Source: a virus
Reading direction: 5' to 3' (one strand)
Length of the DNA stretch: 32,268 nt
IMG/VR virus record: IMGVR_UViG_3300042485_002160
Location: 1-32,268 of that record
Below, piece after piece: positions 1 to 32,268 of the stretch; the stretch's first letter is position 1; every line of letters starts with the position of its first letter. The notes below the pieces were generated by a model. It worked only from the letters and a program-made list of their open reading frames with translations, made no database searches and was not told the DNA's origin. The position numbers and the translations under genes were made by a program.

Positions 1-217
1 CAGAGGTTTCGATCACAGCACGAGCTGACAATCCGCCTCCGAGGTCTTCTTTGACGCTGAAGCCAATGTGACTGATGTCATTGACAATGCTGTCTGCACG
101 AATAGCACCAGTTTTAGTGCTGTCAACAGTGGCGTTGACACGACCGTACATAGTGGTCTGAGCAGAAGCCAGGGCGCAAGTAGCCAACAAAGCGGCTGTA
201 ATTATAATTTTCTTCAT
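1..217 (-). CDS. Gram-negative general porin, N-terminal part (runs off left edge)
   Basis: This is the first 72 codons of an outer-membrane porin. I translated it by hand: a signal peptide (MKKIIITAALLATCALASA, then QTTMYGRV) is followed by the first beta strands. The segment TTMYGRVNATVD and later GFSVKEDLGGGLSARAVIE match the start of trimeric general porins of Burkholderiales, which typically read TLYG-x-[VL]-D and GFRGTEDLGGGL. AAGGA lies about 9 bases before the ATG at 217. The gene has its own promoter and a hairpin upstream. A porin would insert in the host outer membrane and pass small solutes. Porin genes are unusual in phages; it stands beside phage-encoded periplasmic binding proteins. 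The C-terminus is outside the window, so intactness is unknown. Confidence 0.85.
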   Translation of the reverse strand, partial: MKKIIITAALLATCALASAQTTMYGRVNATVDSTKTGAIRADSIVNDISHIGFSVKEDLGGGLSARAVIETS

Positions 218-235
218 TTAAAATTTCCTTTTGAA

Positions 236-259
236 AGTATGGTACAAAATGCCCATACT
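236..259. repeat. Inverted repeat in porin 5' region
   Basis: AGTATGG at 236-242 and CCATACT at 253-259 form a perfect 7-bp inverted repeat with a 10-base loop. It lies between the porin promoter -10 and the porin ribosome-binding site, so it could be an operator or a 5' UTR hairpin. No U-tract follows it, so it is not a terminator. Confidence 0.5.
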
Positions 260-261
260 CA

Positions 262-291
262 AGTATATAGTACAAGTGTTGGTTCAGTCAA
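262..291 (-). promoter_or_regulatory. Sigma70-type promoter for the porin
   Basis: On the minus strand the -35 TTGACT (291-286) and the -10 TATACT (267-262) are separated by 18 bases. Transcription would start near 255, about 40 bases before the porin ATG. The preceding gene stops at 306-308, so the promoter fits wholly in the intergenic gap. It resembles a host housekeeping promoter. Confidence 0.6.
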
Positions 292-305
292 CGAAAACGA
301 TGGTT

Positions 306-1445
306 TTATGTGGAATTTTTACCAAGCGTGTAGTTCACCGCAAACGATTTAAAATCATCTGTTGGATCTCGCCCGTTTGTGTACATCGCAGGATCTATGG
401 ATTTAAAAGTATGTTGAACGTTGCTGGCCCAACTTTGATAGAAACGTTCTTGCGACCATCGATCAACAAATACACTGAAGCCTTTGCCTAAAAATATTGT
501 CATCTTGTCGACTTGATGTCTGTTCGGGTCCCAGGTTGGATAGATTACTGATTTGATAAATTGATCGTACTGATCTCGACGGATATAATCATTGGGGTCT
601 TTTTTGAGACTCATCTTTTTTTGTACCAGTAACTTGGTATTGTGTTGCAGCTGATCCCAAACTTCGTAGGCCTGCTGAACTGCAATTTCTGGCATGCTAG
701 GTGTCCAGTAAAAATATTCAATAAACGAGTGTTTGATATTTGTGGGACTGTCCTTAAAAGAAAATCCATAGCTGCCTTGGTGATAAAAAGTAATGCACTT
801 GTCAGTTCCTAAAATAACACATACTTTCTTGTGGCGCTCTTGTAATTTTTCAATGTAATTTTTCATGTACCTCCAACGTTTGATGCCATTGTAGGTATAA
901 GCAAATGTATGCTGAAAAGTATCTTCGTAGTCTTCGATGCTGGGATCTTTACATGCGTCTGATACGTGTATTTTTATTTCTGGATTTGATACTTGCAGTT
1001 GTTCAAAGTCTGGCTTGACAACAAAAAACCACTCACTGACTAGATTTCTAGGATCAGTTGATAATGTAGGAGTATAGTTGCTTTTTTCAATAAACTCAAA
1101 CGGTTGATCGAACCAAACTTCATCCAGTCTGACGTTGTTGTCAAGGAATGACCGGAGTATAGTATTGCTGTCGGCACCTCCACTGTAGGCCAATATAACA
1201 TAGTCATACTGATCTCTTATTTGCTGGCATCGCAATCGATACAGCTCTGGCAGTGATATTGGCAACCTTGGTTTGGCCACCTGCTCAGCAAATACATCAT
1301 TGTTGAACTCCCAGGTCACTGGCAATTTTTGTGTTGATGCATGTACTAACGCACTTGCTTTGTAGTAAAATTTTTTGTCCCCTACACAGTAAAATCCGTG
1401 TCGGGTAGGCCTTGGTCCGTCTTCGAAATTTTGAAAATCAAACAT
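306..1445 (-). CDS. PP-loop ATP-pyrophosphatase family protein, paralog 1
   Basis: The protein has 379 residues. The PP-loop SGGADS (about residues 88-93) after a hydrophobic strand (YDYVILAY) marks an N-type ATP pyrophosphatase fold, which activates a substrate by adenylation (asparagine synthetase, QueC, TilS and relatives). An N-terminal module (GFYCVGDKKFYYK, then WEFNNDVF) and C-terminal blocks (EYFYWTPSMPE, IYPTWDPN) are shared with the proteins at 5273 and 6444, so the three are paralogs. There is no glutaminase domain and no zinc-cysteine cluster, which argues against AsnB and QueC. The substrate is unknown. The ATG at 1445 overlaps the TGA of the Bug gene upstream (TGATG), so translation is probably coupled. 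A TTG at 1448 is a weaker alternative start. Confidence 0.8.
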   Translation of the reverse strand: MFDFQNFEDGPRPTRHGFYCVGDKKFYYKASALVHASTQKLPVTWEFNNDVFAEQVAKPRLPISLPELYRLRCQQIRDQYDYVILAYSGGADSNTILRSFLDNNVRLDEVWFDQPFEFIEKSNYTPTLSTDPRNLVSEWFFVVKPDFEQLQVSNPEIKIHVSDACKDPSIEDYEDTFQHTFAYTYNGIKRWRYMKNYIEKLQERHKKVCVILGTDKCITFYHQGSYGFSFKDSPTNIKHSFIEYFYWTPSMPEIAVQQAYEVWDQLQHNTKLLVQKKMSLKKDPNDYIRRDQYDQFIKSVIYPTWDPNRHQVDKMTIFLGKGFSVFVDRWSQERFYQSWASNVQHTFKSIDPAMYTNGRDPTDDFKSFAVNYTLGKNST

Positions 1446-2326
1446 CAATAACTTTTCTTAGCGTCAGTTTTTATTTTTTCTACAAACACAGTGGCCTGTT
1501 GTAGGGTGTTGGGCGTATAGTTACCATTGAGATCTTGAATTGTTTGTTGTACTTCGGGTGTTTTCATGATCAATGCAATGCGCCGGCTAAATTCTCTTGC
1601 AACATCTGGTGATGTTTTTTTGCTAATTGCCAGAGCAACAAATGAAGGAAATTTTAATGCCTCGGAAAAATGTTGATCCAGTGCTGGACCCAATGATGTT
1701 GGTCGACCATGCAGATGTCCCATTGGTTTAAGCTTGCCATCTCGGTGCAGTTCTTCAAATGCGCCGCCAGACAGATACACATCAAGAGTTCCGTCTAGCA
1801 ATGACGGAATTGCCTGTTGTGCTGCTTTAAAAGGAACTAGCACCAGTTGTTTTTCGTTGAACATTTTTTTAGCAATGAACCCGTGAGCACTGCCAGCAAA
1901 GCCCACAGTGATAGATTTTTTGTCAGCAATCAATTCAACTAGATTTTGATACTTGCTTGTGGGACTAGATGTAAAAGACACTATGGTTGTGGATAAAATA
2001 TTTGTCGGTTGTAGGTCGCTGTGTATCTTTACATGTTGGGGGTATTCAAAAAAGTTAAAAACCAGCTCAGTTGATGAAGCACAGAGCACAGTAAATTTAT
2101 CCGACGACGTCACATCTTCTACTGCCAAAATGCCATCAGCTCCGGGCTTGATAACAATGTTGACGTTGCTCTTGTATTCCCGAGCGTATGCCGCAAAAAC
2201 ACTGCGGCACAGTGTGGGTAATACTCCGGTTGGTAGTCGAGCAATGACTGAAAAATCTGTTGGAACAGTGTCAGCAGATGCTGACACACAAATCGTTGCC
2301 AACAAAGATAATAATATTTTTTTCAT
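1445..2326 (-). CDS. Bug/TctC-type periplasmic solute-binding protein 1
   Basis: The protein has 293 residues. A signal peptide starts at the ATG at 2326 (MKKILLSLLATICVSASA, then DTVP). The body has features of the tripartite tricarboxylate transporter receptor (Bug) family: KPGADGILAVEDV in place of the usual PGAGG-x-x-G motif, then SITVGFAGSAHG and LVPFKAAQQAIPSLLDG. Such proteins bind carboxylates or similar small molecules in the periplasm and hand them to a TctAB membrane pair, which is not seen here. A start eight codons earlier would put charged residues before the signal peptide, so I prefer 2326. The ribosome-binding site is weak. The gene lies just after the tmRNA terminator and is coupled to the PP-loop gene that follows. 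Confidence 0.8.
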   Translation of the reverse strand: MKKILLSLLATICVSASADTVPTDFSVIARLPTGVLPTLCRSVFAAYAREYKSNVNIVIKPGADGILAVEDVTSSDKFTVLCASSTELVFNFFEYPQHVKIHSDLQPTNILSTTIVSFTSSPTSKYQNLVELIADKKSITVGFAGSAHGFIAKKMFNEKQLVLVPFKAAQQAIPSLLDGTLDVYLSGGAFEELHRDGKLKPMGHLHGRPTSLGPALDQHFSEALKFPSFVALAISKKTSPDVAREFSRRIALIMKTPEVQQTIQDLNGNYTPNTLQQATVFVEKIKTDAKKSY

Positions 2327-2377
2327 TTGATGATTTCTATACAGGCACATACTTATTTCTACTAGAGGTGTAAAAAG

Positions 2378-2402
2378 AAAAAGGGGCCATTGGCCCCTTT
2401 TT
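2378..2402 (-). terminator. Rho-independent terminator after the tmRNA
   Basis: GGGGCC-ATT-GGCCCC (2383-2397) is flanked by A5 and T5, giving a strong GC hairpin with a U-tract on either strand. On the minus strand it follows the 3' end of the tmRNA coding piece directly. It separates the tmRNA from the Bug gene downstream. Confidence 0.85.
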
Positions 2403-2655
2403 GGCGGTTTCTGTTACGAGGTATTTCCTACCCTAAGCCGAGTTTAGGCGGCTAAAGCGAACTGTTCGTCGTTTGCATTTACGTTTTTTGCTTCTACGAC
2501 CGGGAGACCCCAATCCTACGGCTTTCACATTGCCGAGCTGTCCACTCTGTTACTCTTGACCCAATCGATATCTATGTCATCCCCACCTAAATATACAACA
2601 TACACTTAGGTGGAGATGCCGGGAACTGCCCCCGGGTCTTGGATCCTTTTCTCTT
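2403..2655 (-). ncRNA. ssrA: Circularly permuted two-piece tmRNA
   Basis: In minus-strand order the gene starts with the acceptor piece and ends with the coding piece. The acceptor piece has a P2 strand GATCCAA (2645-2639), a T-arm CCGGG-loop-CCCGG (2635-2619) and the 3' acceptor strand CATCTCC-ACC (2618-2609). The coding piece starts at GGGGATG (2584-2578), which pairs with CATCTCC, and has the other P2 strand TTGGGTC (2564-2558). The tag frame ends ANDEQFALAA at the TAA 2446-2444, followed by hairpins up to the terminator. Acceptor and coding ends are joined by a 13-bp stem (2618-2606 with 2590-2578) and a 15-base loop, to be cut out in maturation. tmRNA with SmpB rescues stalled ribosomes. 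The exact 5' and 3' ends are estimated. The genome has ACCT, not ACCA, at the acceptor end, so the last A would be added after trimming. Confidence 0.92.
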
Positions 2656-2678
2656 TGCTTCATACAGCAATAAACTGT

Positions 2679-2707
2679 AGTTTACTGTAAAGTGCGAATG
2701 CTGTCAA
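2679..2707 (-). promoter_or_regulatory. Promoter for the tmRNA
   Basis: A perfect -35 TTGACA (2707-2702) and a -10 TAAACT (2684-2679) are 17 bases apart on the minus strand, inside the last codons of the DctP-like gene. The predicted start near 2672 is about 20 bases before the acceptor piece. This would let the tmRNA be made independently of the gene upstream. Confidence 0.55.
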
Positions 2708-3632
2708 CCAACCCTGGTGTAAAGTAGTCTTCAAACTTGGTGTAAACTGATTCTGTTGCTTTCTTAAAGTGAGTTTGATCTTCTTCAGAAAACTTGATAA
2801 CACGAATGCCATCAGCACGAGCAAGAGATCCCACACGCTCGACATCTGCAACACTAATGTCACGCTCATGGCGTGCCGCTTCAATTGCGGCTTGTTTAAT
2901 TTTGGCTTGTAACTCAACCGGCAAGCCTTGCATCCATTGTTTGTTGGCAATGATATTAGTGGTCAACAGATTGTGTTCGGTGTCAAAAATTACATTACTT
3001 ACTTCGTTTTGACGGCAAGCATAAATGCGTGGCCACGAGCTTTCGCCGCCTTCTACAGTTCCATCTTCCATGCGATCAGCCAAATCTTCAATATCAAACG
3101 TAACCGGAGTAGCACCAATACTTTCAAAAATTGCTTCGCAAATTGGATTGGAAGTCACCCGCACACGAGCTCCGGCCAAGTCGTTTAGTGTTGCAACATT
3201 TTTGCTAAACGGAATATTTCTAAAACCGCCCGAATATGTAAACGCTAAACCTTGTAAGTTGCTATTATGACCGTAGCTGTCTAACAACTTAGCACCAATT
3301 TTGCCCTCAAATACGTTGGCAGCATGATCATGGTCACGAAATAAAAAAGGCATGTCTACAACATGCATGTCAGGTGCGTATTTGTTACCTAACACATAAC
3401 TGTATGTCTGGCTCATCTCAATGAGATCGTCTTCCATTAATTGCAATAAATCGTGCTTGGTAATTTTTTTGCCGTTGTTGTATCGATTTGCGTACTCGCT
3501 CAGAGTCATAACTTCTATTTTGAGTTGACCTGGGGCCAACTTGTCAATGACTTCGGTAAATTTTTCGGCGGCTTTGATAAAAATATCAATGGGCTCGTGC
3601 GCCAAAACCCATTTTACTAATTTAGGTTGCAT
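2682..3632 (-). CDS. TRAP-type (DctP-like) solute-binding protein without signal peptide
   Basis: The protein has 316 residues. The fold signature of DctP/TRAP substrate-binding proteins is clear: LAPGQLKIEVMTLSEYANR, DMHVVDMPFLFRDHDHAANVF, a central NDLAGARVRVTSNPICEAIFESIGATPV and VEGGESSWPRIYA. The conserved arginine in the GARVRV block normally binds a substrate carboxylate. The protein starts directly with MQPKLVKWVLAHEP. The codons upstream are open only to a TAG and encode no hydrophobic leader, so it should stay in the cytoplasm unless exported otherwise. AAGGA sits six bases before the ATG. No DctQ or DctM partner is visible. It is preceded by a structured 127-base leader, and the promoter of the tmRNA lies in its 3' end. 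Confidence 0.8.
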   Translation of the reverse strand: MQPKLVKWVLAHEPIDIFIKAAEKFTEVIDKLAPGQLKIEVMTLSEYANRYNNGKKITKHDLLQLMEDDLIEMSQTYSYVLGNKYAPDMHVVDMPFLFRDHDHAANVFEGKIGAKLLDSYGHNSNLQGLAFTYSGGFRNIPFSKNVATLNDLAGARVRVTSNPICEAIFESIGATPVTFDIEDLADRMEDGTVEGGESSWPRIYACRQNEVSNVIFDTEHNLLTTNIIANKQWMQGLPVELQAKIKQAAIEAARHERDISVADVERVGSLARADGIRVIKFSEEDQTHFKKATESVYTKFEDYFTPGLVDSIRTLQ

Positions 3633-3759
3633 GTTTTTTCCTTGTGTGAGTTTTGCTTGCAGTTGTCTGCTACGGTGGGCGTTCTAGATGACATCTAGTA
3701 AAGGGACAATCCCATGCGTCCTTATAATCCGACGTCAGCATCTGCTGGCGTTGCTATTG
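3633..3759 (-). promoter_or_regulatory. Structured leader before the DctP-like gene
   Basis: This gap contains CTAGATG-A-CATCTAG (3684-3698), a perfect 7-bp inverted repeat, a short GGGA/TCCC repeat (3704-3714) and an imperfect hairpin at about 3732-3752 (ACGCCAGCA paired with TGCTGACGT, one mismatch). No coding potential with a ribosome-binding site is visible. It may hold an operator or an RNA control element. Confidence 0.4.
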
Positions 3760-4347
3760 TTATTTATGCTGATTTATAATATTTTCTACAAATTTGTTGC
3801 CTTGCTTAAAACTAACTTGTAAATTTACACGCTGTCTAACCATATTATCAGTACTGTGTAAAATAGTAGCATTTGTTAGATACCAGCAATTTGGTGGACC
3901 CGATACCGTATCTAACAGTTCAAGATCAGCTCTGCGCCCGCAAGCCGCACCGGGCTCGCGAACAACTTCGTGTCCAGTTTCCCTCCAAAATTGTAATTTA
4001 ACATCATCGCCCCCGGTATCTACATTGTAGATTAACACGTAGTCTCGAGTAAAATCTCGATGCGGTGCTGTGGTTTTTATTTGTGGCGGCCCTGTAACAT
4101 AATTTAAACTTGCATTTTCAAATTCAGTAGTAACATGTTTTTTCAACCATTCAGTATAGTCGTTATTAAACAATACACGTACATTCAGAGCCGCTGGACC
4201 AGAATATCCATTCCAGTTGATCAGTGGTTCGGTTTGCAAATAGCCTGTGTTGTTTACTTCGGGAGTAAGCGATAGATCAATTTGCTCTAGTAGATCGCGA
4301 GGCGGCAGCGGGAAATCTTTTAAAACAATATAAGTCCAAGGTTGCAT
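3760..4347 (-). CDS. 2OG-Fe(II) oxygenase-like protein
   Basis: The protein has 195 residues. It shows the H-x-D...H iron triad in order: PHRD at about residue 105 and LHSTD at about 162, followed by an arginine (RQRVNLQVSF) where the 2-oxoglutarate carboxylate is bound in the double-stranded beta helix. Enzymes of this fold hydroxylate proteins, nucleic acids or small molecules with Fe(II), O2 and 2-oxoglutarate, and they are frequent in aquatic T4-like phages. The substrate is unknown. It follows the second Bug gene after 9 bases, with AAGGA before its ATG, so it belongs to the same operon. A T4-type late motif overlaps its stop codon. Confidence 0.65.
   Translation of the reverse strand: MQPWTYIVLKDFPLPPRDLLEQIDLSLTPEVNNTGYLQTEPLINWNGYSGPAALNVRVLFNNDYTEWLKKHVTTEFENASLNYVTGPPQIKTTAPHRDFTRDYVLIYNVDTGGDDVKLQFWRETGHEVVREPGAACGRRADLELLDTVSGPPNCWYLTNATILHSTDNMVRQRVNLQVSFKQGNKFVENIINQHK
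3761..3768 (-). promoter_or_regulatory. Candidate T4-type late promoter motif
   Basis: The minus strand reads GCATAAATA, matching the ATAAATA core of late promoters in T4-like phages. It lies about 130 bases before the DctP-like gene and at the stop codon of the oxygenase gene, so it could drive DctP-like expression late through the structured leader. A 7-base motif alone is weak evidence. Confidence 0.35.
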
Positions 4348-4356
4348 AACGATTCC

Positions 4357-5265
4357 TTAATTAATTTTAACTCCAGCACTAAATTTTTTCCACTTGATAA
4401 TTTGATCTTGGTAGTATTGGTCTAGTTGGGTATCCTTGATAGTTATAGGTTGGCAACGATCAATGTAATAAGCCGCACGTACTCTTGGAGTATCTGCAGC
4501 CTTTGCAAGAATGCTACGCAATTCTTGAAAACGCCCTTGATCTATGCGGGCAGAAACCAAGTACTGGTGCGGCGGGCTCATAAACGCCAAGTTAGGACTA
4601 AACCCCTGACTAATTAAAGTAGGAACATTTTCAAATGTTTGTGTACCAGTTACACCTAATAGATTTACAGTTTTCTTTGTGTGATTTTCTCGAGCCCAAC
4701 TTTCAACGTCACCAATAAAATTAACTGACAAATCAATTTGTCCTGCGAGCATATTTACTAAACTTTCGCTAGTGCTCTTGAATGGAATTACTTGTATATC
4801 TGGGTACTTTAACCGCAACTGTTCAGCAATCAAATGAGTAGTAGTGCCCAAGCCACTCACTCCAATGGTCAAGTAACGATCATGCGGAACATCTTGCCAA
4901 CGATTGTATTTTACACTGGTGATCAATGCAGGGACCACACACTTGGGCATAATCTCTCTAAAGGCACCAACGTCGTGACTGTCGTTTGGATAAAAATTGG
5001 GACGAATAAAAAATGCAGAACTGGTTGCTAGTACTGTGTTTGCATTAGTTAACGCAAAGTTTGCGGCAACTGTGCCACCAGCGCCTGGCTTTGCTTCAAA
5101 AATAAATGTAAATCGATCTTGAATACGGTTGGCTTCGTTGATGATCGCACGATCAAAGTTTGCGGCAGGATCGCTTGCGGCCCAACTATAAGCAATTGTA
5201 ACGTTTTCTCGACTGTGTGCAGTCAACGACAATGTCAATAATAATATAGTTAAAAGTTTTTTCAT
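4357..5265 (-). CDS. Bug/TctC-type periplasmic solute-binding protein 2
   Basis: The protein has 302 residues. The start at 5265 gives a signal peptide (MKKLLTILLLTLSLTAHS, then RENVTIAY) and has AAGGA five bases upstream; an upstream in-frame start would bury it. Family motifs are better kept than in protein 1: EAKPGAGGTVAANFALTN, LTIGVSGLGTTTHLIAEQL and VIPFKSTSESLVNMLAGQIDLS. It should bind a small, probably carboxylated, solute in the periplasm. It starts 7 bases after a PP-loop gene stops and is followed after 9 bases by the 2OG oxygenase. This mirrors the Bug-PP-loop pairing at 306-2326, but in reverse order. No TctA/TctB membrane genes are in the window, so it would need host permeases or a different role. 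Confidence 0.85.
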   Translation of the reverse strand: MKKLLTILLLTLSLTAHSRENVTIAYSWAASDPAANFDRAIINEANRIQDRFTFIFEAKPGAGGTVAANFALTNANTVLATSSAFFIRPNFYPNDSHDVGAFREIMPKCVVPALITSVKYNRWQDVPHDRYLTIGVSGLGTTTHLIAEQLRLKYPDIQVIPFKSTSESLVNMLAGQIDLSVNFIGDVESWARENHTKKTVNLLGVTGTQTFENVPTLISQGFSPNLAFMSPPHQYLVSARIDQGRFQELRSILAKAADTPRVRAAYYIDRCQPITIKDTQLDQYYQDQIIKWKKFSAGVKIN

Positions 5266-5272
5266 ATGGTCC

Positions 5273-6457
5273 TTAGAATTTAAAGTGTGAGTTGATGCCA
5301 GTGTCTGTGTAACTAGCATCACCAAGATAATAGAATGGGCTGATAAATCCCACAAAGCCCACAGGTTGTTTCATTTCGTAGTTGAAATATTTGGGATCAA
5401 TGCTATTTATTAGGTGGTCAAGTCCAGCACGCCAAATCTTAAACTGCTGAGTTTCTTTGAAGTTTTGGTAAAACCAAAAATCCATTTCATTGTAAAAACT
5501 GTTTGAGGCCTTGTTGGTTTGAAACGTAGCAGGATCGTAGTCAGGATAAATCAACGGTTTCAAAATAGATTCATACGCATTGCGATGAGTGTAACTGTAG
5601 TTGGGCCATCTGCAAACATACTGCAACATTCGATTCTCTGGGAGATCAAACCAACGTCGGAGCACGTGGGCTTGTTTTACAAGCATTTCGGGCAAGTCCG
5701 GACTCCAATAAAAATACTCAGTAGTAAGATTGCTGTACTCTCCAGCATCAGTTACTGAGTGATTGGCAATAATGTCAATGAAGTACGCATACCACTTGCT
5801 ATCCTTGATACAAATTTTAGGTTTGTCTACTCCATATAAGATACAAATATTACGTCCTGAGTCTGCTTGCAATTTGTGATCATGGTGCCCTATTTTAGAA
5901 TGCTTGAAACTGTGTCCGGGCTGAAAATAATCTTTAGAACGATATACCCAAGATTCATCGTAAGAACTATTGAGCATGTCTTCGCTATAGTCATGCAACG
6001 TAATCTTAGTACGTGGAGAAGCTGTTGTTAACCAATTCAGAATTGGAAATGCCGCGTACTTTGCCTCACTTAAAGTGTTCTCGCATTTGTAGTTGAACGG
6101 GTCATCGTTGACATTTTTTTCACCAGTCTTGGGATAACGAAAAACCACTTCATCAATGTGAATGTTGTTATTTACAAAACTGTACAACACAGTAGTTGAG
6201 TCTGAGCCACCACTAAACTCTAAACGAATATAATCGTACTTGTTGCGCAACTGTTGTGCTCTAATACGATATAGCTCATTTATATGAGGGGAAGGCTCAT
6301 CGTGCCAGTTAATTGTGCCAAACACTTCGTCATTAAAGTTCCATTTGGGAAACTGGTTGGTTTTTGTCGCTTCCATCAAGGCCATGGGCTTGCTGAAAAA
6401 TTTCTCTTGGCCTACTGTGTAAAATCCCAATTTGGGGTTGTTTTCAATTTTTATCAT
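5273..6457 (-). CDS. PP-loop ATP-pyrophosphatase family protein, paralog 2
   Basis: The protein has 394 residues with SGGSDS at residues 82-87 after YDYIRLEF. It shares with its two neighbours the N-terminal module (LGFYTVGQEKFFSK, WNFNDEVFG), the helix before the loop (ELYRIRAQQLRNKYDY) and C-terminal blocks (TEYFYWSPDLPEMLVKQAH, LIYPDYDP). The PP-loop implies substrate adenylation with pyrophosphate release. The rest of the protein matches no family I can name. The ATG at 6457 overlaps the end of the next PP-loop gene by 14 bases; a TTG two codons earlier is possible. The Bug gene follows 7 bases after its stop. Confidence 0.8.
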   Translation of the reverse strand: MIKIENNPKLGFYTVGQEKFFSKPMALMEATKTNQFPKWNFNDEVFGTINWHDEPSPHINELYRIRAQQLRNKYDYIRLEFSGGSDSTTVLYSFVNNNIHIDEVVFRYPKTGEKNVNDDPFNYKCENTLSEAKYAAFPILNWLTTASPRTKITLHDYSEDMLNSSYDESWVYRSKDYFQPGHSFKHSKIGHHDHKLQADSGRNICILYGVDKPKICIKDSKWYAYFIDIIANHSVTDAGEYSNLTTEYFYWSPDLPEMLVKQAHVLRRWFDLPENRMLQYVCRWPNYSYTHRNAYESILKPLIYPDYDPATFQTNKASNSFYNEMDFWFYQNFKETQQFKIWRAGLDHLINSIDPKYFNYEMKQPVGFVGFISPFYYLGDASYTDTGINSHFKF

Positions 6458-7721
6458 GATCAAATGCTGTTACGTTGCCCAAGCAATAGTTATTGTAAAA
6501 ACGATGCACCCCGCCGATATATGGAGCTCGCTTGGGATCAAATTTGTATTCCCGCCAAAGATTAGGGTCAATTTGTTTTACTTTTTGTCGCAGTGCCGGT
6601 ACCCCATTGGTGTAGTATCGTTGTCCACAATCAGGTGCCGAGTTGCAAAGCAACCAGGTATCTTTAAGAGCAAACATATGGCCATGAGGTTTGCCGGCAA
6701 CAATTAAATTAGGATTCCAGTCGGGATATATCAGCCTGTGCAAGCCTCGCATGCTTAGAGCATAGGGACGACCTGATCTAGTGATTTTGATCAAAGGCTT
6801 GGTTAGATAAGGATCAGGGCAAGTGGTGCCGTAAACTGTATCCTCGTATCCGTGATTATCTAGCACATGAATACCATCAACATCTGTGGCAGTAAGATTG
6901 TTTAAGTACCTGCATATGATATGAGCTTGTTTTGCCGGTAATGCGGGCATGTCTGGTGCCCAATAAAAAAATTCATCGTATTCTCCTGGTCGATTCAGCT
7001 GCTGAGCAAGAGCAGTTACGGCATGATCCTGCCCATCGCCAAAACGTAAATAATATTGATTATTTTGTTGGAACACATCAGGTTTTTCCACTCCCCATAC
7101 AAAACAAACTTTTTTGCCCGATTCGATCAATTCACGATACGCAGACACAGTTTCTCTTATGTAACTGCGACTCAACGCACTGAATGAGTAGTATTGATTG
7201 ACGTGATAGAAAAAGTCCCATCGATTGTCGCTTACAGTCATTAACTTTGCATTGAGGTCAGTTATGTCGATGACTCTGTGCACTGTGTTTTTGTACAACG
7301 GATTGTTTTCTAACAGTGTCTGTGTCTGTGGTATAGCAGTAGCATATATTTCGCCATTGAGGTAATCTTGCTTGTTTTGAGTACCATCTACTGTGGTATA
7401 CTGCGCAATTTCATCAACAAAGATATTGTTTTTTACAAAAGTATTGAGTATATTGGACGAGTCAGCACCGCCAGAATACCACAACACAATATAGTCATAG
7501 TCGTTGCGAATCTGTTCAGCTCTAGCACGGTACCAAAATTCTAAATTGCCCGGGGGGTCCTGGCCCCAGTTGAATTGGCCATACACTTGGGTATTGTAAT
7601 GCCACTGAATAGGCTGCCGGCTTTGGCCGTAAAATTCAATGGCTTCTAACTTGCTGTAGGTTTTTTGGTTGCCTACAGTGTAGTAGCCATACCGATCTTT
7701 GTCGTTGAGAGTATAAGTCAA
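6444..7721 (-). CDS. PP-loop ATP-pyrophosphatase family protein, paralog 3
   Basis: The protein has 425 residues with SGGADS at residues 83-88 after YDYIVLWY. It is the longest of the three paralogs and carries the same blocks: YGYYTVGNQKTYSK, WHYNTQVYG, LEFWYRARAEQIRNDYDY, DEFFYWAPDMPALPAKQAH and LIYPDWNP. The only start that fits is TTG at 7721, whose TTGA overlaps the stop of the gene upstream; AAGGA lies about 10 bases before it. The non-ATG start and overlap suggest output limited by coupling to the upstream gene. Its substrate is unknown. Confidence 0.8.
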   Translation of the reverse strand: MTYTLNDKDRYGYYTVGNQKTYSKLEAIEFYGQSRQPIQWHYNTQVYGQFNWGQDPPGNLEFWYRARAEQIRNDYDYIVLWYSGGADSSNILNTFVKNNIFVDEIAQYTTVDGTQNKQDYLNGEIYATAIPQTQTLLENNPLYKNTVHRVIDITDLNAKLMTVSDNRWDFFYHVNQYYSFSALSRSYIRETVSAYRELIESGKKVCFVWGVEKPDVFQQNNQYYLRFGDGQDHAVTALAQQLNRPGEYDEFFYWAPDMPALPAKQAHIICRYLNNLTATDVDGIHVLDNHGYEDTVYGTTCPDPYLTKPLIKITRSGRPYALSMRGLHRLIYPDWNPNLIVAGKPHGHMFALKDTWLLCNSAPDCGQRYYTNGVPALRQKVKQIDPNLWREYKFDPKRAPYIGGVHRFYNNYCLGNVTAFDHDKN

Positions 7722-8275
7722 TGGTCTTGGTCCTTGTCCACTACTATCCAGCCCAGCTTGAACAGATCTTCTTGTACTTCATCAGTAACATAGCTTTCTC
7801 CCACAAAATGCTTGTTCATCCACTGATGTTTTTCAATTTGTTCAGGGGTCATGTCCTTGAAATCTTCTTGTGTGACGCTGCCGCGGATGCCCGAACAGTA
7901 CCAGTCAATGTAATCACCTTGTTCGAGCATGTCAGCCACAATGCCCCCGGCATAGCGCCACGAGCATGACCAGCGTTGTTCCTGGAGCAAGGGCCAAACA
8001 TCATTTTTCACAAATTTGTTGTTGCACAAGGCAGCATAGATGTTTTGAGCATACTCTTCGCGTGACTTGACTTTGTCGCAGATCCAACTAGTACTACGCA
8101 GGTCGTGTTCTAGATTGTATTTTTTCCACTCCTCGCTGGCTTCATTTTCCCGGGCGCGGTCAGCCTCGTCTTGATACAGTTTCATATATTCTTCCTGTGG
8201 TTCTTTGCCATCGTCCTTGCATCGTTGGATGTAAGACTTGAGCTGAAAAGTGCGACGATCAGTACTGCTATTCAT
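7718..8275 (-). CDS. Conserved T4-like phage protein, function unknown
   Basis: The protein has 185 residues. The N-terminal half is charged and helical (QEEYMKLYQDEADRARENEA). The C-terminal half has a conserved-looking core, QRWSCSWRYAGGIVADM, GDYIDWYCSGI, and ends with VTDEVQEDLFKLGWIVV. From memory this resembles a protein widespread in T4-like cyanophages and pelagiphages, with no known function. It has no signal peptide or membrane segment. It starts just after the tRNA-Arg gene with a poor ribosome-binding site, and its stop overlaps the TTG start of PP-loop paralog 3. Confidence 0.7.
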   Translation of the reverse strand: MNSSTDRRTFQLKSYIQRCKDDGKEPQEEYMKLYQDEADRARENEASEEWKKYNLEHDLRSTSWICDKVKSREEYAQNIYAALCNNKFVKNDVWPLLQEQRWSCSWRYAGGIVADMLEQGDYIDWYCSGIRGSVTQEDFKDMTPEQIEKHQWMNKHFVGESYVTDEVQEDLFKLGWIVVDKDQDH

Positions 8276-8288
8276 TTTTGTAGTAGTT

Positions 8289-8363
8289 TGGTCCAGCGTA
8301 ACGGAATCGAACCGCTATTTAGGGAGTAGAAATCCCCTGTATTATCCATTATACGAACGCCAG
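8289..8363 (-). tRNA. tRNA-Arg (anticodon UCU)
   Basis: A full cloverleaf can be drawn on the minus strand: acceptor CTGGCGT/ACGCTGG with two G-U pairs, D-stem GTAT/ATAC, anticodon stem GGGGA/TCCCT with loop TTTCTAC (anticodon TCT), T-arm AGCGG-TTCGATT-CCGTT and an encoded CCA. It reads AGA and AGG, codons often rare in proteobacterial hosts but common in phages. It lies 6 bases after the second tRNA and shares its promoter. Confidence 0.9.
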
Positions 8364-8369
8364 AATGTT

Positions 8370-8443
8370 TGGTACCTCGCGTGGGTAATGCTCCCACCCC
8401 GACCGATTATGAGTCGGCTGTTCCCCTGTAGAACTTGCAAGGC
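8370..8443 (-). tRNA. tRNA with anticodon CAU (Met or Ile2), atypical T-loop
   Basis: The minus strand folds as acceptor GCCTTGC/GCGAGGT, D-stem GTTC/GAAC, anticodon stem GCCGA/TCGGT with loop CTCATAA (anticodon CAT), T-stem GTGGG/CCCAC, discriminator A and an encoded CCA. The T-loop is AGCATTA, not the canonical TTCRANN. The anticodon stem lacks the three G-C pairs of initiator tRNA, so it is elongator Met or a lysidine-type Ile. It directly follows a strong promoter. Confidence 0.8.
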
Positions 8444-8450
8444 GTTTAAT

Positions 8451-8558
8451 TTACTTATTATACGATAACTTTCTTAGTTGGTCAATCGTAAATATGTCAT
8501 CCAAGGGTTGACCAAACAGATCCGAATGTTGGATCGGAGGTTTTGTTTTTACAACCAT
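8451..8558 (-). CDS. Small protein of 35 residues, unknown
   Basis: The reading frame starts with ATG at 8558, overlapping the stop of the gene upstream by 10 bases, and ends at 8451, just before the tRNA pair. The protein begins MVVKTKPPIQ and ends DIFTIDQLRKLSYNK. The close overlap suggests a real, coupled gene. I recognise no family. The promoter of the tRNAs lies in its last codons. Confidence 0.45.
   Translation of the reverse strand: MVVKTKPPIQHSDLFGQPLDDIFTIDQLRKLSYNK
8457..8485 (-). promoter_or_regulatory. Sigma70-type promoter for the tRNA pair
   Basis: On the minus strand TTGACC (8485-8480) and TATAAT (8462-8457) are separated by exactly 17 bases. Transcription would begin about 8450, a few bases before the CAU tRNA. 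The same layout occurs at 11065, 11443 and 11758. Confidence 0.75.
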
Positions 8559-8866
8559 GCGTGACAGCTCCAGTTGTTGAGATATCGCATACTTGCGTTG
8601 AATGAGCCAAAATGTCGAGCATGGAAAGTATCGTACGCATGTTTCCACTTCTTTTGAACAGGTTCGGGACTGTGACAAGCAAGATAATGAAGTTGACCAA
8701 ACTGCTTGAAGATGGTCTTGCGATTGAGTCGGAACCCCGCAGGATACCACTCAACACGGCGTTGCCAGTTGTAGCTGTCTGTACGACCATGCACTCGGCG
8801 CATCTTCATGATAGTTCTAGTGTCCATGCTAGAGCTGGGACGGAATCGATTAGGTATTTTGTTCAT
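8549..8866 (-). CDS. Unknown basic protein, 105 residues
   Basis: I take the ATG at 8866, which overlaps the end of the upstream zinc-ribbon gene by 17 bases; an ATG at 8827 is also possible. The protein is basic and aromatic (MKMRRVHGRTDSYNWQRRVE, WYPAGFRLNRKTIFKQFGQL) and ends NNWSCHAWL. No known domain is recognised. Its position in a run of short overlapping genes supports it as a real phage gene, probably early. Confidence 0.55.
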   Translation of the reverse strand: MNKIPNRFRPSSSMDTRTIMKMRRVHGRTDSYNWQRRVEWYPAGFRLNRKTIFKQFGQLHYLACHSPEPVQKKWKHAYDTFHARHFGSFNASMRYLNNWSCHAWL

Positions 8867-9047
8867 AACAAGTGGGGCAAAGTGAGTTATAGCTGGGACC
8901 ACCTTGTGGGCGGATAGCAGTTTGGCACTGCTGACAAAGTATGAAAGCCTGGGTGTAAATGTAGCCCGGCTCAGCAGGCAGGATTGGTTCCCACCCACCA
9001 TCGGGCAGTTGGGCATAGCCCAGTATTGTGTCTGTTTCAGGTTTCAT
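8850..9047 (-). CDS. Small zinc-ribbon protein, 65 residues
   Basis: Two Cys-x2-Cys knuckles are visible: CQQC near residue 39 and CPTC near residue 57, giving a likely zinc ribbon in the C-terminal half. The N-terminal half (MKPETDTILGYAQL, then DGGWEPILPAEPG) is of unknown type. The ATG at 9047 overlaps the TGA of the 37-codon gene upstream (ATGA), which decides this start over earlier in-frame ATGs. It may bind nucleic acid or a protein partner. Confidence 0.6.
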   Translation of the reverse strand: MKPETDTILGYAQLPDGGWEPILPAEPGYIYTQAFILCQQCQTAIRPQGGPSYNSLCPTCYEQNT

Positions 9048-9157
9048 TGTGTCACAATCCTGTAACTGGAGTGTGGATAGCGTGTTTGCAACCATTCCAA
9101 CAAGCCCGGCTCCCAAGGCAACTGAATGGTGTTGTTGTAGTTGGCAATATAGGTCAT
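9044..9157 (-). CDS. Micro-protein of 37 residues
   Basis: I found this by hand. The ATG at 9157 follows AGGAAAGATCAA, a good ribosome-binding site, and overlaps the stop of the upstream gene by ATGA. The peptide begins MTYIANYNNTIQLPWEPG and ends HSSYRIVTQ. Its TGA overlaps the ATG of the zinc-ribbon gene. Both junctions are typical of coupled phage genes, so I think it is translated. Its function is unknown. Confidence 0.55.
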   Translation of the reverse strand: MTYIANYNNTIQLPWEPGLLEWLQTRYPHSSYRIVTQ

Positions 9158-9423
9158 TTGATCTTTCCTGCTTGACGTTGTGCATCGGCTAGCTGGCCAA
9201 AGCCGTACTCCAGTTCAATCCAGGGGCGATCTACTTCATCGCTCCAGGCACGGTCACCAGAAACGTATGCACGGGTGTCGACTTCTCGAAGCACATCGCT
9301 TACCAGCAGTTGAGCGAACTTTTCTCTATCAAAGTTGGCATAACTGCTGGCATAACCTTGTGGGCCAACCATTTCTACAATACTAGTAGCCTGTTCAGCA
9401 AGTTCTCTTAATCGTTTGTTCAT
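9154..9423 (-). CDS. Small conserved phage protein, 89 residues
   Basis: The ATG at 9423 overlaps the stop of the 249-residue gene (GCATGA) and gives MNKRLRELAEQATSIV. That opening, with a later FDREKFAQLLVSDVLREV, resembles a small helical protein seen in many tailed phages whose function is not known. The ORF is open further upstream, but those codons lie inside the previous gene. It is followed by the 37-residue frame with an ATGA overlap. Confidence 0.6.
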   Translation of the reverse strand: MNKRLRELAEQATSIVEMVGPQGYASSYANFDREKFAQLLVSDVLREVDTRAYVSGDRAWSDEVDRPWIELEYGFGQLADAQRQAGKIK

Positions 9424-10169
9424 GCAAAATCCCGGTTGCTGAGTGTGGTCTGACGGTTGCTGAGTGCAGCCCACATCTTGCGCTTCTCATAGTAACGAGC
9501 CAAGCCCGGCCAATCCGAGGCATAGATACGGAAATCGTATCCGGGACGCTGGCACCAGGTGTCAAACTCTTTGTTGAAGTGTCCGCCGCCCCCGCCTCCG
9601 GTGCCAGTGTGAGCACGTTGTCGACCTGAGTGGAACGTACCACGGCTAAACAAGTCACTGCCAAGGTAGTAACTGTCCAGTTCCTTGGGCCATTCAACCA
9701 GCCACTCAATGCGTCCAGTCCAACCTGGGTAGCCACGCGGGCGACCGTCTCGGGCTTCGTAGCTGCTGAAGCATTGCACACCGCCCACAGGGCATGAGTG
9801 ACTGTTGCTGACACTGTCGCTCCAGCGCAGGTTATTCGTAATCTTCAGAACACGTGGCACAGGCACAACCTGAGCATCTTTGCGTCGACTGATCTTTTTG
9901 CCAACGCAGTCCCAGTCGTATGGATCGCCTGCGGCAGCTTCGGCCCAGAACAGGTGCTGGTTATCTATCACCATTTGGCACCAGTCATTGATGCTTTGCT
10001 CACGCTCGTACAGTTCGGCCCAGGCAGCGTCTTTGGCAGCTTCGGCAATTTGCAGTCGACGTTGAGCATTACGATGTCGGGCCAGGGTGCGTAGGTGGGC
10101 AACATACTTTGATTTGTCTTCAAAAATCTTGCCGTCAGCGTCTGATTTGTATGCTGTGATAATGCTCAT
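9420..10169 (-). CDS. Unknown phage protein, 249 residues
   Basis: The N-terminal 70 residues are a charged helix (KYVAHLRTLARHRNAQRRLQ), followed by a segment rich in tryptophan, glycine and serine (YPGWTGRIEWLVEWPKEL) with a glycine run (TGTGGGGGGHF). It ends RKMWAALSNRQTTLSNRDFA. I cannot assign a family. It has ATGA overlaps on both sides, so it is in the middle of a translationally coupled run of small genes. Confidence 0.6.
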   Translation of the reverse strand: MSIITAYKSDADGKIFEDKSKYVAHLRTLARHRNAQRRLQIAEAAKDAAWAELYEREQSINDWCQMVIDNQHLFWAEAAAGDPYDWDCVGKKISRRKDAQVVPVPRVLKITNNLRWSDSVSNSHSCPVGGVQCFSSYEARDGRPRGYPGWTGRIEWLVEWPKELDSYYLGSDLFSRGTFHSGRQRAHTGTGGGGGGHFNKEFDTWCQRPGYDFRIYASDWPGLARYYEKRKMWAALSNRQTTLSNRDFA

Positions 10170-10351
10170 ACTTCCACCTTTTCAATACACTGTTCCACAT
10201 CCTGCAAGACTCGCTTGAGTTCGTCAATGTTGATTTCAAGGTAATGAATTGATACTTCGGGTGGAATACGCCGTCCTTTAAGATCAGCCAACAGTTCTTC
10301 CTTGCCGGCGATTGTTTTACGCAGATTGGTTGCTACGGTTTGGATGTTCAT
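10166..10351 (-). CDS. Small coiled-coil protein, 61 residues
   Basis: Almost the whole chain is predicted helical with heptad-like spacing (NLRKTIAGKEELLADLKG, then IDELKRVLQDVEQCIEKVEV), broken once by RRIPPE. This suggests a helical hairpin. It overlaps both neighbours by four bases. Function unknown. Confidence 0.55.
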   Translation of the reverse strand: MNIQTVATNLRKTIAGKEELLADLKGRRIPPEVSIHYLEINIDELKRVLQDVEQCIEKVEV

Positions 10352-10599
10352 TTTAGCCCCAATACTTTCTTTTCTGCTTCTGACAGTTTAGCCAGGGCCC
10401 GTTTGCGGAGTTCACCGTTTTCGTACTCTGTCAATTCATCCAAACTGTCAAGGATAACAAATTCTTTTTCATAGACTTCATCATACTTGTGCTTTGCCTT
10501 CCAGGCATCGGCAGCTTCTTTGGTTGCTACATAATACTTGTGGTTGTGACGATCACCCCCGTCCCAAGTTTGAATATCCCAGCATTTAATGATTTTCAT
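10348..10599 (-). CDS. Small protein of the repeated short alpha/beta type, 83 residues
   Basis: The protein starts MKIIKCWDIQTWDGG and has YYVATKEAADAWKAKHKY, a pattern of strand, then acidic-Ala helix, then strand (EFVILDSL) seen in several short proteins of this region. Its tail is ALAKLSEAEKKVLGLK. A near copy of the tail lies at 10808-10855 as a remnant. ATGA overlaps join it to both neighbours. Confidence 0.55.
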   Translation of the reverse strand: MKIIKCWDIQTWDGGDRHNHKYYVATKEAADAWKAKHKYDEVYEKEFVILDSLDELTEYENGELRKRALAKLSEAEKKVLGLK

Positions 10600-10811
10600 A
10601 CCAGTTCTCCGGTTAGATCGTTGACACAGCCGTAGTAGACTGCCTTAGTATTATCGCCATGTCGATTAGTTGCGCCACGAAGGTTGTAAGTTTCAATCCA
10701 CCAATCAGCATCGGCCTTGTTTTCAAATTCATTCTCGGCAACAACCTTATGCAGGTTGGGCTTGCCCAGTTCTACAGGGTGGACTTGAACGATGTGTACG
10801 AATTTTGTCAT
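10596..10811 (-). CDS. Small protein of the repeated short alpha/beta type, 71 residues
   Basis: I take the ATG at 10811 (MTKFVHIVQVHPVELGK). The longer frame starts inside the remnant of another gene and would add a non-native leader. The chain has strand-helix-strand order with ENEFENKADADWWIETYNL in the middle. It shows the same layout as its neighbours at 10348, 10867 and 11525. Function unknown. Confidence 0.5.
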   Translation of the reverse strand: MTKFVHIVQVHPVELGKPNLHKVVAENEFENKADADWWIETYNLRGATNRHGDNTKAVYYGCVNDLTGELV

Positions 10812-10855
10812 TTTAATCCCAATACTTTCTTTTCTTCTGGCGTCAATTTGGCCAG
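10808..10855 (-). pseudogene. Remnant 3' end of a duplicated gene
   Basis: Between stop codons this stretch encodes LAKLTPEEKKVLGLK. The end of the intact gene at 10348-10599 encodes LAKLSEAEKKVLGLK, and both run into a TAAAATGA junction with the next gene. The rest of the copy is gone. It looks like the scar of a tandem duplication followed by deletion. Confidence 0.65.
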
Positions 10856-10866
10856 TCACTGTGCAG

Positions 10867-11040
10867 TCAGTATGTTTCTTTTATAACAGTGTACTCGCTT
10901 TCGGGCCACTGAGTCTTGAACTCTTCAGACCGGATGTATTCATTGTAGGCCTTGGCTTCAAAGAATGTCTTTCTGAACACCGCTTTGAAATCACCTTTGG
11001 GAACAATGCTAAGATAAATTGATGTTGCTTTGCCAGCCAT
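10867..11040 (-). CDS. Small protein of the repeated short alpha/beta type, 57 residues
   Basis: The ATG at 11040 (MAGKATSIYLSIVPKG) has AAGGA six bases upstream; an ATG five codons earlier would place that site inside the coding region. The chain ends with FFEAKAYNEYIRSEEFK and SEYTVIKETY, again strand-helix-strand. It is served by the promoter at 11065. Function unknown. Confidence 0.55.
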   Translation of the reverse strand: MAGKATSIYLSIVPKGDFKAVFRKTFFEAKAYNEYIRSEEFKTQWPESEYTVIKETY

Positions 11041-11064
11041 GTGTGTTCCTTTCAATTAAGTCTT

Positions 11065-11093
11065 ATTATAACAGTTTGGGATTATTTGGTCAA
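11065..11093 (-). promoter_or_regulatory. Sigma70-type early promoter
   Basis: TTGACC (11093-11088) and TATAAT (11070-11065) are 17 bases apart on the minus strand. It lies between the small GIY-YIG gene and the 57-residue gene, giving a leader of about 18 bases with a good ribosome-binding site. Confidence 0.75.
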
Positions 11094-11097
11094 ACAC

Positions 11098-11436
11098 TTA
11101 AACAACTCCGCGCATGTCGGTGTTCAAGTTGGGACGAAGGTTGCGTATCAACTCACGCTCTGCGGCGTGTGCATCAGTTTTGCCACGCACCACGTCCAAG
11201 ACGCGAACAGTAAAAGCACCAACACCGCGCTCACGCAGAACTTGGTACAACATCCACGACTTGTCTTCGCTACGCGAGCGATACAGGTGCTTGCGGCACC
11301 GAGTCATAACACTCAGCTTCACAGTTGAAGCGGTCTTGGCAGTAACACCAATGTAAAAGTCTGAACCCGACTCGATCATGTAGATTACATGAGTACGATC
11401 TGTACGCTTTTTACGGGCTACTGTTTTTGTGTTCAT
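11098..11436 (-). CDS. Small GIY-YIG nuclease-domain protein
   Basis: The protein has 112 residues. After a basic N-terminus (KTVARKKRTDRTH) comes VIYMIESGSDFYIGVTA, a GIY-YIG type strand pair with YMI in place of GIY, and then VMTRCRKHLYRSRS, which supplies the catalytic-type arginine, and AERELIRNLRPNLN, with the glutamate and final asparagine typical of the domain. It has no DNA-binding NUMOD repeats. It could be a small nuclease acting on host DNA or a degenerate homing enzyme. A perfect promoter ends only 6 bases before its ATG, so its mRNA may have no leader. Confidence 0.75.
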   Translation of the reverse strand: MNTKTVARKKRTDRTHVIYMIESGSDFYIGVTAKTASTVKLSVMTRCRKHLYRSRSEDKSWMLYQVLRERGVGAFTVRVLDVVRGKTDAHAAERELIRNLRPNLNTDMRGVV

Positions 11437-11442
11437 GTGTAT

Positions 11443-11471
11443 ATTATAGCAAATTGGGCATTTTGAGTCAA
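11443..11471 (-). promoter_or_regulatory. Strong sigma70-type promoter, possibly leaderless
   Basis: TTGACT (11471-11466) and a perfect TATAAT (11448-11443) are 17 bases apart on the minus strand. The ATG of the GIY-YIG gene begins at 11436, 7 bases after the -10, which is where transcription normally starts. No Shine-Dalgarno site is present in between. Confidence 0.75.
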
Positions 11472-11486
11472 CCGTTTTTGCACACG

Positions 11487-11526
11487 AAAAAGTACTACTT
11501 TTTGTGGGGTAAAATGTACTACTTTT
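11487..11526. repeat. Inverted and direct repeats upstream of the GIY-YIG promoter
   Basis: AAAAAGTA-C-TACTTTTT (11487-11503) is an 8-bp inverted repeat. GTACTACTTTT occurs at 11492-11502 and again at 11516-11526. On the minus strand they lie about 20-60 bases before the -35, where an activator site or UP element would sit. Confidence 0.45.
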
Positions 11527-11716
11527 AGCTTACTTTTTCAATACTAGCACGCCAATAGCACTCACGACTACCGCCTGTTTCCCAGTGTGCCTTGTAGGCC
11601 TGGGCTTCTTCCAGTGTGGAGTAGAAGCGAGTGTCGCTGGGGTCAACACGTTGAGCACCGCAATCGTATTCTGTCACTGTGACTTTATACAGTCCGGAAA
11701 GTTTGACTTCTGCCAT
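11525..11716 (-). CDS. Small protein of the repeated short alpha/beta type, 63 residues
   Basis: The protein reads MAEVKLSGLYKVTVTEYD, then FYSTLEEAQAYKAHWE and YWRASIEKVS: strand, helix and strand with the F-x-S-x-E-E-A pattern found also at 16542 (FYQSKDEAEQY). It has a good ribosome-binding site (AAGGAG) and its own promoter at 11758. Function unknown. Confidence 0.6.
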   Translation of the reverse strand: MAEVKLSGLYKVTVTEYDCGAQRVDPSDTRFYSTLEEAQAYKAHWETGGSRECYWRASIEKVS

Positions 11717-11757
11717 CTTGGGCTCCTTTCGCTTGGGTTATCAACTACTACAATTAC

Positions 11758-11786
11758 AGTATAAGCGATTTTGAATTTTTGGTCAA
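11758..11786 (-). promoter_or_regulatory. Sigma70-type early promoter
   Basis: TTGACC (11786-11781) and TATACT (11763-11758) are 17 bases apart on the minus strand. It serves the 63-residue gene, with a leader of about 35 bases. It belongs to the same promoter family as those at 8457, 11065 and 11443. Confidence 0.7.
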
Positions 11787-11791
11787 CCGTT

Positions 11792-12142
11792 TTAATAGTG
11801 TTGTAAACTTGCAACAAACCGTTTGAAATCATTATATAATGCGTACATGGTTGCGTACTTGCTGTCAAAGAAACACAGTAAAGGTTTTTTACCTAGTTTG
11901 AAATAGTACGGTGTAGTAAGTTTTCGATCCAGCGTGAGCAGTATGCCAGGTGTGGCTTGCACAGATACAGGCACCTCAAAGTCCCAATGCTCAAGATTGT
12001 ATTGTTCAAACGCTTTAAACCCATCATAGGTTAGTCGCCAGCCGCCATTGGGATTTTGCCACCAGTATTGCATAGCATCTTCCACCGTCCATATATCAGA
12101 CTGGGCAGTTAGTTTTTTAGTGAGGTCTAGTTTACTTGACAT
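11792..12142 (-). CDS. Unknown phage protein, 116 residues
   Basis: The chain has a tryptophan-rich N-terminus (IWTVEDAMQYWWQNPNGGW) and a C-terminal helical part (YATMYALYNDFKRFVASLQ). I recognise no domain. The start is poorly supplied with a ribosome-binding site (TTATTTATACAA precedes the ATG). The region directly upstream is the plus-strand HNH endonuclease gene, so the original upstream sequence may have been displaced by that insertion. Confidence 0.55.
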   Translation of the reverse strand: MSSKLDLTKKLTAQSDIWTVEDAMQYWWQNPNGGWRLTYDGFKAFEQYNLEHWDFEVPVSVQATPGILLTLDRKLTTPYYFKLGKKPLLCFFDSKYATMYALYNDFKRFVASLQHY

Positions 12143-12145
12143 TTG

Positions 12146-12153
12146 TATAAATA
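12146..12153 (+). promoter_or_regulatory. T4-type late promoter for the HNH endonuclease
   Basis: TATAAATA, the exact consensus of T4 late promoters, lies on the plus strand 21 bases before the ATG at 12175. The start of transcription would be near 12160, which rules out the ATG at 12157 and leaves AAGGA in the leader. Confidence 0.65.
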
Positions 12154-12174
12154 AGTATGTTTAAGGAACCTCGT

Positions 12175-12930
12175 ATGTATTTAATTAACAAATATTCCAA
12201 ATGGTATAATCTCATAATAGAGAACGCAAAATCTAGACACCTTACAGAAGGATTTGAGCGCCATCACATCATTCCTAAATCGCTAGGCGGCACAAACCTA
12301 TTACAAAATATTGCTAGGCTAACCCCTAGAGAACACTTTATTTGTCATATGCTTTTGACCAAAATGACCGAAGGACAAGATAAGGCAAAAATGGTAAATG
12401 CAGCACTGCGACTTGCTAACGATCATAAAGGACGCTGCATCAACTCCAAAATATATGCTCTGATAAAGCGTGAGCGAGCACAATATCTAAGTGAAACGAC
12501 CCGCGGATCAAACAATAGTTTTTTTGGTAAGAAGCATACAGAAAAAACACGAAAGAAGATGTCAGAATCTAGACGAAAGTGGTCTTATACAGAAGAACAT
12601 ATAGAAAATTTTAAAGGTAGGACCAGTCCAATGAAGGGCAAGACACACTCTAAACAGACTAGAGAACGACTGTCTGAAGTAGGGAAACTTCGAATCCCTA
12701 ATCAACTAACAAAAGAAAAAACGTCGGCAACATTGTTAGGCCTAAATCTAAAGAGATCCAACGAAACAAAAGAAAAGATGCGACAATCAAAACTTGGAAT
12801 AGTTCATCCTAGAAAAACTTGCGAGCATTGCGGAAGAGAAACTACCGTTGCTATGTTTGCTAGATGGCACGGTAATAACTGTAAACTCAAGGAAATATCT
12901 GGGTTCCAGCAGTCATTAGAACAACCGTAA
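12175..12930 (+). CDS. HNH homing endonuclease with NUMOD3 repeats
   Basis: This 251-residue protein is the only plus-strand gene. The HNH core is ERHHIIPKSLGGTNLLQN, followed by LTPREHFICHMLL (residues 28-62). Then come NUMOD3-type DNA-binding repeats (FFGKKHTEKTRKKMSESR, MKGKTHSKQTRERLSE and a third copy) and a small C-terminal zinc finger (CEHCGRE, then ARWHGNNC). Such genes spread into cognate genomes by cutting an unoccupied site. The ATG at 12175 has AAGGA upstream and a late promoter. The last dozen codons run 44 bases into the 3' end of the convergent gene at 12887, as if the insertion fused its end to local sequence. Confidence 0.9.
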   Translation: MYLINKYSKWYNLIIENAKSRHLTEGFERHHIIPKSLGGTNLLQNIARLTPREHFICHMLLTKMTEGQDKAKMVNAALRLANDHKGRCINSKIYALIKRERAQYLSETTRGSNNSFFGKKHTEKTRKKMSESRRKWSYTEEHIENFKGRTSPMKGKTHSKQTRERLSEVGKLRIPNQLTKEKTSATLLGLNLKRSNETKEKMRQSKLGIVHPRKTCEHCGRETTVAMFARWHGNNCKLKEISGFQQSLEQP

Positions 12931-13174
12931 ACTTATCTGTCTTGAACTGGGCATTGAGTTTTCGGGCTAGGTTGATTGCGTGTCCCTTATTTGAGAACGA
13001 AACCTTCTTGTATTTGGGTCCCGGGTACTGCGTCAACAAATTAGATGTTTTGAGATTGATGGGTTTTGAGTCGTAGAACACCGCCCACACTCCCTCAGAT
13101 GCCAGCACTTGCTCGGTCTTGTAGGTTTGTTTGTTTGTGTGCTCAATCAGCACTTGTGGTTTGGGACGACTCAC
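12887..13174 (-). CDS. Unknown small protein, 95 residues
   Basis: The start is GTG at 13174, with AAGGA seven bases upstream; GTGA overlaps the stop of the GIY-YIG gene. The chain reads strand-rich (QVLIEHTNKQTYKTEQVLA, EGVWAVFYDSKPINL) and ends with SFSNKGHAINLARKLNAQFK and FTVVLMTAG. The last part is similar in layout to the short alpha/beta proteins nearby. It sits between two homing endonuclease genes, which may be its disturbers. Function unknown. Confidence 0.55.
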   Translation of the reverse strand: MSRPKPQVLIEHTNKQTYKTEQVLASEGVWAVFYDSKPINLKTSNLLTQYPGPKYKKVSFSNKGHAINLARKLNAQFKTDKFTVVLMTAGTQIFP

Positions 13175-13731
13175 GATATTTTCCTTTTTGCCATTCTAAT
13201 TTTTTGAGACTCAGAAATCTTTTTTCTTGTCTCGTCGGACAGTTTTTGTCCCGTTGGCATTATTTGTAGGGCGCGAGCAGCCTTAATTTTTTCTATGGTT
13301 TCGGGAGAATGCTTTTGCCCTGTACGAAGATTTGTTTGTTTTGCTCGAGCCTCTTTGATCCGTAATTTTGTTTCTTCGGTGTGCCTGAAATTTTTAGATT
13401 TTTCACTAATTATTTTACGACCTTCGATTGATATGCCAGTATCGCCGCCCATTAGACCATCTTCGGACCGAACATTAGCCCATTGCTCGGACACAACAAT
13501 TTGATTTTCTTGACTAAATTTTGTAGCAAAGTTGACTAATTCTGTTTTGTCGTCAAACAATTGACACCACAACGTAGTTACATCATTCCCGTGCTTTTTT
13601 AAATGCCTGGTCCATCGAATACCGGACCCTTTGTATTTGCAAGGATCCTGTTGAGTAGTTTTACCAAAGTATTTTAACCCAGTAACATTGTGCTGTTTTA
13701 TGTATAACCAAGTTGGCTTGATGGCATTCAT
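13171..13731 (-). CDS. GIY-YIG-type homing endonuclease with NUMOD3 repeats
   Basis: The protein has 186 residues. The nuclease part starts TWLYIKQHNVTGLKYFGKT, a divergent GIY-YIG pair in which LYI and YFG stand for the motif, then KYKGSGIRWTRHLKKHG. The C-terminal third has repeated NUMOD3-like units: FRHTEETKLRIKEARAKQ, GQKHSPETIEKIKAAR and GQKLSDETRKKISESQ. It should cut DNA at a homing site and drive its own spread. GGAG precedes the ATG at 13731 and is next to a hairpin that overlaps a late promoter motif. It is coupled to the GTG start of the next gene. Confidence 0.85.
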   Translation of the reverse strand: MNAIKPTWLYIKQHNVTGLKYFGKTTQQDPCKYKGSGIRWTRHLKKHGNDVTTLWCQLFDDKTELVNFATKFSQENQIVVSEQWANVRSEDGLMGGDTGISIEGRKIISEKSKNFRHTEETKLRIKEARAKQTNLRTGQKHSPETIEKIKAARALQIMPTGQKLSDETRKKISESQKIRMAKRKIS

Positions 13732-13740
13732 CGTAATCTC

Positions 13741-13767
13741 CGTAGTTTATTTATGCCAAAAACTACG
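13741..13767 (-). promoter_or_regulatory. Hairpin overlapping a late promoter before the GIY-YIG gene
   Basis: On the minus strand CGTAGTTT (13767-13760) pairs with AAACTACG (13748-13741) around an 11-base loop. The 3' arm touches the GGAG ribosome-binding site. CATAAATA (13755-13748), a T4-type late motif, spans loop and 3' arm. Read-through RNA would fold and hide the site, while RNA begun at the late motif would lack the 5' arm. Confidence 0.6.
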
Positions 13768-13981
13768 TGGTTTTAAAGCTTCCGCCACTGAGTTCAACTG
13801 TGATAACTTGTTCTTCAGTAGATGTGTTGACGCTGGATCGCATGGTTTCCAGCGTCAACAACAGCTTGGTGATGTCGGCATGCAGGTCTTTGGCGTCACG
13901 CAAGGTCATGGTGAATTCGCGTTGCCCACGAGACTCGTGTGCTTTGATACTGTCAACAAAACGATTTATATGCAAGCTCAT
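13763..13981 (-). CDS. Small helical phage protein, 72 residues
   Basis: The protein starts MSLHINRFVDSIKAHESRG and continues with helical segments (RDAKDLHADITKLLLTLETM) before a strand (EQVITVELSGGSFKTT). It overlaps the MazG-like gene by ATGA. Similar small proteins occur near MazG in T4-like phages, from memory. Function unknown. Its stop codon lies in the 5' arm of the hairpin in front of the GIY-YIG gene. Confidence 0.55.
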   Translation of the reverse strand: MSLHINRFVDSIKAHESRGQREFTMTLRDAKDLHADITKLLLTLETMRSSVNTSTEEQVITVELSGGSFKTT

Positions 13982-14334
13982 GATTTATTAACATAAGGTT
14001 CAAGGTCTGGTGGTGTCCAGCCCACAGGCTTGAGTACCTTGCCATCTTCACGCTTGCGAACCTTGCCTGTTTCTCGATCAATCTTGGCAAAGTTTGTACT
14101 CATGACTTCTTTCCAGGCCCCCTCAGCATCCCATCCAGCACTGTGGATAGCACCAATAGTAACAACTAAGATGTCAATAAGAGCGTCTAGTGTTTCAACA
14201 TCATCTGGAGCATCTTTAAGTTCTTTGTATTCCTCATCGATTAATGCCATATACATATCAAACTGTGCTTGATCTCCTGTGACACTTTGGTCGCAAGCCC
14301 GCATAAATTTTTCTTGGTCCCTAAACGGATTCAT
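13978..14334 (-). CDS. MazG-like nucleotide pyrophosphohydrolase
   Basis: The protein has 118 residues. The all-alpha NTP-pyrophosphatase motif is seen as LIDEEYKELKDAP followed by LDALIDILVVTIGAI, with acidic residues in the EExxE...ExxD places (the second motif uses D). The tail FAKIDRETGKVRKREDGKV and KPVGWTPPDL is typical of the phage and bacterial PRA-PH-like group. It would hydrolyse (d)NTPs or a nucleotide alarmone, cleaning or shifting the pool during infection. It overlaps both neighbours. Confidence 0.8.
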   Translation of the reverse strand: MNPFRDQEKFMRACDQSVTGDQAQFDMYMALIDEEYKELKDAPDDVETLDALIDILVVTIGAIHSAGWDAEGAWKEVMSTNFAKIDRETGKVRKREDGKVLKPVGWTPPDLEPYVNKS

Positions 14335-14764
14335 TGGTTTGTTCCTTGGTATGAAATGGTCCTTGATACTGATAGCGTTGCAGTGTAATTAACTTGGGAT
14401 TTTGCATGACTTTCCAGGTACGGTGTTGTTTCACACGGTACCATCCAGCAGCATACCAACTCTTGCTTTTGGCATCTTTGGTAAACAGTGGCAACCGGAG
14501 TTGCACATTCCACAGTGGGTTATACACACGGCCAGCTACTTCGTAACCATGCACTAGATTGCGTGGTACTGTTTTTGTTTTTTCTGGCTTTTCAAATTCA
14601 ATGTTGGCTTCACGGCCGGCCATCTTGATGGTTTTGTATCTGGCAACTCGATCGAGAATTTTTACAGTATAGCCATCTTCAACAGCTTCTACTTGACCAA
14701 TTTTGCGATCGTCTTTTTTAAGAATCCAATACTGATTCGCTACCACGGGCTTGGCTAAGATCAT
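14321..14764 (-). CDS. Conserved phage protein, function unknown
   Basis: The protein has 147 residues. Sequence cues are NQYWILKKDDRKIGQVEA at the start, a beta-rich centre (YTVKILDRVARYKTIKM) and a basic end (RVKQHRTWKVMQNPKL). I recall similar proteins next to the exonuclease in marine T4-like phages but know no function. The start at 14764 lies 47 bases inside the exonuclease gene, a long overlap, so a later start cannot be ruled out, though no good ATG follows. Confidence 0.6.
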   Translation of the reverse strand: MILAKPVVANQYWILKKDDRKIGQVEAVEDGYTVKILDRVARYKTIKMAGREANIEFEKPEKTKTVPRNLVHGYEVAGRVYNPLWNVQLRLPLFTKDAKSKSWYAAGWYRVKQHRTWKVMQNPKLITLQRYQYQGPFHTKEQTNESV

Positions 14765-15794
14765 CTAAAACTCCCTTGTAAGTTATATTGAGCCAGCGAC
14801 CAATTTGTTCAGCATGGTCACTGAGTTTGTTGAGTTCGTACTTTCCGCAAAATTTTAGAAAGTGTGCACCCACCTGTCCAATATCTTTGTGTGAAATTTG
14901 TTCTGCAATAGCAGTGTCCACAGCCAGCTTGATGTCATCAGGTTGCGCAGTAAGATCAATTAGTGTGCGATTGCGTTCATAGTCGTCAAGCACTCGGTGC
15001 TCGGCACTTTCATGATCGGTCCAACGTTGCAGCATGAGGTTGTTCCAGTTGTAGCCGCGACGATCGCGATCTTCAAACGCTTCGGTCAAACCCACACTGT
15101 TTTTTGTGCCTTTTATACGCACACCAGGATAGGCACTAAACACATTGTCACCAGGATCGCCGCGCATGCACTTCAAGAACAGCACCCACTTTTGATAATC
15201 AGTAGGAGATTCAAAATCACTATTGGCCTTGCCAACCTTGATCTTGCTGTTGCTTTCAACAGTAAAACTCAACTTGCGTCCTTTGTCGTCAGTAACACCA
15301 TCAACACTGAACAAGTGATCATTTATGCCATTGTAGAGTTGCACATTGGGTGCAACCAATTGCACAAAGTCTGAATCAGAGCTGACAATAACATTTTCAT
15401 CTTGGGGGTGCAGTGCGATCCAACGAGCAATGATGTCATCAGCTTCGGCTGTGGCACAACGGATAACACTGCAATTTGTTTTTGCAGACAAATATTTGGT
15501 CATCTCATCATAGGTTTCCCAGAACAGCTTGTCTTCTTCTGCTTCAGTTTCTGTCATGGCACCACGTGCCACAGCACGATTGGCCTTGTAGGGCTTGTAG
15601 GCATCTTTGCGCCAGCTACGACCTTCCAGTGCGAAAACCACATGATCGGCACCAAATCTGCGAGCCACTTTGTTTGCACTCATAAAAGTAAGATGCAATG
15701 CAAAGCCCAGTTTGGTCCATGTGTCACTAGCACGATGTGCTTGGTGGCGTGCACGGAAAAACATGTTGCTAGTATCAATCAGCAGGTATTTCAT
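14718..15794 (-). CDS. 5'-3' exonuclease of the T4 RNase H/FEN type
   Basis: The protein has 358 residues, a little longer than T4 RNase H (305). The PIN-like acidic active site is present in order: LLIDTSNMFFRA at the start, VVFALEGRSWRKDAYKPYKA, ATAEADDIIARW, VIVSSDSDFVQLV and, later, MRGDPGDNVFSAYPGV, which matches the helix-hairpin-helix entry of FEN nucleases. It would remove RNA primers and flaps on the lagging strand of replicating phage DNA. It is a core replication gene and anchors the T4-like assignment. Its start overlaps the SGNH gene upstream by 20 bases. Confidence 0.9.
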   Translation of the reverse strand: MKYLLIDTSNMFFRARHQAHRASDTWTKLGFALHLTFMSANKVARRFGADHVVFALEGRSWRKDAYKPYKANRAVARGAMTETEAEEDKLFWETYDEMTKYLSAKTNCSVIRCATAEADDIIARWIALHPQDENVIVSSDSDFVQLVAPNVQLYNGINDHLFSVDGVTDDKGRKLSFTVESNSKIKVGKANSDFESPTDYQKWVLFLKCMRGDPGDNVFSAYPGVRIKGTKNSVGLTEAFEDRDRRGYNWNNLMLQRWTDHESAEHRVLDDYERNRTLIDLTAQPDDIKLAVDTAIAEQISHKDIGQVGAHFLKFCGKYELNKLSDHAEQIGRWLNITYKGVLDDLSQARGSESVLDS

Positions 15795-16545
15795 GTGGTC
15801 TTAATAGTTGGTTACGTTTAATGTATTGTAACAGGTATTCAGCCCAAAAGCAATGGGCATCCGCACCAAAATGGTAACTTGAAGGATTTTTGTACTCAAA
15901 TCCGTTGTTTTTTAGCACACTGTTGTAGGTCTGTGCAGCATCATATGGTCCTAGGTAGCTGGCGCCCCAGTCCTTTTGGTCTTGGGGTAAGATAACCGGT
16001 TCCATGAGATTTTGAGAATTTAGCACTGGCATGGCAAAGTGACTGTTTGCACTAAAGAACAAATGACGAATATTCTGTTGCTCCAGCTCCTGGTGAAAGT
16101 TCCAGATTTCTTCATGGGCTTGACGTGTACAACTGGGCCAATCTACATCAACCACAAACTGTTTGTAACGTTGTTCCAACTCGGGTGGCACCTGATCAAT
16201 GCCAGAAGCATTTACTTGCCACCATTCATCGTCATAGAACCATTCCTCACGCTCCCAGGTGCTCCACTGTATCAACATAAAAGTATCATCTAAATTGCCA
16301 CGATTGCGTTCAATCCAGGCACGAGTGGTACGCATGATTCGAGCGTTACTACCGCCAGCTTGTGCATCCAGATCCAGGATAGCAAACAAATGATTGGCTA
16401 ACTCACAACCAAAACTCACACGAACATTGGCAGGATGCGCCTGGCAGCCCATACCCCAAAGAAATTCGTCATCTTGTGCCCAAGCATGTGGCACCGCAGC
16501 TTCAGCGGCTGCGGCATGACTATCGCCGTTTACGTACAATATCAT
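15775..16545 (-). CDS. SGNH/GDSL-like hydrolase 1
   Basis: The protein has 256 residues. The nucleophile block is ILYVNGDSHAAAAEA near the N-terminus, AGGSNARIMRTTRAWIERN supplies the Gly/Asn region, and near the C-terminus PSSYHFGADAHCFWAEYLL provides the D-x2-H-like catalytic pair (D and H spaced in GADAH). SGNH enzymes cleave or transfer acyl esters. In aquatic T4-like phages such proteins are common and unassigned. It overlaps both neighbours, with ATGA upstream. Confidence 0.65.
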   Translation of the reverse strand: MILYVNGDSHAAAAEAAVPHAWAQDDEFLWGMGCQAHPANVRVSFGCELANHLFAILDLDAQAGGSNARIMRTTRAWIERNRGNLDDTFMLIQWSTWEREEWFYDDEWWQVNASGIDQVPPELEQRYKQFVVDVDWPSCTRQAHEEIWNFHQELEQQNIRHLFFSANSHFAMPVLNSQNLMEPVILPQDQKDWGASYLGPYDAAQTYNSVLKNNGFEYKNPSSYHFGADAHCFWAEYLLQYIKRNQLLRPHEIPAD

Positions 16546-16781
16546 TCGTGATATGCAGGATTAGGAACTTCAAGTTCAAACACAAGATAGTTGGATTTTG
16601 GATTAGCAGTGTCTTTGAGAACTTCTAGGGTACGATACTGCTCAGCTTCATCTTTTGATTGATAAAAACCTGGCCCAAATGTAATGTTGGCGCCTGTACC
16701 GTACACATAGGTCATGTTCAAGCCTGTTTGCTTGATCAGAGTATAGACCTTGAAAGTCTTAGGCGGCGTTATTGGTTCCAT
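16542..16781 (-). CDS. Small protein of the repeated short alpha/beta type, 79 residues
   Basis: I choose the ATG at 16781 (MEPITPPKTFKVYTLIKQ), since earlier codons lie inside the nucleotidyltransferase gene. The chain has a strand, GPGFYQSKDEAEQYRTLEVL and a final strand (NYLVFELEVPNP). FYQSKDEAEQY parallels FYSTLEEAQAY in the protein at 11525. Function unknown. It overlaps its upstream gene by 23 bases. Confidence 0.55.
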   Translation of the reverse strand: MEPITPPKTFKVYTLIKQTGLNMTYVYGTGANITFGPGFYQSKDEAEQYRTLEVLKDTANPKSNYLVFELEVPNPAYHE

Positions 16782-17250
16782 TTGAGAGTTCCTTTTCAGC
16801 TTCGGCTGCTGCTGCACGTTTGCGTAAGCTGCTGCTGGAGAACGAGTGATCTCTGCTGTTGAACACATGCTCTATTCCCAGGCCGGTGCCTTCGTTGCGT
16901 CCAGTAAAATTTGTGTCTTCGTACTCTTGGCCCAGGATGCGTACATCAATGGGCAAGGTAAGAATCAAGTCAATCAAGTCTCGCTCTGTAGTGTACACCA
17001 CAATCTCGTCTACAAATCTACAGGCACTCAATTGTATCTGTCTCTCCACAATGCTTTGTACTGGAGCATTTTTAATGCCCGGACGATCAATGCTGGCGTC
17101 AGTTTGTAGCCCTGCAATAAGATAGTCGCAGTGGTTTTTAGCTTCGGCTAACATGGCAATGTGTCCAGCATGCAGCATGTCAAATTGACTGAATGTGATG
17201 CCAATTCGTTTGCCTTGTGCTTTGAGTTCTTTAATATGGTTAAAAATCAT
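16759..17250 (-). CDS. Cytidylyltransferase-like nucleotidyltransferase
   Basis: The protein has 163 residues. The HxGH motif is SQFDMLHAGHIAML (residues 21-34, with H27 and H30), and SSSSLRKR near the C-terminus corresponds to the ISSSxIR motif of the TagD/RfaE-C/NadM-like superfamily. It transfers a nucleotide from CTP or ATP to a phosphorylated small molecule, for example glycerol- or heptose-phosphate. The exact substrate cannot be told. ATG and stop overlap neighbours. It may serve sugar or nucleotide activation with the glycan genes at 26-28.7 kb. Confidence 0.8.
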   Translation of the reverse strand: MIFNHIKELKAQGKRIGITFSQFDMLHAGHIAMLAEAKNHCDYLIAGLQTDASIDRPGIKNAPVQSIVERQIQLSACRFVDEIVVYTTERDLIDLILTLPIDVRILGQEYEDTNFTGRNEGTGLGIEHVFNSRDHSFSSSSLRKRAAAAEAEKELSNGTNNAA

Positions 17251-17639
17251 GATACCTCACTTCGTCCGCCACCAATGTCGGTGCTCTTGACCCATACGCC
17301 TGATTTGCGCATGGCTTGTTCTTGTTCCCATGTTTCCATCACAACATGTCTGCACACGTTCTGGAACCAGCGATCTACAATTTCAGCATCAGTATCTTCA
17401 GGCTTCATCATGTAGCCAGCCTTGACCAGCCTTGCTACAAAAATATCGTTCCAGTCCAGTTCAAATGCACCTTGGTGCAAATTGTTGGGATCAATGTCCA
17501 TGCGGATCATGGCCACATAAGGCTCTTTGTTTTCTGTAGCAATGTCCTTGTCAGTCTTGACAGGTGCCTTGACGCGGGGCTCTTTAGCAGGCTTTGGCTC
17601 TGCTGTTGCTTTGGGCTTTTTCTTAAACCAATCAAACAT
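17247..17639 (-). CDS. Conserved T4-like phage protein, function unknown
   Basis: The protein has 130 residues with the start at 17639 (MFDWFKKKPKATAEPKPAK). A lysine/proline/alanine-rich linker leads to a conserved core: YVAMIRMDIDPNNLHQGAF, ELDWNDIFVARLVKAGY and IVDRWFQNVCRHVVMETWEQ. From memory this core occurs in many cyanophages as a hypothetical protein. The hydrophilic linker suggests a two-part protein. It overlaps the SGNH gene upstream by 8 bases. Confidence 0.65.
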   Translation of the reverse strand: MFDWFKKKPKATAEPKPAKEPRVKAPVKTDKDIATENKEPYVAMIRMDIDPNNLHQGAFELDWNDIFVARLVKAGYMMKPEDTDAEIVDRWFQNVCRHVVMETWEQEQAMRKSGVWVKSTDIGGGRSEVS

Positions 17640-18339
17640 ATATAATACCTTGTAAAAATTTTGCAAACTTTTTGTGCCCTTCTGTACTTAGATGCCCAGT
17701 GACTTGATGAGCATTAGGATCATTGTCTTTGGCCCAATCTAGCACACAAAAATTATGCAACTGATAAAAATTCTTATTGTTAATACACCATTGCACTTGT
17801 TGTAAAGATTCAATGTAGGGAAAACTATTTACTGGGATCTCAGTGTTTTTAGCAGCAGAAAAAAATCGATATTCAAGCCCCAATGCTTCTAAGGTGTTTG
17901 CAAGCATAAAAAGACTGGTATAAAAATTAGTCAATTGTGAGTGTACAAACATGTCGTTGTTGATTAAACATTTCTGTTCTAAGGTAGCTTCGTTCTCCTT
18001 CAACAACACATCGAGTGTAACAAACTTTGGATTTTTATGTTCGTTACCTACTAGAGAATCTGGAATTCGATTTAACACTCCAGGTTTGTTGCCATAATAC
18101 CAAACTTCTATACGCCGAATAAAACTCCAACCAATCAATATCAATGGCATGTTACCTTGATATTTTAACTCTAGTGCTTTTTCTATCGTACTTCTTATAA
18201 TTCTTTGATTGTTTGCACCAATTGCTGCTATGTTGTGTACTGGTAAGTCTAGCTCTTTTTTTAAAAAATCGCTGTAAACATGAGTCGAGCTGTTCTTTGC
18301 AGAATAGCTGTCACCATTAACCAGTACACAATCAAACAT
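17632..18339 (-). CDS. SGNH/GDSL-like hydrolase 2
   Basis: The protein has 235 residues with the ATG at 18339, one base after the QueE stop (TAACATG); longer in-frame starts lie within QueE. The blocks are MFDCVLVNGDSYSAKNSS (nucleophile serine in GDSY), HNIAAIGANNQRIIRSTI (Gly/Asn), and a C-terminal HQVTGHLSTEGHKKFAKF with the H-L-S-x-x-G-H signature. It is a divergent relative of the proteins at 15775 and 19460. The substrate is unknown. Confidence 0.65.
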   Translation of the reverse strand: MFDCVLVNGDSYSAKNSSTHVYSDFLKKELDLPVHNIAAIGANNQRIIRSTIEKALELKYQGNMPLILIGWSFIRRIEVWYYGNKPGVLNRIPDSLVGNEHKNPKFVTLDVLLKENEATLEQKCLINNDMFVHSQLTNFYTSLFMLANTLEALGLEYRFFSAAKNTEIPVNSFPYIESLQQVQWCINNKNFYQLHNFCVLDWAKDNDPNAHQVTGHLSTEGHKKFAKFLQGIIYV

Positions 18340-18340
18340 G

Positions 18341-19186
18341 TTATTTCCCCCAGCCATTGCCCCAAAGATCCACATGCAATCTTGGGGTATACCAGTAACC
18401 GCGTTTGAGTGCTTCGTCTGCAACATGAATTCTATTGCTGTCATATACGCTAACCACACCGCCCACTGGCATCACGAACACGGGGCCACTGAAACCACGC
18501 AGTCGATACTCATCCACAGCACGATCCAGCTCGTCGAAGTCTTCAATCTTGTCTACCACAAACTTCAAGTAAGTGATGCCATGTGTTTCGTAATCCCATA
18601 CAATATCTGGCTTGATTGCATCTGCCCAAGTCTCACCTGATACACTCAGCTTGGGGCTTACTGAGAATGTGATCTCACCGTGCCAGTTTGCCAGATACTG
18701 TTTGAAGTCACGTGTGAGTTCTTGAGTACCATTGGTTTCAAATGTAATGTGTCGCAAACCACGTTCGTGCAACAGGTCCAACAACTCAGGATATGCTCGC
18801 TGCCAGCCCAGCAATGGCTCGCCACCAGTGATAACCAAGTGTACAGGGTTGCCGTTGGGTTGTTGCCAGTTATTGTTAGGCAACAATGCTGCCATCTTTT
18901 CCACAAGTTCTTCAGGAGTGTATGTGGGGCTTAGATGTTTGAAGTCTGGATGCCAACTAGCATAGCTGTCGCAGCCAGTATCTACTAATGGCAGTTCTTC
19001 AAAAGTCTTGTATAAATGCACAGTCTTGGCAACTTCGTCAGCACCTGTGCTTTTTTCTCCAGGCTTACAACCAAAGCCTGAACAGGTGAAGTTACAACCA
19101 AATGTGCGGAGGAAAATTGAAGGAACGCCTACATAGCGGCCTTCGCCTTGTGCAGAATAAAATAGTTCACTTACTTTTAATTTCAT
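18341..19186 (-). CDS. queE: 7-carboxy-7-deazaguanine synthase QueE (phage type)
   Basis: The protein has 281 residues. It converts 6-carboxytetrahydropterin to 7-carboxy-7-deazaguanine by radical SAM chemistry. Seen in the sequence: YSAQGEGRYVGVPSIFLR at the start, a cluster loop with C31-x3-C35 and then a long insertion before TGCDSYASW (C72), plus HLVITGGEPLLGWQ and ITFETNGTQE, which are QueE hallmarks. C40 lies inside the insertion, so the third iron-sulfur ligand is probably C72, giving a much enlarged loop. It clusters with MazG and SGNH genes. FolE and QueD lie downstream in coordinate order. Confidence 0.9.
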   Translation of the reverse strand: MKLKVSELFYSAQGEGRYVGVPSIFLRTFGCNFTCSGFGCKPGEKSTGADEVAKTVHLYKTFEELPLVDTGCDSYASWHPDFKHLSPTYTPEELVEKMAALLPNNNWQQPNGNPVHLVITGGEPLLGWQRAYPELLDLLHERGLRHITFETNGTQELTRDFKQYLANWHGEITFSVSPKLSVSGETWADAIKPDIVWDYETHGITYLKFVVDKIEDFDELDRAVDEYRLRGFSGPVFVMPVGGVVSVYDSNRIHVADEALKRGYWYTPRLHVDLWGNGWGK

Positions 19187-19187
19187 G

Positions 19188-19463
19188 TTAGTCCTTAAAA
19201 ATGTTTGACCACTGTTTTAGTTTGGTAATCTTGTTGCTGGCAGCAGCAAGCACCTCCTCGCGACTCACAAGGTCGAAGTCAGTGCACAAATCAATCATGG
19301 CCTGCAAGTCCCCTAGTTCTTCTGCCAGGTGTTGCCTATTGGTCAATGGTTTGCCAGGCTTGACATTGTCTAGACCAAAACGGTTAATTTTGCTGACGGC
19401 AACAATTACCTCAGCACACTCTTCTTGTGTGATATCTAGAATCTCTTTGTGTTGTGGTGTCAT
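19188..19463 (-). CDS. Small MazG-type nucleotide pyrophosphohydrolase
   Basis: The protein has 91 residues, near the minimum for the fold. The metal-binding motifs are ITQEECAEVIVAVSKINRFG and HLAEELGDLQAMIDL, in the EExxE and ExxD layout. It would hydrolyse NTPs such as dNTPs to NMP and pyrophosphate. It is distinct from the 118-residue relative at 13978. ATGA joins it to the SGNH gene upstream, and QueE follows 1 base after its stop. Confidence 0.8.
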   Translation of the reverse strand: MTPQHKEILDITQEECAEVIVAVSKINRFGLDNVKPGKPLTNRQHLAEELGDLQAMIDLCTDFDLVSREEVLAAASNKITKLKQWSNIFKD

Positions 19464-20140
19464 AGTCTTGTTACTTTTGCCATACCCGACTTACGGGGAT
19501 CTTTATTTAGATTGACGCTTTCATCATGCATTATAACACGAGTAGATTGTTTTGTAACCCAACCAGGCAATACTGCATCCAAATAGGCCAAATGCTCAGC
19601 AGGGCTAGGGTGTGGATCTTCTCGATTGGGCCAGCCGTTGGGGTAAAGCACTTGATCGTAGCCTTTGGAAATAATATCAACACAATCTTTATACAGCTCA
19701 ACAGCGTCACTATAAAATGATACTGACCCCCAGGTGGTCATGCTGATAAATCTCCAGGTCAGTCCAGGCCGAGATTCCAATAAAGTTTTTACAGCCTTGA
19801 CATACGCAAGATCACGTATCATGTAACCACGATCATCAACATGAGTTTTCAAATACGCAGGATCGTATATGGGGCAAGTAAAAATATTTCCCAAAGTCTG
19901 CCACTTTCGATTGGCATATCGATCATCTCGCGTGTGACTGGTCCAGCACACAACCACAGTGTCATTTGGACCAAATCGATTGCGTTGATCGGCTTCCATC
20001 ACTGAGTTCATGATATAGCCGTTGCCACCGCCGCTCTGACCCCAATTTTCAAAGTAGTCAAATTCGGGTGCTAGACAGTCAGCCCAGGTGCTCCATCTGT
20101 AGTTAGTGAAGCTACACCCAAAAGTGAACAGTCTCTTCAT
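19460..20140 (-). CDS. SGNH/GDSL-like hydrolase 3
   Basis: The protein has 226 residues. The N-terminus is MKRLFTFGCSFTNYRWSTW, where GCSFT is the SGNH nucleophile block, then NWGQSGGGNGYIMNSV supplies the Gly and Asn blocks. DPHPSPAEHLAYLDAVL near residue 180 carries D-x2-H-like residues. This variety (FTFGCSFT...DPHPSPAEH) is frequent in cyanophages, from memory. Its ATG overlaps the radical SAM stop by one base (TAATG). Confidence 0.7.
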   Translation of the reverse strand: MKRLFTFGCSFTNYRWSTWADCLAPEFDYFENWGQSGGGNGYIMNSVMEADQRNRFGPNDTVVVCWTSHTRDDRYANRKWQTLGNIFTCPIYDPAYLKTHVDDRGYMIRDLAYVKAVKTLLESRPGLTWRFISMTTWGSVSFYSDAVELYKDCVDIISKGYDQVLYPNGWPNREDPHPSPAEHLAYLDAVLPGWVTKQSTRVIMHDESVNLNKDPRKSGMAKVTRL

Positions 20141-22140
20141 TAGGCTGCTAGTTGTTTGATTGAGAATGAACCTTGTGCCTTGGCAGCACCTTTGCCGCGC
20201 TGACTTGCTTTGCTGTCAACTTTGCCTACTAAATCAACTGTGGCTTTGCCAAAGTTGCGACGTCGAGCAAAATAAAACAATTCCAAAAATCTATTGAGGC
20301 TCATGGTCTTGTCTTCAGGAAAATCCAAACGATACACTGTGGGTTCATTGACCAAGGGTCGGTTAAAACTGAGGTATTCCCAAATATTATAGTCTAGAGT
20401 CAAATTCATGGGATAGGCATTTCTGTCATCATACTTGATGTAGTAACTGCGTTGGAGACGCATGAGGCTGGCTAATAGATTTTTGGGCAAGTTGTAACGC
20501 TCTAAGAAAGTTTCCAAGAAATCATACAAGTCATCCACACGGTCTTCTTGGTGCATGTTCATTGATGTACGATGTATGATGTTCCAACCATGAATCTCCA
20601 CACCAATCTTGGGATGGTTGATCCGGCCAGTATCCATCCAGTTAGAAAAATACGTTCTAGCTTCGTCTGCTTCTTTCTTCAACCAGTCATGAGTCATGGC
20701 ATATGCAAACAGGTCTTCATAGTAGTTGTGGTAACTGATGCCTAGATACTTGTTGATAAACCTGGCCACTATAGTAGCAAATCCATTGATGTGCATAGTA
20801 GTTTGGAACCACGAAAAAATCTGTGCATCCAACATCACAGGGGTGGGCATGTCTTTGGTGCCAGTTATAACGTCAATGCTTTCTTCAATGTGTTCCACAC
20901 TGTATGAGCCAGCAAAGTAATCGGTAACTGGTTGGCTAGTGATCTTGAACAGTTTTTTCTGTAGTAGATTCATCTCAGCATTTTCCAACAGCTGGGCTTG
21001 GAACACAGTGATACCAGTGTGCTGATTTAGATCATACAATGCATAGAAATTTTTCTTCCAGGTCTCTAACGTTTCCCCGGGCAAGCCAAGGATCAGCTCG
21101 GTATAGGCAGGAATATTGCGTTGATCACACAGTTCAAACACTTCGTTTAGTTTGTTCATTTCCATGTTTTTTCTGCGAATATTTTCCAGCACATCCAAGT
21201 CAAGACTCTGTACACTCAGCGTGAGACCTTGATTGAAGCCTCGAGCATCCAGCAGTTTTTTCACAATGTCAATCACTTCCTTCTTTTGATTCTTGGCCCA
21301 GGCCACTGAGAAGGTGCGCGGTGATCCGTACTTTTCCTGCATCTCAATGATCTTGTCTGCAATCATGCCATCACGTTCGGGAAACATGCCAAAGTTGGCA
21401 TCGGTGATTGAGATCCAATCGAAGTTGCGTTGGGCCATCCATTCAAGTTCGTGGAACACTCGAGTGAGTTCAAACTGCTTGACCTTGTTGTAAGTTAGAC
21501 TACCCCAGTCACAAAAAGTACAGGCAAACGGACAACCACGATTGGTTTCCAGGGTGCCTTGCCATGTTACTTCAGGATGGTCCGCCATCATTTGATCAAA
21601 TATGCCCGACAAGTAAGGACTAGCTACCTGCTCAAGACTTTCAATACGTTCAGCGTCTTGGGTTTTCACAGCCTCACCGTTGCGATTGATCAACAGTCCT
21701 GGCACCGATTCCCAGTCAGCAGTTTCAAAGTGTTCCAGCACTCTTTTGAATGTGATTTCGCCTTCGTAACAGATCACCAGGTCCATGAAAGGTTCTTTGC
21801 GAAACAGATCTGGGTCAGTTATTGCCGGCTCAGGACCCCCGAACACAGTCAATACCGTGGGATTGATTTCTTTGATTCGGCGGGCCAACTCATAGTTATA
21901 GCGGTGATTCCATACATAGGTACTGAAAGTCACAATGTTATTGAGTGCCAGGCGTTGTGCTGTTGGCTCCAGTGCATCTCGGCGCCAGATCCAGTCAGTG
22001 GCTTCAAATCGTTCACGTATGGCTGGATCAGCTAGACTGTAACTCCATACTACACCTGCAGAGTAAGGAAGATAATAAGCATTAAACTCTTTGGGACCTT
22101 GCTGAAAGTTGGGTTGAACCCAGGCAATTTTGTTTTTCAT
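20140..22140 (-). CDS. B12-binding-type radical SAM enzyme
   Basis: The protein has 666 residues. The N-terminal 180 residues look like a Rossmann B12-binding domain (LTVFGGPEPAITDPDLF, DLVICYEGEITF), without the classic DxHxxG. The radical SAM cluster is ETNRGCPFACTFCDWG, with C203, C207 and C210. A TIM-barrel part follows (DWISITDANFGMFPERDG, YTELILGLPGETLETWKKN) and a 200-residue C-terminal domain of unknown type. Members of this class methylate or rearrange unreactive carbons. In T4-like aquatic phages such proteins occur with no known substrate. The operon context is a glycosyltransferase and an SGNH protein. Confidence 0.85.
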   Translation of the reverse strand: MKNKIAWVQPNFQQGPKEFNAYYLPYSAGVVWSYSLADPAIRERFEATDWIWRRDALEPTAQRLALNNIVTFSTYVWNHRYNYELARRIKEINPTVLTVFGGPEPAITDPDLFRKEPFMDLVICYEGEITFKRVLEHFETADWESVPGLLINRNGEAVKTQDAERIESLEQVASPYLSGIFDQMMADHPEVTWQGTLETNRGCPFACTFCDWGSLTYNKVKQFELTRVFHELEWMAQRNFDWISITDANFGMFPERDGMIADKIIEMQEKYGSPRTFSVAWAKNQKKEVIDIVKKLLDARGFNQGLTLSVQSLDLDVLENIRRKNMEMNKLNEVFELCDQRNIPAYTELILGLPGETLETWKKNFYALYDLNQHTGITVFQAQLLENAEMNLLQKKLFKITSQPVTDYFAGSYSVEHIEESIDVITGTKDMPTPVMLDAQIFSWFQTTMHINGFATIVARFINKYLGISYHNYYEDLFAYAMTHDWLKKEADEARTYFSNWMDTGRINHPKIGVEIHGWNIIHRTSMNMHQEDRVDDLYDFLETFLERYNLPKNLLASLMRLQRSYYIKYDDRNAYPMNLTLDYNIWEYLSFNRPLVNEPTVYRLDFPEDKTMSLNRFLELFYFARRRNFGKATVDLVGKVDSKASQRGKGAAKAQGSFSIKQLAA

Positions 22141-22143
22141 TTG

Positions 22144-22998
22144 TTATTTACTGTCAGAGAAGTGCTTGTGTGGGTTGGCAAATTGTACCATTAACTGATT
22201 CACATCGTTCTGGGCTAGTTTTTCCCAGGGGTCTTGTGTTCCGGCAAACACCGCTTCAAAGAACTTGGTACTGATACTTTGTCCCCGCATCCATGTAGCC
22301 AGTTTTGCAGCATCACGGTGCCGTAAATCAATCATGTTCTCACTGTGAAAATCATTGGGATCGTTGGGTTTGCCTTCTAGCATGGGGCGATTGCGGAATG
22401 TTTCGTCGTTGTTGTTGCCAGTCAAGTCATAGCGGTCGTGCAATACATCTACGTCAATGCGCTCATATATGTCCAACAGATATGCTTGTTGACTTACCCA
22501 ACCATCCTGTGTGGGGTGCGGACTGATGTAACCCAACAAGTCATACCACTTTCTTGGCACAATTGGAAAAATACTATACGGATGCAGATTGTGTGTGCGA
22601 AATGCCAGCAACTTGAATTGCTCATGATAACCCATGATCTTGCTGTCCCAGCCCTTGGTCTGCATCACAGCGTCGTCATTCCAGATAACCAACCATCGGC
22701 TGTTGGTCCTTGCGGCCATGGCATTGTTGTACTTGTGCAAGTTCACATAACCCATGGGTTCAAAGTTCATGGCAGTGTATGATACACCAGCCTGATCCAA
22801 CATGGGTTTGATGTCTGTCAAAAAGTGTGACGGGCCCACACTGTCATCCTTGTCAAACGCAAACATGATTTGTACACTTTTGATGTTGTCAGCAAGGTCA
22901 ACTAGGCTGCGAATACTGCGACTTACCGAGTCTGTGCGACCACGTGTGGCCAGCAATATTGCAATGTCAAATTTGGGTTCTTGTACTGTTTGTTCCAT
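22144..22998 (-). CDS. Family 2-like (GT-A) glycosyltransferase
   Basis: The protein has 284 residues with the ATG at 22998, one base after the QueD stop (TAATATG). FDIAILLATRGRTDSVSRS is the nucleotide-sugar strand of GT-A enzymes, and RWLVIWNDDAVMQTKGWD holds the D-x-D-like metal motif. A long C-terminal part has several aspartates and histidines (HDRYDLTGNNNDETFRNRP). It could glycosylate a DNA base, a protein or the envelope. The acceptor is unknown. A longer frame beginning at 23079 would overlap QueD by 80 bases and is rejected. Confidence 0.75.
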   Translation of the reverse strand: MEQTVQEPKFDIAILLATRGRTDSVSRSIRSLVDLADNIKSVQIMFAFDKDDSVGPSHFLTDIKPMLDQAGVSYTAMNFEPMGYVNLHKYNNAMAARTNSRWLVIWNDDAVMQTKGWDSKIMGYHEQFKLLAFRTHNLHPYSIFPIVPRKWYDLLGYISPHPTQDGWVSQQAYLLDIYERIDVDVLHDRYDLTGNNNDETFRNRPMLEGKPNDPNDFHSENMIDLRHRDAAKLATWMRGQSISTKFFEAVFAGTQDPWEKLAQNDVNQLMVQFANPHKHFSDSK

Positions 22999-22999
22999 A

Positions 23000-23497
23000 T
23001 TAGGCAAATAAATCTTCGTTCCATTCACGGTGGCCTTCACGGAAAGCCATGTTTGCCTGTGTTTCGCGAACTTCCACACGATAGCACCACAAGCGTTCGG
23101 CTTCTCCAGGTCCCCAGTTTTCAGGAATATAGATGCCGTTCACAAACTTGTACAGTTGGTCAGCCAGTCCTTCGCAGCCCAGCTTTGGCAACACAACAAT
23201 CTTGGCCATCTTGCGCTCTTGTAAAAGCTTGAAGGTTTCTAGTTCAGGGTCATCTTGTGCCACGATCAGTGTATGATCAAATTGGTCTTCTAATATTTTC
23301 TTTAGTTCCTTGAGGCCACCGTAATCAGCTGCCCAATTGCGAACATCAAGATCGTTGGTGCCAAAATAGAACTTCATTGAGAAGCTGTATCCGTGAATTA
23401 GATTGCAATGGCTGTCGGCCCGCCATTGTCGATAAGCACACGGAAACGCATCGTGATATTCTTTAGTACTTGTGTATTTGTAAACTACTGGTTGCAT
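23000..23497 (-). CDS. queD: 6-carboxytetrahydropterin synthase-like protein QueD
   Basis: The protein has 165 residues (E. coli QueD has 121). It makes 6-carboxytetrahydropterin from dihydroneopterin triphosphate. Visible: H15 (EYHDAFPC), the catalytic cysteine C31 in HCNLIHGYSF with H35, DYGGLKELKKILEDQFDHTL with the conserved D-H pair, and VEVRET with the conserved Glu. The third zinc ligand is a tyrosine (Y37) in HGY in place of HGH. A hairpin overlaps its ribosome-binding site. The gene lies between a PP-loop gene and a glycosyltransferase. Confidence 0.88.
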   Translation of the reverse strand: MQPVVYKYTSTKEYHDAFPCAYRQWRADSHCNLIHGYSFSMKFYFGTNDLDVRNWAADYGGLKELKKILEDQFDHTLIVAQDDPELETFKLLQERKMAKIVVLPKLGCEGLADQLYKFVNGIYIPENWGPGEAERLWCYRVEVRETQANMAFREGHREWNEDLFA

Positions 23498-23503
23498 GTT
23501 ATT

Positions 23504-23526
23504 CTCCTATGTTATTGTAGCATAGG
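23504..23526 (-). promoter_or_regulatory. Hairpin overlapping the queD ribosome-binding site
   Basis: On the minus strand CCTATG (23526-23521) pairs perfectly with CATAGG (23511-23506) around a 9-base loop. AGGAG, the Shine-Dalgarno site of queD, begins in the 3' arm. Opening of this hairpin would be needed for full translation. Confidence 0.45.
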
Positions 23527-23578
23527 CAGCAGAGTTTGTATAGCGGGATGATGACCGAAGACCGCTGTAAAGAACTAT

Positions 23579-24442
23579 TTACCCAAGTAATTGTGCAAGT
23601 AGTTGTTCTCTAGAGCCCAACAATGCACAATCTCTGGTTCCCCAATGCTGTTTACATCGGTCTCGAATTTTTTTAATGGTTGGTTCAAACACATCTTGAT
23701 GGTAAACAAATTTTGGTCTATGCACAGTGCCGTAAATTTTGGCTTTGTTTTCCTGCATAGTAAGATTAGTATCCCACTCTGACACAAAACTGGCCATGAC
23801 TTCGGCGTTCCAATAATAAAACGCCCAGGGATGTTGATTTGGCACCAAGGTTTCTACATAGAGGTCAGCTTCTTCCATTACAAAGCCATTGTAGTTTCCC
23901 AGCACTGGTGTTAGGTATTCCATCTGTTCGTGGTCAGGATAGTATTCAAGTTGGAAACCAGATACTATATGCCCGTTTAGTTGTTGTACAGTGTCTAAGA
24001 TTAGTCCATGAGTTACTGTGCCATTGCCAAGTCGCGGTTTAACAATTGAAGTATATTGTTTTTCTGTTTTACTGTTGGCATAATTACCCACATCAACTAC
24101 AAGAGGTTCTATGTTGTGTTTTTTGCACCATTGTTGCGCCCACCACATTTCTAATTTTTGATCATTGTGGCGAGTTACATCGTATGTTATCATGATTGGG
24201 GTAAACGGAATACCCATGCGTAAAAACGTGTTGGCAACGTTTTCACTGTCACTGCCGCCACTCATGGCAATGTATAAATTTTTATGTGTGCTATATATTT
24301 CTTCTGCTACGCGACTGCAAGCAGTGTCAAAGGGCAAAAGCTCTTTGGCCTTGCGATTGATATTGACTGACAGGTTCTCAGGACCTTGTCTAGCAGGCAA
24401 TCCGTCCCAGGACACCTCAATCCAGTTATCTTTACACAGCAT
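23579..24442 (-). CDS. PP-loop ATP-pyrophosphatase family protein, divergent member
   Basis: The protein has 287 residues with SGGSDS at residues 61-66 after NLYIAM. It is shorter than the three paralogs at 306-7721 but has comparable blocks: FTPIMITYDVTRHNDQKL, PLVVDVGNY and WAFYYWNAEVMASFV, which recalls the FYW block there. It has no CxxC zinc cluster, so it is unlikely to be canonical QueC, though it sits in the queuosine-gene neighbourhood and may do an analogous adenylation. It overlaps the Rieske gene upstream by 11 bases. The gap to queD is 81 bases. Confidence 0.75.
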   Translation of the reverse strand: MLCKDNWIEVSWDGLPARQGPENLSVNINRKAKELLPFDTACSRVAEEIYSTHKNLYIAMSGGSDSENVANTFLRMGIPFTPIMITYDVTRHNDQKLEMWWAQQWCKKHNIEPLVVDVGNYANSKTEKQYTSIVKPRLGNGTVTHGLILDTVQQLNGHIVSGFQLEYYPDHEQMEYLTPVLGNYNGFVMEEADLYVETLVPNQHPWAFYYWNAEVMASFVSEWDTNLTMQENKAKIYGTVHRPKFVYHQDVFEPTIKKIRDRCKQHWGTRDCALLGSREQLLAQLLG

Positions 24443-25250
24443 GATTGATCCAGTTTCTGTAATGTTTTTTTAAATCGTCTAGGTTGTTTTCTGCCAGCAA
24501 GCAGATACCTTCTGCCAGTGCTCGATCTTGTGACCAAGCCAGTTCCCATACTTGTTCATTAAGATCCCAACTGTTCTGATCGTACCTGGTATCCCGATAC
24601 TTGTAGACTTGTACAGCACTGCCCAAACCGCGTTTGCATGCAACGGTTACAAACAATGCACCAGGCTGCCACTCAATCATGCTACCGGGATAAACAGCCA
24701 TCCATACTGCACCAAGATTGTAGATCTTGTCTGACTCAAGTATGTGATCAGTATCTTGTGCTGGTACATATTGTATGCTTCCATTCTCAAATATGGTCCA
24801 CGATACATTGTCCACGCTATGAATACCCACCTGGTCATATACACCTTGATGCGCAACAGGTATATGATCAATATCAAGAAACACATCCATGATAACGTGC
24901 GTTGATGCATTCACATAATCTTGTCGATGTTCAACCAAGGTCATGTTATGCGTTGCAATTGGAAAATGGTCAACAGGCTTATCAAACAACATGGTCTGTG
25001 TTCGATAGGTGTCCCATGTTTTCAATTCATAGTTGTTGTTAGTACCTTTGCCCTGACAGTCAAATGTCATGCCATGATAAGGGCAGCGCAAATGCTCCGT
25101 AGCAGATTTTGCAATTTTGGAGTTCTGATGCGGACAAATGTTGGATATAAGGCGGTATTGCTCAGTGTTAACAATGCTGACTTGATTGTTAAACTGGGGC
25201 AATGGAATAATTTTATTGTTGGGTAAATCTTGTTCTAACGCTAAAAACAT
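24432..25250 (-). CDS. Rieske non-heme iron oxygenase
   Basis: The protein has 272 residues. The Rieske [2Fe-2S] motif is C39-P-H41 ... C56-P-Y-H59 (ICPHQNSK, LRCPYHGMTFDCQG). The catalytic iron site is D126-I-D-H129-I-P-V-A-H134, the D-x2-H-x4-H motif of ring-hydroxylating and demethylating oxygenases. It resembles a short single-subunit class (like PaO or vanillate demethylase) and needs a reductase from the host. The substrate is unknown. It is translationally coupled to the PP-loop gene. A CTAAATAT motif lies in the 42-base gap upstream. Confidence 0.85.
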   Translation of the reverse strand: MFLALEQDLPNNKIIPLPQFNNQVSIVNTEQYRLISNICPHQNSKIAKSATEHLRCPYHGMTFDCQGKGTNNNYELKTWDTYRTQTMLFDKPVDHFPIATHNMTLVEHRQDYVNASTHVIMDVFLDIDHIPVAHQGVYDQVGIHSVDNVSWTIFENGSIQYVPAQDTDHILESDKIYNLGAVWMAVYPGSMIEWQPGALFVTVACKRGLGSAVQVYKYRDTRYDQNSWDLNEQVWELAWSQDRALAEGICLLAENNLDDLKKHYRNWINHAV

Positions 25251-25292
25251 TAGTGTATCATCTTGATTGAAATTATATTTAGTTAGATAAAT

Positions 25293-25994
25293 TTAACGTG
25301 GTGCAAAGTCCTGCTGCAACTTGATGTTGTCAAAGAACTCTTTCTTGACACTTTGATCTTCTTTGAAAGCGCCTCTAAGAACTGTGGTCTGTGTAAGACT
25401 ACTGTGAGCCATAATACCACGATTCTCACAACAACCATGAATTGCCTGCACATATACTGCTACGTTTTCTGATTCAGTAGCCTTGCTAATCTCGCGAGCA
25501 ATGTCATTACATAGTTCTTCTTGTAGTGTACCACGGCGGGCGCACCACTGTGCGATTCGGGTGTACTTGCTGAGGCCAATTAATTTCTCTGCCGCAATAA
25601 TGCCAATATAAGCAACCCCAGCAACGGGTTGGTGATGATGACTACACATACTACGAAGTTCACTGCGAACCACGAGCATACCTTCGTAGCGGTCCTGCGA
25701 ATCGTTTGGAAATGCTGTTGCATCTGGTGCTTGTTCATATCTACCTGCCATTATTTCATTGTAGTACATTTTGGCCAACCTACGGGCTGTGCCCTTTGAG
25801 TTGGGATCTGTTTCTCGATCAATCAGTAGTCGGTCCAGTACTACTTCAAATGCTTCTGCAGCCTCGTCGATTAGCAGTCTGCGTTCTTCTGGTTTGATGT
25901 ATTCACTAATGTTGTCCCCGGCCCAGAATCTCTTGCCGTCGGATTTCATACGCTCGCGGATTGCTTGTGATAGGTGTTTGCTTGTATCTGTCAT
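25293..25994 (-). CDS. folE: GTP cyclohydrolase I FolE
   Basis: The protein has 233 residues. It turns GTP to dihydroneopterin triphosphate, the first step to folate, biopterin and 7-deazaguanines. Signature residues: the zinc site C117 with H120 (MCSHHHQPVAG), LIGLSKYTRIAQWCARRGTL, and HGCCENRGIMAHSSLTQT with the second zinc Cys at 188 or 189. In phages with queD, queE and a TGT-like gene it feeds base modification. It starts 1 base after the aminotransferase stop. The N-terminal 60 residues are longer and more charged than in E. coli FolE. Confidence 0.92.
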   Translation of the reverse strand: MTDTSKHLSQAIRERMKSDGKRFWAGDNISEYIKPEERRLLIDEAAEAFEVVLDRLLIDRETDPNSKGTARRLAKMYYNEIMAGRYEQAPDATAFPNDSQDRYEGMLVVRSELRSMCSHHHQPVAGVAYIGIIAAEKLIGLSKYTRIAQWCARRGTLQEELCNDIAREISKATESENVAVYVQAIHGCCENRGIMAHSSLTQTTVLRGAFKEDQSVKKEFFDNIKLQQDFAPR

Positions 25995-25995
25995 A

Positions 25996-26583
25996 TTAGT
26001 TCTTGATAGTGATGGTTCTTAAATCTGGATACACAACTGCTCGCGGAGGAGCACAAAACTCACGCAAACCTTCCAGCTGTGCAAGTCCTTGCACAGCTTC
26101 TTCGGGAGTGGGCTTGTAATGATATCCAACCTCAAATTCCTTTTGTGTTGCCCAGGGCGATATATTTAGATCGCGACCATCGTACCTCATACGAATTAGT
26201 CGACGATATGCTGACTCGTTATCTAGTAGTATAGCACCACCACGGCCTATGTGTAAAGGCTTGTCATGCCCAAAACTCAAGCATTGCATTTGTCCAGTTC
26301 GATACATGTTGGGTTCCAGTCTACGTGCTGAATCCCAGATGCGTGTGCCATGAAACTGATATTCTCCAGTCCACTCTTCTTCTCGATAGTAGTAACGAAT
26401 GTCCAACTTGTGCATGGTCATAGGAATGCTCAAGTAGGTGTAAGGAGTCATTACAACTTCTTGCACTCGTTCATGACGCAGGCACAATTCTATGGCATGA
26501 GTGCAGCAGTCAGTCATGATGGCATAGGGCGCACCTGTAAACTCTGCTAGCTCTTGTTCAAATTTTAAAATTTTATCAAACAT
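25996..26583 (-). CDS. Minimal DegT/DnrJ/EryC1-type aminotransferase
   Basis: The protein has 195 residues, about half the normal 370-400. It keeps the PLP site: FTGAPYAIMTDCCTHAIEL, VVMTPYTYLSIPMTM, IWDSARRL (aspartate D84) and CLSFGHDKPLHIGRGGAIL with lysine K108. The C-terminal domain is nearly absent. The ATG at 26583 overlaps the GalE stop (ATGTTTGA); an ATG five codons upstream is possible. Full-length relatives aminate nucleotide-linked keto sugars. Whether this short form is active is unclear. Confidence 0.7.
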   Translation of the reverse strand: MFDKILKFEQELAEFTGAPYAIMTDCCTHAIELCLRHERVQEVVMTPYTYLSIPMTMHKLDIRYYYREEEWTGEYQFHGTRIWDSARRLEPNMYRTGQMQCLSFGHDKPLHIGRGGAILLDNESAYRRLIRMRYDGRDLNISPWATQKEFEVGYHYKPTPEEAVQGLAQLEGLREFCAPPRAVVYPDLRTITIKN

Positions 26584-27520
26584 ACCAGTTCCATGCATGT
26601 TGAATCATGTGATCTAGATCAAAACGTTGCCAGTGTACCAGCTGATTAAACCGAGCAGCATCAGCTACTAACACGTCAGGATCACCCTCGCGCCTAGCAC
26701 TGTGATGCAGCTGGACCTTTTGCCCAGTGATACGTTCAGCCGCAGCAATTATTTCTTGGTTGCTGGTTCCAGTGCTAGATCCGAGATTGTAGATGCCCGC
26801 AGGAATTTTATTAGACAGGGCTGCAACATGTGCCTGCGCAATATCACCAACATGAACATAGTCGCGAACACAAGTCCCGTCTCGTGTATCGTAATCGTTA
26901 CCATACAACGTAAACTCCTGTTGGTCTCTAATGCTTTCTAGCACACGAGCAATAATGTGTGTGGCACCAGGCTCTTGCCCATGTCGTTGTTGTGGATCAG
27001 CCCCGCAAGCATTGAAATAACGAAATGCCACATAGTCTAAATTGTAAGCACGATGGTATGATTTAAGGATTTGTTCTACCATCTGCTTGCTTTCACCGTA
27101 TGGACTGATGGGCTTTAGCGCATCAGTTTCTTGGCAGGGCAAGCTGGCTGCGGGAACTCCGTATGTGGCTGCACTGCTACTAAAAATAAATCTAGTCCGG
27201 GGCACAGCTGACACAATTATACCCAACAGGTGCAAGGTCTTGACCACGTTGTTGTTGTAGTAGTCTGATGGATGCCGGATGCTTGGTCCCACAAGACTAG
27301 TACCGGCACAGTGAATTATGGCACTGGGTCTTAGCTCAATGATTTTTCTAAACGACTCGTCACTGTCAAAGTCAGCCTGCACAAACTGTATCATGCCCTT
27401 CAACTGCAAAGGCAGCGGCCTGCGATCAATGCCAACCACCTGGTGGCCAGCATCGTGCAATTGGAGAGCACATTGCCCTCCAATATATCCAGAAGCTCCT
27501 GTTACAACTACGGTGCTCAT
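26576..27520 (-). CDS. galE: UDP-glucose 4-epimerase-like protein GalE
   Basis: The protein has 314 residues. The Rossmann G-x2-G-x2-G motif is VVVTGASGYIGGQCA, followed by VGIDRR at the second strand end. The catalytic set is FIFSSSAATYGV and SPYGESKQMVEQIL (Y-x3-K). FRYFNACGADPQQRHGQEP and RDYVHVGDIAQAHVAAL are typical of GalE. It interconverts UDP-glucose and UDP-galactose or their N-acetyl forms. It overlaps the glycosyltransferase upstream (ATGA) and the aminotransferase downstream, so the three form one sugar unit. Confidence 0.9.
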   Translation of the reverse strand: MSTVVVTGASGYIGGQCALQLHDAGHQVVGIDRRPLPLQLKGMIQFVQADFDSDESFRKIIELRPSAIIHCAGTSLVGPSIRHPSDYYNNNVVKTLHLLGIIVSAVPRTRFIFSSSAATYGVPAASLPCQETDALKPISPYGESKQMVEQILKSYHRAYNLDYVAFRYFNACGADPQQRHGQEPGATHIIARVLESIRDQQEFTLYGNDYDTRDGTCVRDYVHVGDIAQAHVAALSNKIPAGIYNLGSSTGTSNQEIIAAAERITGQKVQLHHSARREGDPDVLVADAARFNQLVHWQRFDLDHMIQHAWNWYV

Positions 27521-28731
27521 TCCTCAATCTTTACAACTTGATATTTTTCGTGAGCAACGTGGTCACGATATCGATTGCCCGCCCGATTCCATTGCTCACC
27601 TCGACCAGTAATAATATCAACAATACGGTCAATAGTGGCGTTGTTCCAATCCGAGATGAGACCCATGTTGTGATGCGGTTCTCGCAATAAATTTTGTATC
27701 TTATGATAAGCGTCATCTATGCTCCAAGGAACATATAGTCGGTTAGGATCATTTGCAAAAGTTTCAGGAAAGCTACGATATGCAGGGTAAAGAACATTGC
27801 ACCCCACAGTGTCGGCTTCGGATACAGTGTTAGATACCCAGTCTTGAAGAGCACAATTAAAGAGAACACGAGTATTGTTAAGTAAATCATAATACTGATT
27901 CTTGTTTAGATTTTCGTAAATCTGGAGTTTGCCTTTGGATTCCATGCGGCGGGCTCTCTCCACGTACTCTGGATTATTAGACCTGAGTGGCCCCCCACTG
28001 AAAATTGCAAACTCACATGGTTCATTGGTGAGCTCACCGTACATTTCAATAAGGTCCATGAAAAAACCAGGCTGTTTCTCTTGGTCGAACCTAGCTGCGA
28101 AACCCACCCTCCGCGGACGCGAATCAAACGGCCGGATGTTTTCTTTCCCACCGATCCGCTCCAGTACTTCTGTTTTTCCAAATGCCAACCCAGAAATGTT
28201 GTAGATTGGAGCAGTCCATCCAGCGATGCGCATGTGCGCGACCATTTCCTCATTGGTTGCCAATACTGCACCCCCCGAGAAAACCACCATCTCATTGACC
28301 ATTTGTTCATACAAGTTCATCCATCGAGCCATGCCCCAAACATGCACAAAGTCATCAGGATCAATAGCTTGTGCTAGACAGCGAACATAGATGCGTGGGC
28401 ACTGCTCGCGGGGAATCTGATTCATGATGTAACCAAGACTTTCGAAGCCAGGAGTAAACATGTCCTCGAAATACACTACATCTTCGTTTGTAATTTCTCC
28501 ATTACGCATCATCTGAACTAAGTTCATCATCTGGCTCATAGAAAAATAACTTCGACCATGAGCATCTAAAACTTGTCCAACAGAAATCTGTTTAGTATTA
28601 TCAATGTTTAGCCCAGGGACATAGACAACATCGAGCCCTCGACGATCAAATACCCGTCGATTCCACTCAGTTAGCTGTAGTGTGTATCTTGACTCCAGTT
28701 GTTCGAGTCCCATATAAATTAACTTTCGCAT
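27517..28731 (-). CDS. GT-B (GT4-like) glycosyltransferase
   Basis: The protein has 404 residues. It has a GT-B layout with the nucleotide-binding C-terminal half: RRVGFAARFDQEKQPGFFM, CEFAIFSGG, KLQIYENLNKNQYYDLLNN and VSEADTVGCNVLYPAYRSF, the last corresponding to the E-x7-E motif region of GT4. The N-terminal half is particular to phage proteins. It could glycosylate DNA bases, as in T4, or a protein or the envelope. It stops within the start of GalE, which can supply its sugar donor. Confidence 0.8.
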   Translation of the reverse strand: MRKLIYMGLEQLESRYTLQLTEWNRRVFDRRGLDVVYVPGLNIDNTKQISVGQVLDAHGRSYFSMSQMMNLVQMMRNGEITNEDVVYFEDMFTPGFESLGYIMNQIPREQCPRIYVRCLAQAIDPDDFVHVWGMARWMNLYEQMVNEMVVFSGGAVLATNEEMVAHMRIAGWTAPIYNISGLAFGKTEVLERIGGKENIRPFDSRPRRVGFAARFDQEKQPGFFMDLIEMYGELTNEPCEFAIFSGGPLRSNNPEYVERARRMESKGKLQIYENLNKNQYYDLLNNTRVLFNCALQDWVSNTVSEADTVGCNVLYPAYRSFPETFANDPNRLYVPWSIDDAYHKIQNLLREPHHNMGLISDWNNATIDRIVDIITGRGEQWNRAGNRYRDHVAHEKYQVVKIEE

Positions 28732-28749
28732 AAAACTTCCTTTGTTTGA

Positions 28750-29004
28750 TTATAGTAAAACTTCTTCCTGCATGCGACTCATGCTTCTATTTAGATCGTT
28801 CACGTCCTCAAACAATCTTCTCAGCGGTCCAGACCTACGACCGTGTTCCTCGCGAGTTTCCGGTCGTGTTAGTGTTACCATCATCAAGAGATTGCGTAGC
28901 GTTTCAATCACTCGCGGATCCTGACTGGTCAGGGCCTCGTCGAACATGTCAACGAATCGCTCGAGATCAAAGTCCGCTTGGTCTTTCTCTCGAGCGGCGC
29001 TCAT
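28750..29004 (-). CDS. Small conserved T4-like phage protein, 84 residues
   Basis: The protein has an acidic helical N-terminus (ADFDLERFVDMFDEALTS), a core DPRVIETLRNLLMMVTLT and an arginine-rich end (RSGPLRRLFEDVNDLNRSM). From memory near-identical small proteins occur in cyanophages, with no known role. It overlaps the next gene upstream by ATGA (29001-29004). Start chosen from that overlap. Confidence 0.65.
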   Translation of the reverse strand: MSAAREKDQADFDLERFVDMFDEALTSQDPRVIETLRNLLMMVTLTRPETREEHGRRSGPLRRLFEDVNDLNRSMSRMQEEVLL

Positions 29005-29228
29005 GCTGGACGGTATCCTGCAAAGCGTCGAGCGTCTTCACTCCACATGTTCTTGGCGTTCTTGCCGGTGCTATGCTTGGTAAACTGTTGCCAAGCATAG
29101 CTCTTGAAGTTGTAGAGATCGCTCTCGTTGTAACGATACCCAAAGTCTTGGCAGAATTCCAAGAACACTTCAAGATCTTCAAAGATCTCAGTCAGGCGCT
29201 GGTTGGGTTTGAATGTAGGCTTGGCCAT
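29001..29228 (-). CDS. Small conserved T4-like phage protein, 75 residues
   Basis: The protein reads MAKPTFKPNQRLTEIFEDLE, then FLEFCQDFGYRYNESDLYNF and KHSTGKNAKNMWSEDARRF. I recall the same pattern in T4-like cyanophages as a hypothetical protein beside the one at 28750. The ATG has AAGGA nearby. The upstream homing endonuclease frame runs 41 bases into it. Function unknown. Confidence 0.65.
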   Translation of the reverse strand: MAKPTFKPNQRLTEIFEDLEVFLEFCQDFGYRYNESDLYNFKSYAWQQFTKHSTGKNAKNMWSEDARRFAGYRPA

Positions 29229-29904
29229 GGTACTTCCTTAAATATTGAATGTTTAAAAATTTTTTACTATTTTTTCGCTTTGTGTCTGAAATTTTTTTCT
29301 TTGTCTCTTCGCTCATCGACGGCTTAATTTTGCCTCTGTGTGCCAAAGATTTTTTCAAACGTGTCTCTTCAGAATCTCTCTTTCCTTTTCTTGACGGCAT
29401 TTTGTATCCATTAGCCATCTTGACAAGGGCAGATTCTTTCATTCTGTCTTTAGTCTCTTGTGTAACTTCTCTTACAGAAGAAGATAATGTTCTTTGAAGT
29501 TTTAACTGTTTGGCTTTTTCTTCACCGTAGATCTCCTCATACGTTTTCCCTTTCATCCTCAATCCAGGGTTGTTGGTTAAAAAATTATCGTGCCCAGGAG
29601 GGCGATTGTTTTCACAAATGTTAAGTAAGATTCCGTTAGCATCGTAATCTTTGCGTCCGTATTGTTTAATAAGAGAAGCTTCTAATTCATAAGCATCTTG
29701 CTCAGACAAGTCAGTGGCATAGTAAGAAATCAAGGGTGTCAGACCTTCACTGAAAATTGATTGTATCTTATTATATTTTCTAATGTTGATTGTAGTTTCT
29801 TTTGTTTCCTTAAGGTGGGACATAGATCTTTTGCCTTTGCCCTTACCTATATAAAAAGGAACGTTGTTTCTTGGGTCAGATAGTATATACACATAATATT
29901 TCAT
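29188..29904 (-). CDS. GIY-YIG homing endonuclease with NUMOD3 repeats
   Basis: The protein has 238 residues. MKYYVYILSDPRNNVPFYIGKGKG gives a clear GIY-YIG pair (VYI...YIG) with following SMSHLKETKE and a catalytic-type ELEASLIKQYG. The C-terminal half has NUMOD3-like repeats (SRKGKRDSEETRLKKSLAHR, KPSMSEETKKKISDTKRK). AGAGGAAA precedes the ATG at 29904. The last codons read through the ribosome-binding site and start of the 75-residue gene, suggesting insertion just upstream of it. Confidence 0.88.
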   Translation of the reverse strand: MKYYVYILSDPRNNVPFYIGKGKGKRSMSHLKETKETTINIRKYNKIQSIFSEGLTPLISYYATDLSEQDAYELEASLIKQYGRKDYDANGILLNICENNRPPGHDNFLTNNPGLRMKGKTYEEIYGEEKAKQLKLQRTLSSSVREVTQETKDRMKESALVKMANGYKMPSRKGKRDSEETRLKKSLAHRGKIKPSMSEETKKKISDTKRKNSKKFLNIQYLRKYHGQAYIQTQPAPD

Positions 29905-29947
29905 AGCATTTCCTCTACGGATATTTAGCATATATTCCATATCAATC

Positions 29948-30376
29948 TTAAATCTTGACCATCAAATTTGGTTGTTGAGTTTTGTATTCAATCCTACATC
30001 CGCACTCGCCGTCTTCACTTACTTCAATGGACATGAATCTTCCTGGATATCTACTGGCTAATTGTAGATACAGATCATCTGCAAGCATTTCAACACTTTT
30101 GTAATCTATTTCGAGATGGGTGTCTTTGTAAAGAGATTCGCAATAATTTAGGACCTGATGGAATTCTAACTCACGATCGTTATGAAAAATTTCAATCTCT
30201 ACCTTAAATTTAAACAGGTGTCTATGCCGAGATCCAAGATAGCTTACGTCACTTAATTTTGGATCTTCGCTAGCTGCTGGATAACGATGAAATCCGGCAC
30301 GTTGAAAGGTGACCCAGATTTGTCGTTTTGCTGCACTTTTAATTCTTTCCACGGTTTCTCTTTGTTGTTGATTCAT
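29948..30376 (-). CDS. Conserved phage protein, possible QueD-like T-fold
   Basis: The protein has 142 residues. It contains HRHLFKFKVEIEIFHNDREL, where HRH may stand for the HGH zinc motif of T-fold pterin enzymes; then EIDYKSVEMLADDLYLQLAS in the place of PTxENLA, and MSIEVSEDGECGCRIEY where V-x-V-x-E normally falls. The order matches QueD/PTPS, but the catalytic Cys before the HxH is absent (YLGSRHRH). Similar proteins occur in T4-like cyanophages. It stands two genes from the TGT-like gene, with ATGA overlap upstream. The T-fold idea is inference. Confidence 0.55.
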   Translation of the reverse strand: MNQQQRETVERIKSAAKRQIWVTFQRAGFHRYPAASEDPKLSDVSYLGSRHRHLFKFKVEIEIFHNDRELEFHQVLNYCESLYKDTHLEIDYKSVEMLADDLYLQLASRYPGRFMSIEVSEDGECGCRIEYKTQQPNLMVKI

Positions 30377-30900
30377 ACAGGTTTGTCCTCGTTGTACTGA
30401 TCCCAGTCAGTGAATGTTCGTCTTGACATCAGGCTGTGCAAACTGTGAGTCCACACTCCTGGGTTGGTTGCATCAAAATTGTTGTCGTCAATCTTGATCA
30501 TGGTGTTGTAGTTCCATAGCCGCACATACGGAATGCTTACTCGAATCTGCGGAACAAAGTTACGATACTCGCACAAGCCCGAATCGTTAAATTCTTCCAC
30601 ACACTTGACAGGAATATCAAGACTGCACATGTGACCTTTTTTAAGAAAGTGCCCAATCATGCCTTCCCATTGTGCCCATTCTGAGTTGTTGTCTGGGCAA
30701 AAACTGTGATTGGCACCAAAGAAGATATGCTTGACGTGCTTGGATTGATCTTCGTAGCTGTTTAAGTCATCCAGCCAGTCTTGAATTTCTGCAACCGGTT
30801 GCACTCCTACCACAAATAGTGTGCGCTTTCCAAATGCTGGTGTACGCTCAACTTCTGTTCCCACAAAAAAGTTGACGTTGTCATGACCTTCTCGATTCAT
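30373..30900 (-). CDS. Conserved phage protein next to the TGT/DpdA-like gene
   Basis: The protein has 175 residues. Cues are FFVGTEVERTPAFGKRTLFV, a centre with HIFFGANHSFCPDNNS and WAQWEGMIGHFLKKGHMCSL, and an end NTMIKIDDNNFDATNPGVW, followed by FTDWDQYNED. I recall homologs in T4-like cyanophages, all of unknown function. The ATGA overlap with the TGT-like gene suggests a joint role, which is inference. Five cysteines and histidines in the centre could bind metal. Confidence 0.6.
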   Translation of the reverse strand: MNREGHDNVNFFVGTEVERTPAFGKRTLFVVGVQPVAEIQDWLDDLNSYEDQSKHVKHIFFGANHSFCPDNNSEWAQWEGMIGHFLKKGHMCSLDIPVKCVEEFNDSGLCEYRNFVPQIRVSIPYVRLWNYNTMIKIDDNNFDATNPGVWTHSLHSLMSRRTFTDWDQYNEDKPV

Positions 30901-32268
30901 TGCTGGTCCTGTTCTAGTTGATCAAGTTTGTTGTTGTCTAATTGTACACTATCATCCAATTCGTCTTCAACCGCAGTTTCTTCTAAATCAAACAGTGCGT
31001 TGAACTGTGTACGTGCATTCATGGCTTTTTTGCCTTTGAATCCGCGTGTGCCCACAATTTGCATCCAGTATGAACTGTATTGTTCAATTATGGCATCAGC
31101 AGTTTGCCTATCTGGTGCAGCAAAAATGGCTTCTACAATGTGTTCAAAATACTCATAATTGCCACCATCTCGACGCATCATGGCAGGATGCTCTCCTGCA
31201 TCAAAACGTCGATTGGCTTCTTGCACAGCAGTCAAGTGCATGTACACATTGTGACCCATGAGCAAGGCATAGCTAAAACTATCCCAGCTTGTTTTGCCCC
31301 ATTTACCATTTTTGTTTTGATCTGGCAATACATCGTATAGCGCAGGATCTTTAAAATTTTCTTCGGTAATAGTAACACCAGCCTTGGGTATACCATCTTT
31401 GTAGATGCAAACATCCTTCATGGTCAACATATCACTTATGGGACTATCTTGCCAACGCGGATAGATACCATCAGCAATTACTCCTGTATTCCACTTTCGT
31501 GTGTCAGTGGAGTATTTTTTGTCATCGGCTGAAGGAGCCATGCGATACGACCATTTGCCGTCTTGCGGGAAGACATTTTCATAGTAGACCTGTCCGTTCG
31601 CTGTTGCGAGGAATGGGCTGGCGCAATCAAAAGAGATGGTAAACGCTGGATTGACATATTTCCTTACGGCTCGTTGAATAACAGTTAAGAGAACTGCCCA
31701 CTCTAGCTTGCTGGTTCCCAAAAAGTGCATCCAATCATGCACACCTTCTTGCAGCAAGTTATCATAACGCAATGCCACCAGGCGTTTCAACACCAGGTGT
31801 ACATCGCACATGTTCTGTCCGCCCATGGCCCAACCATCAAAGTGACGTCCAGGGTATTGAGCAGGATCACAAAATTTCTTCATCTCTTGATACCAAATCT
31901 CTGCTGAGGTATGATTATCACCTTGTAACACGTTTAGGAATTTGGCACCGCCATTTTCTTTGCCTCGGCGATTGGCAATGAAATATTCGTTGTTGAACTT
32001 GGTGGCTTCAAATGCTTGATCCAAGGTAGAAATTCCGCAAGCCTGGCTAGACTTCTTGTCATGAATAACCCAGGTGGGAATATCAAGAATCATGCCGTAA
32101 TCAGCAATGTTATCCAACCACTTTAGGACACCGTCTCGTTTTTTCTGTGCCTTGGCACAACCTGAGTTGGCTTTCCAGTCACCTTCCCATAGTCCCTTGG
32201 CAATCTGAAAGCCGCCCGAGTCTCCCAGTATAAAATTCCCAGGCTCCCGACTTCGTACCATGTCCTCT
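30897..32268 (-). CDS. dpdA: TGT/DpdA-like 7-deazaguanine transglycosylase, partial
   Basis: At least 456 residues are seen; the frame is open at the right edge, so the N-terminus is missing. FILGDSGGFQIAKGL is the substrate-Asp and glycine block of tRNA-guanine transglycosylases. MILDIPTWVI, FDGWAMGGQNMCDVHLVLKR, HFLGTSK and FTISFDCASPFLA follow in the TGT barrel order, with the D-x-x-S-P region likely holding the nucleophile Asp. A C-terminal helical region and an acidic tail (EETAVEDELDD, LEQDQQ) follow. Phage DpdA proteins exchange guanine in DNA for preQ0 or related bases. Together with folE, queD and queE this supports DNA modification. A tRNA-type role is a less likely alternative. Confidence 0.8.
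   Translation of the reverse strand, partial: EDMVRSREPGNFILGDSGGFQIAKGLWEGDWKANSGCAKAQKKRDGVLKWLDNIADYGMILDIPTWVIHDKKSSQACGISTLDQAFEATKFNNEYFIANRRGKENGGAKFLNVLQGDNHTSAEIWYQEMKKFCDPAQYPGRHFDGWAMGGQNMCDVHLVLKRLVALRYDNLLQEGVHDWMHFLGTSKLEWAVLLTVIQRAVRKYVNPAFTISFDCASPFLATANGQVYYENVFPQDGKWSYRMAPSADDKKYSTDTRKWNTGVIADGIYPRWQDSPISDMLTMKDVCIYKDGIPKAGVTITEENFKDPALYDVLPDQNKNGKWGKTSWDSFSYALLMGHNVYMHLTAVQEANRRFDAGEHPAMMRRDGGNYEYFEHIVEAIFAAPDRQTADAIIEQYSSYWMQIVGTRGFKGKKAMNARTQFNALFDLEETAVEDELDDSVQLDNNKLDQLEQDQQ

Follow-up and report, generated by a model that had tools for sequence, protein, structure and literature searches.

A beta-like permuted tmRNA gene with a co-varying elbow in a jumbo phage, and putative protein genes in the excised spacers of its relatives

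Results

A two-piece tmRNA gene between solute-binding protein genes

The DNA analysed here (the window) is the whole 32,268-nucleotide IMG/VR virus record IMGVR_UViG_3300042485_002160. On its minus strand, between a DctP-type (2682-3632) and a TctC-type (1445-2350) solute-binding protein gene, as a preliminary description of this DNA had it, lies a gene in the order acceptor piece, spacer, coding piece, with a paired acceptor stem. The acceptor piece (2609-2669, its 5' bound approximate) comprises a GCTGT strand (2668-2664), the 5' strand GATCCAA of the long helix (2639-2645), the T-arm CCGGG-GGCAGTT-CCCGG (2619-2635; G55 at 2629, C56 at 2628) and the acceptor 3' strand CATCTCC (2612-2618; U70 at 2614), then A73 and CC (A2611, C2610, C2609), followed by T2608. 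The excised spacer (2585-2608) is of the short form without an open reading frame (ORF), by direct reading and by the predicted fold, and its TAA/TTA flanks lengthen the acceptor stem to a hairpin stem of 13 bp (CATCTCCACCTAA/TTAGGTGGGGATG). The coding piece starts with the acceptor 5' strand GGGGATG (2578-2584), the expected RNase P site lying just 5' of 2584, and continues through the D-loop ACATAGATATCGAT (2564-2577; A18 at 2573, G19 at 2572), the 3' strand TTGGGTC of the long helix (2558-2564) and ACAGC (2537-2541), the partner of GCTGT in both the covariance alignment and direct reading, to the tag frame GCA...TAA (2444-2476), which encodes ANDEQFALAA and has both a resume codon and a hydrophobic degradation end. 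Direct reading found the bases named in the preliminary description where it had placed them, with helices that pair and a tag that translates as it had claimed.

The long helix is seen by direct reading, in the predicted fold and in compensatory changes across relatives: among the matches listed it has 38 distinct versions, 23 of them fully paired, and its two innermost pairs are paired in all versions, with several pair types. The alanine identity pair G3-U70 (G2582-U2614 in the window) is present in all 303 aligned loci among the matches listed, U70 having been fixed by one retrieval pattern in part of them.

The preliminary description had also claimed a promoter and terminator belonging to the gene, and both sequence signals are present. 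A sigma-70-type promoter-like site, TTGACA-N17-TAAACT (2679-2707, minus strand), overlaps the end of the DctP gene; its -10 element is weak, with four of six consensus matches. A pair of TTGACA-type and -10 elements recurs at the same spacing, with 72 nt to the T-stem, in eight or more relatives that are not identical (loci L277, L043, L059, L061, L048, L100, L341, L241 and L060), the upstream DNA of which is unrelated; because its position is kept despite unrelated upstream DNA, the window promoter is more than a consensus match. Other relatives have no promoter-like pair at that position, and there the tmRNA may be co-transcribed with upstream genes. Downstream of the tag, a strong intrinsic terminator-like hairpin, AAAAAGGGGCC-AAT-GGCCCCTTTTT followed by CTTTTT, occupies 2378-2402 (minus strand).

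Covariance models and the predicted fold identify window positions 2669-2444 (minus strand) as a circularly permuted tmRNA. The covariance check proposed in the preliminary description bore it out: the Rfam model RF04321 (tmRNA_permuted) matches 2669-2444 with 115.7 bits (E 3.6e-22; cut-off 47 bits). RF01850 (beta_tmRNA) matches 2720-2376 with 106 bits (E 1.6e-31; cut-off 84) and is the retained match of its clan, and the alpha model RF01849 scores 73.7 bits against a cut-off of 50, below the 106 of the beta model. The predicted fold of the window RNA beats all 200 dinucleotide shuffles (z -4.2) and holds the T-stem, the acceptor/spacer hairpin, the GATCCAA/TTGGGTC helix and the terminator. 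ARAGORN, the other tool proposed, does not report the gene; it also misses close relatives with the GGCAGTT loop and the ATATCGAT D-loop, and it calls tmRNA* ANDEQFALAA in a relative with ACACAGGATCGAT. A distant blastn search of 50,697 phage records with the tmRNA gene gave no match that covers the gene, the matches being short and lying mostly under the terminator. Some relatives have a second, weak RF04321 match about 2 kb away, and these were rejected as further tmRNA genes: those in L454 and L372 cover an ordinary tRNA-Tyr gene region of the tRNA array, and in L371 the match is to the acceptor half of a tmRNA whose spacer is long.

Co-variation of bases 55 and 18

The window T-loop reads GGCAGTT instead of TTCGATT, bringing G55 (2629) together with A18 (2573), with G19 and C56 kept. 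Among the genome matches listed, T-loops of the GGCAGTT class belong mostly to SAR11, other alphaproteobacteria and Saccharibacteria, and they occur in viral contigs too. At least 306 permuted tmRNA loci with matched acceptor strands were extracted using retrieval patterns, one of which fixed the T-loop and none of which fixed base 18. T55 is accompanied by G18 in at least 51 loci and G55 by A18 in at least 251, and bases 55 and 18 co-vary in every clearly scorable locus among the approximately 300 listed. The apparent exceptions are three non-tmRNA matches (L386, L231 and L206) and L255, the D-loop of which has two possible alignments. On a tree built from the coding pieces without these loops (120 columns; several branches weakly supported), the two bases change in concert in all seven phylogenetically independent contrasts that fall on supported branches (p 0.016), and all branches taken together give 15 contrasts, with no discordant row among 100. 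The window has G55 with A18, and its elbow is therefore likely to be compensated and probably works; the usual G18-U55 contact is apparently replaced, not lost, in this tmRNA.

In 2005, guanines were described in place of both T-loop uridines in Reclinomonas mitochondria and in place of the second one in Caulobacter (PMC1168896). In our literature search, outside which most subscription papers lay, the matching D-loop change and the 18-55 co-variation in tmRNA were unreported. This co-variation provides a direct, testable rule for the changes that are permitted in the tmRNA elbow. We note that permuted tmRNAs with GGCAGTA or GGCGGTA T-loops were also seen (L170/L374, L373 and L403), seemingly in genomes of Gammaproteobacteria.

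Protein genes in the excised spacers of relatives

With 27 nt between its acceptor strands, the window has the short, empty form of the spacer. Among the matches listed, spacers of viral loci range from 9 to 459 nt with a median of 78, and those of the bacterial loci compared (mostly SAR11) have a median of 16. A scan for a 5'-piece motif that was blind to the spacer, together with the earlier loci, gave at least 128 loci with both halves intact. The spacer is 180 nt or longer in at least 16 of the 128, and in 15 of those 16 one ORF fills more than 75% of it. At least 25 spacer ORFs have 34 or more codons for amino acids; nearly all start 10-16 nt past the acceptor stem, 22 of the 25 have a purine-rich ribosome-binding site just after the CCA, and in 24 of the 25 the stop codon precedes the coding piece by 1 or by 12-13 nt. 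Several take as their stop the TGA within the conserved TTATGAT flank, a single base away from where RNase P is expected to cut.

The spacer proteins are mutually unrelated and some are without a known family. Others match an SNase domain (L052, a locus retrieved via the tag pattern; PF00565, 2.6e-12), DUF2061 (L027 and L043; PF09834, 3.5e-20 and 3.7e-21), the CxxCxxCC family (L074, L025, L089 and L466; PF03692, 1e-5 and 1.3e-6) and DUF6356 (L522; PF19883, 7e-10). At least 12 related phages hold a whole protein gene in the excised spacer, the spacer-gene loci being L052, L027, L043, L005, L057, L009, L046, L074, L025, L089, L466, L485, L541, L461, L522, L509, L493, L471 and L499. Between homologues, differences at the first, second and third codon positions number 10/7/33 (L027-L043), 13/11/35 (L074-L466) and, in a more diverged pair, 20/3/23 (L509-L499), piling up at third positions, the pattern that translation would produce. 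Because contigs from separate samples carry inserts that are identical or homologous, assembly error is disfavoured. That the spacer slot holds real genes in relatives of this phage is well supported.

It is likely that in this clade small protein genes use the excised spacer as a slot; one precursor would then give rise to both tmRNA pieces and a short mRNA, perhaps carrying cargo under tmRNA control. We speculate that such an mRNA would begin at the ribosome-binding site and end at, or no more than 13 nt from, the stop codon; release of the cargo as mRNA and its feedback control by the tmRNA are likewise speculation. Permuted spacers have been reported to contain a tRNA gene (a tRNA-Ala inside one), and a repeat has been mentioned (PMC11915505); our literature search found no paper on protein genes in permuted tmRNA spacers. 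If the cargo genes are expressed, permuted tmRNA genes would be more than rearranged RNA genes: each would be a transcription unit that yields a protein as well as an RNA, something new for tmRNA.

Phage genome and gene neighbourhood

The whole window maps at 99.9% identity or more to bases 173,405-205,670 of a 209,543-base viral contig, and the tmRNA is therefore a jumbo-phage gene; the phage is an uncultured, aquatic one. The contig has matches to DNA polymerase, DnaB helicase, ribonucleotide reductase and DNA ligase, and also encodes a virion structural protein, a tail fibre and baseplate proteins. At the amino acid level, the helicase and the exonuclease of this contig share 44-49% identity with those of the jumbo phages PA5oct, XaC1 and Atu_ph07, the nearest cultured relatives, in none of which a search with the permuted tmRNA model gave a match.

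An ORF resembling window 7718-8275 (conserved, 185 aa) lies close 5' of the tmRNA in 12 other contigs, with 42-53% identity, and of five relatives scanned, four have the tmRNA among tRNA genes. In this phage about 5 kb separate that ORF from the tmRNA, with DctP, TctC and SGGxDS-motif ORFs intervening, and seven tRNA genes lie on the other side of the tmRNA. Because relatives have the tmRNA in a tRNA array and next to the 185-aa ORF, the transporter genes probably came to lie next to it by insertion; the simplest reading is that metabolic genes entered an older tRNA/tmRNA region. The solute-binding neighbourhood is, in these comparisons, particular to this phage. The preliminary description had called a permuted copy in such a setting striking; a permuted tmRNA in a phage is not new in kind (PMC9004378).

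Several other genes of the window deserve mention. On the minus strand, 1445-2350, 2682-3632 and 4357-5355 encode two TctC-type and one DctP-type solute-binding proteins, and no transporter membrane gene was recognised among the window ORFs scanned. Three paralogous ORFs with an SGGxDS (PP-loop-like) motif (306-1448, 5273-6463 and 6444-7721, minus strand) had no match in the family libraries scanned. At 18341-19186, 23000-23497, 25293-25994 and 30897-32261 (minus strand) are QueE-like, QueD-like and GTP cyclohydrolase I genes and an ORF with the motif LGDSGGFQ, which by eye resembles tRNA-guanine transglycosylase/DpdA; a role for this set in 7-deazaguanine DNA modification is possible.

SmpB, the CCA end and tag sequences

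A profile search for SmpB in 28 tmRNA-bearing contigs of 96-353 kb, which are possibly incomplete, found none, and the control was positive in 10 bacterial genomes. The phage therefore probably uses host SmpB, and ribosome rescue would be only partly its own. Among the matches listed, CCA is encoded in 295 of 303 loci; the window encodes CCT, an unusual end that six of the 204 viral loci show, with copies of this phage among the six, and its CCA end would therefore have to be completed by the host. At least 58 of 75 tag forms across viral loci end in LAA. Phage tags with unusual ends were seen in L485, L466, L345 and others (for example ANDSQFLQAVNA, ANDEQFLMVA and ANDSRFLMAA), and such ends may change protease recognition.

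Discussion

Very likely the two-piece tmRNA gene of this jumbo phage is functional, and its most probable source is a bacterium whose permuted ssrA was of the beta type. We infer its transcription, processing, charging, tagging and benefit from sequence, as follows. Host RNA polymerase would make one precursor from the gene's own promoter, and host tRNA-processing enzymes would remove the spacer to leave acceptor and coding pieces base-paired together. The host would finish the CCA end, and host AlaRS would charge the molecule via G3-U70. With host SmpB and EF-Tu, the tmRNA would then enter stalled ribosomes, add a tag ending in ANDEQFALAA and free the ribosomes, and translation would be sustained during infection while mRNAs are cut or degraded. 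The suggestion of the preliminary description that the gene could serve ribosome rescue or alter proteolysis is plausible on these grounds. Many uncultured aquatic phages appear to carry ribosome rescue as an RNA gene, and standard tools can miss such genes.

Decay was our initial reading of the GGCAGTT T-loop, and for the loop itself we rejected it after scanning genomes and viral contigs and testing the 18-55 pair. The broader proposal that the gene is a decayed, functionless copy of host ssrA, a by-product of DNA pick-up, might draw on the atypical T-loop and CCA and on the failure of ARAGORN; however, GGCAGTT-type loops are standard in SAR11 and common in phages, A18 matches G55 in the scored loci, and tag frame, helices, promoter and terminator are all intact. 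Retention of a tmRNA beside the same ORF in 12 other contigs also speaks against decay, which we consider highly improbable.

Two further readings grant the RNA a role other than rescue. As a decoy, the phage tmRNA would compete for SmpB or ribosomes and so weaken host trans-translation, in keeping with the lack of SmpB matches in tmRNA-bearing phage contigs and with what has been proposed for mycobacteriophage DS6A, the tmRNA of which lacks a tag (PMC4131195, PMC11915505). The DS6A molecule has no tag frame, however, whereas the tag of the window gene is complete and keeps the usual -ALAA ending, and a decoy would not need the tag ends that are nevertheless conserved across viral loci; we regard this reading as very unlikely. 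Alternatively, the tag might mainly direct host proteins to proteases so that their amino acids are recycled, a role suggested for the tmRNA of phage Melnitz (PMC9004378). An intact degradation-type tag is consistent with this, as is a large ATP-dependent protease encoded by the same contig (phrog_4871, L438:5645-7909), but the connection between tag and protease is hypothetical, and tmRNA tags only the products of stalled ribosomes and would therefore not itself single out host proteins. Such steering of proteolysis is an unlikely main function. A functional tmRNA acting in ribosome rescue is the reading that we prefer.

Among phages the two-piece form accounts for 53 of 133 unique tmRNA structures, 50 of the 53 aquatic (PMC9004378), and a phage-borne permuted tmRNA is therefore not new. 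With the betaproteobacterial two-piece tmRNA (RF01850/RF04321) the window gene shares gene order, helices, the start and end of the tag, promoter position and terminator, and it gives a full-length model match above the cut-off. It differs in its GGCAGTT T-loop and D-loop AG, where the beta form has TTCGATT and GG, in its CCT and in its phage location; the U54-U55-C56 T-loop and G18-G19 D-loop of the beta_tmRNA consensus are not found in it. Since GGCAGTT with A18-G19 is a co-varying alternative, we describe the window tmRNA as beta-like, not as a typical beta_tmRNA. SAR11 and other alphaproteobacterial tmRNAs have the same GGCAGT T-loop and A18 elbow, whereas the coding piece and tag of the window are beta-like (73.7 bits with the alpha model versus 106 with the beta model). 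The OM43 phage Melnitz and other aquatic phages likewise carry permuted tmRNA in lytic-type phages with no sign of integration (PMC9004378), but the Melnitz tmRNA is of the alpha type and is associated with a glutamine riboswitch (PMC9004378), in contrast to the beta-type, jumbo-phage gene of the window, in which an Rfam riboswitch search had no match. DS6A-type tmRNA is a tRNA-like domain without a tag, unlike the window gene with its full tag frame. Other tmRNA genes with inserts, namely tRNA-Ala in the spacer and group I introns with homing endonuclease genes (PMC11915505), resemble the relatives described here in having extra material in the removed part; in contrast, the spacers of these relatives carry varied small protein genes with ribosome-binding sites, and that of the window is empty. 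What we regard as new is the beta-like identity of a tmRNA in a jumbo phage, its putatively compensated elbow and, in relatives outside the window, the likely use of the spacer as a gene slot.
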